Assembly: GCF_000024365.1 (NCBI RefSeq)
Contig: NC_013235.1
Coordinates: 1,054,001 to 1,118,000 of the forward strand
Source of the DNA: Nakamurella multipartita DSM 44233
GTDB lineage: Bacteria > Actinomycetota > Actinomycetes > Mycobacteriales > Nakamurellaceae
Direction of reading: 5' to 3'
Length of the DNA stretch: 64,000 bases
Positions 1 to 64,000 of this stretch are shown one piece after another (the stretch's first letter is position 1; each line of letters opens with the position of its first letter). The position numbers were made by a program, and so were the translations under genes. A model generated the notes under the pieces. That model saw only the letters and a program-made list of their open reading frames with translations. It was not told where the DNA came from and did no database searches.

Positions 1-162
1 CACCTGGTCGAGGGCGCGGTCAGCGCGCTCTGGCCGGGCACCATCCTGCAGCACCACCCGCACGTGACGGTCCTGCTCGACGGCGCCGCCGCAAGCCGGC
101 TGCAGCTGGCCGACTACTACCGCGAGACCTACCAGGCCAAGCCGGCCTGGCAGGGCATCTGA
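1..162 (+). CDS. nagB: glucosamine-6-phosphate deaminase, C-terminal fragment (start outside window)
   Basis: Only the last 53 codons are present; the gene enters from the left edge and stops with TGA at 160-162. The fragment carries the NagB C-terminal pattern: WPGTILQHHPHVTVLLDGAA, then a tail with ADYYRETY and KPAWQGI. NagB converts glucosamine-6-phosphate to fructose-6-phosphate and ammonia in the cytoplasm, the step after NagA. The gene for NagA follows on the same strand 159 bases later, so the two form a nagBA-type amino-sugar catabolic unit. The catalytic N-terminal part cannot be seen, so the call rests on tail similarity plus context. Confidence 0.8.
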   Translation, partial: HLVEGAVSALWPGTILQHHPHVTVLLDGAAASRLQLADYYRETYQAKPAWQGI

Positions 163-175
163 CCCGCCCCCCACT

Positions 176-220
176 CCCGCCCCTCCCGAACCCGCCCCTC
201 CCGAACCCACCCCTCCCGAA
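176..220. repeat. three tandem copies of a 15-bp C-rich unit
   Basis: Three consecutive 15-base units, cccgcccctcccgaa twice and then one copy with a single change (g to a), lie between nagB and nagA and directly abut a large palindrome. No reading frame of note crosses them. Function unknown. Confidence 0.85.
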
Positions 221-292
221 GTTGATCATGGCGTTCTCTGCAGCACCGTCGGCGTGTCGCCGGCGGGTCGAGCAGAGAACGCCATGATCAAC
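221..292. repeat. intergenic palindrome A with perfect 21-bp arms
   Basis: The left arm at 221-241 and right arm at 272-292 are perfect 21-base inverse complements around a 30-base loop. The arms begin and end with GTTGATCA/TGATCAAC. It lies 58 bases after the nagB stop and 29 bases before the nagA start. As RNA it would form a very stable hairpin, so it could act as a terminator or mRNA stabiliser for nagB, but there is no U tract. The GATCAAC core recurs in the elements at 7575, 8758, 46359 and 54932, which suggests a dispersed repeat. Confidence 0.85.
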
Positions 293-321
293 AGCAACGA
301 GCACAGAGAAGGAACCGTTCC

Positions 322-1476
322 ATGCTGATCACCGCCGACACCATCGCCACCGGGGCGGAGCTGCTCCGGCCGGGCTGGATCGAGGTCGCCGACGGACGGG
401 TGGTCGCCCTGGGGGACGGGGCACCGCCACGGTCAGCCGACCAGCCGGCCGACCGGGACCTGGGCGCGGTGACGATCGTCCCCGGCTTCGTGGACATGCA
501 TGTGCACGGCGGCGGGGGAGGGGCGTTCCCGGAGGCCAGCTTCGCCACCACCAAGGCCGCGGTCGAGCTGCACCGGCGGCACGGCACCACCACGATGGTC
601 GCCTCCCTGGTCACCGCGACCGGGCCGGAAATGCTGCGGCAGGTCGGCATCCTGGCCGAGCAGGTGCAGGACGGCCTGGTCGCCGGTGTGCATCTGGAGG
701 GCCCGTGGCTCTCCCAGCATCGCTGCGGGGCCCATGAGCTCTCGGCCCTGCGTGACCCCGACCCGGCCGAGCTCGACCGGGTGCTGGCGGCCGGCCAGGG
801 CACCATCCGGATGGTCACCCTGGCGCCCGAGCGGGCCGGCGGGCTGGCCGCCATCGGCCGGCTGGTCGACGCCGGGGTGATCGCCGCGATCGGCCACACC
901 AACGCCACCTACGAGCAGGCCCGAGCCGCGATCGAGGCCGGCGCCACCGTCGGCACCCACCTGTTCAATGCGATGCGGCCGGTGCACCACCGCGAGCCGG
1001 GTCCGGTGATCGCGCTGCTGGAGGACCCGCGGGTGACCGTGGAGATGATCACCGACGGGGTGCACCTGCATCCGGCGCTGTACCGGGACGTCACGTCCAA
1101 CGTCGGTCCGGACCGGATCGCCCTGATCACCGACGCGATGGCCGCGGCCGGCATGGCCGACGGTGCCTACCGGCTCGGCGCGCTCGACGTCGACGTCCGG
1201 GACGGGGTCGCCCGGGTCGCCGGCACCGACACCATTGCCGGCAGCACCGCGACCATGGACCAGGTGTTCCGGTTCGCCGTGCTGCACAGCGCCCGGCCAC
1301 GGGACGAGGCCCTGCTGGTCGCGGTCCGGCAGTCCTCGGTCAACCCGGCCCGCGCGCTGGGCCTGCCGCCGGCCGGTCTGGCCCCCCAGGCGGCCGCCGA
1401 TCTGGTGGTCCTGGATGAGGCGCTGACCGTGAGCGGGGTGCTGCAGGCCGGCTCCTGGGTGGTTCAGCCCGGCTGA
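322..1476 (+). CDS. nagA: N-acetylglucosamine-6-phosphate deacetylase
   Basis: This 384-residue cytoplasmic amidohydrolase removes the acetyl group from N-acetylglucosamine-6-phosphate, giving glucosamine-6-phosphate for NagB. The metal-site and catalytic signatures are in order: HVHGG (His60, His62), LEGPW (Glu126), GHTNAT (His192), GTHLFNAM (His213) and ITDAM (Asp271). Length is normal for the family. The ATG at 322 follows an AGAAGGA ribosome site at 307-313. It lies downstream of nagB with the palindrome A between them. Its stop overlaps the convergent DinB-like remnant by 13 bases. Confidence 0.95.
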   Translation: MLITADTIATGAELLRPGWIEVADGRVVALGDGAPPRSADQPADRDLGAVTIVPGFVDMHVHGGGGGAFPEASFATTKAAVELHRRHGTTTMVASLVTATGPEMLRQVGILAEQVQDGLVAGVHLEGPWLSQHRCGAHELSALRDPDPAELDRVLAAGQGTIRMVTLAPERAGGLAAIGRLVDAGVIAAIGHTNATYEQARAAIEAGATVGTHLFNAMRPVHHREPGPVIALLEDPRVTVEMITDGVHLHPALYRDVTSNVGPDRIALITDAMAAAGMADGAYRLGALDVDVRDGVARVAGTDTIAGSTATMDQVFRFAVLHSARPRDEALLVAVRQSSVNPARALGLPPAGLAPQAAADLVVLDEALTVSGVLQAGSWVVQPG

Positions 1477-2029
1477 GGCGGGTCCTCGCCGACCAGTCCG
1501 TCGATCGCCTCGCGGAACAGGTCGGCGTGCCCGACGTGCCGGGCGTACTCATCGTGCAGGTCGACCAGCAGGCGGCGGGCGCTGGGCCGCCGGTCGGGTC
1601 GGGGTCGAACCGGGCCGACCGGTCCAGCCCGCCGTCGGCCAGCACGTCGGCCACGGCGGCCCGGCCGCGATCCGCGGCGGTGGACCAGAGCCGGTACAGC
1701 TCGTCGGCGCCGTCGTCGGCGGCCGAGCGCCAGGGATAGTCGGGGTCGGCGTCCCAGTCCACCGAGCGCCAGGGTTCGGGCATGGGCCAGCCGGTCAGCC
1801 GGGTCGCCGTCCAGTCCTCGACCATGGCCAGGTGCTTGAGCAGGCTGCCCAGGGTCATCGCGGACGGCGGGTGAGCCCGCCGCAGCGCCGCATCGTCCAG
1901 GCCGCCGCACTTCCAGGCGAAGGTGGCGCGGGAGCGGTCCAGCGCGAACTGCAGCATCTGCCCCTCGTCGGCATCCGCCGCCGCCTCGTGGATCGTGGTG
2001 TCCAGAGTGTTCTCGGTCACGTTCCCCAC
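1464..2029 (-). pseudogene. DinB/DUF664-family protein, apparently frameshifted
   Basis: The first part of the reading frame (GTG at 2029, or more likely GTG at 2020) gives a DinB-like N-terminus with TLGSLLKHLAMVEDWTATRL, the conserved first-helix His region of this mycothiol-transferase-like fold. After FDPDPTGGP the frame degenerates. The expected C-terminus (RRLLVDLHDEYARHVGHADL then FREAIDG) continues in another frame and stops at 1464. One missing base around 1579-1592 would restore about 188 residues, a normal length. Either the gene is broken or the sequence has a one-base error in a GC-rich stretch. The substrate cannot be inferred. It converges on nagA. Confidence 0.75.
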
Positions 2030-2052
2030 GGTAGCGCCGGCGCCGGGCCGGG

Positions 2053-2562
2053 TCAGCCCGCCGATGTGCCGCCGGACCGGCGCCGGTCCGGCCGGGCATC
2101 GACCAACCGCGCCGTCTGCTCGTGGGTGATCTGGATGGAGCGCTCGAGATAGTCGGCCAGAAACTCCAGGTCCTGCTGCCGGTACCCGGCGTGCAGCTCG
2201 TCGAAGGCCCGGCCGATGGCCAGGTAGACGTTCTCGCCCTCGGCCAGCGCGGCCAGGTCGGGCTCGACCAGGACCTTGCGCCGGTCGTCCGGATCGGGGG
2301 TGCGCCGCGCGACCCCCCGCCGGGTCAACCGATCGATGACCCCGGTGACCGCCCCGGTGGTCAGGTGCAGCTCCTCGGCCAGCCGCCCGGCCGTGACCCG
2401 GCCCTCCCGGACCAGCACGCCGAGCGCCTTCATGTCCGACACGCCCAGGCCGTAGTGGGCCGCCGCCGCCTGCTGGAAGACCGCGGTCTCCGTCGCGTTG
2501 CGCTCCCCGAGCACGCGCAGCCGATCGATCAGCGCCGCCCGGTCGGCGTGGTCGTCCGCCAC
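2053..2562 (-). CDS. MarR-family transcriptional regulator
   Basis: The 169-residue protein has the MarR winged helix: helices around residues 40-75 with MKALGVLVREGRVTAGRLAE, the recognition helix LTTGAVTGVIDRLTRRG, and the wing with DPDDRRKVLV. The start is GTG at 2562. It is divergent from the alpha/beta hydrolase at 2634, and the 71-base gap holds overlapping palindromes that look like its operator. The likely role is repression of itself and the hydrolase, relieved by a small ligand; the ligand is unknown. The protein ends 24 bases after the DinB remnant begins on the same strand. Confidence 0.9.
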   Translation of the reverse strand: MADDHADRAALIDRLRVLGERNATETAVFQQAAAAHYGLGVSDMKALGVLVREGRVTAGRLAEELHLTTGAVTGVIDRLTRRGVARRTPDPDDRRKVLVEPDLAALAEGENVYLAIGRAFDELHAGYRQQDLEFLADYLERSIQITHEQTARLVDARPDRRRSGGTSAG

Positions 2563-2581
2563 GTGAACCTTCCCTTGTCAG

Positions 2582-2603
2582 CTAAGTATCTTAGTAGCTA
2601 AGA
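2582..2603. promoter_or_regulatory. probable MarR operator, overlapping palindromes
   Basis: CTAAG-TAT-CTTAG at 2582-2594 overlaps TCTTAG-TAG-CTAAGA at 2589-2603; both have perfect arms. The AT-rich patch is in the divergent gap between marR and the hydrolase, the usual place for an autoregulatory MarR site. Binding by the neighbouring MarR is inferred. Confidence 0.65.
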
Positions 2604-2633
2604 TGAATCTCTCGATCAGGAAGGTGATACACG

Positions 2634-3527
2634 ATGACGCGTGAGACTGCTGCCCCGCCGGCCGTGACGCCCCGTCCCGGCGCTGGGCAATCCGCGGACG
2701 GCACCCGTCTGGGCTGGTGGAGCGTCGGCTCGGGGCCGGGCCTGCTGGTCGTGCACGGGGCCATGCAGGCCGGGCTCAGCCAGCTCGACCTGGCCCGCGA
2801 GCTGGCCGGCACCCGCACCGTGCACCTGCTGGACCGGCGCGGTCGCGGGCGCAGCGGGCCCTGGCCGGACGGTGGGTTCGACCCGTCGACCGAGGTGGCC
2901 GACGTCGTCGCGGTGGCCCGGGCGACCGGATCCACCGACGTGCTGGGCGTCAGCTCGGGCGCGATCCTGGCCCTGCGGGCCGCCCGGGCCGATCCCGGGA
3001 TCGAGCGGGTCGTGGCCTTCGAACCGCCGATCGCGGTGGCCGGGTCGATCCGGATGGACCAGATCGAGCGGTTCGGACGCGAGTACGCCGAGGGCCGGCT
3101 GGTCGAGGCGATGGTGACGGCGATGCGGGCGGCGCAGATGGGACCGGCCTTTCTGCGGTGGGTGCCGCGCGGGCTGCTGTGCGCCGTCACCGCCCGGATG
3201 CTGCGCCGGGACGACGCCACCACGCCGGCCCCCGGGGTGCCGCACCTGCGCGAGCTCGCCCGGGCACTGCCGGCCGACCTGCGGATCGTGGCGGACAACG
3301 CGGAGCGCGCGGGGGACTTCGCCGGGCTGCGGGCCCGGACCGCGCTGCTGGCCGGCAGTGCCACCCGGCCCTACCTGCGGACCGCGGTGCACGCGGTGGC
3401 GGCGGTGATACCCGGGGCCCGGTCGGTCGTGCTGCCCGGCACCGACCACGCCGCGACCCAGAACAGGAACCAGTACGGACGGCCCGAGCGGGTCGCCCCG
3501 GCGCTCGCCGAGTTCTTCGGGGCCTGA
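2634..3527 (+). CDS. alpha/beta hydrolase
   Basis: This 297-residue alpha/beta-hydrolase has an oxyanion-side strand LLVVHGAMQ near residue 40, nucleophile elbow GVSSGA (GxSxG) near residue 105, and a C-terminal catalytic His in GTDHAATQN. The LDRRGRGRSG segment after the second strand is typical of esterase/lactonase-like members. The ATG at 2634 follows AGGAAGG at 2618-2624. It is divergently arranged with a MarR gene, the common layout for hydrolases of xenobiotic or signalling esters. The substrate is not predictable. A MenH-like role was considered because menD follows, but the sequence looks more like the generic hydrolases paired with regulators. Confidence 0.85.
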   Translation: MTRETAAPPAVTPRPGAGQSADGTRLGWWSVGSGPGLLVVHGAMQAGLSQLDLARELAGTRTVHLLDRRGRGRSGPWPDGGFDPSTEVADVVAVARATGSTDVLGVSSGAILALRAARADPGIERVVAFEPPIAVAGSIRMDQIERFGREYAEGRLVEAMVTAMRAAQMGPAFLRWVPRGLLCAVTARMLRRDDATTPAPGVPHLRELARALPADLRIVADNAERAGDFAGLRARTALLAGSATRPYLRTAVHAVAAVIPGARSVVLPGTDHAATQNRNQYGRPERVAPALAEFFGA

Positions 3528-3599
3528 GCATCGGCGACAATGTCCAGTTGTGAGCCGCCAACAGCCCGGTGAGACCGAGCCCGACCGGCCGGTGCAGCG

Positions 3600-5258
3600 G
3601 TGAACCCGTCCACGGCACTGGCCACCGTGCTGGTCGACGAACTGGTCGCCAGCGGCCTGACCGACGCGGTGCTCGCGCCCGGGTCGCGCAACGCCCCGCT
3701 GGCCCTGGCCCTGCATGCGGCCGACGCGGCCGGCCGGCTCCGCCTGCACGTGCGGATCGACGAACGCACCGCCGGCTTCCTGGCCCTGGGGTTGGCCCGG
3801 GGCTCGGGGCGGCCCGTCGTGGTCGTCACCACCTCGGGGACCGCGGTGGCCAACCTGCATCCGGCGGTGCTGGAGGCGGCCCACGGCGGGGTGCCGCTGA
3901 TCGTGCTGTCGGCCGACCGGCCGCCGTGGCTGCGCGATGTCGGGGCCAACCAGACCGTCGACCAGCGCGGCCTGTTCGGGCCCGCGCTGCGCTGGTTCCA
4001 CGAGTTCCCGGTGTCCCAGCGGCGGTCCGGTCAGCAGGCCCACTGGCGGTCCATGATCGGCCGGGCCTGGGCCGCCGCGAGCGGGGCCGCCGCAGTGCCC
4101 GGTCCGGTGCACCTGAACCTGCCGCTGGCCGAACCGCTGCTGCCCGACGCCGATCCGGACTGGCCCGAGCCATTGGTCGGCCGGGGCGGCCCCTGGACCA
4201 CCGCGGTGGCCACGGCGGCGGCCGACGGTCCGGCGGTGCCCGCTCCGGAGCCGGGTGAACGCGTGCTGTTCCTGGCCGACCTGACCCACCCCTGGACGGC
4301 GCTGGTCGCCGACGCCGGGCACCTGGTCGTCACCGAGGCCGGCGGCGCCGCCGGTCGGGCGGTGCTGGGCACCGGGATGCACCTGCTGGCCGCCCCGGCG
4401 TTCCTGGACCGGGCCCGGCCCGACCGGGTGATCGTGCTCGGCCGGCCCACCCTGTTCCGCTCGGTGCAGGCGCTGCTCGCCGACCCGCGGGTGACCGTCG
4501 ACGTCGTCGCGCACCCCGCCGGCTACGCCGACCCGGCCGGGCACGTGCGGGCCGTCGCGCCGGGCCTGCCCGACCTGACCGAGCAGCCCGACCAGCAATG
4601 GGCGGCCCGCTGGCGCGACGCCGACGCGGCGGCCGGCAAGGCGGTCAGCGACGTGCTCGACGGGTTGGAGCTGACCAGCTCGACCCGGCTGGCCCGCGAG
4701 CTCGTCGGGTTGCTGGCCGACCGCGCCACGCTGGTCCTCGGTTCCTCCCAGCCCCCGCGGGACGTCGCGCTGGCCACCCGGGCGCGGGGCGGGGTGCGGG
4801 TCGTGGCCAACCGGGGCGTGGCCGGAATCGACGGGACCGTCTCCACCGCGATCGGGGTGGCGCTGGCCGCCGGCGCCGGTCCCACGGTGGCGCTGCTGGG
4901 CGACCTGACCTTCCTGCACGACCTGACCGGCCTGGTCGTCGGGCCCGACGAGCCCCGACCGGACCTGACGATCGTGGTCAGCAACAACGACGGCGGGGCG
5001 ATCTTCGGCACCCTGGAGTCCGGCCGGCCCGACCACGCCGATGCCTTCGAGCGGGTGTTCGGCACCCCGCACGCGGTCGACCTCGGCGCGGCGGTGACGG
5101 CGCTGGGTCACCGGCACACCCAGGTCCGGACCCGGGACGAGCTGGCCCGGGCCCTGGACAACCCGGGTGGCATCCGGGTCGTCGAGGTGCGGACCACCAG
5201 AACCGATCTGCCGCAGACGTTGTCGCGGCTGAGCGAGGCGGTCCGGGCGGCGGTCTGA
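3600..5258 (+). CDS. menD: 2-succinyl-5-enolpyruvyl-6-hydroxy-3-cyclohexene-1-carboxylate synthase
   Basis: MenD joins isochorismate and 2-oxoglutarate with thiamine diphosphate, the first committed menaquinone step. The 552-residue protein starts with the MenD signature (VLAPGSRNAPLALAL, then HVRIDERTAGFLALGLARGS) and carries the catalytic-loop region TTSGTAVANLHPAVLEA. The ThDP/metal site is near residues 435-470 (LLGDLTFLHD ... VSNNDGGAIF). The start is GTG at 3600. Its substrate supplier, an isochorismate synthase, is encoded at 9922-11199 on the other strand. Length is normal for actinobacterial MenD. Confidence 0.95.
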   Translation: MNPSTALATVLVDELVASGLTDAVLAPGSRNAPLALALHAADAAGRLRLHVRIDERTAGFLALGLARGSGRPVVVVTTSGTAVANLHPAVLEAAHGGVPLIVLSADRPPWLRDVGANQTVDQRGLFGPALRWFHEFPVSQRRSGQQAHWRSMIGRAWAAASGAAAVPGPVHLNLPLAEPLLPDADPDWPEPLVGRGGPWTTAVATAAADGPAVPAPEPGERVLFLADLTHPWTALVADAGHLVVTEAGGAAGRAVLGTGMHLLAAPAFLDRARPDRVIVLGRPTLFRSVQALLADPRVTVDVVAHPAGYADPAGHVRAVAPGLPDLTEQPDQQWAARWRDADAAAGKAVSDVLDGLELTSSTRLARELVGLLADRATLVLGSSQPPRDVALATRARGGVRVVANRGVAGIDGTVSTAIGVALAAGAGPTVALLGDLTFLHDLTGLVVGPDEPRPDLTIVVSNNDGGAIFGTLESGRPDHADAFERVFGTPHAVDLGAAVTALGHRHTQVRTRDELARALDNPGGIRVVEVRTTRTDLPQTLSRLSEAVRAAV

Positions 5259-5264
5259 CCCGTC

Positions 5265-6437
5265 TCAGCCGCCGAGACGGCCGATCCCGCCCCGATCGTC
5301 GCGCCGCAGCGAGCGGGAGATGACCAGCCGCTGGATCTGGTTGGTGCCCTCGAAGATCTGCATCACCTTGGCCTCGCGCATGTAGCGCTCGACCGGGAAG
5401 TCGCGGGTGTAGCCGGAGCCGCCGAGCACCTGCACCGCGTCCGTGGTCACCTTCATCGCGTTGTCGGTGGCGACCAGCTTGGCAATGGCCGCCTCCCGGC
5501 TGAACGGCAGTCCCTGGTCGCGCAGGCGGGCGGCGTGCAGGTACATCGCCCGGGCGGTCTGTACCGCCGCCTCCATGTCGGCCAGCAGGAATCCCAGTCC
5601 CTGGTGGTCGATGATCGCCTGACCGAAGGTCTGCCGCTCCCGGGCGTACGCGACGGCCCGGTCGAGCGCACCCTGGGCCAGTCCGGTGGCCACCGCGGCG
5701 ATCCCCAACCGTCCGGAGTCCAAGGCGGCCAACGCGATGCGCAGGCCCTCGCCCTCGGCGCCGATCCGCCGCTCGACCGGGACCCGAGCCTGTTCCAGGC
5801 GCACGGTCGCGGTCGCCGAACCGGTCAGGCCCATCTTGCGTTCGGGTGGGTCGGCGATCAGCCCGGCAGTGTCGGCCGGCACCAGGAAGCTGGAGATGCC
5901 GGTCCGCTCGTCGGAGGTGCGGGCCATCACCAGGTAGAAGTCGGCGTGCCCGCCGTGCGTCGTCCACGCCTTGGCGCCGTTGAGCACGTACTCGTCACCG
6001 TCGCGCCGGGCCGTGGTGCGCAGGGCCGCCGGGTCGGACCCGGCTTGCGCTTCGGACAGGCAGTAGGCGCCGAGCAGGTCGCCGGCCAGCAGGTCCGGCA
6101 GCCACTGCGCGCGCTGCGCGTCGGTGCCGTAGTGAGCCAACGGGAAGCAGCTGAGCACGTGCACGCTCATCCCGACGCCCACGCTGGCCCAGACCGCACC
6201 GACCTCCTCCAACACCTGCAGGTAGACCTCGTAGGGCTGGCCGCCGCCGCCGACCTCCTCCGGGTAGGGCAGGCCGAGCAGGCCGGTCTGGCCGAGCATC
6301 CGGAAGACGTCTCGCGGGAACTGCTCGGCCGCCTCGTCCCGGGCGGCCCGCGGCGCCAACTCACGGTCGGCGATCTCGCGCACCAGCTTGAGCAGATCGA
6401 CCGCCTCGTCGGTGGGCAGCAGTCGACGGGCCGTCAC
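5265..6437 (-). CDS. acyl-CoA dehydrogenase
   Basis: The protein of 390 residues is a flavin acyl-CoA dehydrogenase: the FAD/substrate segment [20 protein letters not shown], the middle-domain motif [19 protein letters not shown], and the C-terminal signature ending in [18 protein letters not shown], which includes the family catalytic Glu region. The GTG start at 6437 is preceded by AAAGGGGG; the open frame extends far upstream without homology, so this start was chosen on the ribosome site and the N-terminal family alignment. It is convergent with menD (6 bases apart) and divergent from fgd. The chain length it acts on is unknown. Confidence 0.9.
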
Positions 6438-6509
6438 CGGGACCCCCTTTGGTCGGTGTGGTTGTCTAGCGACTGTACGCAGACGTACGCGGACGAGAGG
6501 ACGACAGCG

Positions 6510-7529
6510 ATGACCCCACCGCCGATCCGGTTCGGTTACAAGGCCTCCGCCGAGCAGTTCGGCCCGAGCGAGCTGGCCGACCTGGCGGTCGCGGCCGAGG
6601 AGCACGGATTCGACTCGGTGTTCATCTCCGATCACCTGCAGCCCTGGCGACACGACGGGGGACACGCCCCGGCCTCGCTGCCCTGGCTGGGGGCGGTCGG
6701 GGCGCGCACGCAGCGGGTCATCCTGGGCACCTCCGTGCTGACCCCGACGATCCGGTACCACCCGGGCGTCATCGCGCAGGCGTTCGCCACTCTCGGCTCG
6801 ATGTATCCCGGGCGGATCGTGCTCGGCGTGGGCACCGGGGAGTCGCTCAACGAGGTCCCGCTGGGCCTGGCCTGGCCGGAGCAGAAGGAGCGTTTCGCCC
6901 GGCTCAAGGAGTCGGTGAACCTGATCCACGAGCTGTGGACCGGGGAGCGGGTGACGTTCGAGGGCGAGTACTACCGCACCGACAAGGCGACCATCTACGA
7001 CCGTCCGGCCGACCCGGTGCCGATCTACATCGGGGCGTCGGGTCCGGCGGCGACGCGGCTGGCCGGCCGGATCGCCGACGGCTTCATCACCACGTCCGGC
7101 AAGGCGCCCTCGCTGTACACCGACACCCTGCTGCCGGCCCTGCGGGACGGGGTGGAGAAGGCCGGCCGCCGGCTCGACGAGCTGGACACCCTGATGGAGA
7201 TGAAGGTTTCCTTCGACACCGACCGGGAGCGGGCGATGCAGGACACCCGGTTCTGGGCGGCCCTGGCCCTCAAGCCGGAACAGAAGGCCGGCGTGGAGGA
7301 CCCGCTGGAGATGCAGCGGCTGGCCGACGAGCTGCCGATCGAGCAGGCCGCCTCCCGCTGGATCGTCTCCGACGACCCGGACGAGCACGTCGAGAAGATC
7401 CGCACCTACCTGGATCTGGGCTTCCGGCACCTGGTCTTCCATGCGCCGGGGCACGACCAGCAGCGGTTCCTGGCGTTGTACGGCGAGCAGATCCTGCCCC
7501 GCCTGCGCGCCCTGGTCGGCCAGGGCTGA
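6510..7529 (+). CDS. fgd: F420-dependent glucose-6-phosphate dehydrogenase
   Basis: The 339-residue protein matches mycobacterial Fgd1 along its length: [14 protein letters not shown] at the start, [64 protein letters not shown] and [12 protein letters not shown] at the end. It oxidises glucose-6-phosphate while reducing coenzyme F420, supplying F420H2 to other flavin/deazaflavin enzymes in the cytoplasm. The fold is the luciferase-like (LLM) barrel. The ATG at 6510 follows GAGAGGA at 6495-6501. Its presence implies F420 biosynthesis elsewhere in the genome. Confidence 0.93.
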
Positions 7530-7574
7530 GCCCCGGCCGGCTGTTCGGCCGCTCGTTCGGCCGGTTGTGTGGCC

Positions 7575-7637
7575 GGGCTGATCAACTCGGCGAAACCGCG
7601 TCCGATATGGCCGGTTTCGCGCCGATTTGATCAGCCC
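7575..7637. repeat. dispersed palindromic repeat B (63 bp)
   Basis: A 63-base imperfect palindrome starts GGGCTGATCAACTCGGCG and ends with the near-inverse complement GATTTGATCAGCCC. By my count 57 of 63 positions match the element at 8758-8820 in the same orientation. It lies 45 bases after the fgd stop and 80 bases before the next gene. Besides possible termination of fgd, it forms one half of a direct-repeat pair that brackets the 7718-8764 gene. Confidence 0.85.
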
Positions 7638-7717
7638 GTGGGGTGGAACACCGGCGGGTTGTCCACATTTGCCGGATCCGCGCCCCGCCGGGGCCGGGGG
7701 TGCGCGATTCTCGCCGG

Positions 7718-8764
7718 ATGCCCTCCGTATCGCGGCTCCCCGCCGACGTCCGAGCGGAGCTGGCCACGGGTCGCGGACTGCTGCGAGCCGCCGACTTCGA
7801 AGGGCCCGGCCGGTCGCGGAGCCGGCTGCACCGGTTGGAACGGAAGGGCGACCTGGTCGTCGTGGCCAAGGGCGTCTACGCCGACGCGGCCGCGTTGGCC
7901 GCCGCAGACCCCTGGTCCGCCTTCCGGCTGCGCACCCGGGCCTTCCTGCTGGCCGGCGCGCCGAACACCTACGCGGCGGGCTGGTCGTCGGCGGTGCTGC
8001 ACGGACTGCCCACGACGGGCCGGCCACCCCAGGTGCCCACCGTCATCCGACCCGGTTCGCGGGTCAGCGGGTCGAACCGGACCTGCCACGGCCGCACCAG
8101 ATTCGCCGCGGTGCCCGATCGCTGGCTCGGGCAGGCCGACGGCTGCCCCGCCGTCGGCGCGGCCTTCGCCGCGGTCGACCTCGCCCGGCACGCCGGGGCG
8201 ATGACCGGGCTCGTGCTCGCCGATGCCGTGGCGTTCCGGCCGGGCGGTCGGGAACAGCTGGGCGCCGCCCTGGCCGATATCGGAGCCTGGACCGGGTCCG
8301 GCCGGGCGGCCTGGTCGGTCCGGCATTGCGACCCCGACGTCGAGTCACCCCTGGAATCGGTCGGGCGGTGCGCGTTCCTGCGAGCCGGATTGCCGCTGAG
8401 CCTGAGCAACGTGTGGGTCGGTGAGTTCGTGCCCGAGGTCCGCCTGGACCACTACTGGCCGCAGCATCGGGTCGGGGCCGAGGGCGATGGGGTGGGCAAG
8501 TACCTGCTCGCGGATCCGGCGGCCGCCATCAGGAAGGAGAAGGAGCGCGAATGGTTGCTGCAGCGGATGGGGATCCGGCTCGTCCGGTACACCTGGCCGG
8601 TGGCCACGCGCTCGCCGGACCTGCTCGCCGCCCAGGTGCAGGCTCGGCTGGCCGAACCCGCGCGGAGCGGGGGCCGGATCAGGACGTGGGCCCGCGACGA
8701 CGGCCTGGCCCAGCTCGGGCTGCCCGCGGGCCGGCCGCGGCCGGACCTTCCGCGGACGGGCTGA
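7718..8764 (+). CDS. AbiEi-like winged-helix protein with C-terminal PD-(D/E)XK nuclease-like domain
   Basis: The 348-residue protein resembles a common actinobacterial two-part family. Residues about 20-60 (GRSRSRLHRLERKGDLVVVAKGVY) look like the winged helix of AbiEi-type antitoxin proteins, followed by an AbiEi-like core (YAAGWSSAVLHGLP). The last third resembles DUF559/Vsr-like restriction folds: VESPLESVGR, LDHYW, AEGDGVGKY and a final RLVRYTW strand. No AbiEii-like toxin partner lies nearby, so a toxin-antitoxin role is unproven. The ATG at 7718 has no strong ribosome site. The gene sits between two direct copies of a 63-bp repeat, and its stop codon lies inside the downstream copy, a layout suggesting acquisition. 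Confidence 0.6.
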   Translation: MPSVSRLPADVRAELATGRGLLRAADFEGPGRSRSRLHRLERKGDLVVVAKGVYADAAALAAADPWSAFRLRTRAFLLAGAPNTYAAGWSSAVLHGLPTTGRPPQVPTVIRPGSRVSGSNRTCHGRTRFAAVPDRWLGQADGCPAVGAAFAAVDLARHAGAMTGLVLADAVAFRPGGREQLGAALADIGAWTGSGRAAWSVRHCDPDVESPLESVGRCAFLRAGLPLSLSNVWVGEFVPEVRLDHYWPQHRVGAEGDGVGKYLLADPAAAIRKEKEREWLLQRMGIRLVRYTWPVATRSPDLLAAQVQARLAEPARSGGRIRTWARDDGLAQLGLPAGRPRPDLPRTG

Positions 8765-8820
8765 TCAACTCGGCGAAACCGGGTCCGATTGGTCCGGTTT
8801 CGCGCCGAGTTGGTCAGCCC
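8758..8820. repeat. dispersed palindromic repeat C (63 bp), supplies two stop codons
   Basis: This second copy of the 63-base element at 7575-7637 starts GGGCTGATCAACTCGGCG and ends GAGTTGGTCAGCCC. Its TGATCA core at 8762-8767 provides the TGA of the plus-strand gene (8762-8764) and, on the other strand, the TGA of the CoA-transferase gene (8765-8767). The remainder of the element is translated as the last 17-18 residues of that CoA-transferase. It probably also acts as a bidirectional terminator. Confidence 0.85.
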
Positions 8821-9922
8821 GCCGGCTGGGTGGCGCCGGGTGGGTGTCGCCGAGCGCCGGGCGCGAGGTGTCGGATGCGGGCGGGTGGACCGGGTCGGCG
8901 GGGGTCCGGGAGAACCGGGGCGCCGGGGCGGCCTGGACGATCCCGTCGACCTCGACCAGGGTGCCGCGGGCGAGCAGGTGCGGGTGCCGGGCCGCTTCGG
9001 CGGCGGTCAGCACCGGCGTGACGCAGGCGTCGGTGCCGTCGAACACGCCGAGCCAGTGGGCCCGCGGGGCGGACGCGAACGCCTGCCCGATGGCCCGGCG
9101 CAGCCCCGGCCAGCCCGACTGATCGAGCTGGGCCGGCAGGTCCGCGTCGGCCAGGCCCAAGCCGGCCAGCAGGGCGGCGTAGAACGGCGGCTCCAGCGCG
9201 CCGACGGCCACGTACCGCCCGTCCGCGCACGGGTAGACGGCGTAGAACGGAGCGCCGCCGTCGAGCAGGTTGGTGCCGCGCTCGCCCGGCCACCACCCTT
9301 GGCCGCGCATCGACCACATCAGCTGGGACAGCAGCTCCACCCCGTCGACCATGGCCGCGTCGATCACCTGCCCGCGGCCGGATCGGGCTCGCTCGTACAG
9401 CGCGGCCAGGATGCCGACGACGGCCAGCATCGACCCGCCGCCGAAGTCGGCGACCAGGTTGGCCGGCAGCTGCGGGGGCCCGCCGGCCGCGCCCAGGGCG
9501 TCCAGGGTGCCGGTCAGGGCCAGGTAGTTGATGTCGTGGCCGACCCGGCCGGCCCACGGCCCGTCCTGGCCCCAGCCGGTGAGCCGGCAATAGATCAGCT
9601 CCGGCCGGCGGGCCAGGCAGACCTCCGGCCCGACGCCCAGCCGTTCGGCCACTCCGGGCCGGAAACCCTCCACCAGCACGTCGGCGGCGGCGATCTCGGC
9701 CAGCACATCGGCGACCCCGGCGGGCGTGCTCAGATCGGCCGACCGCAGCCGGCAACCGCGCAGCAGCACATCGCGGTCCGGCGGTCCGGTGTCCAGCCCG
9801 CCGCCGGGCCGTTGGATCCGCACGACGTCGGCGCCGAGGTCGGCCAGCACCATCCCGGCGTGCGGGACGGGCCCGATTCCGCCGAGTTCGACGACCCGCA
9901 GGCCGGCCAGCGGCCCGGCCAT
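8765..9922 (-). CDS. CoA-transferase family III protein (alpha-methylacyl-CoA racemase-like)
   Basis: The 385-residue protein has the CaiB/BaiF fold: the N-terminal signature GLRVVELGGIGPVPHAGMVL then ADLGADVVRI, a long middle with RLTGWGQDGPWAGRVGHDIN, and the Asp-containing QVIDAAMVDGVELL segment. The GHDINYLALTGTLDALG block is typical of alpha-methylacyl-CoA racemases rather than formyl-CoA transferases, so epimerisation of 2-methyl-branched acyl-CoA is the best guess. The ATG at 9922 overlaps the stop of the upstream isochorismate synthase (TGATG), suggesting translational coupling. Its C-terminus (RRADQLGAKPDQSDPVSPS) is encoded by the palindromic repeat C and is probably not part of the ancestral protein. 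Confidence 0.85.
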   Translation of the reverse strand: MAGPLAGLRVVELGGIGPVPHAGMVLADLGADVVRIQRPGGGLDTGPPDRDVLLRGCRLRSADLSTPAGVADVLAEIAAADVLVEGFRPGVAERLGVGPEVCLARRPELIYCRLTGWGQDGPWAGRVGHDINYLALTGTLDALGAAGGPPQLPANLVADFGGGSMLAVVGILAALYERARSGRGQVIDAAMVDGVELLSQLMWSMRGQGWWPGERGTNLLDGGAPFYAVYPCADGRYVAVGALEPPFYAALLAGLGLADADLPAQLDQSGWPGLRRAIGQAFASAPRAHWLGVFDGTDACVTPVLTAAEAARHPHLLARGTLVEVDGIVQAAPAPRFSRTPADPVHPPASDTSRPALGDTHPAPPSRRADQLGAKPDQSDPVSPS

Positions 9923-11199
9923 CAGCGCGTCGACTCCAACGCGTGCCGGATCGGCACCATCTTGATCTGCGCCTCCCGGGCCTCGGTCTCCGGATCGGAG
10001 TCGGCGACGATGCCGCAGCCGGCCAGCAACCGGACGGTGCGCCCGTCGACCTGGGCGCAGCGCAGGGCGATGGCGAACTCGCCGTCGCCGCGGCCGTCGA
10101 TCCAGCCGACCGGCGCCGCATAACGGCCGCGGTTCATCGGTTCCAGTTCGCGGATGACCTGCCGGGCCACCGGGGTCGGGCTGCCGCCGACGGCCGCGGT
10201 CGGATGCAGCCGGGCGGCCAGTTCCAGCGCGGTCGGCGCGATCTCGCCGAGCCGGCCGGTGATGTCGGTCGACAGGTGGGTCAGGTTGGCCAGTTCCAGC
10301 GGGGTGGGCCGGTCGGGCACGTCCAGGTGGTCGCAGGCCGGGGCCAGCACCTCGCTGACCGAGCGCACCGCGTACGCGTGCTCGGCCACGTCCTTCGGGC
10401 TGCGCATCAGCTCGGCGGCGACCGCGGCGTCGGCGTGCCCGGGCCAGGCCGTGCCGGCCAGCACCCGGGAGGCGATGTGCCGGCCCTGCCGGCGGATCAA
10501 CAGTTCCGGGCTCGCCCCGACCAGGCCCTGCACGTCGAACGTCCAGCATCCGGGGTAGTCGGCGGCCAGCCGGGCCAGCAACAGCCGCTCGTCCACGGTC
10601 CGCGCGGCAGTGGCGACCAGGTCGTGGGCCAACACCACCTTGTCCAGCTCGCCGCGCCGGATCCGGTCGGTCGCCGCGGTGACGGCCTGGGTGAACCCGG
10701 CCACCGACCCGTCGTCGGTGTAGCGGATCCGGCCGGGCCCGCGGATCGGGGCGGGCACGGGCAACCCCGCGTCCGGCGCCGATTCCCCGGCCGGCCCGAT
10801 CCGGGTGACGAACGTGCCGTGCGCGGTCCGGCCGACCACCACCTGGGGCACCACGGCGACCGCCACATCGGTGTCGTCGAACCCGAGGGAGACGAAGGCC
10901 AACGGGCCGGTGCCGGCCTCGGCGATCGGGTCGGTCACGGTCAGGCCGGCCTGCACCTGCGCGAACCACTCCTGGATCCGGGCGGCGGCGTCCGGGCCGG
11001 TCGCGGTGAAGCGGGCGTGCACGCCCCAGCCGACGAAGCCCCGGTCGCCGCGGACGAAGCAGATCGAGCCGGTCGGCGCGGGCAGCAGACCGATCAGCCC
11101 GGCCGGTCCGTCGGTGGTTCCCTCGGTGCGATCCAGCCGTGCGGTCACCGACGAGGCCACGAGGCGGGTCGTCGGCGAGGCAGTCACGAGCGCCCACAT
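9922..11199 (-). CDS. menF: isochorismate synthase
   Basis: This chorismate-binding enzyme of about 425 residues converts chorismate to isochorismate, the substrate of MenD. The conserved C-terminal half shows ELDKVVLAHDLV, FDVQGLVGASPELLIRR, LAGTAWPG, MRSPKDVAEHAYAV, LHPTAAVGGSPTPVA (the isochorismate synthase His/Thr region) and EFAIALRCAQVDG with GCGIVADSDPETE for Mg2+ and substrate. Two N-terminal starts are possible, ATG at 11199 or GTG at 11187; neither has a clear ribosome site. A siderophore (EntC-type) role is possible, but the menD, menG and menJ genes nearby favour menaquinone. Confidence 0.9.
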   Translation of the reverse strand: MWALVTASPTTRLVASSVTARLDRTEGTTDGPAGLIGLLPAPTGSICFVRGDRGFVGWGVHARFTATGPDAAARIQEWFAQVQAGLTVTDPIAEAGTGPLAFVSLGFDDTDVAVAVVPQVVVGRTAHGTFVTRIGPAGESAPDAGLPVPAPIRGPGRIRYTDDGSVAGFTQAVTAATDRIRRGELDKVVLAHDLVATAARTVDERLLLARLAADYPGCWTFDVQGLVGASPELLIRRQGRHIASRVLAGTAWPGHADAAVAAELMRSPKDVAEHAYAVRSVSEVLAPACDHLDVPDRPTPLELANLTHLSTDITGRLGEIAPTALELAARLHPTAAVGGSPTPVARQVIRELEPMNRGRYAAPVGWIDGRGDGEFAIALRCAQVDGRTVRLLAGCGIVADSDPETEAREAQIKMVPIRHALESTR

Positions 11200-11263
11200 T
11201 AGTCGCGCGCGCGGGCCGAACCGCTCGACTGTGACGTGCACCCCGCGGCGTGCCGGTCCCTCG

Positions 11264-11277
11264 TACACTTCCAAGCA
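11264..11277 (+). promoter_or_regulatory. leaderless -10 box for the DUF3592 gene
   Basis: TACACT at 11264-11269 ends eight bases before the ATG at 11277, so transcription would start at or next to the start codon. No Shine-Dalgarno sequence precedes this ATG, in keeping with leaderless translation common in actinobacteria. Confidence 0.5.
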
Positions 11278-11801
11278 TGTCGGCCCGCCCGGCCGCGGCC
11301 GCCCAGCTCGATCCCGCGAGCGCCCCCGCCGTGGGGCGCCGTCGCCGGCTGTGGCGGTGGGCCGCCCGGGTGATCGTGCTGATCGTGGCCGCGATCACGA
11401 TCATGATGGTGGCCCTGGCCATCGGCATGCGGCTCAACGACCGGGCCATCGAGGACCATCTGGCCACCGCCACCGCCACCGTGCTCTCGGTGTCGCCGCT
11501 GCGCACCGGGATCGAGTTCGTGGACGCCTCCGGCGCGACCGTGCGGCCCGACGGCGGGGTGCTCTACCCGGGTCTGCTGACCGTCGGCCTGCAGTTCGTC
11601 GTCGAGTACTCCAGCGTGGACCCGCAGGTCGCTCGGGTGGCCGGGCGCACCGCCTCGGTGGGCACGATCATGATCGCCGGCACCCTGGCGGTGACCTATT
11701 TGCTGGCCGGGCCGGCCATCTGGTGGTGCCGGCGGCGGTCCCGGCTGCCGCTGTGGGGGAGCCGTCGTGGCCCGGGACACACCGCGCCGCCGCCGTCCTG
11801 A
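11277..11801 (+). CDS. DUF3592-like membrane protein in the menaquinone cluster
   Basis: The 174-residue protein has two hydrophobic helices, around residues 38-62 ([20 protein letters not shown]) and 132-155 ([20 protein letters not shown]), flanking a periplasm-sized domain ([20 protein letters not shown]). That is the topology and extracytoplasmic-domain style of DUF3592 proteins. Mycobacteria carry a similar protein between menD and menG, so position is conserved even though function is unknown. It is divergent from the isochorismate synthase and 79 bases upstream of menG. The ATG at 11277 seems leaderless. Confidence 0.7.
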
Positions 11802-11880
11802 GGGCGCAGCGAGTCCTCGCGTCGGTAGGCTTCCCGGTCATGTTGGCCTGCTGCTGCGACCGTCCGGGGAGGGCGAAGCG

Positions 11881-12582
11881 ATGAACCGCGCCGATCTGGA
11901 CAAGGAGCCGCGCCAGGTCGCCGCCATGTTCGACGAGGTCGCGCCTCGCTACGACCGCACCAACACCATCCTGTCGATGGGCAACGACCGCCGCTGGCGG
12001 CGGCATGCGGTCCGGGCGCTGCAACTGGTGCCCGGTCAGCGGGTGCTCGACGTGGCCGCCGGCACGGCCGTGTCGACCAAGGCGCTGGCCGCGACCGGGG
12101 CCTGGGCCGTGGCCACCGACTTCTCGGTCGGCATGCTGGCCGCCGCCCGGACCGGGACAACGTTGCCCCGGGTGGCCGGCGATGCGATGCGGCTGCCCTT
12201 CGCCGACGAAAGCTTCGACGCGGTCACGATCTCGTTCGGCCTGCGCAACGTGGCCGATCCGGCCGCCGCCCTGCGCGAGTTCGCCCGGGTGGTCCGGCCC
12301 GGCGGTCAGCTGCTGGTCTGCGAGTTCTCCCGGCCCCGGCCGACGCCGATCCGTTGGGGCTACGGCTGGTACCTGCGCACGGTGCTACCGATGCTGGCCC
12401 GGCGGGTCTCGTCGAACCCGGAGGCCTACACCTACCTGCAGGAGACCATCGACGCCTGGCCGGACCAGCCCAGCCTGGCCCGGATGATCGCGCGATCCGG
12501 GTGGACCGAGGTGGTGTGGAAGAACATGACCTTCGGCGTGGTCGCCCTGCACCACGCCGTCCGCCGGCCGACCGAGTCCTGA
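11881..12582 (+). CDS. menG: demethylmenaquinone methyltransferase
   Basis: This SAM-dependent methyltransferase of 233 residues performs the last ring step, methylating demethylmenaquinone at the membrane surface. UbiE/MenG signatures are present: [19 protein letters not shown] near residue 16, SAM motif [39 protein letters not shown] then GLRNV, and [16 protein letters not shown]. The ATG at 11881 follows GGGGAGGG at 11866-11873. It is upstream of menJ with a promoter/operator region between them. Confidence 0.95.
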
Positions 12583-12604
12583 GCCGACCGGGCCGAACCC
12601 GTGG

Positions 12605-12640
12605 TTCTCGCCCCGTGTGATGGGTCCTACACTGTGTGGC
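12605..12640 (+). promoter_or_regulatory. candidate promoter of the menJ-nuo operon
   Basis: A -10 box TACACT at 12628-12633 has a weak -35 TTCTCG at 12605-12610 with a 17-base spacer, predicting a start near 12640. It is the only promoter-like sequence in the gap between menG and menJ and stands just ahead of the candidate Rex site. Confidence 0.45.
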
Positions 12641-12647
12641 GCGTGCC

Positions 12648-12665
12648 TCGTGAACGAATTCACAA
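12648..12665. promoter_or_regulatory. candidate Rex (NADH/NAD+ redox sensor) operator
   Basis: TCGTGAACGAATTCACAA agrees with the known actinobacterial Rex operator pattern TTGTGAAnnnnTTCACAA at 13 of its 14 fixed positions; only the second base differs. It lies 8-25 bases downstream of the predicted transcription start of menJ-nuo, so bound Rex would block the polymerase. Rex releases DNA when NADH is high, and Streptomyces Rex is known to control respiratory genes. The match is seen; binding is inferred. Confidence 0.65.
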
Positions 12666-12743
12666 ACTCATGAGCCCGTGGCAGGGGACGCCGCCGCCTC
12701 GCCCTGCCGGCGCCGATCTGCAGTGATGCGGGGGAGGATCCCG

Positions 12744-14036
12744 ATGAACGTGTCGAGTCCGGTGTCGGACCCGGACACCGTGGCCGACGTGATCGTCGTC
12801 GGGGCAGGTCCGGCTGGTTCGACCTTGGCCACCCACCTGGCCCGGGCGGGGGTGGACGTACTCCTGCTGGAGAAGTCGACCTTCCCGCGCGAGAAGGTCT
12901 GCGGTGACGGGCTGACCCCGCGCGGGGTCAAGCAGGTCCTGGCCCTGGGCATCGACGTGTCCGGTCCGGACTGGATCAAGAACAAGGGCCTGCGGGTCAT
13001 CGGTGGCGGGACCAGCCTGGAGCTGCCGTGGCCGGTGCTGCAGGAGTTCCCCGACTTCGGCCTGGTCCGGCCGCGCCGCGACTTCGACGACATGCTGGCC
13101 ACGCTGGCGGTCAAGGCCGGGGCCCGGCTGCGGGTGGCCACCACGGTGAAGGAACCGATCCGCGACGAGCGCACCGGTCGCATCGTCGGCGTCACCGCCA
13201 AGACCGCGGACGGGCCGGTGCAGTTCCGCGCCCCGCTCGTGCTGGCCTGCGACGGGGTCTCGGCCCGGGTGGCCGTCGGCATGGGCATCAACAAGCGGGA
13301 GGACCGGCCGATCGGGGTCGCCGTCCGTCGCTACTACAAGAGCCCGGCCCGCACCCACGACGACTACCTGGAATCCCACCTGGAGCTGTGGGACCGCTCG
13401 AACGCCGACAAGCCGGCCCTGCTGCCGGGCTACGGCTGGATCTTCGGCCTCGGCGACGGGACGGTCAACGTCGGCCTGGGCATGCTCAACTCGTCCAAGG
13501 CGTTCGGGCGGACCGACTACCGCGCGCTGCTGCGCCGCTGGTTGGACGGCACCCCGGAGGAGTGGGGCCTGCGCGAGGAGAACGCGATCGGCTCGATCGG
13601 CGGCGCCGGTCTGCCGATGGGCTTCAACCGCACCCCGCACTACGCCGACGGGCTGATGCTGGTCGGCGACGCCGCCGGCGCGGTCAACCCGTTCAACGGC
13701 GAGGGCATCGCCTACGCGATGGAGTCGGCGGCGCTGGCCGCCGAGGCGGTGCTGCAGGCGCAGGGCCGGCCGGACGGGCCGAGCCGGGAGGCCGCGCTGC
13801 ACGGGTACACCACCGCCATGAAGGAGCACCTGGGCGCCTACTACCGGCTCGGCGGGATCTTCTCCGGGCTGATCGGCAAGCCGGCGGTGATGAAGACCGC
13901 GACGCGGCTGGGTCTGCCCCGCAAGGACCTGATGTACCTGGTGCTCAAGGTGCTGGCCGGGCTGTACGACAGCCGGGGCGGCGACTGGGCCGACCGGGTC
14001 ACCCGGGCCCTGGTGAAGGCGGCCCCGAGTGTGTAG
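12744..14036 (+). CDS. menJ: geranylgeranyl reductase family protein, menaquinone side-chain reductase
   Basis: The 430-residue FAD-dependent reductase has the N-terminal dinucleotide motif VIVVGAGPAGSTLATHLARA, the family mark EKVCGDGLTPRGVKQV, and the second FAD motif LMLVGDAAGAVNPFNGEGIA. Mycobacterial MenJ, which saturates one isoprene unit of menaquinone-9, has the same pattern and the same neighbours, so this is the likely role; archaeal-type lipid reductases are the alternative. The ATG at 12744 follows an excellent GGGGAGGA at 12731-12738. It is the first gene of the nuo transcription unit: nuoA begins 33 bases after its stop. Confidence 0.88.
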   Translation: MNVSSPVSDPDTVADVIVVGAGPAGSTLATHLARAGVDVLLLEKSTFPREKVCGDGLTPRGVKQVLALGIDVSGPDWIKNKGLRVIGGGTSLELPWPVLQEFPDFGLVRPRRDFDDMLATLAVKAGARLRVATTVKEPIRDERTGRIVGVTAKTADGPVQFRAPLVLACDGVSARVAVGMGINKREDRPIGVAVRRYYKSPARTHDDYLESHLELWDRSNADKPALLPGYGWIFGLGDGTVNVGLGMLNSSKAFGRTDYRALLRRWLDGTPEEWGLREENAIGSIGGAGLPMGFNRTPHYADGLMLVGDAAGAVNPFNGEGIAYAMESAALAAEAVLQAQGRPDGPSREAALHGYTTAMKEHLGAYYRLGGIFSGLIGKPAVMKTATRLGLPRKDLMYLVLKVLAGLYDSRGGDWADRVTRALVKAAPSV

Positions 14037-14069
14037 CCGGGCCGCCGCAGCGGCTGGAGGGACGGATCG

Positions 14070-14438
14070 ATGAGCAGCACGTACCTGCCGGTGGTCATCC
14101 TGCTCGTCATCGTCGCGGGCTTCGCGCTCACGATGGTGACGGTGGTCAGCGACGCCCTGGGCCCGCGCCGGTTCAACCGGGCCAAGCTCGACCAGTACGA
14201 GTGCGGCATCCAGCCGACCCCGCTGCCGGCCGGCACCGCCGGGCGGTTCCCGATCAAGTTCTATCTGACCGCGATGTTGTTCATCGTGTTCGACATCGAG
14301 ATCGTCTTCCTCTACCCCTGGGCTCAGTCGGCGGTGGCGCTGGGTGTGCTCGGACTGGTGGAGATCATCCTGTTCATCGTCACCGTCGCCGTCGTGTACA
14401 CCTACGCCTGGCGGCGCGGGGGCCTGGACTGGGACTGA
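14070..14438 (+). CDS. nuoA: NADH-quinone oxidoreductase subunit A
   Basis: This is a 122-residue membrane-arm subunit of complex I with three transmembrane helices (residues about 7-28, 65-87 and 93-113). The conserved loop after helix 1 reads [18 protein letters not shown], with the YECG motif, and helix 2 contains FLYPWA. The ATG at 14070 follows GGAGGGA at 14056-14062. It is the first nuo gene after menJ. A strong hairpin follows at 14449-14473. Confidence 0.95.
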
Positions 14439-14448
14439 GCACCACCGT

Positions 14449-14473
14449 CCCGGGCGCGCCGCCGCCGCCCGGG
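14449..14473 (+). other. hairpin between nuoA and nuoB
   Basis: CCCGGGCG at 14449-14456 and CGCCCGGG at 14466-14473 form a perfect 8-bp stem with a 9-base loop, followed by AAAACCCC. It is within the 85-base nuoA-nuoB gap. It may be an mRNA processing or stability element or a weak attenuator; no U tract is present. Confidence 0.5.
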
Positions 14474-14523
14474 AAAACCCCGGATTTCCGAACTCCGCCG
14501 CGTTCGAGAAGGGAGCAGGACCA

Positions 14524-15123
14524 ATGGGTCTGGAAGAAAAGTTGCCCAATGGGGTTCTGCTGACCAGTGTCGAGAAACTGGTCAACTGGACCAGGAAGGC
14601 CTCGCTGTTCCCGGCGACCTTCGGCCTGGCCTGCTGCGCGATCGAGATGATGACGACCGGCGCCCCCCGGTACGACCTGGGCCGGTTCGGCATGGAGGTG
14701 TTCCGGGCCTCGCCCCGGCAGGCCGACCTGATGATCGTCGCCGGCCGGGTCAGCCAGAAGATGGCGCCGGTGCTGCGGCAGATCTACGACCAGATGGCCG
14801 AACCCAAGTGGGTGCTGTCGATGGGGGTCTGCGCCTCCTCGGGCGGCATGTTCAACAACTACGCGATCGTGCAGGGCGTCGACCACGTGGTCCCGGTCGA
14901 CATGTACCTGCCGGGCTGCCCGCCGCGCCCGGAGATGCTCATCGACGCGATCCTCAAGCTGCACGCCAAGATCATGGACGAGCCGCTCAACGCCCGGCGG
15001 GCCGCCGCGACCGACGGCCAGCGCACCGAACTGGTCGCCTCGTCGGTGCGCTACGGCAAACTGCCGGCCCCGGTCGGCACCCCCGAGGTCAACGTCGCGG
15101 CACTGGAAGCGGGGCACCGATGA
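14524..15123 (+). CDS. nuoB: NADH-quinone oxidoreductase subunit B
   Basis: NuoB (199 residues) carries iron-sulfur cluster N2, the last redox centre before quinone. Its ligand cysteines are visible in [11 protein letters not shown] (adjacent Cys pair), MGVCASSGG and LPGCPPRPE. The peripheral subunit sits at the junction of the hydrophilic and membrane arms. The ATG at 14524 follows AAGGGAGCAGG. Its stop overlaps the nuoC ATG (ATGA at 15120-15123). Confidence 0.97.
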
Positions 15124-15947
15124 CCACGCCGTCGGGCACCGGGCCGGCCGCCCAGCCGGATCGCACCTCGGTCGACACCCCGGCCGAGAAGCCGTCGGGC
15201 ACCACCACGGACGCGACGCCGCAGGGTGGCGCGCACGCCGGGGACGTGGCCCGGCCGGAGCAGGCCCTGCACCACCCGAGCAGCCCGGTACCGACCACCG
15301 GCCTGGAGCGCACCGGGATGTTCGGCGCGCACGGTTCGGGTGACACCTCCGGCTACGGTCTACTGATCAGCGAGCCGTACACGCCGGCGCCGGCCGAGCG
15401 GCCCTACGGGGGATGGTTCGACGAGGTGGCCGACGCGTTGCTGGCGGCCATGCACGAGCGGTCCATCCCGCCGCTGGCGTTGCTGCAGACCACCGTGGCC
15501 AACGGCGAGATCACCTTCTACATCCACCGCGACTTCCTCACCGTGATGCTGTGGGCGATCCGCGACGACGAGTCGCTGCGGTTCGAACTGGCCTCCTCGA
15601 TCTCCGGGGTGGATTACGGCGAGGGTGTGCCCAAGCGGCTGCACGTGGTCTACGAGCTGACCTCGATGACCTACCGCCGGCGGATCCGGCTGGAGGTCGC
15701 GGTCGACGTCGACGATGCGCACGTCCCCTCCGCGGTGGCCGTGTACCCGACCGCGGATTGGCACGAGCGGGAGATCTGGGACATGTTCGGCATCGTCTTC
15801 TCCGGGCATCCGGGGCTGACCCGGATCCTGATGCCGGACGACTGGCTGGGTCACCCGCAGCGCAAGGACTACCCGCTCGGCGGCATCCCGGTCGAGTACA
15901 AGGGAGCCGAAATCGCCGCCCCGGATCAGCGGAGGTCGTACTCGTGA
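15120..15947 (+). CDS. nuoC: NADH-quinone oxidoreductase subunit C
   Basis: The 275-residue subunit C of the hydrophilic arm has the 30-kDa subunit signature in [19 protein letters not shown] followed by [19 protein letters not shown]. The first 75 or so residues are a low-complexity Pro/Thr/Gly-rich extension not needed for the fold, typical of actinobacterial NuoC. The start overlaps the nuoB stop (ATGA) and the stop overlaps the nuoD GTG (GTGA), indicating coupled translation. Confidence 0.95.
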
Positions 15948-17323
15948 CTCAGGATCAGGCCAGGTTTGCCGAGGATTTCCTGCCCCCGGACGAGCAGGAC
16001 ACCGCGACGATGCGTCGGGCCCGGGCCACCGACACCACCGAGGGCCGGATGTTCACGGTCACCGGCGGTGACTGGGAGGACCTGCTCGCGGACAACGAGT
16101 TCGAGCACGACGAGCGGATCATCATCAACATGGGTCCGCAGCACCCGTCGACCCACGGGGTGCTGCGGCTGATCCTGGAGCTCGAGGGCGAGACCGTGGT
16201 GCAGGCCCGGTCGGTGATCGGCTACCTGCACACCGGCATCGAGAAGTCCTGCGAGTACCGGACCTGGACCCAGGGCGTCACCTTCGTGACCCGGGCCGAC
16301 TACCTCTCGCCGGCGTTCAACGAGGCCGTCTACTGCATGGCGGTGGAAAAGCTGCTGGGGATCGAGGTCCCCGAGCGCGCCCAGGTCATCCGGGTGCTGC
16401 TGATGGAGCTGACCCGGATCACCTCGCACCTGGTGGCGCTGGCCACCGGCGGCATGGAGCTGGGCGCGTTGACCGGCATGACGGCCGGGTTCCGGGAGCG
16501 CGAAGAGGGCCTGCACCTGATGGAGTTCCTCACCGGTCTGCGGATGAACATGGCGTTCATCCGCCCCGGCGGGGTGGCCCAGGATCTGCCGGAGAACGCG
16601 ACCGAGCGGATCGCGGCCTTCATCAAGATCATGGAAGAGCGGCTGCCCGAGTACGACAAGCTGCTGACCGGCCAGCCGATCTGGAAGGCCCGGACGGTCG
16701 GCGTCGGGCTGCTGCCGCTGGAAGGCTGCATGCAACTGGGCATCACCGGCCCGATCCTGCGGTCGGCCGGTCTGCCCTGGGACCTGCGCAAGACGATGCC
16801 CTACTGCGGGTACGAGACCTACGACTTCGAGGTCCCGACCCTGACCGAGGGCGACTGCTACGCCCGGTTCCTGTTGCGGCTGGCCGAGATCCACGAATCG
16901 CTCAAGATCATGAAGCAGTGCAACGAGCGGCTGCGCCAGCCCGGGCCGGTGATGGTGGGCGATCCGAAGATCGGCTGGCCGGCGCAGCTGTCCATCGGTT
17001 CGGACGGCATGGGCAACTCGCTGGAGTACATCCGCAAGATCATGGGTCAGTCGATGGAATCGCTGATCCACCACTTCAAGCTGGTCACCGAGGGCTTCCA
17101 CGTGCCGGCCGGGCAGGCCTACGTCGGCATCGAGAACCCGCGCGGCGAGCTGGGTTGCCACGTGGTGTCCGGCGGTGGGACCCGGCCCTGGCGGGTCCAC
17201 CTGCGCGACCCCGGATTCGTGAACCTGCAGGCCATGCCGGCGATGTCGGAGGGCTCGATGATCGCCGACGTCGTCGCCGCCGTCGCCTCGATCGACCCGG
17301 TGATGGGAGGTGTCGACCGCTGA
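15944..17323 (+). CDS. nuoD: NADH-quinone oxidoreductase subunit D
   Basis: The 459-residue 49-kDa-type subunit helps form the quinone pocket with NuoB. Characteristic blocks are [45 protein letters not shown] and the C-terminal [20 protein letters not shown] then [11 protein letters not shown]. The HPSTHG histidines line the quinone site in characterised complexes. The GTG at 15944 was chosen because it overlaps the nuoC stop and follows GGAGGT at 15931-15936; the open frame extends further upstream without homology. Its stop overlaps the nuoE ATG (TGATG). Confidence 0.97.
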
Positions 17324-18072
17324 TGTCCGAGACCAATCGCAGGATCGGCGTTCCGGTGTTCCTGGACACCGGCGTCGTCTTCGACGAGCTCACCCACGGC
17401 CGGGCGGCCGAGATCATCGCCCGGTACCCGATGTCCCGGTCGGCGTTGCTGCCGCTGCTGCACCTGGTGCAGTCGGTGGAGGGCTGCGTGTCCCAGCAGG
17501 GCATCGAGTTCTGCGCCGGCCAGCTGGGGCTGACCGAGGCCGAGGTGTCCGCGGTGGCCACCTTTTACACGATGTACAAGCGCACCCCGTGCGGCGAGCA
17601 CCTGGTCTCGGTGTGCACCAACGCGCTGTGCGCGGCGCTGGGCGGGGACGCGATCTACGCCACGCTGTCCCGGCGCCTGGGCGTCGGGCACGAGCAGACC
17701 GCCGGCGAACCGGGCACGCCCGGCTCGATCACCCTGGAACACGCCGAGTGCCTGGCCGCCTGCGACCACGCCCCGGTGCTCACGGTGAACTACGAGTACT
17801 TCGACAACCAGACCCCGGACAGCGCGCTGGATCTGCTCACCGGCCTGCAGTCCGGCGAGCGGCCGCACCCGACCCGGGGCGCCGCGCTCACCGATTTCCG
17901 CTCGGTCGAGCTCGAGATCGCCGGCATCCTGGTCGATCTGGAGGACCGGGTGGAGGCGCCGACCGCCTCGGAGCCGACCCTGCGCGGCTCGGTGCTGGCC
18001 GAACAGACCGGGCAACGCGCGCCCGTCATGCCCGAATCCATCGAATTCCCGCCGCTGCCGGAGAAGAAATGA
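17323..18072 (+). CDS. nuoE: NADH-quinone oxidoreductase subunit E
   Basis: This 249-residue thioredoxin-like subunit carries cluster N1a. Ligands appear as CTNALC (Cys-x4-Cys) and ECLAACDHAPV (Cys-x3-Cys). The usual start block RYPMSRSALLPLLHLVQ is present. The protein is longer than many NuoE proteins: roughly the last 70 residues after the thioredoxin fold are an acidic/proline-rich tail. The ATG at 17323 overlaps the nuoD stop by one base. Confidence 0.95.
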   Translation: MSETNRRIGVPVFLDTGVVFDELTHGRAAEIIARYPMSRSALLPLLHLVQSVEGCVSQQGIEFCAGQLGLTEAEVSAVATFYTMYKRTPCGEHLVSVCTNALCAALGGDAIYATLSRRLGVGHEQTAGEPGTPGSITLEHAECLAACDHAPVLTVNYEYFDNQTPDSALDLLTGLQSGERPHPTRGAALTDFRSVELEIAGILVDLEDRVEAPTASEPTLRGSVLAEQTGQRAPVMPESIEFPPLPEKK

Positions 18073-18082
18073 GGGCCGCACG

Positions 18083-19401
<1,319 letters not shown>

Positions 19402-19402
<1 letters not shown>

Positions 19403-21966
19403 TGACCCAGGTAGCAGTTCCACCGACCACGGCAGCGGAACCGGAACCGGTGCCCGAGGGCCATGTCCGGCTGACCATCGACGGGGTCAGCGTCATCGCC
19501 CCCAAGGGGGAGCTGGTCATCCGGACCGCCGAACGGCTGGGCACCGCGATCCCGCGGTTCTGCGACCACCCGTTGCTCGACCCGGTCGGCGCCTGCCGCC
19601 AGTGCCTGGTCGAGGTGGAGATGGGCGGGCGCAAGATGCCCAAGCCGCAGGCCGCCTGCACCCAGACCGTGGCCGACGGGATGGTCGTCAACACCCAGCT
19701 CACCTCCGCGGTGGCCGAGAAGGCGCAGCGCTCCAACCTGGAGTTCCTGCTGCTCAACCACCCGCTGGACTGCCCGATCTGTGACAAGGGCGGCGAGTGC
19801 CCGCTGCAGAACCAGACGATGGCCAACGGGTCCAACGTTTCCCGGCTGCGCGAGCCCAAGCGGGTCTTCACCAAGCCGATCCCGATCTCCACCGAGATCC
19901 TGCTCGACCGGGAACGCTGCGTGCTGTGCCAGCGATGCACCCGGTTCTCCGATCAGATCGCCGGGGACAAGTTCATCGACCTGCTCGAGCGCGGCTCGGC
20001 CCAGCAGATCGGCATCAACTCGGCCGAGCCGTTCCAGTCCTACTTCTCGGGCAACACCATCCAGATCTGCCCGGTCGGCGCGCTGACCTCGGCCGCCTAC
20101 CGGTTCCGGGCCCGCCCGTTCGACCTGGTCTCGACCAAGACGGTGTGCGAGCACTGCGCCGGCGGGTGCGCGCTGCGGACCGACCACCGCGCCGGGGCGA
20201 CCCTGCGCCGGCTGGCCCGGATCGACATGGACGTGAACGAGGAGTGGAACTGCGACAAGGGCCGGTTCGCCTTCGAGTACGTGCGCCAGCCCGACCGGAT
20301 CACCCGGCCGCTGGTTCGTGACGAGAACGGCGAGCTGCAGCCGGTGTCCTGGACCGAGGCGATGACGGTCGCCGCGCGCGGGCTGCTGCAGGCTCGGGAC
20401 AACGGCGGTGTCGGCGTGCTGGCCGGCGGCCGGCTGACCCTGACCGACGCCTACGCCTACGCCAAGTTCGCCCGGGTCGCGTTGCGCACCAACGACATCG
20501 ACTTCCGGGCCCGGGTGCACACGGCCGAGGAGGCCCGGTTCCTGGGCGCCCGGGTGGCCGGCACCGCGCCGGCCCGGGGCGGGGTCACCTTCACGGAGCT
20601 GGAAAGCGCCCCGGCCGTGCTGCTGGTCGCCCTCGAGCCGGAGGAGGAATCCGGCATCCTGTTCCTGCGGCTGCGCAAGGCCGCCCGCAAGAAGGGCGTG
20701 CCGGTGTTCTCGGTCGCGCCGCTGGCCTCCCGCGGGCTGCAGAAGATGGCCGGCACGCTGATCGCCGCCGGTCCCGGCGACGAGGTCGGTGTGCTCACGG
20801 GGCTGGCCGGCGACACCCTGGCCGAGGGCGGCCCGGACGCCGAGCAGCGCAACCGGCTGGGGGCGCTGCTGCGCACCCCCGGAGCCGTGGTGCTGGTCGG
20901 CGAACGGGCCTGCGAGGCGCCGGGTCTGCTCACCGCGGTGGCGGCCCTGGTCGACGTCACCGGGGCCCGGCTGGCCTGGGTGCCGCGCCGGGCGGGGGAA
21001 CGGGGCGCGCTGGACGCCGGCGCCCTGGGCACCCTGCTGCCCGGTGGCCGTCCGGTCGCCGACCCGGCCGCCCGGGCCGAGGTGGAGGCCGCCTGGGGCG
21101 TGTCCGTGCCGGCCACGCCCGGTCGGGACACCGCCGGGATCCTGGCCGGCGTGGCGATGCCGCTGCCCGCGGAGGACGAGCCGGCCGTCGACGCCGAGCC
21201 CGAGGGCCCGCGGGGTCTGGCCGGCCTGCTGATCGGCGGGGTCGAGGTCAACGACCTGCCCGATCCGGCGGCCGCGCTGGCCGCGATCGCCGGGGCCGGG
21301 TTCGTGGTGAGCCTGGAGCTGCGCGAGAGCGCGGTCACCGCGCTGGCCGATGTCGTCTTTCCGGTGGCCGCGGCGGTGGAGAAATCCGGCGCCTACCTGA
21401 ACTGGGAGGGCCGGCTGCGCCCGTTCGACGCCGCCCTGCCCGACGTGGGCACGCTCGACGAGGGCCGCATCCTGGACACCCTCGGGGTGGAGATGGACGT
21501 GGACCTGTACACCCAGACCCCGGCCGCCGCGGCCGGCGAGCTGAGCCGGCTCGGCGTCTGGTCCGGTCCCCGCCCGGCCCTCGCCGGTGATCAGGCCGAC
21601 CACGCCATGATCAACTCCGCGGGGGCGGGCGCCCGTTACCGGCTGGCCAGCTGGCGGATGAACCTGGACGGCGGCCGGGCGATGGACGGCGAGCCGCACC
21701 TGGCTGGCACCGCCAAGCCCGACGTCGTGCGGATCTCGCCGGCGGCGGCTCTGGATCTGGGGGTGCGCGACGGCGACCTGCTCGCCGTGCGCGGCCCGGC
21801 CAGCTCGATCACCCTGCCGGTCGCGGTGACGCCGATGGTCGACGACGTGGTCTGGCTGCCGGCGATGGTCGAGGGCATGCCCACCGGCGGCCGGCTCGGC
21901 GCCGCCGTCGGGGCCCGAGTGCACAGTGACCCCGTCGCGACGGTGGAGGAAGGGGTGGCGCTGTGA
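19402..21966 (+). CDS. nuoG: NADH-quinone oxidoreductase subunit G
   Basis: At 854 residues NuoG is the largest hydrophilic subunit. In order: the 2Fe-2S ferredoxin domain ([15 protein letters not shown] and AACTQTV), the His-Cys ligand segment [19 protein letters not shown], the pair [12 protein letters not shown] and CPVGAL, then CEHCAGGC with a fourth Cys at 284 (Cys249, 252, 256, 284). That last set is the CxxCxxxCx27C signature of the extra cluster N7, found only in some bacteria. The C-terminal half is a molybdopterin-oxidoreductase-like domain without cofactor. Start and stop overlap nuoF and nuoH. Confidence 0.97.
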
Positions 21967-23363
21967 CTCCCGCGCCGTTGCCGGACGGATCGGTCGAACC
22001 GCTGCTGGCCGACGACCCGTGGTGGCTGATGCTGATCAAGGCCCTGCTGGTCTTCGTCATCCTGCTGTTGCTGACGCTGTTCGCGATCTGGTTCGAGCGC
22101 CGCGTCGTCGGCCGCATGCAGCACCGCCCCGGCCCGAACTGGAACGGGCCGTTCGGCCTGCTGCAGTCCCTGGCCGACGCGCTCAAGCTGCACTTCAAAG
22201 AAGGCATCATCCCCGCGAAGGCGGACAAGGTGGTGTACATCCTGGCGCCGGCGTTCTCGGCCATCCCGGCGTTCCTGATCTTCTCGATCATCCCGGTCGG
22301 CGGGCAGGTCACGATGTTCGGCGAGCAGACCGCGCTGCAGTTGATCGACCCACCGGTCGGCGTGCTGGTCGCGTTGGCGCTGGCCTCGGTCGGCGTCTAC
22401 GGGATCGTGCTGGGCGGTTGGGCCTCCGGGTCCACCTACCCGCTGCTGGGCGGCCTGCGTTCGGCCGCCCAGATGATCTCCTACGACGTGGCCATGGGCC
22501 TGTCGTTCGTGGCCGTCTTCCTGTACGCGGGCACCCTGTCGACCTCGGCGATCGTCACCCAGCAGCAGCCCGGCTGGTACGTGTGGCTGCTGCCGGTGTC
22601 CTTCATCGTCTACTGCGTCTCGATGGTCGGCGAGACCAACCGGGCCCCGTTCGACCTGGCCGAGGCCGAAGGCGAGCTGGTCGGCGGGTTCAACACCGAG
22701 TACTCCTCGATGCGCTTCGGCCTGTTCTTCCTGGCCGAGTACATCAACCTGATCAACGTCTCGGCGATCGCCACCACCCTGTTCCTGGGCGGCTGGATGG
22801 CGCCCTGGCCGATCTCGCTGCTGCCGTGGGCGAACACCGGCTACTGGACCATGCTGTGGTTCTTCATCAAGGTCCTGCTGTTCATGTTCGTGTTCGTCTG
22901 GCTGCGCGGCACCCTGCCGCGAATCCGGTACGACCAGTTCATGGCCATCGGCTGGAAGGTCATGATCCCCATCTCGCTGGTGTGGATCGTGCTGGTCGGC
23001 TCCGTCCGGGTGCTGCGCAACGCCGAGGGCTTCACCACCACCGAGGTCCTGCTGTGGGTCGGCATCCCGCTGGCCGTGATCATCGTCGCGGCGATCGCCT
23101 GGCCCCCCAGACGCAAACCCGAGCTGGTGGTCGACCTGCCCGATGAGGATGTGGCATCCGCACCACCGGACGGCACGGTGGTGGCCGAGTCCCGCGGCAC
23201 CTACCCGGTCCCGCCGCTGGACCTGGCCGTGCCGGTGCCGCCGATCCGGGCCCGCCTGGCCGCCGCGCGCGCGGCCGAATCCACTCCTGCGCTCACCCCG
23301 GCCGGGGTCGGGCGCGACCTGCCGGGAGGCAGCAACTCGGGAGGCAGCAATGTCGTTTCTTGA
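21963..23363 (+). CDS. nuoH: NADH-quinone oxidoreductase subunit H
   Basis: The 466-residue membrane subunit holds the quinone channel. About eight helices are visible, with the conserved loop [40 protein letters not shown], and [20 protein letters not shown] (the acidic quinone-channel loop). The last 70 residues after the final helix are a charged, then Pro/Ala-rich cytoplasmic tail ending in a duplicated GGSN motif, longer than E. coli NuoH. The GTG at 21963 overlaps the nuoG stop. The 3' end overlaps nuoI by 14 bases. Confidence 0.97.
23323..23350 (+). repeat. 13-bp direct repeat duplicating the nuoI ribosome site
   Basis: CGGGAGGCAGCAA occurs at 23323-23335 and again at 23338-23350, a 15-base period. 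Each copy carries a GGGAGG Shine-Dalgarno sequence; the second copy ends in the A of the nuoI ATG. In NuoH the duplication encodes the terminal SGGSN pattern. Confidence 0.8.
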
Positions 23364-23994
23364 TCCCGTCAAGGGTTTCGGGGTCACCTTCGCGACCATG
23401 TTCAAGCCGGTGGTCACCGAGGACTACCCGAAGAACCCGGAACAGCCCGCGCCCCGCTATCACGGGCGGCACCAGCTCAACCGGCACCCGGACGGCCTGG
23501 AGAAGTGCGTCGGCTGCGAGCTGTGCGCGTGGGCCTGCCCGGCGGACGCGATCTTCGTCGAGGGCGGCGACAACACCGACGAGGAGCGTTACTCGCCCGG
23601 CGAGCGGTACGGCAAGAACTACCAGATCAACTACCTGCGCTGCATCGGTTGCGGGTTGTGCATCGAGGCCTGCCCGACGCGCTCGCTGACCATGACCAAC
23701 GAGTACGAGCTGGCCGACGACGACCGGCAGCGGCTGATCTACACCAAGGACATGCTGCTGGCCCCGCTGCTGCCGGGCATGGAGCAGCCGCCGCATCCGA
23801 TGCGGCTGGGCGACGAGCACGACTACTACGCCCGCGGACCCGAGCTGGTCCGGCAGGCGCCCGGTGGCGGCGGCGTCGGCGGGGCGGCCCGTGAGTCCGA
23901 GGCCCAGCAGGCCGGCCAAGAGGTGCCGGTCGCGGCGCCGCAGGGGGCCGACCATCCCGCGGCGGTCCGGGTTCGGACGCGGGGGCAATCGTGA
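23350..23994 (+). CDS. nuoI: NADH-quinone oxidoreductase subunit I
   Basis: NuoI (214 residues) bridges the NADH module and NuoB with two 4Fe-4S clusters; the ferredoxin motifs are [16 protein letters not shown] and [16 protein letters not shown]. The N-terminus ([16 protein letters not shown]) is the usual membrane-facing part. The C-terminal 45 residues are a Gly/Ala-rich tail without fold. The ATG at 23350 lies inside the end of nuoH, after the duplicated GGGAGG; its stop overlaps the nuoJ GTG. Confidence 0.97.
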
Positions 23995-24872
23995 GTGTGC
24001 TGCAGCTGGCCGTCCAAGCGATGGCCGACACCTCGACCTCCGCGCCGAACACCGATCCCGGGGCCGAGCTGATCGCGTTCTGGATCCTGGCCCCGCTGGC
24101 GGTGCTGGGGGCCATCGGCATGGTGTTCTCCAAGAGCGCGGTGCACTCGGCCCTGTGGCTGGTGCTCACGATGCTGTCCCTGGGCTGCCTGTACATCAAC
24201 CAGAACGCCGAGTTCCTGGGCTTCGTGCAGATCATCGTCTACACCGGCGCGATCATGATGCTGTTCCTGTTCGTGCTGATGCTGACCGGCCGGGACTCCG
24301 GCGACTCGACGTTCGAGGTGCTGCGCAAGCAGCGGATCGTGGCGATCGTCCTGGGCATCGGCTTCGTCGTGCTGCTGGTGACCGGCCTGCTGCGGGCCCT
24401 CAAGGCGGTGCCCGCGGTCGGCCTGTCCGGCGCGTACGCCGACCGGGGCCCGCTGGGCGCGATCGCCGAGCTGCTGTTCACCGACTACCTGTTCCCGTTC
24501 GAGCTGACCAGCGCGCTGCTGATCACCGCGGCCACCGGGGCGATGGTGCTGACCCACATCGAGAAGGCGCCCGGCGAGCGCAAGTCGCAGGGGCAGCGGG
24601 TGCGCGAGCGGATGCGCTCGGACCGCATGTCGCCGCTGCCCGGGCCCGGGGTGTTCGCCACCTCGTCGTCCAACGCCACCCCCGCGCTGCTGCCCGACGG
24701 GTCCATCGCCCCCGGGTCGGTGTCCGACCTGGTGGAGCCGTCGGAGAGCGAGCAGGTCGCCCGCCGCTTCCGCAGCGGCGGCACCCTCACCGAGATCGAA
24801 AGTGCCGAGCACCCGCAGCGCGTCGAGGACGCCGACCTGGGTGACGGACCGGTTCAGGGAGATGCTCGATGA
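23991..24872 (+). CDS. nuoJ: NADH-quinone oxidoreductase subunit J
   Basis: The 293-residue protein is a five-helix membrane subunit (residues about 30-190) with the conserved [22 protein letters not shown] helix region, which contributes to coupling. After the last helix a tail of roughly 100 residues (arginine-rich, then serine/acidic) extends the protein beyond the ~185 residues of E. coli NuoJ. The GTG at 23991 overlaps the nuoI stop. Its own stop overlaps the ATG of a 31-codon frame that leads to nuoK. Confidence 0.95.
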
Positions 24873-24964
24873 GTGAGGCTCGCCGAGCGAATCATCGGCA
24901 CCGTCGGGGCGTCCGCGTCCGGGTGGCCGAGCCTGCGAGCCACCCGGAAAGGGGGACCCGATGA
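24869..24964 (+). CDS. possible 31-codon linking ORF between nuoJ and nuoK
   Basis: An ATG at 24869 overlaps the nuoJ stop (ATGA), and the frame stays open for 31 codons to a TGA at 24962-24964 that overlaps the nuoK ATG (again ATGA). The peptide would be basic, beginning [14 protein letters not shown]. No family is recognised. It may only carry ribosomes across the gap, or be chance, because GC-rich DNA has few stops. Confidence 0.3.
24918..24948 (+). other. perfect 10-bp hairpin before nuoK
   Basis: TCCGGGTGGC at 24918-24927 pairs perfectly with GCCACCCGGA at 24939-24948 around an 11-base loop. It directly precedes the AAGGGGG ribosome site of nuoK at about 24949-24955, in the largest gap of the nuo operon. 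It could protect the 3' part of the message or modulate nuoK translation. Confidence 0.6.
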
Positions 24965-25260
24965 GCCCGAATCACTACCTGGTGCTGTCGGCGTTGCTGT
25001 TCGGCATCGGCGCGGTCGGTTTCCTGGTCCGCCGCAACGCCATCGTGGTGTTCATGTGCGTGGAGCTGATGCTCAACGCGGTGAACCTGTCCCTGGTCAC
25101 CTTCTCCAACATCTGGGGCAACCTCAACGGCGTCGTGTTCGCGTTCTTCCTGATGGTCGTCGCCGCCGCCGAGGTCGTGGTCGGCCTGGCGATCATCATG
25201 GCCATTTTCCGCAGCCGGCGCAGCGCATCGGTCGACGACGCGAACCTGCTGAAGTTCTAG
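24961..25260 (+). CDS. nuoK: NADH-quinone oxidoreductase subunit K
   Basis: The 99-residue subunit has three helices and is related to MrpC antiporter subunits. The two membrane-embedded glutamates typical of NuoK are in [13 protein letters not shown] and [11 protein letters not shown]. The N-terminus [20 protein letters not shown] is standard. The ATG at 24961 follows AAGGGGG. It stops with TAG, 46 bases before nuoL. Confidence 0.96.
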
Positions 25261-25271
25261 GGGTGGGCGAG

Positions 25272-25310
25272 ATGTCGATGCGGGTACTCGATAAGGAATT
25301 GATGCAGTGA
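25272..25310 (+). CDS. possible 12-codon linking ORF between nuoK and nuoL
   Basis: ATG at 25272 opens a 12-codon frame (MSMRVLDKELMQ) whose TGA at 25308-25310 overlaps the nuoL GTG (GTGA). It has only a weak ribosome site. It may couple translation of nuoL to upstream ribosomes; chance is a real alternative. Confidence 0.2.
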   Translation: MSMRVLDKELMQ

Positions 25311-27238
25311 CGGGTCTGCTCGGAGCCTCCGTGCTCCTCATCGCGCTCCCGCTGGCCGGCGCCATCGTGCTGCTGGTCGGCGGACGGCTGCTGGACCGGG
25401 TGGGGCACCTCATCGGCTGCGCCACGGTGCTGGCCGCCTTCGTGCTCGGCGTGGCGATCTTCTTCCACGTCCAGGGCCAGCCGGCGGCCGACCAGCTGAA
25501 CACGGTCACCGTCTTCACCTGGATGCAGTCGGGCCGCCTGGACATCGACTTCGGGCTGCTGGTCGACCCGCTGTCGATCACCTTCGTGCTGCTGATCACC
25601 GGGGTCGGATCGCTGATCCACATCTACTCGATCGGCTACATGTCGCACGACGCCGACCGGCGCAAGTTCTTCGCCTACCTGAACCTGTTCGTGGCGGCCA
25701 TGCTGCTGCTGGTGCTGGGCGACTCCTTCGTCACCCTGTACGCCGGCTGGGAGGGTGTCGGCCTGGCGTCCTACCTGCTGATCGGGTTCTGGTCGGACCG
25801 GCCGGCCGCGGCCACCGCGGCCAAGAAGGCCTTCATCATGAACCGGGTCGGTGACGTCGGCCTGGCCCTGGCCATCTTCCTGATGTTCAAGGAGATGGGG
25901 ACCGTCTCCTACGACGGCGTCTTCTCCCACATCGACCAGCTCGCCGAGCAGTCGCCGGGCACGGTCACCGTCATCGCCCTGCTCCTGCTGCTGGGCGCCT
26001 GCGGCAAGTCCGGTCAGGTGCCGCTGCAGGCGTGGTTGCCCGACGCGATGGAGGGCCCGACCCCGGTGTCGGCCCTGATCCATGCGGCCACCATGGTCAC
26101 CGCCGGCGTGTACCTGATCGCCCGGTGCTCGCCGATCTATGACGTCACCGCCGACGGCAGCCTGGTCGTCGCCATCATCGGCACCGTCACCCTGCTGGTC
26201 GGCTGCATCGGTGGGTGCGCCAAGGACGACATCAAGAAGGTCCTGGCCTACTCGACCGTCTCGCAGATCGGCTACATGTTCCTGGCCGTCGGCCTCGGCG
26301 CCGGGGTGTACGCCCTGGGCATCCTGCTGCTGCTGTGCCACGGCTTCTTCAAGGCCGGCCTGTTCCTCGGGGCCGGCTCGATCATGCACGCGATGAACGA
26401 CGACGTGGACATGCGCCGCTACGGCGGCCTGGCCCGGCGGCTGCCGATCACCTTCGCCACCATGGCCTGCGGCTACCTGGCCATCATCGGCTTCCCGCTG
26501 TTCGACGGCTTCTACGCCAAGGACCCGATCATCGAGGCGGCGTTCGCGGCCGGGGGCGTCAAGGGCTGGCTGCTGGGCTCGGCCGCGCTCATCGGCGCCG
26601 GCATCACGGCGTTCTACATGACCCGGTTGATGATCATGACCTTCTTCGGTGAGCCGCGCTGGAAGCAGCTCACGTCCACTGATGGGACCGGCCGGGCGTA
26701 CGAGCCGCACGAGGCGCCGGCCGTGATGACCATCCCGATGATCATCCTGGCCGTCGGCTCGGTCGGCGCCGGTGCCTTCTTCGCCATCAACGATCGCCTG
26801 GCCAACTGGCTGGCCCCGTCGGTCGGCCCCTACGAGGAGCCGCACCCGCCGTTCCCGGCCATCGTCGTCACCATCGCGACGCTGGCCGTGGTGGCCGTCG
26901 GCGTGTTCATCGCCTACTGGTTCATCGGCCGGCGGCCGGTTCCGGTCACCCCGCCGATGCCGGTCCCGGCGATCGTCACCCTGGCCCGCAACGATGTCGG
27001 GGGCAACGCCATCAACGAGACCCTGTTCGCCCGGCCCGGCATCTGGTTGTCCCGGGCGTCGGTGTACGCCGATGCCAGGGGGGTCGACGGGCTGGTCAAC
27101 GGCACCGCCGCCGCCCTCGGCGGGCTGTCCGGCCGCTGGCGCCGCTGGCAGAACGGTTACGTCCGCTCCTACGCCCTGTCGATGTTCGCGGGCACCCTGG
27201 TCGTGGTGCTCATGCTGCTTTTGGTGAGGTCGGCATGA
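25307..27238 (+). CDS. nuoL: NADH-quinone oxidoreductase subunit L
   Basis: The 643-residue antiporter-like proton-pumping subunit has many helices and the blocks GWEGVGLASYLLIGFWSDRP, KAFIMNRVGDVGLALAIF, APLQ-type loop PLQAWLPDAMEGPTPVSALI, HAATMVTAGVYLIAR and KDDIKKVLAYSTVSQIGYM, which hold the conserved Lys/Glu/His of the proton path. The C-terminal horizontal helix region is present. The GTG at 25307 follows AAGGAA. Its stop overlaps the nuoM ATG (ATGA). Confidence 0.97.
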   Translation: MTGLLGASVLLIALPLAGAIVLLVGGRLLDRVGHLIGCATVLAAFVLGVAIFFHVQGQPAADQLNTVTVFTWMQSGRLDIDFGLLVDPLSITFVLLITGVGSLIHIYSIGYMSHDADRRKFFAYLNLFVAAMLLLVLGDSFVTLYAGWEGVGLASYLLIGFWSDRPAAATAAKKAFIMNRVGDVGLALAIFLMFKEMGTVSYDGVFSHIDQLAEQSPGTVTVIALLLLLGACGKSGQVPLQAWLPDAMEGPTPVSALIHAATMVTAGVYLIARCSPIYDVTADGSLVVAIIGTVTLLVGCIGGCAKDDIKKVLAYSTVSQIGYMFLAVGLGAGVYALGILLLLCHGFFKAGLFLGAGSIMHAMNDDVDMRRYGGLARRLPITFATMACGYLAIIGFPLFDGFYAKDPIIEAAFAAGGVKGWLLGSAALIGAGITAFYMTRLMIMTFFGEPRWKQLTSTDGTGRAYEPHEAPAVMTIPMIILAVGSVGAGAFFAINDRLANWLAPSVGPYEEPHPPFPAIVVTIATLAVVAVGVFIAYWFIGRRPVPVTPPMPVPAIVTLARNDVGGNAINETLFARPGIWLSRASVYADARGVDGLVNGTAAALGGLSGRWRRWQNGYVRSYALSMFAGTLVVVLMLLLVRSA

Positions 27239-29001
27239 ACTCCTGGTACCTGGTCGTCCTGATCTTCCTGCCGGTCGTCGGCGCGCTGGTGCTGGCCGCC
27301 ATGTCCGGGGCTCCGGAGAAGACGGTCAAGCTGATCGCGCTGGTCTTCTCGCTGGCCGAGCTGGCGGTGGTGGTCGCCCTGTGGATGTCCTACCGGGCGG
27401 CGACCACCGACGCGGCGTCGCAGCTGGACGTGCCGTTCCGGGAGACCTTCTCGGTCACCTGGATCCCGTACTTCGGCATCAACTTCAGCCTCGGCGTGGA
27501 CGGCATCTCGCTGACCATGATCGCGCTGATCGCGGTGCTGATGCCGATCGTGCTGGGCGCCTCGTGGGAGGAGAAGCTGCCGGCCGGCCGGACCATCGGC
27601 GGTTACTTCGCGCTGCTGCTGGTCCTGCAGGGCGCGATGGTGGGCGTGTTCGCGGCCACCAACGTCTTCGTGTTCTACGTGATGTTCGAGGTCATGCTGA
27701 TCCCGATGTACTTCCTGGTCGGCGCGTTCGGCGGGGTCCGCCGGGCCTACGCGGCGACCAAGTTCTTCCTGTACTCGCTGCTCGGCGGCCTGCTCATGCT
27801 GGCCTCGGTGATCGGCCTGTACGTGGCCTCCGGGCAGGTGCTGGGCCAGGGCACCTTCGACTGGGTCACGCTGCAGTCGATCGCCGCCCAGATCCCCGAG
27901 TCGACCCAGATGTGGATCTTCGCCGGCTTCGCCATCGCGTTCGCGATCAAGGCGCCGCTGGTGCCGTTGCACACCTGGTTGCCCGACGCCGGTACCGAGG
28001 CGCCGGTCGGCGCCGGGACGCTGCTGGTCGGCGTGCTGGACAAGGTCGGCACGTTCGGCTTCCTGCGGATCTGCCTGCCGCTGCTGCCGGCGGCCAGCAG
28101 CAAGCTGGCCTGGCTCATCATCCTGCTGGCCGTGATCGGCATCCTGTACGGCGCGATCGTGGCGGCCGGCCAGACGGACCTCAAGCGGTTCGTCACGTTC
28201 ACCTCGATCGCCCACTTCGGCTTCATCGCCCTGGGCGTGTTCGCCTTCACCACCCAGTCGATCGCCGGTGCGGCGCTCTACATGGTCAACCACGGCATCG
28301 CCACCGGCCTGCTGTTCCTGATCGTCGGCATGCTCACCGCCCGCGGTGGCAGCAAGCTCGTCGGCGACTACGGCGGGGTGTGGAAGGTGGCGCCGATCCT
28401 GGGCGGCTTCTTCCTCGTCGCCGCCCTGGCCACCATCGCCATGCCCGGCACCAACTCGTTCATCTCCGAGTTCCTGGTGCTCATCGGCACCTTCTCCCGG
28501 CACCCGGCCTGGGCCGTGCTGGCCACCATCGGCATCGTGCTGGCCGCGGTCTACATGCTGTGGATCTTCCAGCGGACGATGACCGGACCGGTGCGCGGCG
28601 CGGCCGTGGTCGGCGGTCGCGGACCGGAGGACCGGCTCGCCGACGGCACCGAGGGCGGTGCGGTGGGCGGGACCGGCGAGCACGGTGACGTCGCACCCGC
28701 GCTGACCCCGTTGCCGGTGGGCGCGGCGGCCGTCGGCGGGCAGCCGCACGCCGCCGGCGCCGCGGCGCACGCCGAACCGGGTGGGCACGGCGCGCGGACC
28801 AAGGTCAAGGCGCTCTTCGGGGACCTGAACGCCCGGGAGATCACGGTGCTGACCCCGCTGGTGCTGCTGGTGATCCTGCTCGGCGTGTACCCGCAGCCGG
28901 TCCTGGACGTGATCAACCCGACGGCGGAACGAACCATGGTCGATGCCGGGTACACCGATCCGGTGCCCGCGATCGACGCGCCGCTGGGAGGCGGACAGTG
29001 A
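27235..29001 (+). CDS. nuoM: NADH-quinone oxidoreductase subunit M
   Basis: NuoM (588 residues) is the second antiporter-like subunit. Signatures include NFSLGVDGISLTMIALIAVL, FYVMFEVMLIPMYFLVG, IKAPLVPLHTWLPDAGTEAP and TDLKRFVTFTSIAHFGFIAL. A Gly/Ala/His-rich cytoplasmic insertion of about 70 residues (near 455-525) lies before the last helix, which is unusual relative to E. coli but frequent in actinobacteria. It is coupled to nuoL and nuoN by overlapping stops and starts. Confidence 0.97.
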   Translation: MNSWYLVVLIFLPVVGALVLAAMSGAPEKTVKLIALVFSLAELAVVVALWMSYRAATTDAASQLDVPFRETFSVTWIPYFGINFSLGVDGISLTMIALIAVLMPIVLGASWEEKLPAGRTIGGYFALLLVLQGAMVGVFAATNVFVFYVMFEVMLIPMYFLVGAFGGVRRAYAATKFFLYSLLGGLLMLASVIGLYVASGQVLGQGTFDWVTLQSIAAQIPESTQMWIFAGFAIAFAIKAPLVPLHTWLPDAGTEAPVGAGTLLVGVLDKVGTFGFLRICLPLLPAASSKLAWLIILLAVIGILYGAIVAAGQTDLKRFVTFTSIAHFGFIALGVFAFTTQSIAGAALYMVNHGIATGLLFLIVGMLTARGGSKLVGDYGGVWKVAPILGGFFLVAALATIAMPGTNSFISEFLVLIGTFSRHPAWAVLATIGIVLAAVYMLWIFQRTMTGPVRGAAVVGGRGPEDRLADGTEGGAVGGTGEHGDVAPALTPLPVGAAAVGGQPHAAGAAAHAEPGGHGARTKVKALFGDLNAREITVLTPLVLLVILLGVYPQPVLDVINPTAERTMVDAGYTDPVPAIDAPLGGGQ

Positions 29002-30701
29002 TGACGGTGCTCCAGACTGCCGCGGTGCAGACCGCGGCCGCGTTCGCGCAGGCCCCGACCGATCCGATCACCGCCCCGACGATCAGCTTCAGCCTGACCG
29101 CGCCGGTGCTGATCGCGCTGGGCGGCGCGATCCTGGGCATCCTGTTCGAGGCCTTGCTGCCGCGGCGGGTGCGCTACCCGGTCCAGGTGGTGCTGGCCCT
29201 GCTGACGGTGGCCGCGGCGCTGGTCTGGACCCTGCTGGGGGCCAACCGCGGTGACGTCGGGGTGACCTTCGGTGGCGCGCTGGCCGTGGACACCGCGACC
29301 TACGTGATGTGGGGCGTGCTGCTGGTGCTGGCCCTGCCGTCGCTGCTGTTGATGGCCGACAAGGTGTCCGAGCCCGGCGGCTCCTTCGTGGCCCAGGCCG
29401 CGGCCCGGATCGGCTCGCACCGGGACCGGTTGGCCACCCGGGTCTCGGCGCCGATGCAGACCGAGGTCTTCCCGCTGGCCCTGTTCGCGGTGGCCGGGAT
29501 GATGATCTTCCCGGCGGCCACCGACATGGTGACCCTGTTCGTCGCCCTCGAGGTGCTCTCGCTGCCGCTGTACCTGCTGTGCGGGCTGGCCCGCCGGCGC
29601 CGCCTCATCTCGCAGGAGTCGGCGGTCAAGTACTTCCTGCTCGGGGCGTTCACCTCGGCGATCTTCGCCTACGGCCTGGCCATGCTCTACGGCTACTGCG
29701 GTTCCACCCAGTTCGCCGCGGTGGCCGCGCAGGCCCGGGCCGGCGACAGCAGCGACGTGCTGCTGCTGGGCGGCCTGGCCCTGGTGATCGTCGGGCTGCT
29801 GTTCAAGGCCTCCGTCGGCCCGTTCCACCTGTGGACCCCGGACGTCTACCAGGGTGCGCCGACTCCGGTGACCGCGTTCATGGCCGCGTGCACCAAGGTC
29901 GCCGCGTTCGCCGCGATGCTGCGGGTCTGCCTGGTCGCGCTGGAGCCGATGACCTGGACCTGGCAGCCGGTGCTGGCCATCATCGCCGGCGCGTCGATGG
30001 TGATCGGGTCGGTGATCGGGATCACCCAGACCGACATGAAGCGCATGCTGGCCTACTCGTCGGTGGCCCACGCCGGGTTCATCCTGCTCGGCGTGATCTC
30101 GATGTCCGAGGCCGGTGCCTCGGCGACGATGTTCTACCTGCTCACCTACGGCATGGCCACCATCGGCGCCTTCGCCATCCTGACCGTGGTCCGCAAGGGC
30201 GACGGGGAGGCCTCGCACGTGGGGGACTGGGCCGGGATGGCCAAGCGCTCTCCCGTGCTGGCTGCGTCGATGAGCCTGTTCCTGCTGTCCTTCGCCGGCA
30301 TCCCGCTGACCGCCGGGTTCATCGGCAAGCTGTCGGTGTTCACCGCCGCCATGCAGGCCGGGCTGGGCCCGTGGGTGGTGCTGGCGATGATCGCCACCGC
30401 CATCACCGCGTTCTTCTACCTGCGGATCGTCGTGGTCATGTACTTCGCCGACCCGGTGACGACCAGCCCGACGCCCGCACCGGTGGCCGTCGCCGCCGGC
30501 GGCGGCCAGCCGTCGGCCGCGGTCGGGGAGCGCCGCTTCCTGGCCGCCGGGGCCGGCGCGCCGGACGCCCCGTTCGTCGTCGTGCCGGGCCTGCTCACGG
30601 TGATCGTCATCGCCGTGGCGGTCATCGTCACCCTGGGGCTCGGCCTGTTCCCGGGTCCGGTGCTCGATCTGCTGACCATCCCGGTCCCCCTGCTGTCGTG
30701 A
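28998..30701 (+). CDS. nuoN: NADH-quinone oxidoreductase subunit N
   Basis: The third antiporter-like subunit, 567 residues, shows the NuoN pattern: LFVALEVLSLPLYLLCGLAR, ESAVKYFLLGAFTSAIFAYG, FKASVGPFHLWTPDVYQGAP and TDMKRMLAYSSVAHAGFIL. Translation may start at GTG 28998, overlapping the nuoM stop, or at the ATG three bases later. A 30-residue Gly/Ala-rich loop precedes the final helix. It is the last nuo gene; a polyprenyl diphosphate synthase gene follows after 82 bases. Confidence 0.97.
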   Translation: MMTVLQTAAVQTAAAFAQAPTDPITAPTISFSLTAPVLIALGGAILGILFEALLPRRVRYPVQVVLALLTVAAALVWTLLGANRGDVGVTFGGALAVDTATYVMWGVLLVLALPSLLLMADKVSEPGGSFVAQAAARIGSHRDRLATRVSAPMQTEVFPLALFAVAGMMIFPAATDMVTLFVALEVLSLPLYLLCGLARRRRLISQESAVKYFLLGAFTSAIFAYGLAMLYGYCGSTQFAAVAAQARAGDSSDVLLLGGLALVIVGLLFKASVGPFHLWTPDVYQGAPTPVTAFMAACTKVAAFAAMLRVCLVALEPMTWTWQPVLAIIAGASMVIGSVIGITQTDMKRMLAYSSVAHAGFILLGVISMSEAGASATMFYLLTYGMATIGAFAILTVVRKGDGEASHVGDWAGMAKRSPVLAASMSLFLLSFAGIPLTAGFIGKLSVFTAAMQAGLGPWVVLAMIATAITAFFYLRIVVVMYFADPVTTSPTPAPVAVAAGGGQPSAAVGERRFLAAGAGAPDAPFVVVPGLLTVIVIAVAVIVTLGLGLFPGPVLDLLTIPVPLLS

Positions 30702-30783
30702 ACGCCACTGGGGTGACCGATCCGGCGAAGCCGGCGTCCCGGCGAGGCGGGAGCACCGGCCGGCCTGACATAGGCTCGTGGGT

Positions 30784-31779
30784 GTGAACGCCCCGACCAT
30801 GCTCGCCGGCATCCAGCTCACCGACCCCGACCTGTCGGCGCGCGTGGCCGCGGGCCTGGGTCGGGTCGAGGACCTGCTCGAACGCGAACTGATCAGCGAG
30901 TTCAGCTTCGTCACCGAGGCCGCCTCGCACCTGATGCACGCCGGCGGCAAACGCTTCCGCCCCTTGTTCACCCTGGTCGCCGCCGGCGTCGGGCCCCGCC
31001 CCGACGCCGAGGAAGTGGTCGTCGCCTCCGCGGTGGTGGAGCTGATCCACCTGGCCACGCTCTACCACGACGACGTCATGGACGAGGCGCAGATCCGGCG
31101 CGGCGCCAAGTCGGCCAACGCCCGCTGGGACAACTCGATCGCCATCCTGACCGGCGACTTCCTGTTCGCGCACGCCTCCCGGCTGGTCGCCAGCCTGGGT
31201 GAGGACGCAGTGCGGATCATCGCCGAGACGTTCGCCGAGCTGGTCACCGGCCAGACCCGGGAGACGGTCGGACCGGGCCCGGACGAGGACCCGATCGACC
31301 ATCACCTGCGGGTGCTGGACGAGAAGACCGCGTCGCTGATCGACACCTGTGCCCGCTACGCCGGGATCTTCTCCGGCGCCCCGGAGGAGCACGTGTTGGC
31401 GCTGCGCCGGTATGGCCGGGCGGTCGGGGTGGCCTTCCAGATCTCCGACGACATCCTGGACATCTGCTCCACCGACTCGGGCAAGACCCCCGGCACCGAC
31501 CTGCGCGAAGGGGTGCGGACGCTGCCCGCGCTGTACACCCTGGGCGATCCGGCGGCCGACCCGCGGCTGCGCGAGCTGGTCGCCGGCCCGATCCGGTCCG
31601 AGACCGACCTGGCCGAGGCGGTCACCCTGCTGACGGCCTCGCCGGGCATGGCCACCGCGCGGCAGACGCTGTCCGGCTACGCCGACGCGGCCGCCGCCGA
31701 GCTGGCCCTGCTGCCCGATTCGTCGGCCAAGGACGCGCTGGCCTCACTGGTGCGCTACGTCATGGACCGCACCCGCTGA
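30784..31779 (+). CDS. grcC: long-chain polyprenyl diphosphate synthase (menaquinone side chain)
   Basis: The 331-residue all-trans prenyl transferase has both aspartate-rich motifs, LYHDDVMDEA near residue 95 and QISDDILD near residue 219, plus GGKRFRPL for substrate binding. Homologues make hepta- to nonaprenyl diphosphate for menaquinone; in mycobacteria a grcC gene neighbours menJ, as here with nuo between them. The GTG at 30784 was chosen over the GTG at 30778 because a TAGGCT -10-like box ends eight bases before it, which would give a leaderless message. Its 3' end overlaps the convergent FUSC gene by 36 bases. Chain length cannot be read reliably. Confidence 0.9.
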   Translation: MNAPTMLAGIQLTDPDLSARVAAGLGRVEDLLERELISEFSFVTEAASHLMHAGGKRFRPLFTLVAAGVGPRPDAEEVVVASAVVELIHLATLYHDDVMDEAQIRRGAKSANARWDNSIAILTGDFLFAHASRLVASLGEDAVRIIAETFAELVTGQTRETVGPGPDEDPIDHHLRVLDEKTASLIDTCARYAGIFSGAPEEHVLALRRYGRAVGVAFQISDDILDICSTDSGKTPGTDLREGVRTLPALYTLGDPAADPRLRELVAGPIRSETDLAEAVTLLTASPGMATARQTLSGYADAAAAELALLPDSSAKDALASLVRYVMDRTR

Positions 31780-32925
31780 ACCCGGGGGCTCGGCCGTCCC
31801 GGCCCGCTCCAGGTCCTCCAGGATCCGGTTGAGCGGCCGGCGGGTGATCGAGGCGACCCGGGTGTGCTCACCGGCCACGAACGCCTGGCGGGCCGCCCGC
31901 GCCCGGGCCAGCGCGGCCGCGTACTCGCGGCCGGCCAGGGCGTCGTCCAGGGCCTGCGCCAGCGGCTCGGTCAGCTCGCGCAACGAGTCCGGCCGCAGCT
32001 GCGCGTCCTGGTCGAAGTCGAACCGCTCGGCGAAGGTCATCACCTCCTCGGCGAACGCCTGGATGTTCACCGCGCTGCGGGCGGCCAGCTGGCGGGTGGG
32101 CTCCAGCCGGCCGACCTCGCGCAGGGCGCCGCGCCGCAGCACGCTCCAGCCCGCGGAGCGAGCGGCGCTGGTGATCTGCGCCTGCATGGTGCGGATCCGC
32201 TCCTGGGCCTGATCGAGCCGCTCGATCACGCCGAGCATCTCCCGGGTCCCGTCCAGCACGGACCGGCCCGTTTCTCCGGCGATCCGGGTGGCGTCGCGCA
32301 GGCCCGAGGTAAGGGCCTGGGCGATGGCGGCGAGTTCGGCCCGGGCGGCCACCCGCGGATCGGCCGGGAACAGGAACGGGGTGAGCAGGGCGGTCACCGC
32401 GGTGCCCACCCCGGTCTCCCACAGCCGGGTCAGGCCGTAGGCGCTGGCGTCGGGGTTGCTGAACACCAGCAGGGCCGAGACCGCGACCTGCATGTTCGGC
32501 TGGTTGCCGATCCGGACCAGCATGCCCAGCAGCAGGGACGCGGCCAGCACCACGCTGATGGCCAGCAGGCCCGGCGACATGACGCGCAGCACGGCCAGTC
32601 CCAGCAGCAGCCCGATGAGCACGCCGACCAGCCGGGACCAGGACAGGTTGAAGGCGGAGAACGGGTCGGACTTCAGGCTGACCAGCGGCACCAGCACGGC
32701 GTAGATCGGCGGGTCCTGCGCGCCCAGCCACAGGCACACCTGCCAGCCGACGGCCGCGACGATGACGATCCGGGCGATCTGCGGCAGCTCCGTCCGGGCG
32801 ATGGCGCCGAACGCGGCCCGGTCGATCGGCGGCAGGCCGGCCAGGCTCCGCAGCCGCCGGACGGCGCGGTTCCCGGGTGCGGCGCCGGACTCACCGGCCA
32901 TCGCCGGACCCCGCCGGGCACCCAT
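31744..32925 (-). CDS. FUSC-family (aromatic-acid-exporter-like) membrane protein
   Basis: The protein of up to 393 residues has an N-terminal hydrophobic block of about six helices (residues 50-190, for example VGVLIGLLLGLAVLRVMSPG) followed by a long soluble, helix-rich half (LDGTREMLGVIERLDQAQER ... EPTRQLAARS). That half-membrane, half-cytoplasmic arrangement matches FUSC/ArAE-like proteins. The substrate is unknown. The start is uncertain within the first 40 residues. The gene runs convergent with and into the end of grcC, and an XRE regulator gene lies 25 bases upstream on the same strand. Confidence 0.8.
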   Translation of the reverse strand: MGARRGPAMAGESGAAPGNRAVRRLRSLAGLPPIDRAAFGAIARTELPQIARIVIVAAVGWQVCLWLGAQDPPIYAVLVPLVSLKSDPFSAFNLSWSRLVGVLIGLLLGLAVLRVMSPGLLAISVVLAASLLLGMLVRIGNQPNMQVAVSALLVFSNPDASAYGLTRLWETGVGTAVTALLTPFLFPADPRVAARAELAAIAQALTSGLRDATRIAGETGRSVLDGTREMLGVIERLDQAQERIRTMQAQITSAARSAGWSVLRRGALREVGRLEPTRQLAARSAVNIQAFAEEVMTFAERFDFDQDAQLRPDSLRELTEPLAQALDDALAGREYAAALARARAARQAFVAGEHTRVASITRRPLNRILEDLERAGTAEPPGSAGAVHDVAHQ

Positions 32926-32950
32926 CAGAGCCAGCCATCACGGCCGGCCA

Positions 32951-33226
32951 TCAGGAAGCCTCGCCCAGCGGGTCGGACCGGCCGGCCGGGTCCAGCTCGG
33001 CCCAGATCTCGTCCAGGGACATGCCGACCTCGCTGGCCAGCAGCGCGACCGTGGTGAACGACGGGGTGGGGATCCGGCCGGTCTCGATCTTGCGCAGCGT
33101 TTCCGGGGAGATGCCGGCCGCGCCGGCGACGTCGAGCAGGGTCCGCGTCCCGCGGGCCTGCCGCAACAGGGCGCCGAGCGCGCGCCCACGGCGCAGCTCG
33201 TCGGCGGTGAGGGGAACCCGGACCAT
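32951..33226 (-). CDS. small XRE-family helix-turn-helix regulator
   Basis: The 91-residue protein is essentially one Cro/CI-type HTH: ALGALLRQARGTRTLLDVAG then AGISPETLRKIETGRIPTPS with the recognition helix PETLRKIETGR, followed by an acidic tail. The ATG at 33226 faces the methionine aminopeptidase gene across a 53-base gap holding an inverted repeat that overlaps the likely promoters. It is probably cotranscribed with the FUSC gene. No partner toxin is seen. Confidence 0.88.
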   Translation of the reverse strand: MVRVPLTADELRRGRALGALLRQARGTRTLLDVAGAAGISPETLRKIETGRIPTPSFTTVALLASEVGMSLDEIWAELDPAGRSDPLGEAS

Positions 33227-33228
33227 GC

Positions 33229-33258
33229 CGGTATAGTAGTACCGGGATTTTTATACCG
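33229..33258. promoter_or_regulatory. inverted repeat in the xre/map divergent promoter region
   Basis: CGGTATA at 33229-33235 and TATACCG at 33252-33258 are perfect inverse complements separated by 16 bases, in an AT-rich island between the divergent XRE and map genes. It is a plausible operator for the XRE protein and overlaps -10-like TATAGT. Confidence 0.5.
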
Positions 33259-33279
33259 TCGTCGTCAGGGAGTCGTGTC

Positions 33280-34050
33280 GTGATCCAGGTGCTCAGTCCG
33301 GCCCAGGTGGAGGCGGCCCGCCCGGTCGGGCGCTTCGTCGGTTCCACCCTGGCCCAGTTGCGCGAGCGGACCGGGCCCGGCACCAACCTGCTCGACATCG
33401 ACGCCTGGGCGCGGGAGCTGATCGCCCGGGCCGGCGCCGTCTCCTGCTACGTCGACTACGCCCCGTCGTTCGGCCGCGGCCCGTTCGGCAAGGTCATCTG
33501 CACCTCGGTCAACGATGCGGTGCTGCACGGCCTGCCGCACGACTACGCGCTGCGCGCGGGGGATCTGCTCACCCTGGACTTCGCGGTCAGCCTGAACGGC
33601 TGGGTGGCCGACGCCGCCGTCAGCTTCGTGGTCGGCGAGCAGCCGGACGCGGCCGACCAGCGGCTGATCGAGACCACCCGGCGGGCCCTGGCCGCCGGCA
33701 TCGCGGCGGCCGGTCCCGGGAAGCGGATCGGCGACATCTCGCACGCGATCGGCACGGTGCTGACCGGCGCCGGCTTCCGGGTCAACACCGAGTTCGGCGG
33801 CCACGGCGTCGGCACCACCATGCACCAGGATCCGCACGTGCCCAACAACGGCCGGCCCGGCCGCGGCCTGACCCTCAAGCCCGGCATGCTGCTGGCCATC
33901 GAGCCGTGGGTGATGGCCGACACCGACCGGCTCACCGTGGACCGCGACGGGTGGACGCTGCGCAGCAGCACCGGCTGCCGCACCGCGCACTCCGAGCACA
34001 CCGTGGCCATCACCCGGGCCGGCGCCGAGATCCTCACCCAGCCGGCCTGA
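33280..34050 (+). CDS. map: type I methionine aminopeptidase
   Basis: This 256-residue metallopeptidase trims initiator methionine from new proteins. The expected order of metal ligands is present: CTSVNDAVLHGLP (with His), LLTLDFAVSLNGWVADAA (two Asp), GGHGVG (His), MLLAIEPW (Glu) and the final SEHTVAIT (Glu). The GTG at 33280 follows AGGGAG at 33267-33272. Length is typical. It lacks the N-terminal SH3-binding extension of some actinobacterial paralogues, so it may be one of two map genes. Divergent from the XRE gene. Confidence 0.95.
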   Translation: MIQVLSPAQVEAARPVGRFVGSTLAQLRERTGPGTNLLDIDAWARELIARAGAVSCYVDYAPSFGRGPFGKVICTSVNDAVLHGLPHDYALRAGDLLTLDFAVSLNGWVADAAVSFVVGEQPDAADQRLIETTRRALAAGIAAAGPGKRIGDISHAIGTVLTGAGFRVNTEFGGHGVGTTMHQDPHVPNNGRPGRGLTLKPGMLLAIEPWVMADTDRLTVDRDGWTLRSSTGCRTAHSEHTVAITRAGAEILTQPA

Positions 34051-34079
34051 GCCGGCGCGAGCCGGCCTGCTGAGCCGGG

Positions 34080-35045
34080 CTAGCGGTTGGCCCGGGCCGC
34101 CTCGCGGGCCCGCAGCCGGTCCCGCTGCTCGACGAAGCGGGTGGCCTGGGCGTCCAGCGTGTTCAGGAAGTCGGCCAGCTCGATCCGGGCCTGCTCGCCG
34201 GCCGGGCCGAAATCGTCGCGGTCGAACACCTTCCAGTACTTGAGCACCGGCATGATCACCGCGTCGTGGTGCAGCCGCAGGTCGTAGATGCCGGCCTTGG
34301 CGATGGTCACCGAGTTGCGCTGGAAGTCGGTCATCCCGGCGCCGGGCATGGTGAAGCCGACGACCTCGTCGCGGATGGCGCACATGGTCTCGTCGGGCGC
34401 CCGGTCCAGGGCGGCCTGCACCAGGTTGCGGTAGAAGATCATGTGCAGGTTCTCGTCCTGCGCGATCCGGCCGAGCAGCTGCTCGGCCACCGGGCAGCCG
34501 GTGGAGGCGCCGGTGTTGCGGTGCGAGACCCGGGTGGCCAGCTCCTGGAACGAGACGTAGGCGACGGCCTGCAGCATCGTCTTCTCGCCGGAGTCGTAGC
34601 CGGCGGTCATGTGCTCCATCCGCAGGGCCTCGAGCTTGACCGGGTCGACCCCGCGGGTGACCACCAGGTAGTCGCGCAGCGCGATGCCGTGCCGGCCCTC
34701 CTCGGCGGTCCACCGCCCGACCCATTGCCCCCAGGCGCCTTCCCGGCCGAACCGGGTCGCGATCTCGCGGTGGTAGCTGGGCAGGTTGTCCTCGGTGAGC
34801 AGGTTGACCACCATCGCGGTCTTGGCCACCGGGTCCAGCGGGGAATCCTCCGGCACCCAGTCCTCGCCGCCGAGGAAGGCGAAGTCCCGGCCCCGGCTCC
34901 ACGGGATGTAGTCGTGCGGCATCCAGTCCTTGGCGATGGCCATGTGCCGGTTGAGGTTCTCCTCGACCACGGCCTCCAGCTCGTACAGCAGCCGGGTCTG
35001 CACGCCCTGCGCCCCGTCGGGCAGGCGGCCGCCGTTGACGCTCAC
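34080..35045 (-). CDS. acyl-ACP desaturase (ferritin-like di-iron)
   Basis: The 321-residue protein resembles mycobacterial DesA-type stearoyl-ACP desaturases. Di-iron ligands are visible in TAEEGRHGIAL (ExxH) and QDENLHMIFYRN (ExxH), with the upstream Glu in LLTEDNLPSYH and SFQELATRVSH. It introduces a double bond into ACP-bound fatty acids using ferredoxin and oxygen. The GTG at 35045 has no ribosome site of its own; a 19-codon frame with a good site ends on it (GTGA), so translation may be coupled. Confidence 0.9.
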   Translation of the reverse strand: MSVNGGRLPDGAQGVQTRLLYELEAVVEENLNRHMAIAKDWMPHDYIPWSRGRDFAFLGGEDWVPEDSPLDPVAKTAMVVNLLTEDNLPSYHREIATRFGREGAWGQWVGRWTAEEGRHGIALRDYLVVTRGVDPVKLEALRMEHMTAGYDSGEKTMLQAVAYVSFQELATRVSHRNTGASTGCPVAEQLLGRIAQDENLHMIFYRNLVQAALDRAPDETMCAIRDEVVGFTMPGAGMTDFQRNSVTIAKAGIYDLRLHHDAVIMPVLKYWKVFDRDDFGPAGEQARIELADFLNTLDAQATRFVEQRDRLRAREAARANR

Positions 35046-35101
35046 GCGATCACGGCCAGGACCGACGGGCGGACGAGCTGGGCGAACCGTTGCAGACGCA
35101 T
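35042..35101 (-). CDS. possible 19-codon leader peptide coupled to the desaturase
   Basis: ATG at 35101 with GGAG five bases upstream opens a frame of 19 codons (MRLQRFAQLVRPSVLAVIA), ending in TGA at 35044-35042, which overlaps the desaturase GTG. It has the only proper ribosome site in this region. No family is recognised. It may deliver ribosomes to the desaturase start or be a regulatory leader. Confidence 0.4.
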   Translation of the reverse strand: MRLQRFAQLVRPSVLAVIA

Positions 35102-35179
35102 GGAATCTCCGGCGAGCAGGCGATAAGGGTCGACTAAGTCAGTGCCTCCGTCAGACTAGTTCAGGACCGCCATGATCGG

Positions 35180-35216
35180 GATGGACCAACGTCCCGCGCC
35201 GGGACGTCGGTCCATC
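35180..35216 (-). terminator. hairpin terminator of the MMPL transporter gene
   Basis: GATGGACC and GGTCCATC flank ACGTCCC and GGGACGT, giving a 15-bp stem with one mismatch and a 5-base loop (GCGCC). It begins 6 bases beyond the MMPL stop. The U tract is absent, as is usual in GC-rich actinobacteria. Confidence 0.7.
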
Positions 35217-35222
35217 CGTCGT

Positions 35223-37427
35223 TCAGCGTTCGCCGGCGTCGACCAGCTCGCGGGCGGGCGGCGGCGCATCCGGCCGGTCGCGCTCCAGTCCGGCGCCCTC
35301 GACGTCCAGGGTGGGCAGCCAGGCCAGCCACCGCGGCAGCCACCAGGCCCGCTCGCCGAGCAGGGCCAGGGCCGCCGGCACCAGCACCATCCGGACCACG
35401 AAGGCGTCCACCAGGATGCCGATGGCCAGGGCGAAGGCGATGGACTTGATCGGCCCGTCGCCGGCCGGCACGAACCCGGCGAAGACCGAGAACATGATGG
35501 CCGCGGCGGCCACCACGACGGGAGCGGCCTGCCGGAAACCGGTCCGGATGGCGTCCAGCGGGGCGGCGCCGTGGGCATGCGCCTCGTGCATCCGGGAGAC
35601 CAGGAAGACCTGGTAGTCCATGGCCAGCCCGAACAGGATGCCGATCACGATGATCGGGGTCAGGCTGATCAGCGGCCCGGTGCTGTCCAGGTTGACCAGG
35701 GCCGACAGCCAGCCCCACTGGAACACCGCCACAGTCGCACCGAGGGCGGCGCCCACGGTGAGCAGGAAGCCGAGCACCCCGACCAGCGGCACCAGGATCG
35801 ACCGGAACACCAGCACCAGCAGGATCACCGCCAGGCCGACGACGATGGCCAGGTAGATCGGGAGCGCCGCGTTCAGGGCACTGGCCACGTCGTTGCTGAC
35901 CGCGGTCGCGCCGGTGACGTAGGTGTCCACCCCGCTGGTCACGGTGGGCAGCACCGCCCGCAGGTCGTGCACCAGCTGCTCGGTCGCCTCGGTGGTCGGC
36001 CCGGACTGCGGGATGACGGTGAGCAGGGCGGCGGTGCCGTCGGCGTTCGGGATCGGCGGGGTCACCAGCGCGACGTCGGTCAGACCGGACAGCGAACCCG
36101 ACGCCCCCTGAGCCTGGGCCGCCGCGTCGGGCCCCTCGAACATCATGGTCAGCGGGCCGTTGAAGCCCGGCCCGAACCCGTCGGCGAGCAACTGCTCGGC
36201 CCGGGCCTGGGTGGTGCCCTCGGCCGGCACGGCGACCAGGGTGGTCCGCATGGAGAAGAACGGAATGGCCATCACGCCCAGCGCGACGAAGGTGACCAGC
36301 ACGGCAATCACCTTGTGCCGGGTGACGGCGCCGACCCAGCGCTGGTAGAAGCCGGGGGCCTCGACGGCGTGCTTGCCGCCGGCGGGCACGGTCGGGGCGT
36401 TGCGGCGCCGGCGGGGCAGCGCGCGCAGGCCCAGGAAGCTCAGGATGGCCGGCACCAGGGTCAGCGCCACCAGCACGGCGACCACGATGGTGGCGGCCGC
36501 GGCGATGCCCATCTGGGTCAGGAACGGGATGCCGGCGACGAACAGGAAGACCAGCGCGATGACGACGGTCAGCCCGGCGGTCACCACGGCCGAACCGGCG
36601 GTGCCGACGGCCACGCCGATCGCGGTGGGCACGTCGGCGCCCCGCTGCAGCTCGTGCCGGAACCGGGTGATGATGAACAGCGCGTAGTCGATGCCGACGG
36701 CCAGGCCCAGCATGGTGGCCAGCACCGAGGTGGTCGACTGCAGATCGACGAAGCCGCTGACGATGGTGATGCCCAGCACGCCCACGCCCACGCCGACCCC
36801 GGCGGTGAGCAGGTTCATCCCGGCCACCACCAGCGAGCCGTAGGTCAGGGCCAGGATCAGCAGGGCCAGGATCACCCCGATCGCCTCGCCGGCGCCGGCC
36901 GGCACCTGACCCTGGTTGGTGACCGCGGTGCCGGTGACCTCCACGGTCAGCCCGGACGTGCGGGCCTGGTCCACCGCGCCCAGCAGTGCGTCCTGCTGGG
37001 CGGCGCTCACCCCGCCCTGCGGCACGCCGTAGGTCACCGTGCTGTAGCCGGTGCTCTGGTCGGCGTTGACGCCGGGCGCCTGCGGGTTGAGCGGGTTGCT
37101 GGCGTTGACCACACCCGGGAGCCGGCCCAGCTCGTCGACCAGGGTGCCGACCGCGGCCGCGTTCTCGGGCGTGGTCAGGGTCTGACCGGCCGGCGCCTGC
37201 AGCACCACGCGGGCGCTGGCGTTGTTGTCACCGGCGCCGAACTGGGTGGAGATCTTGTCCAGCGCGATGGTCGATTCCTGGCCCGGGATGGAGAACGTGT
37301 TCGACGTCGAACCGCCCAGGGTGGCCGCGCCGACGCCGGCCAGGGTCAGGACGACCAGCCAGGTGATGACGACGGCCCAGCGTCGCCGGTGGGCGAACGT
37401 GCCGAGTCGGTAGAGCAGGCGAGCCAT
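35223..37427 (-). CDS. MMPL-family RND transporter
   Basis: The 734-residue inner-membrane exporter has the MmpL/HpnN layout: a first helix RRWAVVITWLVVLTLAGVGA, a porter domain, helices 2-6 with GLAVGIDYALFIITRFRHEL (the Asp/Tyr proton-relay motif), then a second half with FGLAMDYQVFLVSRMHEAHA. MMPL proteins export lipids, siderophores or drugs. The ATG at 37427 was chosen as the family N-terminus; the frame continues 44 codons upstream without homology. A TetR gene 43 bases upstream on the same strand, with a double operator, is the likely regulator. Confidence 0.92.
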   Translation of the reverse strand: MARLLYRLGTFAHRRRWAVVITWLVVLTLAGVGAATLGGSTSNTFSIPGQESTIALDKISTQFGAGDNNASARVVLQAPAGQTLTTPENAAAVGTLVDELGRLPGVVNASNPLNPQAPGVNADQSTGYSTVTYGVPQGGVSAAQQDALLGAVDQARTSGLTVEVTGTAVTNQGQVPAGAGEAIGVILALLILALTYGSLVVAGMNLLTAGVGVGVGVLGITIVSGFVDLQSTTSVLATMLGLAVGIDYALFIITRFRHELQRGADVPTAIGVAVGTAGSAVVTAGLTVVIALVFLFVAGIPFLTQMGIAAAATIVVAVLVALTLVPAILSFLGLRALPRRRRNAPTVPAGGKHAVEAPGFYQRWVGAVTRHKVIAVLVTFVALGVMAIPFFSMRTTLVAVPAEGTTQARAEQLLADGFGPGFNGPLTMMFEGPDAAAQAQGASGSLSGLTDVALVTPPIPNADGTAALLTVIPQSGPTTEATEQLVHDLRAVLPTVTSGVDTYVTGATAVSNDVASALNAALPIYLAIVVGLAVILLVLVFRSILVPLVGVLGFLLTVGAALGATVAVFQWGWLSALVNLDSTGPLISLTPIIVIGILFGLAMDYQVFLVSRMHEAHAHGAAPLDAIRTGFRQAAPVVVAAAAIMFSVFAGFVPAGDGPIKSIAFALAIGILVDAFVVRMVLVPAALALLGERAWWLPRWLAWLPTLDVEGAGLERDRPDAPPPARELVDAGER

Positions 37428-37470
37428 GGGTGGGCTTCTTTCTGTCCGGGTGGGAGTGGGGCAGGCTGGG

Positions 37471-38025
37471 TCAGCTGCGGGGATGGCCGAGGGTGTCGAA
37501 GCAGGCCTGCAGGATCGAGGGCCGCCAGGCCGAGGACTGGCCCTGCTGAGCCGCGGCAATCGTCAGCACGGCGACGGCGGACAGGGCGCCGATCACCCGG
37601 ACCAGGCGGTCGGTGGCGGCGGTCTCCGGGTCGACCCCGAACACGCCGAGGACGGCGTTCGCCGGGCCGTCGTCGGGGGCTTCGTGGGTCGGCTGCAGGG
37701 CGGGGGAGAGCAGGAAGGCGACCAGGCCGGGGTGCGCGGCGGCGATGTCCAGCACGGCCTCCAGGGCGCGGCGGTCGCGGACCGGGCCGACCGGCAGGTC
37801 GCAGACCTGGCTGGCCAGTTGATCGCCGAGCGTGCCGACCAGCCCCAGGACCGCCTCGTGGATGGCGTCCTTGGTCGGGAAGTGGTGCAGCAGACCTGCT
37901 TTGGACAGGCCGACGGCGTTGGCGATGTCCTGCACCGAGGTCTTGGCCACGCCCTGGTGGGCGAACAGGGCGGCGGCCCGGTCGAGGATGCCGTCGTCGA
38001 TCTGCTGACGGAAGGCGCGGCTCAT
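37471..38025 (-). CDS. TetR-family transcriptional regulator
   Basis: The protein of about 184 residues starts at ATG 38025 (GTG 38034 would add three residues). Its N-terminal HTH reads ILDRAAALFAHQGVAKTSVQ then DIANAVGLSKAGLLHHFPTK, the classical TetR DNA-binding domain; the rest is a variable ligand domain. It is cotranscribed with the MMPL exporter, the usual layout for drug- or lipid-responsive repression. Two overlapping palindromes at 38046-38073 sit 21 bases upstream. Confidence 0.92.
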   Translation of the reverse strand: MSRAFRQQIDDGILDRAAALFAHQGVAKTSVQDIANAVGLSKAGLLHHFPTKDAIHEAVLGLVGTLGDQLASQVCDLPVGPVRDRRALEAVLDIAAAHPGLVAFLLSPALQPTHEAPDDGPANAVLGVFGVDPETAATDRLVRVIGALSAVAVLTIAAAQQGQSSAWRPSILQACFDTLGHPRS

Positions 38026-38045
38026 GGCGGTCACCGTACCGCATG

Positions 38046-38073
38046 ACCGACCAAAATGGTCGGTATACCGACC
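38046..38073. promoter_or_regulatory. double TetR operator
   Basis: ACCGACC-AAAAT-GGTCGGT (38046-38064) shares its right arm with the perfect 16-base palindrome GGTCGGTATACCGACC (38058-38073). The overlap produces three equally spaced half sites, suiting two TetR dimers. It lies just upstream of the tetR start. Binding by the adjacent TetR is inferred. Confidence 0.75.
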
Positions 38074-38196
38074 GAAGTGGTAGGGACCACAGGTCGGGCC
38101 GGCGAGCGCCCGGTGGCCCGGTCGAATCGACCGGACTCGGCGCCGACGTTCTCGATACGCATTTCGGATCGAATCACCGGGTTGCCGACGATTCAG

Positions 38197-38220
38197 TTGA
38201 CCGACCCGTTACAACGTTGT
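38197..38220 (+). promoter_or_regulatory. possible dctA promoter/operator region
   Basis: A -35-like TTGACC at 38197-38202 is followed by the perfect palindrome ACAACGTTGT at 38211-38220. No good -10 box is evident. The rest of the 38074-38293 gap shows no gene. Confidence 0.3.
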
Positions 38221-38293
38221 CATCCCGAGCCGGTCATCGGCTGGCAGTGTCCTGGTCGAATCCCTGTGACCAAGTTCCCACCTGGAGATGTAC

Positions 38294-39691
38294 ATGGTGC
38301 AGCACGTCGAGACCGATCCCGACCCAACGCCTCCGAAGACCCGAAAACCCTGGTACCGATCGCTGTTCCTGCAATTGCTGGTGGCGATCGTCGCCGGCAT
38401 TCTGGTCGGCTGGTGGTGGCCCGAGCTGGGTGCTTCCCTCAAACCCCTGGCCGACGGGTTCATCAAACTCATCAAGATGCTGATCGCGCCGATCATCTTC
38501 TTCACCGTGGTGATCGGGATCGCCCACGTCGGCGACCTGAAAGCCGTTGGCCGGATCGGGGTCAAGGCGCTCATCTACTTCGAGGTCGTCACCACCTTCG
38601 CGCTGTTGTTCGGGCTCGTCGTGGGCAACATCGTGCAGCCGGGAGCCGGTTTCCAGGTCAATCCGGAAACCCTGGCCACCGGGGCCGACGCGATCGCCAA
38701 AAAGACCGGTGACGGCTCCCTGCCGCACACCGTCGAGTTCCTGTTGAACATCATTCCGACCTCGATCATGTCCGCGTTCGCCGAGAATGCGTTGCTTCAG
38801 GTGCTGTTCTTCGCGGTGCTCTTCGGATTGGCGATGGCCAAGTTCAGCCAGCGCTCGAAGACGCTGTATTCGGTGATCGACCAGGCCAGCCACATCTTCT
38901 TCGCCATCATCGGCTGGATCATGAAGCTGGCTCCGCTGGGCGCCTTCGGGGCGATGGCCTACATCATCGGCCAGTACGGCATCGCGTCCCTGGGCAGCTA
39001 CGGCAAGCTGATCGCCTGCTGCTACCTGGCGGCCGTGCTGTTCATCGTTGTGCTCGGCGGCATCGTCAAGGTGCTGGCCGGGGTCAACCTGTGGAAGCTG
39101 ATCGTCTACATCAAGGACGAGCTCTTCCTGGCTCTGGGCACCGCGTCCACCGAGGTGGTGCTCCCGCGGATCATGGTCAAGCTGACCAACGCCGGCTGCG
39201 ATCGGGCGGTGACCGGCCTGGTGGTGCCGACCGGCTACTCGTTCAACCTGGACGGCGCCACGCTCTACCTGTCGATCTGCGTGCTGTTCCTGTCCCAGGC
39301 CCTGGGCGTCGAGCTGTCCCTGGGCGAGCAGATCACCGCGGTGCTGGTGCTCATGCTCACCTCCAAGGGGATGGCCGGGGTGCCCGGCTCGTCGTTCCTG
39401 GACCTGTCGGCAACGGTGGCGGCGATCGGGCACGGTGCCATCCCGGTGGCCGCGGTCGCCCTGCTGCTGGGCGCCGACCGAATCATGGACTCCATGCGGG
39501 TGTCGGTGAACCTGCTCGGCAACTGTGTGGCCTCGTTCGTGGTCGCGAACTGGGAGGGGCGGCTGGACAAGGAGCGGATGCGGGCCGTGTTGGCCGGCGA
39601 GCCGGTCGAGCCGCTCACCGAGATCGCGCCGGACGGCACCGTGCAGCCGCTGGCCGAGGAGGAAGCGCTGCTCGCGGGGCCCCGCGACTGA
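38294..39691 (+). CDS. dctA: C4-dicarboxylate/proton (sodium) symporter of the DAACS family
   Basis: The 465-residue inner-membrane carrier imports succinate, fumarate and malate. Family marks are LIKMLIAPIIFFTVVIGIAH, the serine-poor substrate loop ALGTASTEVVLPRIMVKL, VVPTGYSFNLDGATLYLSIC and the second re-entrant loop MLTSKGMAGVPGSSFLDLSA. The ATG at 38294 is preferred to the ATG at 38288 because GGAG at 38284-38287 is six bases away; the first ATG abuts it. A strong terminator follows. A supply of C4 acids fits the glyoxylate-shunt genes a few kb away. Confidence 0.92.
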   Translation: MVQHVETDPDPTPPKTRKPWYRSLFLQLLVAIVAGILVGWWWPELGASLKPLADGFIKLIKMLIAPIIFFTVVIGIAHVGDLKAVGRIGVKALIYFEVVTTFALLFGLVVGNIVQPGAGFQVNPETLATGADAIAKKTGDGSLPHTVEFLLNIIPTSIMSAFAENALLQVLFFAVLFGLAMAKFSQRSKTLYSVIDQASHIFFAIIGWIMKLAPLGAFGAMAYIIGQYGIASLGSYGKLIACCYLAAVLFIVVLGGIVKVLAGVNLWKLIVYIKDELFLALGTASTEVVLPRIMVKLTNAGCDRAVTGLVVPTGYSFNLDGATLYLSICVLFLSQALGVELSLGEQITAVLVLMLTSKGMAGVPGSSFLDLSATVAAIGHGAIPVAAVALLLGADRIMDSMRVSVNLLGNCVASFVVANWEGRLDKERMRAVLAGEPVEPLTEIAPDGTVQPLAEEEALLAGPRD

Positions 39692-39714
39692 CGGCCCCGC
39701 CCCCGGACCGAGGC

Positions 39715-39751
39715 AACGGCCCCGCCGATCGACGCGATCGGCGGGGCCGTT
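39715..39751 (+). terminator. terminator of dctA (17-bp perfect stem)
   Basis: The arms at 39715-39731 and 39735-39751 are perfect 17-base inverse complements with a 3-base loop (ACG). It lies 23 bases after the dctA stop and ahead of the ArsR gene promoter. No U tract. Confidence 0.85.
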
Positions 39752-39771
39752 CGCGTACTCACGGCGACCAA

Positions 39772-39807
39772 TTGACAAATAGTTTTGTCTATTCGACACT
39801 GGGCCGG
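39772..39807 (+). promoter_or_regulatory. leaderless promoter with operator for the ArsR/SRPBCC pair
   Basis: TTGACA at 39772-39777 and GACACT at 39795-39800 are spaced by exactly 17 bases; the GTG start at 39807 is where transcription should begin. Between the boxes lies GACAAA-TAGT-TTTGTC (39774-39789), a perfect 6-bp inverted repeat, in a position where a bound regulator would occlude the polymerase. Confidence 0.7.
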
Positions 39808-40481
39808 TGAGCGCGGCCCTTGCCTTCCTGGACACCCCCGAGCGAGTAGCCAGCGCGCTGCCCGACCTGCGCCGGCGCCTGCTGGAGCGGCTGCGCGAGC
39901 CGGCGTCGGCGGCCGAGCTGGCCCGGGAGTTCGGCCTCCCGCGGCAGAAGCTCAACTACCACCTGCGGGTGCTGGAGGGGCAACACCTGCTGGAACTGGT
40001 CGAGTTGCGGCCCCGGCGCGGGTTCACCGAACGCGTGCTGCGCTCCGTCGCGGGCGCGCTGGTAGTCGACCCCGGCGTGCTGGGGGACACTGCCCCCGGC
40101 GACGGGGACCGGCACGCCGCCGAGCATCTGGTCCGGACGGCCGGCGCGATGGTCCGCGACGTCGGCCGGATGGCGGTGCGGGCCGAGGAAAGCGGCACAC
40201 GGTTGCTCACCTTCACCCTGGAGAGCGACGTCCGGTTCGCCGCGCCGGGCGACCTGCACGACTTCACCGACGCCCTGGCCCAGGCCGTCGCCGCGGTGGT
40301 CGCCGCTTTCGACACCCCGGGCGGCCGGCCCTACCGGTTGCTGGCGGCCGGACATCCGGCGGTGCAGAACAACGCGGTCCAGAACAACGCGGTCCAGAAC
40401 AACGCGGTCCAGAACAACGCGGTCCAGAACAACGCGGTCCAGAACAACGAGGAGGCATCCGATGGCCGAACCCCGCAGTGA
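39807..40481 (+). CDS. ArsR-type winged-helix regulator with a C-terminal five-residue repeat
   Basis: The 224-residue protein opens with a winged helix (LPDLRRRLLERLREPASAAE then LAREFGLPRQKLNYHLRVLE) typical of ArsR/HTH_20 regulators, followed by an effector-like domain of about 120 residues. The last 40 residues consist of six VQNNA-type units encoded by 15-base tandem repeats. The gene is leaderless from GTG 39807 and overlaps the following SRPBCC gene by 20 bases, so the two are cotranscribed. ArsR/SRPBCC pairs are common; the regulated process is unknown. Confidence 0.8.
   Translation: MSAALAFLDTPERVASALPDLRRRLLERLREPASAAELAREFGLPRQKLNYHLRVLEGQHLLELVELRPRRGFTERVLRSVAGALVVDPGVLGDTAPGDGDRHAAEHLVRTAGAMVRDVGRMAVRAEESGTRLLTFTLESDVRFAAPGDLHDFTDALAQAVAAVVAAFDTPGGRPYRLLAAGHPAVQNNAVQNNAVQNNAVQNNAVQNNAVQNNEEASDGRTPQ
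40362..40451 (+). repeat. six tandem 15-bp units within the ArsR-type gene
   Basis: Six in-frame copies of gtccagaacaacgcg (first copy gtg, last copy ending gag) encode VQNNA repeats. The four internal units are identical, which points to recent expansion by slippage. The array ends directly at the GAGGAGG ribosome site of the next gene. Confidence 0.95.
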
Positions 40482-41232
40482 CGACCCGGCGCCGATCATC
40501 GAGGTCACCGTCGCCGCCCCGATCGACGAGGTCTGGCCGGCCCTGCGTGATCCCGGCCAGCTGCGCAACTGGCACGGCTGGGAGTACGACCTGCCCGACG
40601 GCACCGACGCCCTCGAGGCGGAGATCCAGACGATCTACTTCAACCCCACGGTCACCGAGGAACCACCGCACCGGCTCTCGCTGGGCACCGACGTCTTCGA
40701 ACTGGCCGAGGTCGACGGCGGGGTCCGGGTCCGGATCACCCGCGCCCCGCGTGGGGCCGACCCCGACTGGGACGCCTACTACGACGACATCACCGAGGGC
40801 TGGCGGACCTTCCTGTTCCAGCTGAAGTGGGCCCTGGAGCGGCATCCGGGGCAGACCCGGGTCACCCACTTCACCGCCGGCACCCCGCACCGACCGGGTC
40901 CGGTCGTGTCCCGGCTCGGCCTGGTCGAGATCGCCGCGCAACCGGTGGGCAGTGCGTTCACCACCGTGCTGCCGATGGGCCTGGCCCTGTCCGGCACGGT
41001 CTTCTTCCGCACCGAGCACCAGCTCGGCCTGACCGTCGCCGAATGGGGGGACGGGCTGCTCGAGGTCGCCGACTCACCGCCGGCGCCGCACCGGCCGGTG
41101 GCCGGCTCAGCCGCGATCCTGAGCCTGTACGGACTTGGCGAGGACGCCGTGACGCAGCTTCGGGCCACCTGGGACCGCTGGTGGGACCGCGAGTTCCGGG
41201 CCGTGACGATGCCGGGGGAGCCGTCCGCCTGA
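40462..41232 (+). CDS. SRPBCC-domain protein
   Basis: The 256-residue protein starts with the AHSA1-like pattern IIEVTVAAPIDEVWPALRDP then GQLRNWHGWEYD, followed by a conserved mid-block with YYDDITEGWRTFLFQLKWALE. The START/SRPBCC fold binds hydrophobic ligands. The second half is a further SRPBCC-like region without clear motifs. The ATG at 40462 follows GAGGAGG at 40448-40454, which sits at the end of the 15-bp repeat array. It is cotranscribed with the ArsR-type gene. The ligand is unknown. Confidence 0.82.
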   Translation: MAEPRSDDPAPIIEVTVAAPIDEVWPALRDPGQLRNWHGWEYDLPDGTDALEAEIQTIYFNPTVTEEPPHRLSLGTDVFELAEVDGGVRVRITRAPRGADPDWDAYYDDITEGWRTFLFQLKWALERHPGQTRVTHFTAGTPHRPGPVVSRLGLVEIAAQPVGSAFTTVLPMGLALSGTVFFRTEHQLGLTVAEWGDGLLEVADSPPAPHRPVAGSAAILSLYGLGEDAVTQLRATWDRWWDREFRAVTMPGEPSA

Positions 41233-41265
41233 GCAGCCGGCAGCCCGGACCCGCAGATGCAGAAA

Positions 41266-41301
41266 CGGCCCGGCGACCCCTGGTGGGGGATCGCCGGGCC
41301 G
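41266..41301. terminator. bidirectional terminator between SRPBCC and aceB
   Basis: CGGCCCGGCGA at 41266-41276 and TCGCCGGGCCG at 41291-41301 form a perfect 11-bp stem, extended by CCCC-TGGT-GGGG in the loop. It lies between two convergent genes. Confidence 0.8.
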
Positions 41302-41353
41302 CTTCCGACTACGCCTGAGTGTGGTGGTCAGGCGGGCTTGTGGGTCGAACCGC

Positions 41354-43042
<1,689 letters not shown>

Positions 43043-43082
43043 CGGAATACTCCTGTCAGGAAAACGTGCTGGTGGATTGGTG

Positions 43083-43126
43083 TCGGCGCCGAGCCGGTGC
43101 GGCGGTGCAAGCCGGCCCGGCGCCGA
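43083..43126 (-). terminator. hairpin between aceA and aceB
   Basis: TCGGCGCCG at 43083-43091 pairs perfectly with CGGCGCCGA at 43118-43126, with an inner GCCGG/CCGGC stem. It starts 8 bases beyond the aceA stop, so aceA may be terminated or attenuated before aceB. Confidence 0.65.
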
Positions 43127-43133
43127 GGCTAGA

Positions 43134-44456
43134 TCAGTGGAACTGCTCTTCTTCGGTCGACCCCTTCAGGGCCAGCGTGCCGCTGTCGGGGTTGAGGGCG
43201 GTGGCGACCTGGTCGAAGTAGCCGGTGCCGACCTCGGCCTGGTGCTTGACCGCGGTGTACCCGACGGCCTCGTCGGCGAACTCGCGCTCCTGCAGCTCCA
43301 CGTAGGCGCTCATGCCGGTCTTGGCGTAGCCCTGGGCCAGGGTGAACATCGAGTGGTTCAGGGCGTGGAAGCCGGCCAGGGTGATGAACTGGAAGGCGTA
43401 GCCCAGATCGCCCAGCTCGTCCTGGAAGGTGGCGATCTCGGCGTCGGACAGCTTCGAGCGCCAGTTAAAGGACGGCGAGCAGTTGTAGGCCAGCAGCTTG
43501 CCCGGGAACTCCTTGTGCAGTTCCGTGGCGAACTCGCGGGCCAGGCCCAGGTCCGGGGTGCCGGTCTCGACCCAGATCAGGTCGGCGAAGCGGGCGTACT
43601 GCTTGGCCCGGGCCAGCACCGGCTCCAGGCCGCTGCGGACCCGGTAGAACCCTTCGGAGGTGCGCTCGCCGGTCAGGAACGGCTGGTCGACCGGGTCGAC
43701 GTCGCTGGTGATCAGGTCGGCGGCCAGCGCGTCGGTGCGGGCGACGATGATGCTCGGCACACCGGAGGTGTCGGCGGCCAGCCGGGCGGCGTTCAGGGTC
43801 CGGCAGTGCTGGCTGGTCGGGATCAGCACCTTGCCGCCCATGTGGCCGCACTTCTTCTCCGAGGCGAGCTGGTCCTCCCAGTGCACCCCGGCGGCGCCGC
43901 TGGCGATCATGCCCTTCATCAGCTCGAACGCGTTGAGCGGGCCGCCGAAGCCGGCCTCGGCGTCGGCGACGATCGGCACCAGGTAGTCGGTGCCGGTCTT
44001 GCCGGCGGCGTGGTCGATCTGGTCGGCGCGCAGCAGGGCGTTGTTGATCCGGCGGACCACGGCGGGCACCGAGTTGGCCGGGTACAGGCTCTGGTCGGGG
44101 TAGGTCTGGCCGGACAGGTTGGCGTCCGCGGCGACCTGCCACCCGGACAGGTAGATGGCCTCCAGGCCGCCCTTGACCATCTGCACGGCCTGGTTGCCGG
44201 TCAGCGCACCCAACGCGCGGGTGAACTTCTTGGTCTGCAAGGCGTTCCAGAGTCGCTCGGCCCCGCGACGGGCCAGCGTGTACTCCTCCTGGACGGTGCC
44301 GCGGAGCCGGATCACGTCCTCGGCGGTGTAGGAGCGCTCGATGCCGGCCCAGCGGGCGTCGTCGGCCCACTCCTGGCGCAGCAGGGCTGCCTGGTCCGAG
44401 TTCCGGTTCGCCGCGCGCCCCTCGGTGGTGGCGGTGGCATCCAACGTGGCGGTCAT
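43134..44456 (-). CDS. aceA: isocitrate lyase
   Basis: The 440-residue enzyme splits isocitrate to glyoxylate and succinate. The catalytic loop KKCGHMGGK is intact (Cys203 as general acid), with [10 protein letters not shown] for Mg2+, [20 protein letters not shown] and the C-terminal [11 protein letters not shown]. The short form (not the 600-residue AceAb type) is seen. The ATG at 44456 follows GAAGGGA. It is divergent from a RamB-like regulator across 170 bases. Confidence 0.97.
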
Positions 44457-44589
44457 TGCTGGCCGTCCCTTCTCGTTCGCATCGGCTCCGGTCGCTCGCC
44501 GGTCCCGGTTGGGGGGCGAGTGACCTGCCGTTCATCTGCTCGACACCGCAACTGTCGGCTCCCGGGTCAAGGCCCTCAACGGAACTCGC

Positions 44590-44627
44590 TTGTAAAGAAA
44601 CGCGATTCTTCCGCTATCGTGCAGGAG
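44590..44627 (+). promoter_or_regulatory. candidate leaderless ramB promoter with RamB-like box
   Basis: TTGTAA at 44590-44595 and TATCGT at 44615-44620 put a start near the GTG at 44627. The -35 region CTTGTAAAG resembles the TTTGCAAA core recognised by corynebacterial RamB at six of eight positions. An AAGAA/TTCTT inverted repeat follows at 44595-44610. Autoregulation is plausible. Confidence 0.4.
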
Positions 44628-46312
44628 TGAGCGATCCAGCCCCGATCAGGCCCCTGAAGGCAGGGATGAGCCCGCGTGACGCGCGTCACTCAGTTGCGCC
44701 GGCGGCCCCGGCCGGGGTGGGAAAAGCCGGTACGCAGCACATTTCGGCTCGTTCGGCGCCGGGGAGTCGATCACTGCGGTCCGCCGTCGAATCGCCCGTG
44801 GCGGACCGGCCGGCTGTCAAAAGTTCTGGTCCGCGATCCGCGCAGGCTCGATCGGAGCCGATCAGAACCGAACAGAACGCCGGCGCCCCCGACCCGTTGA
44901 CCATCGGCCGCCGGCTGCGGCACCTGCGCAAGGCCGCCGGCCTGACGCTGTCCGACGTCGCCGAGGCCGCCGGCATCAGCCCGTCGGCGCTCTCGTTGTT
45001 CGAGAACGGCAAGCGGGAGGCCAAGCTGTCGCTGCTGACCACCCTGGCCGGGGTGCTCGGCACCGATCTGGGGGAACTGCTGGCGGTGGCCCCGCCGAGC
45101 CGGCGGGCGGCGCTGGAGATCGAGCTGGAACGGGCGCAACGCTCGTCCGGGTTCAAGTCGCTGGAGATCGCGGCGGTCAAGCCGGGCCCGCGGCTGCAGA
45201 CCGAGGCGCTGGAGTCGCTGGTCGGCCTGCACCGGGCGCTGGCCCGGATCCAGGCCGAGCGGCAGGCCACCCCGGAACAGGCCCGCCGGGCCAACGCCGA
45301 GTTGCGCGCGGAGATGCGCCGGCGCGGCAACTACTTCGGCGAGATCGAGAAGGTGGCCGCCGATCTGCTGACCGCCACCGGGTACGAGGGCGGTCCGATC
45401 ACCCGGTCCGTGGTCGACCGGCTGGCCGCGCACCTGGGCTTCCGGCTGCGGCACTCGGGGGATCTGCCCCAGTCCACCCGCACGGTGACCGACCTGGCCC
45501 ACCGCATCATCTACCTGCCCCAGCCCGACGCCGGCCAGCACGACTCGCGCTCCCTGGCCCTCAACGCGCTCGGCCATGTGGTGCTGGGACACGAAGTGCC
45601 GCAGGACTATTCGGAGTTCCTGCGGCAGCGGGTGGAGATCAACTACTTCGCCGCCTCGCTGCTGATCCCCGAGCGCGGCGCGCTGACCCTGCTCCGGCGG
45701 GCCAAGGCGGCCAAGGACATCGCGATCGAGGACCTGCGCGATGCCTACGCGGTCTCCTACGAGACCGCCGCGCACCGCTTCACCAACCTGGCCACCCGGC
45801 ACCTGGACCTGCCCGTGCACTTCATGCGGATCAGCAAGGCCGGGGTGATCTACAAGGCCTACGAGAACGATGGCGTGCAGTTCCCGATGGACGCGTCCGG
45901 GGCGATCGAGGGCCAGCGGGTCTGCCGGTACTGGACCGCCCGGGTCGTCTTCGACCGGCCCGACCTGTCCTCGGCCTACCAGCAATACACCGACACCAAG
46001 TCCGGAACCTATTGGTGTACGGCCATTGTCGACCGCACGGCGCAGGGCTTGTTCTCGGTCAACGTGGGTGTGCCCTACGCCGACGTCAAGTGGATGCGCG
46101 GTCGGGAGACCACCGAACGCTCCCGCTCCCGCTGCCCGGACCCGACCTGCTGCGCCCTGCCGCCGTCCGAGCTGGCCGACCGCTGGGAGGGCATGGCCTG
46201 GCCCAGCGCCCGGGTGCACTCGCACCTGCTGGCCGCCATGCCGCCCGGGGTCTTCCCGGGGGTGGACCAGGTCGAGGTGCTCGGCTTCCTGGAGCGGCAC
46301 TCCGCCGACTGA
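44627..46312 (+). CDS. ramB: RamB/PrpR-type regulator of acetate or propionate metabolism
   Basis: Up to 561 residues. An Arg/Ser/Pro-rich extension of about 88 residues precedes the XRE-type HTH at roughly 91-150 (IGRRLRHLRKAAGLTLSDVA ... LFENGKREAK). Then come an ImmA/IrrE-like domain whose HExxH site is not conserved (NALGHVVLGHE) and a DUF2083-like C-terminus with a cysteine cluster (CPDPTCC, Cys503-509). This is the architecture of corynebacterial RamB and mycobacterial Rv0465c/PrpR, which control aceA/aceB or propionate genes; divergence from aceA supports the RamB role. The start is uncertain: leaderless GTG 44627 or ATG 44666. Confidence 0.85.
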   Translation: MSDPAPIRPLKAGMSPRDARHSVAPAAPAGVGKAGTQHISARSAPGSRSLRSAVESPVADRPAVKSSGPRSAQARSEPIRTEQNAGAPDPLTIGRRLRHLRKAAGLTLSDVAEAAGISPSALSLFENGKREAKLSLLTTLAGVLGTDLGELLAVAPPSRRAALEIELERAQRSSGFKSLEIAAVKPGPRLQTEALESLVGLHRALARIQAERQATPEQARRANAELRAEMRRRGNYFGEIEKVAADLLTATGYEGGPITRSVVDRLAAHLGFRLRHSGDLPQSTRTVTDLAHRIIYLPQPDAGQHDSRSLALNALGHVVLGHEVPQDYSEFLRQRVEINYFAASLLIPERGALTLLRRAKAAKDIAIEDLRDAYAVSYETAAHRFTNLATRHLDLPVHFMRISKAGVIYKAYENDGVQFPMDASGAIEGQRVCRYWTARVVFDRPDLSSAYQQYTDTKSGTYWCTAIVDRTAQGLFSVNVGVPYADVKWMRGRETTERSRSRCPDPTCCALPPSELADRWEGMAWPSARVHSHLLAAMPPGVFPGVDQVEVLGFLERHSAD

Positions 46313-46358
46313 CCCGCGCCCGCCCCGCGCCCGCCCCGCCCCCGCCCGCACCCCTTGG

Positions 46359-46443
46359 CCGCGCGGATCAACTACCCCGGCGCGGCCGAAACTGCACCGA
46401 ATGTGACGCCAGTGACGGCAGAAGCCGACTTCATCCGCGCCGG
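46359..46443. repeat. dispersed repeat D (relative of repeat E)
   Basis: The sequence CCGCGCGGATCAACT followed by CCGGCGCGGCCGAA, a shared ATGTGAC, and AGCCGACTTC near the right end matches the element at 54932-55035, but D lacks about 20 bases of the right arm. It lies between the convergent ramB and SRPBCC genes, after a run of CCCGCC-type sequence at 46314-46353. Confidence 0.7.
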
Positions 46444-46495
46444 GCCTGCCGGGCCTGCCGGTCACGATGGGGACGCGCGGCGCGGGGGCCGCCGG

Positions 46496-47038
46496 TCAGG
46501 ACGGGCGCGCGGCGAGCACCTCGTCGGGGATCCACGCCCCGTGCGGGAGGCCGGCGGCCACGTGCGCGTCGTGCAGCGGCCAGAAGTCGGCCAGCGGTTG
46601 GCTGTGCGGGCCGTCGCTCGGGATGCCCTGCAGGACCTTGTCCAGCTCGCCCAGGCAGCCGTACCAGCCGGTGGCGTTGCGCGCGGCGGTGTCGGCACTG
46701 ACCAGAACGTTGAGCAGGACCAGCCGGCACCCGGCCTCGGTCCGGCTCAGCTCCAGATGGATCTCGTCGCCGCCCCAGCCGAAGGCGAAGCGGTGCGGCG
46801 GATCCCAGGCCAGCACCCGGTCGACCTGCGGCGGCTCGGGCAGATTCGGATCGCCCAGAAAGGTGATCTCGCCGCCGACCCGCGGCTCGTAGCGCACCTG
46901 CGAGGGAAACCAGGCGGGCAGTTGCTCGGGGTCAGTGACCGCGGCCCACACCCGCTCGATCGGCGCGGGCAGCAGGCGCTCGAAGCGCACCGCGGGCCGC
47001 CCGCCGACCTGCACGTAACTGCCCAGATCCACGATCAT
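46496..47038 (-). CDS. SRPBCC (AHSA1-like) protein
   Basis: The 180-residue protein follows the AHSA1 pattern: VRFERLLPAPIERVWAAVTD then PEQLPAWFPSQVRYEPRVGG, GDPNLPEPPQVDRVLAWDPP and a C-terminal GWYGCLGELDKVLQG. The ATG at 47038 overlaps the stop of the ArsR gene (ATGA), so the two are translationally coupled. The pair repeats the ArsR/SRPBCC arrangement at 39807-41232, though the proteins are not close copies. The ligand is unknown. Confidence 0.87.
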   Translation of the reverse strand: MIVDLGSYVQVGGRPAVRFERLLPAPIERVWAAVTDPEQLPAWFPSQVRYEPRVGGEITFLGDPNLPEPPQVDRVLAWDPPHRFAFGWGGDEIHLELSRTEAGCRLVLLNVLVSADTAARNATGWYGCLGELDKVLQGIPSDGPHSQPLADFWPLHDAHVAAGLPHGAWIPDEVLAARPS

Positions 47039-47343
47039 GACGATTCCTCCAGATGGTCTTCCAGGCGGTCCAGGCTGTGGTTCCACCGCCGCCGGTAGGG
47101 GGCGAGCCAGGCGTCGATCTCTGCCATCGGTCGCGGGTCCAGCCGGTACAGCCGGCGTTGGGCGTCCTTGCGCACCTGGACCAGGTTGGCCTCGCGCAGC
47201 ACCCGCAGATGCTTGGACGCCTGAGGTTGAGTCAGCTGCAAGCGCTCGACCACGTCGTTGACCGCGTGCTCGCCGGTGGACAGCAGATCCAGCACCGCCC
47301 GTCGATGCGGGTCGGCCAGGGCCGCCCAGGTGGTCTCGCTCAC
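47035..47343 (-). CDS. ArsR-family regulator
   Basis: The 102-residue protein (GTG 47343; GTG 47346 would add one residue) is a compact ArsR repressor: TTWAALADPHRRAVLDLLST, recognition helix LTQPQASKHLRVLREANLVQ and wing VRKDAQRRLYRLD. No metal-binding Cys motif is seen, so it belongs to the non-metal group usually paired with SRPBCC proteins. The start was set by the promoter geometry: -35 TTGACA and -10 GCATAT put the transcript start at the start codon. Confidence 0.9.
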   Translation of the reverse strand: MSETTWAALADPHRRAVLDLLSTGEHAVNDVVERLQLTQPQASKHLRVLREANLVQVRKDAQRRLYRLDPRPMAEIDAWLAPYRRRWNHSLDRLEDHLEESS

Positions 47344-47350
47344 CACACCA

Positions 47351-47386
47351 ATATGCCCAACGACGCATATACGTGTCAAGGCATAT
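47351..47386 (-). promoter_or_regulatory. leaderless promoter and operator of the ArsR/SRPBCC unit
   Basis: On the minus strand TTGACA (47379-47374) and GCATAT (47356-47351) are spaced by 17 bases. The perfect inverted repeat ATATGCC (47351-47357) / GGCATAT (47380-47386) spans the promoter and another GCATAT lies at 47365-47370, so an ArsR dimer could cover both boxes. Confidence 0.75.
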
Positions 47387-47398
47387 AGCCGAGCTACG

Positions 47399-48358
47399 TC
47401 AGTGGGCGCGCCGGGCCACCGAGGTGCGGCGAGCCTGCCGCATGGCGTCGACGGTGAAGACGATCAACGCGGACCACACCAGCACGAACCCGACCCAGCG
47501 ATAGGCCGGCATGGGCTCGTGGAACCAGAGGACGCCGAGCAGGAACTGCAGCACCGGGGTCAGGTACTGCAGCAGGCCCAGGATGGACAGCGGCAGGGCC
47601 TGGGCGGCGGCCGCGAAGGCCAGCAACGGGACACAGGTGACCAGTCCGGTCGAGGCCATCAGCAGTACGTGACCGCTCCCGTAGGAGGCGAACGTGGACG
47701 TGCCGGCCACCGTGATGGTGACCACGTAGATCAGGGCGGGGACGAACTGGACCAGTCCCTCCGCGGTCAACGACGCGGTCGGGGCCAGCGGGATGATCTT
47801 CTTGACCAGCCCGTAGAAGCCGAATGAGAACGCCAGGGACAGCGCGACCCAGGGGAAGCTGCCGCCGGCCACTGCGAGCACGACCACGGCGCCGGTGCCC
47901 AGGCCGACCGCGGTCCACTGCGGAATCCGCAGCCGCTCCCGGAAGAGCAGCACCCCCAGCACCACGCTGACCAGAGGGTTGATGAAGTAGCCCAGGGCGG
48001 CCTCGACGACGTGCCCGTTGTTGACCGCCCAGATGTAGATGACCCAGTTGACCGAGATCAGGATGGCCGCGGCCACCACCAGACCCCACACGCGCGGCGG
48101 CATGGTCACGATCGCCCGCCAGCCACGGACGACGGTCAGGATGATCGAGGAGATCGGCAGCGACCAGAGCATCCGGTGGGCAAGGATCTCGATCGCCCCG
48201 GCCGGCTCCAGCAGGGGGAAGTACAGCGGGAACATGCCCCACAGGCCGTAGGCGATGAGGCCGAACATCAGGCCGCGGGGCGGCACGGCGTTCGTTGACG
48301 CGGGGGTGACGCCGGCCTTCGATCGTGACCCGGCCGGTAGGCCCGACTCCTGCGGCAC
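47399..48358 (-). CDS. rarD: RarD-type EamA permease
   Basis: The protein of up to 319 residues has ten hydrophobic helices in two EamA repeats. RarD marks are GLIAYGLWGMFPLYFPLLEP, EILAHRMLWSL, ISVNWVIYIWAVNNGHVVEA, ALGYFINPLVSVVLGVLLFR and LQYLTPVLQFLLGVLWFHEP. It is named from chloramphenicol sensitivity in other bacteria; the true substrate is unknown. The GTG start at 48358 gives about 29 polar residues before the first helix; a later start is possible. Confidence 0.9.
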   Translation of the reverse strand: MPQESGLPAGSRSKAGVTPASTNAVPPRGLMFGLIAYGLWGMFPLYFPLLEPAGAIEILAHRMLWSLPISSIILTVVRGWRAIVTMPPRVWGLVVAAAILISVNWVIYIWAVNNGHVVEAALGYFINPLVSVVLGVLLFRERLRIPQWTAVGLGTGAVVVLAVAGGSFPWVALSLAFSFGFYGLVKKIIPLAPTASLTAEGLVQFVPALIYVVTITVAGTSTFASYGSGHVLLMASTGLVTCVPLLAFAAAAQALPLSILGLLQYLTPVLQFLLGVLWFHEPMPAYRWVGFVLVWSALIVFTVDAMRQARRTSVARRAH

Positions 48359-48469
48359 TCGACACCCCGATCCTCTGCCGGTTCACGGTAGGTCGGGTGG
48401 GGCCCGGCAAGCGAATCGGACGTGCCCCGGTCGCCTGGGCGGGCCGGGGCACGGGCGGCTGCACGGCCG

Positions 48470-48727
48470 TCAGCAACTGCCGCCGTCGCCCCCGCCGCCA
48501 CCCCCGCCGCCACTGTCGCCGAACGAGCAGCCGCCGCCGTCGTGGCCGCCGCCCCAGCTGCCGCCGTCGAAGGCGCCCCCGAACCAGCCGCTGCTGCCGC
48601 TGTCCCCGGCCCCGGTGTGGGTGGTCCGCCGTCGCCGGCCACCCGGCGCGGGCCGGCGGGCCGACCCGATGATCGACCCGATCACGATGAGCGCCGCCAG
48701 CACGATCCACACCACTGCGAGTTCCAT
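48470..48727 (-). CDS. small glycine-rich single-helix membrane protein
   Basis: The 85-residue protein begins with one transmembrane helix (AVVWIVLAALIVIGSIIG, residues 4-21), a basic stop (RRPAPGGRRRR) and a Gly/Ser/Asp-rich tail with repeated WGGG/DGG patterns ending in GGSC. The ATG at 48727 follows a clear GGGAGG. The tail resembles secreted or cytoplasmic low-complexity tails of unknown role; the final Cys is notable. No family assigned. Confidence 0.65.
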   Translation of the reverse strand: MELAVVWIVLAALIVIGSIIGSARRPAPGGRRRRTTHTGAGDSGSSGWFGGAFDGGSWGGGHDGGGCSFGDSGGGGGGGGDGGSC

Positions 48728-48818
48728 CTCGACCTCCCTGTCGCTGGGCTGCTGCCGATCGGACCGGTCCGGTCCTGAGGCAACGGTGGCAGCGACCGCG
48801 GGCTCGCGGAAGTAGGCT

Positions 48819-48830
48819 TGCAATATTGCA
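48819..48830. promoter_or_regulatory. perfect 12-bp palindrome before the DUF5753 regulator
   Basis: TGCAATATTGCA is a perfect palindrome 27 bases upstream of the ATG at 48857, in an otherwise GC-rich region. It is a likely operator for the XRE protein encoded directly downstream. Confidence 0.5.
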
Positions 48831-48856
48831 CGATTAGATCAAGGGAAGGTAAAGCG

Positions 48857-49786
48857 ATGGCTGCCGATCCGCCGTCGGTGCGGGAACGCCGGCTGGCCGC
48901 CGAACTGCGCCGGGCCCGCCAGGCCGCGCAGCTCAACGGCCGCGAGGTCGCCGCGCTCACCGGGTGGTCGACGTCCAAGGTGTCCCGGATCGAGAACGGC
49001 CGGATCGGCATCGGCGCGGCCGATCTGGACCGGCTGCTGGAGCTGTACCAGGTGCCGCCGGACGCGTCCGCGCTGTTGCGGCGACTGGCGCCCGACGGCC
49101 GGGCCCACGGCTGGTGGGAGGCGTACGCGGATTCGCTGTCCACCGGGTACGCCACCCTGCTGCGGCTGGAGGCCGGGTCGAGCGCCCTGCGCAGCTACTG
49201 CGCGCTGATCCCGCACCCGCTGTTGATGACGCCGGCCTACATCCGGCAGGTCGTCCGCTCGACCTGGCAGCAGCCGTCGGCGACCGAGATCGATCGGCGC
49301 GTCCAGGTGTGCCTGCGCCGCCAATCCGTGCTCACCCGGGACGAGGGCCCGGACCGCACGACGCCGAGGCGGCTGGAACTGGCGGTGGTGCTGGACGAGG
49401 CGGTGCTGCACCGGGCGGCCACCGCCGGGCCGGCCCGACCGGAGGATTCCGGCCATGCCGGCGCCGATCCGATCGCGATCCGCCGGGACCAGCTCGCGCA
49501 CCTGCTGTCCGCCGCCCGCTGGCCGGCGGTGACCATCCAGGTCCTGCCGTTCACGGCCGGCATCCCGCCGGTGAGCGCCGGGTCGTTCTCCCTGCTGGAG
49601 TCGGCCGCCACCGGCGCGCCCGACCTGGTCTACCTGGAGAACAAGACGCGGATCTCGTTCGTCGACGGCGAGGACGAGGTCGACCGTTACGCCCGCGACC
49701 ATCGGCTGCTCACCGAACTGGCGCTGCCCCCGGCGGACTCGGCCGACCTGATCGCCGACCTCGCGCGGGGGAGCAGCGGCCGGTGA
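48857..49786 (+). CDS. XRE-family regulator with DUF5753 (Scr1/WhiJ-like)
   Basis: The 309-residue protein has an N-terminal HTH (RLAAELRRARQAAQLNGREV ... GWSTSKVSRIENGRIGIG) and then the roughly 200-residue DUF5753 effector domain with ALIPHPLLMTPAYIRQVVRS, RRQSVLTRD, QLAHLLSAA, VTIQVLPFTAGIPPVSAGSF and YLENKTRISFVDGEDEVDRY. In Streptomyces such proteins (WhiJ, Scr1 group) usually sit beside a small DUF397 gene; none is found here. The ATG at 48857 follows GGGAAGG. Its stop abuts the convergent yajQ stop within TGATCA. Confidence 0.9.
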   Translation: MAADPPSVRERRLAAELRRARQAAQLNGREVAALTGWSTSKVSRIENGRIGIGAADLDRLLELYQVPPDASALLRRLAPDGRAHGWWEAYADSLSTGYATLLRLEAGSSALRSYCALIPHPLLMTPAYIRQVVRSTWQQPSATEIDRRVQVCLRRQSVLTRDEGPDRTTPRRLELAVVLDEAVLHRAATAGPARPEDSGHAGADPIAIRRDQLAHLLSAARWPAVTIQVLPFTAGIPPVSAGSFSLLESAATGAPDLVYLENKTRISFVDGEDEVDRYARDHRLLTELALPPADSADLIADLARGSSGR

Positions 49787-50278
49787 TCAGCGGTAGTTGG
49801 TGAACTGCAGGGCGATGTCCAGATCGGCGTTCTTGAGCAGTGCGATGACGGCCTGCAGGTCGTCGCGCTTCTTGCCCGTCACCCGCAGCTGATCGCCCTG
49901 GATCTGCGCCTGGACGCCCTTGGGGCCCTCGTCCTTGATCCGCTTGGCGATCGCCTTGGCCTTGTCCGAGGCGATGCCCTGGACGATCTTGCCGGTCACC
50001 TTGTAGGTCTTGCCCGAGGCGGTGGGCTCGCCCATGTCCAGGGCCCGCAGCGAGATCCCGCGCTTGACCAGCTTCTCCTTGAACACCTCGATCGCGGCCA
50101 GGCAGCGCTCCTCGGTGCTGGAGGTGATGGTCACCCCCTCCTCGCCGGCCCACACGATGGTGGTGTCGGTGCCGCGGAAGTCGAACCGCTGGGACAGTTC
50201 CTTGGCCGCCTGGTTGAGGGCGTTGTCCGCCTCCTGATGGTCGACCTTGCTGACGATGTCGAACGAGGCGTCTGCCAC
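49787..50278 (-). CDS. yajQ: YajQ-family nucleotide-binding (c-di-GMP-type) protein
   Basis: The 163-residue protein has the YajQ start [20 protein letters not shown], then [31 protein letters not shown] and the C-terminal [20 protein letters not shown]. Xanthomonas YajQ homologues bind cyclic di-GMP and act with transcription factors; whether actinobacterial ones do is unknown. The GTG at 50278 follows GGAAGGAGT. A GGDEF/EAL protein gene lies 540 bases away across tRNA-Tyr. Confidence 0.93.
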
Positions 50279-50464
50279 GACTGACTCCTTCCCGAAGTGC
50301 GCTTGACCGGCCGCCGGTCCGCGGTGCGAACCGGGTCCGGCCCACCATCCAACACCCGCCCGCGGGCGGGCGGACCAGGCAGGCCCGATCCGGCTCGATG
50401 CCGATTCGGTTCCCGCGCGGTCGCCCGGTACGCTGTGTCGGGCCCGGCTCGCCGGGCACATCCC

Positions 50465-50546
50465 GGCAGGTTGCCCGAGCGGCCAAAGGGAGCTGACTGT
50501 AAATCAGCCGGCATTGCCTACGGGGGTTCGAATCCCTCACCTGCCA
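50465..50546 (+). tRNA. tRNA-Tyr (anticodon GTA)
   Basis: Acceptor arm GGCAGGT/ACCTGCC, D arm with CCCGAGCGG, anticodon stem GCTGA/TCAGC with GTA at 50499-50501, a long variable arm and GGTTCGAATCC T-loop. At 82 bases it is a class II tRNA, as bacterial tRNA-Tyr should be. The CCA end is not encoded. Confidence 0.97.
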
Positions 50547-50558
50547 CCGCGGTGGACA

Positions 50559-50590
50559 AGCGGGTTCGCTCTACGGAGCGGGCCCGCTTT
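50559..50590 (+). terminator. terminator after tRNA-Tyr
   Basis: AGCGGG-TT-CGCTC, loop TACG, GAGCG-GG-CCCGCT, then TTTGTCGTTT. A stem of 11 pairs with an internal GG/TT bulge and a modest T-rich tail, 13 bases after the tRNA. Confidence 0.75.
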
Positions 50591-50729
50591 GTCGTTTCCG
50601 GGCCGAGCGAGTCCCCGACGAGAGGCCCGGCCCACGGCACGTACTGGCGGTGTGCGCTGAACGGGTAAAGAGATTCACCCAGGCTCACGCAGGTGCTCAC
50701 CTTTCTGCCATAATTTCGCTGATCGTTTT

Positions 50730-50744
50730 ACTATCTGTGATAGT
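50730..50744. promoter_or_regulatory. inverted repeat upstream of the EAL gene
   Basis: ACTATC-TGT-GATAGT is a perfect 6-bp inverted repeat in an AT-rich stretch (50700-50750) about 76 bases before the GGDEF/EAL gene. It may be an operator or part of the promoter. Nothing else is seen in the 50591-50819 gap. Confidence 0.4.
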
Positions 50745-50819
50745 TCATCGTCACCCACCCGGCAGGAGCTCGGTCTCAATCACCCGGACGCGACCCGGCT
50801 AGGGGAAGGGAGCTTCGTA

Positions 50820-53381
50820 ATGACGAAAGCCCTTCACCCGACCGCCCGGTCCCGGCGGACGTTCTCGGCCCGCCAGGTGTTCCCGGTGGTCGCCACGGTG
50901 ATGTTCCTGCTGGCCGGAGCCCTCTGGGTGCCGGTCCTGCGGCTGTCGGCCAACCTGGTCGATCCCGAGTACCTGCTGCTGGGCATGCTGGTCCTGCTGG
51001 TGGCGTTCCTGGCCGGCGAACTGTTCCCCCTGCACATCGAGGTCCGCCGGGAAACGTTGCTGGTCAGCGGATCCGAACTGCCGATGGTCTTGGGGCTGTT
51101 GCTGTTGCCGGCCTGGACGGTCGGGCTGACCCACCTGGTGGCCAGCGGACTGGTCTTTTTGTTCCGGCGGGACAGCTCCCGCAACATCGCGGTCAACCTG
51201 TCGTTCATCGCCGCCGAGACCGGCGCCGCGGCCCTGATCATGTTGCTGATCACCCGAGCCGCCCCGGCCCCGCCGGTCGGCGTGCAGTACCTGGCGGTCT
51301 CGGTCGGCGTGCTGACCGGGGCACTGCTGTCGGCGATCGCCGTCGGGCTGACCTACCGGCTGCTCGGTCCGGCCGAACCGCTGGGCCGGATCATCGTCCG
51401 GTCGATGATCTCGGCATTGGCCATCGTGACGTTCGCGCTGGTCGGCTACACCGTGTGGATGGCCGGTCCGTTCGGGCCGTGGCTGTGCGTGGCCCTGGCC
51501 GGGGTCCTGGCCGTGCTCTACCGGACCTACTTCGTCTTCCTGCGCCAGCACGCCGACCTGACCCGGATGTACAGCTTCGTCCGCGAGGTCGGTGCGGTGG
51601 GCGCCGCGGCCGACGGGTGGCGGGGCGTGCTCGAGCAGGTGCGCGATCAGTTCAACGCCGAGGTGGCGGTGCTGCGCCTGGACGAGGGTGACGGCTCTCT
51701 GGCCGGTATCGCCGTCGGCCCCGACGGGCCGCGCCCGGAGCGGACGCTGCCGGACACCGACCCGCTGCTGGTGCAGGCCCGGTCCGAGGGTCGGGTCCGG
51801 GTCTCGACCGATCGGACCATGGACACCCCGGTGCTCGCGGCCCTGGCCGAACGGCAGGCGTGGGACGTGCTCGTGGTGCCGCTGCGCTCGGGCGACCGGG
51901 ACCGCGGTTACCTGGAACTGCACGACCGGCTCAGCCGCTGGGACCGCTTCCGGGACGAGGACCTCCGGGTCCTGGAGACGCTGGGCGGCCACGTCGCCAC
52001 CGCCCTGGACAATCTGCGGCTGATGGATTCGTTGCGGCACGAGGCCTACCACGACGCCATCACCGGCCTGCGCAACCGGGTCGGTCTCACCGTCGCCGGC
52101 CAGGAGGCGATGTCCGGCGGGGGCGGGGGCGCCATCCTGCTGGTCGAGCTCAATGTCCTGTCCCAGGTCAACAACGCCCTCGGGCACGACCGCGGGGAGC
52201 TGCTGCTGCGGATGGCCGGCGAGCGGCTGGTCGCGCTGGTCGGACCGACCCGCCCGGTCGCCCGGATCGAGGCCGATCGGTTCGCCGTGCTCTGCGAGCC
52301 GCTGCCCGAGACCGAGCTGACCGCGCTGGGCGGGCAGATGCTCTCCGCCGTCGGCGGCGGGTACTCGATCGACGGCATCGAGATCGATCCCCAGGGGGCG
52401 GTCGGCATCGCCGTCGTCCCGGCCGGCGCGGCCGGTCATGGCTCCGACAGCGGCCTGGAACCCAGCGTGCTGCTGCAGCGGGCCGAGATGGCCATGCTGG
52501 CGGCCAAGGTCCGGCAGGAGTCGGTGCAGATCTACCGGCCCAGCATGGGGGAGGTCTACCGGCGCCGGTTCCAGCTGGTCACCCAGTTCCGGCAAGCGGT
52601 CGAGCAGGGCCGGATCATCGTGCACTACCAGCCCAAGGTCGACCTGGCCCACCGGGAGCTGGTCGGCGTCGAGGCGTTGGTGCGCTGGATGCATCCGGAA
52701 TTCGGGCTCGTCTCGCCGGCCGAGTTCGTCGAGGCGATCGAGGCCACCGGTTCGATCGACATCCTGCTCGAGCACGTGCTGGACAGCGTGCTGGCCCAGC
52801 TGTGGCAGTGGCGCAGCGCTGGGCTGCATATCACCGCGTCGGTCAACCTGTCGGTGCACAACCTGCTGGCCGAGAACTTCCCGGCCACCGTGGCCGCGGC
52901 CCTGCGCCGGCACCAGGTGCCGGCCCAGCTGCTCACCTTCGAGATCACCGAGTCGAACGTGATGACCGACCCGGAACACTCGCTGCCGGTCCTGCGCGAG
53001 CTGCACGCCATGGGCATCCAGCTGTCGGTCGACGACTTCGGGACCGGCTACTCCTCCCTGGCCTACCTGCGGCGACTGCCGATCGACGAGATCAAGATCG
53101 ACCGCTCGTTCGTGCAGGGGATGGGCACCGACCTGTCGGACCTGGCCATCGTCCGGGCCATCGTCGACCTGGGCCACTCGCTGGGCCTGCGGGTGGTCGC
53201 CGAGGGCGTGGAAGAGGAGGCGGCCCGGGACGCGCTGCGCGAGATGGCCTGCGACGAGGCTCAGGGCTTCCTGATCTCCCGTCCGGTGCCGCTGGATCGG
53301 TTCGAGGCCTGGCTGGCCTCGCGCACGGTCAGCATCTACGACCCGGCCTCGACCACCCACGTGCTGCGGATGATGAGTTGA
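50820..53381 (+). CDS. membrane protein with GAF-like, degenerate GGDEF and EAL domains (c-di-GMP phosphodiesterase)
   Basis: The 853-residue protein has about eight N-terminal helices (residues 20-240), a GAF-like region (about 255-400), a GGDEF domain whose active motif is replaced by EADRF (residues 484-488), and an EAL domain from about 580. The EAL motif at 618-620, TESNVM, DDFGTGYSSLAYL (Asp738, Asp739) and DRSFVQ are intact, so c-di-GMP hydrolysis is expected while cyclase activity is not. The membrane and GAF parts would sense an unknown signal. The ATG at 50820 follows GGGGAAGGGAG. Confidence 0.9.
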   Translation: MTKALHPTARSRRTFSARQVFPVVATVMFLLAGALWVPVLRLSANLVDPEYLLLGMLVLLVAFLAGELFPLHIEVRRETLLVSGSELPMVLGLLLLPAWTVGLTHLVASGLVFLFRRDSSRNIAVNLSFIAAETGAAALIMLLITRAAPAPPVGVQYLAVSVGVLTGALLSAIAVGLTYRLLGPAEPLGRIIVRSMISALAIVTFALVGYTVWMAGPFGPWLCVALAGVLAVLYRTYFVFLRQHADLTRMYSFVREVGAVGAAADGWRGVLEQVRDQFNAEVAVLRLDEGDGSLAGIAVGPDGPRPERTLPDTDPLLVQARSEGRVRVSTDRTMDTPVLAALAERQAWDVLVVPLRSGDRDRGYLELHDRLSRWDRFRDEDLRVLETLGGHVATALDNLRLMDSLRHEAYHDAITGLRNRVGLTVAGQEAMSGGGGGAILLVELNVLSQVNNALGHDRGELLLRMAGERLVALVGPTRPVARIEADRFAVLCEPLPETELTALGGQMLSAVGGGYSIDGIEIDPQGAVGIAVVPAGAAGHGSDSGLEPSVLLQRAEMAMLAAKVRQESVQIYRPSMGEVYRRRFQLVTQFRQAVEQGRIIVHYQPKVDLAHRELVGVEALVRWMHPEFGLVSPAEFVEAIEATGSIDILLEHVLDSVLAQLWQWRSAGLHITASVNLSVHNLLAENFPATVAAALRRHQVPAQLLTFEITESNVMTDPEHSLPVLRELHAMGIQLSVDDFGTGYSSLAYLRRLPIDEIKIDRSFVQGMGTDLSDLAIVRAIVDLGHSLGLRVVAEGVEEEAARDALREMACDEAQGFLISRPVPLDRFEAWLASRTVSIYDPASTTHVLRMMS

Positions 53382-53431
53382 TCGACGCCGCGCTGGTGCG
53401 GAGCACCCCTTGACGTGGGGTAGAGTTGTCC

Positions 53432-53469
53432 GGGCTCACGAGCTTAGGAAAGTTCGCGGTTCGTGAGCC
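53432..53469 (+). other. hairpin between the EAL gene and tRNA-Thr
   Basis: GGCTCACGA at 53432-53440 and TCGTGAGCC at 53461-53469 are perfect 9-base inverse complements around a 20-base loop. It may be a terminator for the EAL gene or part of the tRNA precursor. A -10-like TAGAGT at 53420-53425 stands directly before it, favouring the latter. Confidence 0.5.
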
Positions 53470-53489
53470 GATTGCAGTGCGCAGTGCCC

Positions 53490-53562
53490 GCCCCTTTAGC
53501 TCAGTCGGCAGAGCGTCTCCATGGTAAGGAGAAGGTCTACGGTTCGATTCCGTAAAGGGGCT
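53490..53562 (+). tRNA. tRNA-Thr (anticodon GGT)
   Basis: Acceptor GCCCCTT/AAGGGGC, anticodon stem TCTCC/GGAGA with GGT at 53523-53525, T-arm GGTTCGATTCC. 73 bases; CCA not encoded. It precedes tRNA-Met and rpmG as in other actinobacteria. Confidence 0.97.
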
Positions 53563-53574
53563 CGGACGGTGACG

Positions 53575-53603
53575 ACGGGCGGCGGAACAAGATTGCCGCC
53601 CGT
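53575..53603 (+). terminator. hairpin terminator between tRNA-Thr and tRNA-Met
   Basis: ACGGGCGGC at 53575-53583 pairs perfectly with GCCGCCCGT at 53595-53603, followed by TTCGTT. It may partially terminate or delimit processing between the two tRNA genes. Confidence 0.65.
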
Positions 53604-53636
53604 TTCGTTCACTCCAGCGGGGTTTCCGGCCCGCGA

Positions 53637-53709
53637 GGCGGTGTAGCTCAGTTGGCAGAGCAAGCGGCTCATAATCGCTGTGTCGCCGGTTCAAGTCCGG
53701 CCACCGCTA
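53637..53709 (+). tRNA. tRNA-Met (anticodon CAT)
   Basis: Acceptor GGCGGTG/CACCGCT, anticodon stem AGCGG/TCGCT with CAT at 53670-53672, T-arm GCCGG/CCGGC. 73 bases, CCA not encoded. It lacks the GGG/CCC anticodon stem of initiators, so it is an elongator; a lysidine-modified tRNA-Ile2 cannot be excluded, but the position before rpmG favours Met. Confidence 0.93.
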
Positions 53710-53825
53710 CGTGCCCAGCGCGGACCGCCGCCGCGGGGGTCGGGGAAGCCCGGATCCCGCGGGCGGTTCCCGCTGGATGACTCCGTTCGACCGAGCACCA
53801 AGCAACAGGAAAAGAGATACCCACC

Positions 53826-53990
53826 GTGGCCGCCACCGACGTTCGCCCCAAGATCACCTTGGCGTGCGAGGAGTGCAAGCACCGGAACTACATCACCCGC
53901 AAGAACCGGCGTAACGACCCGGATCGGCTGGAGATCAAGAAGTTCTGCCCCAACTGCGGCGTGCACCGTAAGCACAAGGAAACCCGCTGA
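53826..53990 (+). CDS. rpmG: 50S ribosomal protein L33
   Basis: The 54-residue protein has [20 protein letters not shown] and [15 protein letters not shown]. Both CxxC pairs (CEEC and CPNC) are present, so this is the zinc-binding form of L33. The GTG at 53826 follows AGGAAAAGAG. It lies between tRNA-Met and hadA, the conserved actinobacterial order. Confidence 0.97.
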
Positions 53991-54005
53991 TCTAGGCCGC
54001 TGACC

Positions 54006-54455
54006 GTGCCTGTCGATCCCTCATTCATCGGGAAGCCGTTCCCGTACCCGATGTCCTACATCGTGGGCGTGGAGAAGATCCGCGACTTCGCCAGCGCCAT
54101 CGGCGACGACAACCCGCTGTACCACGATCGGGACGCGGCCCGGCGGGCCGGCCACGCCGACCTCGTCGCTCCGCCGACGTTCGGCGTCGCCATCATCACC
54201 CGCGCCCAGGACGAGGTGCTGTTCAATCCGGCGCTCGGCCTGGACTACTCCCGGGTCGTGCACGGCGATCAGCGCTTCGTCTTCCGGCGTCCCGTCGTGG
54301 CCGGTGACGAGCTGTTCTGCACCTTCTTCGTGGACAGCTCCCGGATGGTCCAGGGCAATGAGTTCCTGGGTCTGCGCACCGAGGTGGCCGACCCGGCCGG
54401 CGAACCGGTGTTGACCGTCTACGGCACGTTGGTCGTCAGGGGGCCCGACGCATGA
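54006..54455 (+). CDS. hadA: (3R)-hydroxyacyl-ACP dehydratase subunit HadA
   Basis: The 149-residue MaoC/FAS1-like N-terminal hot-dog protein reads FIGKPFPYPMSYIVGVEKIR then DFASAIGDDNPLYHDR, and VHGDQRFVFRRPVVAGDEL. In mycobacteria HadA is the substrate-binding partner of catalytic HadB in fatty acid (mycolate) elongation. Here it probably serves type II fatty acid synthesis in an organism that need not make mycolates. The GTG at 54006 lies 15 bases after rpmG; the stop overlaps the hadB ATG (ATGA). Confidence 0.9.
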   Translation: MPVDPSFIGKPFPYPMSYIVGVEKIRDFASAIGDDNPLYHDRDAARRAGHADLVAPPTFGVAIITRAQDEVLFNPALGLDYSRVVHGDQRFVFRRPVVAGDELFCTFFVDSSRMVQGNEFLGLRTEVADPAGEPVLTVYGTLVVRGPDA

Positions 54456-54883
54456 GCCTGGTCCCGAAGTTCGAATCGGTGTCGGTCGGTGACGAGCTCG
54501 CTCCGCTCACCATGACTGTCGACCGGGCCCGGCTGGTCCGGTACGCCGGGGCGTCCAGCGACTTCAACCGCATTCACTGGAGCGAATCGACCGCCGCCGC
54601 GGTCGGGCTGCCCGGCATCCTGGCCCACGGCATGCTCACCATGGCCCTGGCCGGCCGGGTGGTCACCAACTGGGTCGGCGACCCGGGCGCGGTGCTCGAG
54701 TTCGGCACCCGCTTCACCCGGCCCGTCTTCGTGCCCGACGACGCCGAGGGCGCCACCATTGACTTCACCGCCGCGGTCCGGGCGCTGGACGCCGACGCGC
54801 GCACGGCCCAGGTCGACATCACCGCGAAGTACAACGGGCAGACCGTGCTCGGCCGCGCCCGAGCCACCGTCGCGCTGAGCTGA
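54452..54883 (+). CDS. hadB: (3R)-hydroxyacyl-ACP dehydratase subunit HadB
   Basis: The 143-residue MaoC-type hydratase has the catalytic Asp/His motif in YAGASSDFNRIHWSESTAA, then LPGILAHGMLTMALAGRVVT and the double-hotdog strands FGTRFTRPVFVPDDAEG. It forms the active heterodimer with HadA. No hadC homologue follows; repeat E and an aminotransferase come instead. Start coupled to hadA. Confidence 0.9.
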   Translation: MSLVPKFESVSVGDELAPLTMTVDRARLVRYAGASSDFNRIHWSESTAAAVGLPGILAHGMLTMALAGRVVTNWVGDPGAVLEFGTRFTRPVFVPDDAEGATIDFTAAVRALDADARTAQVDITAKYNGQTVLGRARATVALS

Positions 54884-54931
54884 CGCCGGCCGCCGCGCCC
54901 CCCTTCTCGAGGGGAACCAGCGCTCCCCGAA

Positions 54932-55035
54932 CCGCGCGGATCAACTCTGCCGGCGCGGCCGAAGTAGGGGCCAGATGTGACTGGTGCGACGGAAGTAGCC
55001 GACTTCGGCCGCGCGGCCGTAGATGATCCGCGCGG
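54932..55035. repeat. dispersed palindromic repeat E (104 bp)
   Basis: Outer arms CCGCGCGGATCA (54932-54943) and TGATCCGCGCGG (55024-55035) and inner arms GCGCGGCCGAAGT (54953-54965) and ACTTCGGCCGCGC (55002-55014) are all perfect inverse complements. The element lies between the convergent hadB and aminotransferase genes and probably terminates both. It shares its left half and ATGTGAC centre with repeat D at 46359. Confidence 0.85.
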
Positions 55036-55114
55036 GCCGAGACAGGCGTCGGGCCGGCCCGGGCCGGGCGGCTGACCGCCCGGCCCGCGCTCAGCCCGTC
55101 GCTCGGTCCGTCGG

Positions 55115-56353
55115 TTAGTCCGTCGCGGTGGCCAGGAACTCGGCCATCCGGGTCACCCCGGTGACCAGGTCCTGGTCCGAGAGCGCGTACGAGAGCCGGA
55201 AGTACCCGGGTGTGCCGAACGCCTCGCCGGGCACCACGGCCACCTCGGCCTTTTCCAGCACCAGCGTGGCCAGCTCGGCCGACGAGGCCGGGCGCACGCC
55301 GTCGAACGACTTGCCGATCAGCCCGGCCACCGACGGGTAGGCGTAGAACGCGCCCAGCGGCTCCGGACAGGACACGTGCGGGATGGCGTCCAGCAGCCCG
55401 ACGATCAGCTGCCGGCGCCGGTCGAACGCCGTCCGCATCTCGTCCACGGCATCCAGTGGGCCGGTGACCGCGGCCAGGGCGGCCTGCTGGGCCACGTTGC
55501 AAACGTTGGAGGTCAGGTGCGACTGAAGGTTGGTCGCGGCCTTGATGACGTCCTTCGGGCCGATCATCCAGCCGACCCGCCAACCGGTCATCGCGTAGGT
55601 CTTGGCCACGCCGTTGACCACGATGCAGCGATCGGCGATCTCCGGAGCGACCACCGGCATCGAGACGTGCACAGCGTCGCCGTAGACCAGATGCTCGTAG
55701 ATCTCGTCGGTGATGACCCACAGGCCCTTGTCGGCCGCCCAGCGGCCGATCGCGGCAACCTGCTCCGGCGGGTAGACCGCGCCGGTCGGGTTGGACGGCG
55801 AGCAGAACAGCAGCACCTTGGTCCGCGGGGTCAGCGCCGCTTCCAGCTGCTCGATGCCGACCATGTAGCCGGTGGTCTCGTCGGCCACGACCGGCACCGT
55901 GACCCCGCCGGCCAGCGCGACGGCCTCCGGGTAGGTGGTCCAGTAGGGCGCCGGCAGCAGCACCTCGTCGCCCGGGTCCAGCAGCGTGGCGAAGGCCTGG
56001 TAGACGGACTGCTTGCCGCCGTTGGTGATCAGCACCTGGGCCGCTTCGACCTCCAGGCCCGAGTCCCGGGCGGTCTTGGCCGCCACCGCCTCGCGCAGCG
56101 CGGGCAGGCCGGCCGCCGGGGTGTAGCGGTGATTGGCCGGGAGCGAGCAGGCGGCGATCGCGGCCTGGACGATGTAGTCGGGGGTGGGGAAATCGGGCTC
56201 GCCGGCGCCGAAGCCGATCACCGGGCGTCCCGCGGCCTTGAGCGCCTTGGCCTTGGCGTCCACGGCGAGCGTCGCGGACTCGGCGATCCCGCCGATGCGG
56301 GCGGAGATCCGGGGATGCGTGGTCGACGAGGATGCGGGCGCGTGCGTGCTCAT
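55115..56353 (-). CDS. aspC: aspartate aminotransferase (class I PLP enzyme)
   Basis: The 412-residue protein has the subfamily Ib pattern: [69 protein letters not shown] and the PLP lysine segment [17 protein letters not shown], with a final [13 protein letters not shown] holding the substrate Arg. It interconverts aspartate/2-oxoglutarate and oxaloacetate/glutamate; relatives also act on prephenate. The ATG at 56353 was chosen as the family start. It is on the strand opposite the surrounding secE-rpl block. Confidence 0.93.
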
Positions 56354-56558
56354 AGGACAATCGTGGCACGCAGTCCCCAGCCGGGTCAGCCGGGTGGGTT
56401 CGCGGGCCGTTGACGTGAGGGTCCGCAGCCGGTCGCGTCGTGCCTTACACTTGACAGCCGGGGTGTGCTCCCGCTTGCCCGTGCGTTGGGCGGACGGGCA
56501 CATCCCGGATTTGCGAAAGGGGTTCTGATGGCGATCGGCCGGTGACGGTCGTGACCAA

Positions 56559-56631
<73 letters not shown>

Positions 56632-56695
56632 CAGCACCATCGAACGACTCGGCGCCGCTATGGGCCGGGTCCAGCACAGGTGAGGACGGACGAGA

Positions 56696-57289
56696 GTGAG
56701 CGACGAACACGACGGGGTGTCGGCCGGGACGTCCGGCGACGACCCGTCGGGTGACGGGGCGAAGGCCGCGTCCGACAAGCCGGTGGCCGGCGCGGCCCGC
56801 CGGGCCGCAGCCGGATCCAAGCCGGAGTCGGGTTCGGAGTCGACGACCTCTCTGTCCAAGTCCGCACCGGATTCGGTGGAGACGCCGCCGTCCGACGGCC
56901 CCGATGCGAACGGGACCGAGACGGATGGCGCCGATGCGGAGTCGATCGAAGCCGACGGTGCCGACTCGGCCCTGACCACCCCCGCCTCGCCCGGGTCCGC
57001 CCGGGCCGCGGCGCGACGGGCGGCGGCGCGGGCCGGTACGTCGGAGAAGAAGGGTGAGGCGACCCCGAAGCGGGGGTCGACCACCGCGGTCAAGAAGCCC
57101 AACCCGTTCGCCCGGCTCGGCCGGTTCCTGCGGGAAGTGGTCGCCGAGCTGCGCAAGGTCATCTGGCCGTCGCGCAACCAGATGGTCACCTACACCATCG
57201 TGGTGATCGCCTTCGTGACCTTCATGGTGGCGTTGGTCGGCGTGCTCGACCTGCTGTTCGCCAAGGGCGTGTTCGCCGTCTTCGGCTAG
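56696..57289 (+). CDS. secE: preprotein translocase subunit SecE
   Basis: The 197-residue protein has the essential SecE core only in its last 65 residues: the amphipathic helix RFLREVVAELRKVIWPSRNQ and one transmembrane helix (TYTIVVIAFVTFMVALVGVL). The first 130 residues form an acidic/serine-rich disordered extension, far longer than the ~60-residue single-helix SecE of most Gram-positives. The GTG at 56696 follows GGACGGACGAGA. It is the first protein gene after tRNA-Trp. Confidence 0.93.
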   Translation: MSDEHDGVSAGTSGDDPSGDGAKAASDKPVAGAARRAAAGSKPESGSESTTSLSKSAPDSVETPPSDGPDANGTETDGADAESIEADGADSALTTPASPGSARAAARRAAARAGTSEKKGEATPKRGSTTAVKKPNPFARLGRFLREVVAELRKVIWPSRNQMVTYTIVVIAFVTFMVALVGVLDLLFAKGVFAVFG

Positions 57290-57428
57290 CCGCCGGAACC
57301 GGCGGGTGCCGCGGCGCGGTCGCACCGACCGGGACCGCCGCGGCGATGCGGACCGGCCGCGCGGCAGCGCGCCACCAGCAGTGCGGAACGAAACACACAA
57401 GTGAGAACCAGGGAAGTGAGTATCCATC

Positions 57429-58349
57429 GTGTCCAGTGACGTCGAGTACCCCGGCGGCGAGCCGCCCCGTGACGTCGTGTTGACCGACGGAGACGAGACC
57501 ATCATCGCCTCCGTGCCGGCAGGCGACGACCTGGCCGATCACGACGTCGAGCAGGAGACCGCGCAGATCGACCAGGCCATCGAGGACCTGGCGCAGGCAC
57601 CCGCCGACGAGCAGACCGAGACCGCTGTCGAGGCCGATGTTGACGCCGAGGTCGAGTACGAGGTCGACGAGACCGGCCATGTCGAGGAACTGCCGGTCGA
57701 GGAACTGCCGGTCGAGGAACTGATCGTCGACGAGACCGTCGAGGACGAGGACCCGGCCGAGGCCCTGCGCTCCGCGCTCAAGCGCGCCGCGGGCGAGTGG
57801 TACGTCGTGCACTCCTACGCCGGTTACGAGAACAAGGTCAAGACCAACCTCGAGACCCGCATCAAGTCGCTGGACATGGAGGACTACATCTTCCAGATCG
57901 AGGTGCCCACCGAGGAGGTCACCGAGATCAAGAACGGCCAGCGCAAGCAGGTCCAGCGCAAGGTCTACCCCGGCTACATCCTGGTCCGGATGGATCTGAC
58001 CGACCAGTCGTGGAGCGCGGTGCGCAACACCCCCGGCGTCACCGGGTTCGTCGGGGCGACCGCGCAGAAGCCGTCCGCGCTGACCATCGACGAGGTCGTC
58101 AAGATCCTGACCCCGACGGCGCCGCGCAAGCCTGCCAGCGTGGCCACCACGCCGGGCTCGGCGCCGGTGCGCACCGAGGTCGACTTCTCCATCGGCGAGT
58201 CGGTCACCGTCATGGACGGTCCGTTCGCCACCCTCCCGGCCACCATCAACGAGGTCAACGCCGACGCCCAGAAGCTCAAGGTGCTGGTCTCGATCTTCGG
58301 CCGGGAGACCCCCGTGGAGCTCTCGTTCAGCCAGGTCGCCAAGATCTGA
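57429..58349 (+). CDS. nusG: transcription termination/antitermination factor NusG
   Basis: The 306-residue protein has the NGN domain from about residue 120 ([20 protein letters not shown] ... [15 protein letters not shown] ... [12 protein letters not shown]) and the KOW domain at the end ([20 protein letters not shown] ... [18 protein letters not shown]). The first 120 residues are a strongly acidic extension typical of actinobacteria; within it VEELP is repeated by a 15-base tandem repeat at 57681-57725. NusG binds RNA polymerase, Rho and ribosomal S10. The GTG at 57429 follows AGGGAAGTGAG. Confidence 0.96.
57681..57725 (+). repeat. three tandem 15-bp units inside nusG
   Basis: gtcgaggaactgccg occurs at 57681-57695 and 57696-57710, with a third copy to 57725 ending in gatc rather than gccg. 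It encodes [15 protein letters not shown] in the acidic extension. Confidence 0.9.
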
Positions 58350-58414
58350 CCACAGATTTCCGGCCCTGACCCCAGGTCCGGATCCGCACAGAAGGACAAG
58401 CAGAAGGAAAAGCA

Positions 58415-58849
58415 ATGCCTCCGAAGAAGAAGAAACTCGCAGCGATCGTCAAGCTGCAGATCAAGGCCGGCATGGCCAACCCGGCCCCGCCGGTCGGCCC
58501 GGCCCTGGGCCAGCACGGCGTCAACATCATGGAGTTCTGCAAGGCCTACAACGCCGCGACCGAGTCGCAGCGCGGTGACGTGGTGCCGGTCGAGATCTCC
58601 ATCTACGAAGACCGCTCGTTCGACTTCAAGCTCAAGACCCCGCCGGCGGCGCGGTTGCTGCTGAAGGCGGCCGGGGTCGAGAAGGGCTCGGGCACCCCGA
58701 ACAAGACCAAGGTCGCCTCGGTGACCACGGCTCAGCTCCGGGAGATCGCCACGCTCAAGCAGGTCGACCTGAACGCCAACGATGTGGACGCCGCGGCCAA
58801 GATCATCGCCGGCACCGCCAAGTCGATGGGCATCACCGTCACCGACTGA
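58415..58849 (+). CDS. rplK: 50S ribosomal protein L11
   Basis: The 144-residue protein has the N-terminal [20 protein letters not shown] then [17 protein letters not shown] (proline-rich thiostrepton-site helix) and the C-terminal rRNA-binding domain [20 protein letters not shown] ... [16 protein letters not shown]. The ATG at 58415 follows AGAAGGA. It lies 65 bases after nusG and is probably cotranscribed. Confidence 0.98.
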
Positions 58850-58938
58850 ACTCGGTTGACCCGCACCACCCAGATCGTGTGGCAGGGCCCGGCGCGGCCC
58901 GACGACCACAACCCTGACCAAGACATACAGGAGCAGAA

Positions 58939-59652
58939 ATGAAGCGCAGCAAGGCTTACCGTGAGGCCTTCGACAAGGTCGATCGCGATCGCCTGTACTC
59001 CCCGCTGGAGGCCGCGGAGTTGGCGAAGACGACGTCCCCGTCGAAGACCGATGCCACCGTGGAGGTGGCCATGCGGCTCGGGGTCGATCCCCGCAAGGCC
59101 GACCAGATGGTGCGCGGCACCGTCAACCTGCCCAACGGCACCGGCAAGACCGCCCGGGTGATCGTGTTCGCCGTCGGTGACAAGGCCGCCGAGGCCGAGG
59201 CCGCCGGGGCGGACGCCGTCGGTTCGGACGACCTGATCGCCCGCATCCAGGGCGGCTGGCTGGACTTCGACGCCGCCATCGCCACCCCGGACCAGATGGC
59301 CAAGGTCGGGCGCATCGCCCGCATCCTGGGCCCGCGTGGCCTGATGCCGAACCCGAAGACCGGCACCGTCACCCCGGACGTGGCCAAGGCCGTCGCCGAC
59401 ATCAAGGGCGGCAAGATCAACTACCGGGTCGACAAGGCCGCGAACCTGCACCTGGTGATCGGCAAGGTCTCGTTCCCGACCGAGAAGCTGGTCGAGAACT
59501 ACGCCGCCGCGCTGGACGAGGTGCTGCGGGCCAAGCCGTCCGCGTCCAAGGGCAAGTACCTCAAGAAGGTCTGGTTCTCCACCACCCAGGGCCCGGGCAT
59601 CCCGGTCGATCCGGCCCTGACCCGGAACCTGCTGGCCACCGACGAGAACTGA
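58939..59652 (+). CDS. rplA: 50S ribosomal protein L1
   Basis: The 237-residue protein shows [60 protein letters not shown] (the L1 signature) and GKGKYLKKV-type C-terminus. It binds 23S rRNA at the L1 stalk and, in many bacteria, its own mRNA near rplK. The ATG at 58939 follows AGGAG. The gene is followed by a strong terminator, so the rplKA unit ends here. Confidence 0.98.
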
Positions 59653-59665
59653 TCGTCCCGGCCAT

Positions 59666-59711
59666 AACGAGAACCGCCGCCGACCCGTTGGGGTCGGCGG
59701 CGGTTCTCGTT
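59666..59711. terminator. terminator of rplKA (21-bp perfect stem)
   Basis: Arms at 59666-59686 and 59691-59711 are perfect 21-base inverse complements around GTTG. It lies between the convergent rplA and sodN genes and can serve both. Confidence 0.92.
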
Positions 59712-59733
59712 GGCCGGTCCGGAGGTGATCCGG

Positions 59734-60129
59734 TCAGGCCTTCTTGGTCTCCCAGAAGATCCGATCGATCTCGGCGATCAGGTCGAGCGCCTTCTGGCCG
59801 GTCGCCGGGTCGGTGGACGCCTTGGCCGCGGACAGCGCCTTGAGGGTGTCGTTGACCAGGGTGTGCAGCTGCGGGTACTTCTCGAAATGCGGGGCCTTGA
59901 AGTAGTCGCTCCACAGCACCGAGACGTGGTGCTTGGCCAGCTCGGCGCGCTGCTCCTTGATGATGATGACCCGGGTGCGGAAGTCGGGGTCGTCGTTGGC
60001 CTGGTACTTCTCCTGCACGGCCTTGACCGACTCGGCCTCGATGCGGGCCTGGGCCGGGTCGTACACGCCACACGGCAGGTCGCAGTGCGCCCGGACCGTC
60101 ACCGTGGGAGCGAAAAAGCGGGACAGCAT
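59734..60129 (-). CDS. sodN: nickel-containing superoxide dismutase
   Basis: The 131-residue NiSOD has the nickel hook HCDLPCGVYD at residues 15-24 and the four-helix bundle (DPAQARIEAESVKAVQEKYQ ... EQRAELAKHHVSVLWSDYFK). The first 14 residues (MLSRFFAPTVTVRA) are the propeptide removed to expose His15, which binds nickel with Cys16 and Cys20. The protease gene sodX lies divergently upstream. The pair is inserted between rplA and rplJ. Confidence 0.97.
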   Translation of the reverse strand: MLSRFFAPTVTVRAHCDLPCGVYDPAQARIEAESVKAVQEKYQANDDPDFRTRVIIIKEQRAELAKHHVSVLWSDYFKAPHFEKYPQLHTLVNDTLKALSAAKASTDPATGQKALDLIAEIDRIFWETKKA

Positions 60130-60266
60130 GATTTGTCCTCCTCGTGCGGTGCTACTCGGATCGGGAAACCTTCCCGGGGGCCGAGCCTACTCACCCGGCC
60201 GCCGGAGCGAACGCCGGCGGCCGGGTGAGCGGGACGGCCGTCGGGACAACCAGGAGGGAGCGCGCA

Positions 60267-60668
60267 GTGGCCGGGTCGGGGCGGCAGTTCGGGATGGCCC
60301 GGGTGTCCGGGCCGTCGATGACCCCGACCCTGGTCGACGGGGACCGGGTGCTCGTCCGGTACGGGGTCGCCATCCGCCCGGGCTCGGTGGTGGTGCTGGT
60401 CCATCCCACCCGGGCCGACCTGCTGCTGATCAAACGGGCCGTCCGCCAGCAGAGCGACGGCCGCTGGTGGGTGCTGGGCGACAACCCCTACACCGGCGGG
60501 GACAGCACGGACTTCGGCGCGGTGCCGGCCGAACTGATCGTGGCCCGGGCCCTGCTCCGGGTCGCCGCACCACCGGCTCCCGGCCGGCGGGCCCGGCTGC
60601 GGTGGGCCCGGACGGCGGTGCGCCGGCTGCGGCCCGCCCCGGCCGCCGGCCCGGGTGAGCGGGCGTAA
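60267..60668 (+). CDS. sodX: nickel superoxide dismutase maturation protease SodX
   Basis: The 133-residue S26-type peptidase contains VSGPSMTPTL with the catalytic Ser, the basic-residue region LLIKRAVRQ with the Lys, and WWVLGDNPYTGGDSTDFG. No transmembrane helix is present, unlike secretory signal peptidase, which fits the cytoplasmic SodX that trims SodN. The GTG at 60267 follows GGAGGGAG. It is divergent from sodN. The C-terminal 30 residues are an arginine/proline-rich tail. Confidence 0.92.
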   Translation: MAGSGRQFGMARVSGPSMTPTLVDGDRVLVRYGVAIRPGSVVVLVHPTRADLLLIKRAVRQQSDGRWWVLGDNPYTGGDSTDFGAVPAELIVARALLRVAAPPAPGRRARLRWARTAVRRLRPAPAAGPGERA

Positions 60669-60677
60669 CCGCCGGAT

Positions 60678-60968
60678 TTGGATCACCCGGGGCCGGTCGC
60701 GTACTCTCGATTCTGATCCACCGAAGACCGTCGGCTCCCGCATGCGCGGGTGAATGTCCCGGAACCAACCGGGCGGCCCACGCAGGGGGACGAGGTAGTC
60801 AGAAGTGCGGCCGTCGCCGGCCGCGTTCACGCCCCGTGCCGCTGCGCCGGGGCGTTCGTCGTTTCCGACTCATGCTCGCCGAAGGCCCTCGTTGGCAGGT
60901 GCCGGCAGACGCCGTGCACGCACGACGCCGGGGCAACCCGGCCTTTGAGATGTGAAAGGAGGCGACGC
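60678..60968 (+). promoter_or_regulatory. rplJ-rplL promoter and L10 leader
   Basis: TTGGAT (60678-60683) and TACTCT (60702-60707) with an 18-base spacer predict a start near 60714, leaving a leader of about 255 bases. The leader contains hairpins such as CCCGC-ATGC-GCGGG (60737-60750) and CCCGG/CCGGG just after it. An untranslated leader here is characteristic of the L10 (L10-L12 complex) autoregulatory element. No gene is seen in it. Confidence 0.65.
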
Positions 60969-61577
60969 ATGGCAAAGACCGACAAGGTCGAAACGGTTGC
61001 CGAGATCAGCGAGAAGTTCCGGACCGCGAACGCGGCGGTGGTCACCGAGTACCGCGGCCTGACGATGGCTCAGCTCACCGAGCTGCGCCGTTCGCTGGGC
61101 AGCGACACCGCGTACACGGTCGCCAAGAACACGCTGGTCAAGCGGGCCGCCGCGGACGCCGGTGTGCAGGGTCTGGACGAGCTGTTCGTCGGGCCGACCG
61201 CGGTCGCGTTCGTCAACGGCGAACCGGTCGACGCCGCGAAGGCGCTGCGCGACTTCGCCAAGGCGCACCCGCTGCTGGTCATCAAGGGTGGCCTGCTCGA
61301 CGGGCGTCCGCTGGAGGCCGCCGAGGTCACCAAGCTGGCCGACCTGGACTCCCGCGAGGTGCTGCTGGGCAAGCTCGCCGGGGCGATGAAGGGGACCTTG
61401 ACCAAGGCCGCCGTCGTCCTGAACGCGCTGCCGACCAAGACCGCGCAGCTGCTGGCCGCGCTGCAGGAGAAGCAGGGTGCCGCCGCCGGCGACGCGCCTG
61501 CGGGCGACTCCGAAGCCCCGGTGGCGGTCGACGCAGAAGCCGCCGCCGAGACCGAAACCGAGACCGCGTCAGCCTGA
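60969..61577 (+). CDS. rplJ: 50S ribosomal protein L10
   Basis: The 202-residue protein has the L10 start [20 protein letters not shown] then [31 protein letters not shown]-like [20 protein letters not shown], and the helix that binds L7/L12 dimers near the C-terminus, followed by an Ala/Glu-rich tail. The ATG at 60969 follows a consensus AAGGAGG at 60956-60962. It is cotranscribed with rplL and preceded by a long leader. Confidence 0.98.
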
Positions 61578-61689
61578 CCGGCCGGCCCGATCTGCATGAC
61601 CGACCGGTCGCCCGGTCACCCATCACCACCCATCAGACACGCCCCACCCGCCTGACGCGGATGGGCGAGGCAAGTGAAAGGACGCCACC

Positions 61690-62082
61690 ATGGCGAAGCT
61701 GAGCACCGACGAGTTGCTGGACGCCTTCAAGGAGCTGACCCTCCTGGAGCTGTCCGAGTTCGTCAAGCAGTTCGAGGAGACCTTCGGCGTCACCGCCGCC
61801 GCTCCGGTCGCGGTTGCCGCGGTCGGCGGGGCCGGCGGCGCGGCCCCGGCCGAGGCGGCCGAGGAGCAGGACGAGTTCGACGTCATCCTCGAGTCGGCCG
61901 GCGAGAAGAAGGTCCAGGTCATCAAGGCCGTTCGTGAGCTCGTCTCCGGGCTGGGCCTGAAGGAGGCCAAGGATCTGGTCGACTCCGCGCCGAAGGCGAT
62001 CCTGGAGAAGGCCCCCAAGGAGGCCGCCGAGGCCGCCAAGGCCAAGCTGGAAGAGGCCGGCGCCAAGGCCACCGTCAAGTAA
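61690..62082 (+). CDS. rplL: 50S ribosomal protein L7/L12
   Basis: The 130-residue stalk protein has the N-terminal dimerisation helix [20 protein letters not shown], an Ala-rich hinge (residues about 38-60) and the C-terminal factor-binding domain [20 protein letters not shown] ... [20 protein letters not shown]. The ATG at 61690 follows GTGAAAGGACG. A strong terminator follows. Confidence 0.98.
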
Positions 62083-62115
62083 TGACGGTGTGCTGACGCA
62101 CTCGTAGTAACCCGG

Positions 62116-62149
62116 GAAGCGGGGCGGACCTCCGGGTCCGCCCCGCTTC
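62116..62149 (+). terminator. terminator of rplJL (15-bp perfect stem)
   Basis: GAAGCGGGGCGGACC at 62116-62130 and its exact inverse complement at 62135-62149 enclose the loop TCCG, 33 bases after the rplL stop, followed by TGGCATCT. Classic actinobacterial GC-rich terminator. Confidence 0.92.
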
Positions 62150-62264
62150 TGGCATCTCCGGGCCCGGCCCATCGGTATCGATCAGGCGATAGGGCGCCCG
62201 CCCGATGTCCCGACGGCCCGGTCCCGGCGACGATGGGACCGGACCGCCGCCGGATGGGGGTGCT

Positions 62265-64000
62265 GTGTTCGGACGACTGGTCGACGTCGTGAAGTGGATC
62301 GGCGCTGCCGCCGACCGCCGGGACGGCGGCGACCCCGTCGCGCATGGCCGGCTGGTGGCCACCGTCGGAGTCATCGAACAGGACTACGCCGCGATCGACC
62401 CGACCGAGCCGGGCGGCGATCCGCTCGACGGCCTGGGCGAGTTGTTCGGCCTGGACGAGACCGACCGCGACCTGCTGCTGCTGGCCGCCGCCGCCGACCT
62501 GGACGGCAACATCGCGTTGGCCTTCGGCCTGCTGCGCGGGGGCAGCGCACCGTGCCACCCCAGCATCGGGCTGGCCCTGGAACTGCTGGGCATCTCCTCG
62601 TTGTCCGGCCCGGCCCGGGCCCGGTTCGCCGACGGGGGCCGGCTGGCCGCGGCCGCGTTGATCGAGGTCGCCGCGACCGGGCCGTGGCTGGCCCGCGAAT
62701 TCCGCTGCCCCGACCGGGTGGTCACCCAGCTGGCCGGCGCGGCCCACCCGGATCGCAGCCTGGACCCGCTGGTCGTCGAGCCGGTGCCGTTGCCGCTGCC
62801 CGGCGGTGCCGAGCTGGTGCGGGCCCTGGAGCAGGGCGCCAGCTTCGTCTGGGTGCATTCGCCGACCGGCACGGCCGGCCTGACCATGGTCGTCGGGGCG
62901 CTGGGCGAGGTCGGCGTCCGCAGCCTGAGCCTGACGGTGCCGCTGGCCGGCGACGCCGGCCACGGCGGCTTCCTCCGGGTGGCCATCCGGGAGGCGGCGC
63001 TGACCAACCGGTGTCTGGTGCTGGACCGGGCCGAGCGCCTGTTCGCCGCCCCGGAGGGTGCCCCGCCGCGGGACCCGGCCGACCTGCTGGCCGCGCTGGC
63101 CCGCCCGCCGGTGCCGGTCGTCGCGGTCGGCACCGCGCCATGGGACCGGCACCTGTCCACCACCACCGCGCCGTACCTGCTGGCCGCGCCGCGGCTGGGA
63201 CCGGACGAATGCCTGCGGATGTGGGCGGCGATCACCGGCACGCCGCCGCCGGCGGGCGCGCTGGCCGGGCTGCGGCTGTCACCCGACCTGGTCGACCAGC
63301 TGGCCCGGTCGGCCACCCGGCTGGCCGCGGCCGAGGACGTGCCGCTGACCGCCGACCTGGTGCGCCGGGTGGCCCGGCAACTGGCCGGCTCGGCCGAGCC
63401 CGACGCCGCGGTCGGATTGGCCGATCTGGTGCTGCCCGACCCGACCGAGCGGGCGATCCGCCGGCTGATCGGGTGGGCCCGGCACCGCGAGGAGCTGATC
63501 GCCCGCGGGCTGATCGTCGCCGGGCCCGGCAGCGGCGGCGGTATCACCGCGCTGTTCAGCGGCAGCCCGGGGACCGGCAAGACGCTGGCCGCGCACGTGG
63601 TGGCGGCCGAGCTGGGCATCGACGTGCTGCGGGTGGACCTGGCCGCTGTGGTCGACAAGTACATCGGGCAGACCCAGAAGAACCTGGAGCAGGTCTTTCA
63701 CCGCGCGGAGAGCCTGAACGTGCTGCTGTTCTTCGACGAGGCCGAGGCGTTGTTCGGGCGGCGGTCAGAGGTCAAGGACGCGCACGACCGGTACGCCAAC
63801 CAGGAGGTCGCCTACCTGCTGCAGCGGATGGAGCAGTTCGACGGCATCACCGTGCTGACCACCAACCTGCGCGGCAGCCTGGACCCGGCGTTCAGCCGGC
63901 GCCTGAGCTTCATCCTGCACTTCCCCGACCCGGACGAGCCGACCCGCCGCCGGCTCTGGCTCACCCACGCCGCCCGGCTGGGACCGATCGACCCGGACGA
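62265..64000 (+). CDS. AAA+ ATPase, contractile-injection-system type (3' end outside window)
   Basis: GTG at 62265 opens a frame of at least 578 codons that runs off the window. The N-terminal part (residues about 1-330) contains an AAA-like region with a degenerate P-loop (HSPTGTAG near 198). The second AAA+ domain is active: Walker A GSPGTGKT (433-440), KYIGQTQKNLEQVF, Walker B LLFFDEAEALFGRR (Asp491, Glu492), DRYANQEVAYLLQRMEQFDG and sensor TTNLRGSLDPAFSRR. This pattern matches the two-domain ATPases of eCIS loci (Afp15/Cis15-like). It follows the rplJL terminator and starts a new unit. Other AAA+ families with the same motif remain possible. Confidence 0.75.
   Translation, partial: MFGRLVDVVKWIGAAADRRDGGDPVAHGRLVATVGVIEQDYAAIDPTEPGGDPLDGLGELFGLDETDRDLLLLAAAADLDGNIALAFGLLRGGSAPCHPSIGLALELLGISSLSGPARARFADGGRLAAAALIEVAATGPWLAREFRCPDRVVTQLAGAAHPDRSLDPLVVEPVPLPLPGGAELVRALEQGASFVWVHSPTGTAGLTMVVGALGEVGVRSLSLTVPLAGDAGHGGFLRVAIREAALTNRCLVLDRAERLFAAPEGAPPRDPADLLAALARPPVPVVAVGTAPWDRHLSTTTAPYLLAAPRLGPDECLRMWAAITGTPPPAGALAGLRLSPDLVDQLARSATRLAAAEDVPLTADLVRRVARQLAGSAEPDAAVGLADLVLPDPTERAIRRLIGWARHREELIARGLIVAGPGSGGGITALFSGSPGTGKTLAAHVVAAELGIDVLRVDLAAVVDKYIGQTQKNLEQVFHRAESLNVLLFFDEAEALFGRRSEVKDAHDRYANQEVAYLLQRMEQFDGITVLTTNLRGSLDPAFSRRLSFILHFPDPDEPTRRRLWLTHAARLGPIDPD

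Follow-up and report, generated by a model that had tools for sequence, protein, structure and literature searches.

The palindrome TCGTGAACGAATTCACAA at positions 12648-12665 raises the question of whether respiratory complex I in Nakamurella multipartita is under the control of the NADH-sensing repressor Rex and, if so, whether the quinone-modifying gene at the head of the operon falls under the same switch. The window analysed here is a 64-kb stretch (64,000 nt; genome positions 1054001-1118000) of the single 6,060,298-bp chromosome. Read directly from the DNA are the operator sequence, its conservation, a rex gene with a likely operator of its own, and bases specific to Rex; taken together, these make it very probable that 12648-12665 is the Rex operator (ROP) for a reductase-nuoA-N operon. 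The locus is organized as follows.

11881-12582, + strand: demethylmenaquinone methyltransferase (menG/ubiE), just upstream of the promoter (NF001241, 349 bits, over the cut-off)
12616-12620, + strand: TGTGA element, starting 12 nt before the start of the -10 hexamer and common to many Nakamurella genomes
12628-12633, + strand: putative -10 hexamer TACACT, 14 nt ahead of the operator, with a predicted transcription start near 12640
12648-12665, + strand: predicted Rex operator, a consensus match kept across 17 Nakamurella genomes
12744-14036, + strand: flavoprotein of the geranylgeranyl-reductase family (menJ-like, TIGR02032), the first gene of the operon, with its ATG at 12744 and GGGGGAGGA ahead of it
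14070-30701, + strand: nuoA-nuoN, respiratory complex I, with NCBIfam matches for A-D, F, G, H, I, J, L, M and N; nuoE and nuoK are assigned by position alone
30778-31779, + strand: polyprenyl diphosphate synthase of the menaquinone side-chain type (NF042417, 431 bits, below the cut-off of 600)

The gene order that an initial annotation had read downstream of the site, a menJ-like reductase and then nuoA-N, is borne out by these matches, with the positional assignments of nuoE and nuoK. The reductase and nuoA are separated by 33 bp. With menG upstream and the polyprenyl diphosphate synthase beginning 77 bp past nuoN, the entire neighbourhood concerns quinone and complex I.

A Rex operator is expected to be a palindrome of the form TTGTGAA-N4-TTCACAA with few mismatches, located in or directly after the promoter of an operon for respiration or NADH-linked functions in a genome that encodes Rex, and to be conserved along with its Rex-specific inner A/T. 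Measured against the consensus TTGTGAANNNNTTCACAA, the site fits 13 of the 14 fixed positions, as reported at the outset, the sole mismatch being T to C at position 2. Only one other site in the genome matches as well. It lies 14 nt after TACACT, so that the operator would span about +8 to +26 of the start predicted from this hexamer, which fits the earlier placement just downstream of a predicted start. In relatives, 79 upstream operators were compared, and 78 of them follow a hexamer of the form TA(G/C/A)A(C/A)T, mostly at a distance of 10-15 nt. No conserved -35 is recognisable in the reductase-nuo promoters, which is why a sigma-70 promoter scan returned no site at the operon promoter. The TGTGA element stands exactly 12 nt before the start of the -10 hexamer in 9 of the 16 listed Nakamurella promoters, all without a -35, and may represent either half of a Crp-like site or an element of the promoter.

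The rex gene that the reading calls for is present as a single copy (genome positions 1015490-1016242; NF003992, 336 bits, over the cut-off), and its product, with DNA-binding and Rossmann-type domains, aligns nearly full-length with solved Rex structures (E about 1e-47). The gene also has a likely operator of its own: TTGTGCACGCGTTCACGA overlies a TTGTGC-17-TAGGCT promoter and is one base off the footprinted S. avermitilis rex operator TTGTGCACGCGTTCACAA, which likewise lies between -35 and -10 (PMC5355995). The other site in the genome with one mismatch, ATGTGAAAGCATTCACAA, is found about 110 bp ahead of a WhiB-family gene resembling wblE, a direct and proven Rex target in S. avermitilis with the site ATGTGAACGCTTTCACGA (Table 1 of PMC5355995). 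Matching operators are thus found before the WhiB-family gene and rex as they are at wblE and rex-hem in S. avermitilis, and the three best-placed sites in the genome, at rex, the WhiB gene and nuo, correspond to three published Rex targets. In the region 1015460-1017962 the rex gene is followed by a gene of the hemD/uroporphyrinogen-methyltransferase type, whereas the Streptomyces rex operon includes hemA and hemC, neither of which was recognised among the tested ORFs after N. multipartita rex.

The closest experimental precedent is S. avermitilis, in which Rex represses nuoA1-N1 (SAV4837-4850), as established by RT-qPCR, EMSA, ChIP and DNase I footprinting (PMC5355995). The regulator family, the consensus and the complex I target are the same, and by analogy Rex would bind the N. 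multipartita site, leave it in response to NADH and repress the operon. The arrangement differs, however: the S. avermitilis site TTGTGACCTGCTTCACAT, with two mismatches, covers -42 to -16 directly before nuoA (PMC5355995), whereas the N. multipartita site lies downstream of the predicted start and before the reductase, a gene that falls outside the unit in the S. avermitilis type. In its placement the N. multipartita operator is more like that of S. avermitilis cydA1B1CD, just after the start (footprint -3 to +25; PMC5355995). At cyd itself the comparison fails: the suggestion that further sites might be found there did not hold, as the two N. multipartita cyd loci contain no site at four or fewer mismatches, and neither do the atp loci, which makes the Rex regulon of N. 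multipartita look smaller than that of Streptomyces. The neighbourhood is also known from Actinomyces oris, where a ubiE-ggr-nuo locus contains the same methyltransferase, geranylgeranyl reductase and nuo genes and insertion mutants in ggr and in nuo have a coaggregation phenotype in common (PMC5478893); a Rex operator is not reported in that paper.

Conservation was assessed in 110 actinomycete loci, comprising 30 at the order level and 80 from named actinomycetes, with one organism present twice. Of the 110, 104 have an operator ahead of the reductase, in the stretch between it and nuoA, or at both places: 66 have the upstream one alone (plus 5 whose nuoA was not observed), 24 the internal one alone and 9 both, while 4 have none and 2 were not classed. 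The upstream operator is present in all 17 Nakamurella genomes and in 27 of the 30 order-level loci. Within the genus, operator conservation is stronger at nuo than at rex, whose operator was found at two or fewer mismatches in 3 of the 14 Nakamurella genomes whose rex locus was examined; since the rex operator is not recognisable in most other Nakamurella genomes, the regulon differs within the genus.

Could the palindrome have arisen by chance and have no function? Within the window TCGTGAACGAATTCACAA is the only match to the consensus at three or fewer mismatches, and shuffled windows average 0.19 such matches; about 19% of shuffles give one site per 64 kb, so the window taken alone leaves room for coincidence. 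At the scale of the genome that room all but disappears: base composition predicts about 0.03 (0.027) sites at one mismatch, the two observed are both at expected Rex targets, and a reversed control pattern gave none at two or fewer mismatches. Its retention at the same place throughout the genus and in most of the 110 loci, with the central bases varying, also argues against coincidence, and none of 2,180 Markov-resampled upstream regions reached two or fewer mismatches. We consequently rejected a chance origin on genome-wide rarity and on the resampled upstream regions, and regard it as close to negligible. A more serious competitor would be a cAMP receptor of the Crp/GlxR type, which would place nuo under carbon/cAMP control instead of, or besides, Rex. 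The site (CGTGA-N6-TCACA) fits the Crp consensus skeleton TGTGA-N6-TCACA, a Crp-family gene is present in the genome, and sites with the skeleton number 24 against 3 for the reversed control. Yet just 2 of these 24, at nuo and the wblE-like gene, carry the Rex-type inner A and T on both arms (GAA-N4-TTC). The skeleton leaves those inner bases free, but when 76 promoter cores were selected on nothing except the Crp-type skeleton, 74 of them had A7, 73 had T12, 71 had T1 and 75 had A18, with positions 8-11 varying. No requirement of Crp for the inner A7/T12 or the outer T1/A18 is known; near-invariance at positions 7, 12, 1 and 18 as A, T, T and A around a variable centre is the pattern of Rex, and a Crp/GlxR identity for the palindrome is disfavoured and appears very unlikely, although Crp might bind there in addition to Rex.

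A different objection accepts that Rex binds but holds that nuo is driven mainly by a promoter inside or after the reductase, so that Rex would hardly set complex I levels. In several related lineages an additional promoter and operator do lie between the reductase and nuoA, and the N. multipartita reductase-nuo promoter is without a recognisable -35. Against this, the 33-bp gap in N. multipartita contains no operator, and a scan of 12540-14120 gave no promoter-like or terminator-like sites, leaving an arrangement of this kind with only a slim chance. Counted against the Rex reading itself were that the start is a predicted one, that the -35 is not recognisable, that the S. avermitilis nuo operator is placed differently, that rex has no recognisable operator in most other Nakamurella genomes, and that cyd and atp are without sites. 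The initial claim of a Rex operator ahead of the reductase-nuo operon is nevertheless supported by the presence of rex, by conservation in the genus and the order, by the Rex-specific bases and by the S. avermitilis precedent.

Based on these comparisons we can outline how the Rex operator would work. At a low NADH/NAD+ ratio a Rex dimer would occupy the palindrome, at about +8 to +26, and block initiation or early elongation. As NADH rises, Rex would leave the DNA and permit synthesis of complex I along with the reductase for the quinone side chain, which in turn would aid the reoxidation of NADH. In this outline we infer the start site, a single transcript for the operon, and any benefit of placing the reductase under the same control as complex I.

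The proposal that one redox sensor governs menJ and nuo together holds in part. Judging from operator positions, a single switch over the reductase and nuo fits Nakamurella and most of the loci examined but is not general, as the operators of Amycolatopsis, Lentzea, Prauserella and the Streptomyces type come after the reductase, and joint control is therefore lineage-dependent. Amycolatopsis, Prauserella and Lentzea have the internal operator only, whereas Kibdelosporangium and Saccharothrix have both. In S. avermitilis-type genomes the site is about 0.1 kb before nuoA and the end of the reductase gene is about 1.9-2.3 kb upstream of nuoA; all carriers of the exact S. avermitilis-type nuo site in the class sample belong to one genus. 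When operator positions are mapped onto a reductase protein tree, the upstream operator prevails in both halves, and its presence needs 8 changes, compared with at least 3 for presence of the internal operator. The two kinds also differ in shape. Upstream operators are nearly always imperfect, at position 2 (C in 44, A in 18) or at the mirror position 17 (G in 16), whereas nearly all operators in the reductase-nuoA gap are perfect palindromes. The imperfect arm may make for a tuned, weaker operator. A tentative scenario, possible though somewhat short of probable, is that the Rex operator moved repeatedly in actinomycetes, from an imperfect form before the reductase to a perfect one before nuoA by way of carriers of both, so that quinone saturation would have been put under or released from NADH control and the imperfect arm would give weaker repression of the joint operon.

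The menJ label stands at the level of the family: the protein scores 246 bits against TIGR02032, exceeding the curated cut-off of 158.8, but its full-length match to the MenJ equivalog NF045655 reaches 232 bits, under the curated cut-off of 700. MenJ is thus a plausible identity, assigned from the family match. The gene at 12744-14036 is the best MenJ-like gene in the genome, and the menaquinone of N. multipartita is about 97% MK-8(H4) (PMC3035273), observations that bear on the role of this gene indirectly. The suggested coupling of quinone quality to proton pumping is one way in which the joint operon might act.

For Streptomyces, regulation of complex I by Rex is in the literature and, since repression of nuoA-N has been demonstrated in S. 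avermitilis, the N. multipartita site adds to a known kind of control and is ordinary as a single-site finding. The only new element concerns a quinone-tailoring gene, which the switch includes in some lineages but leaves out in others. The connection between Rex and complex I, known from experiments in Streptomyces, is extended to Nakamurella and, judging from the conserved sites, also to groups such as Pseudonocardiaceae, Micromonosporaceae and Frankia; many of these lineages, though not every one, have the quinone-side-chain gene under the same switch. Joint and separate control in close relatives thus offer a natural comparison for the redox tuning of menaquinone saturation.

Several further sequence features deserve a brief mention. 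Downstream of nuoN (30771-31779), a TAGGCT-like hexamer directly precedes the likely GTG start of the polyprenyl diphosphate synthase gene, which possibly has a leaderless promoter of its own and whose membership of the operon is unsure. Elsewhere in the genome, a two-mismatch site at 4814262 was set aside, as it falls within a coding region, and sites with three mismatches occur at 29 places, not far over chance given about 15 expected from composition and 9 in all for the control pattern. One three-mismatch palindrome, TTCTGAACCGATACAGAA at genome position 3382876, is a weak candidate directly ahead of a pyruvate kinase gene. Within the window, the two-mismatch TGTGACCAAGTTCCCA at 38265-38280 is a weak candidate Rex site directly ahead of a gene for a DctA-type dicarboxylate transporter.
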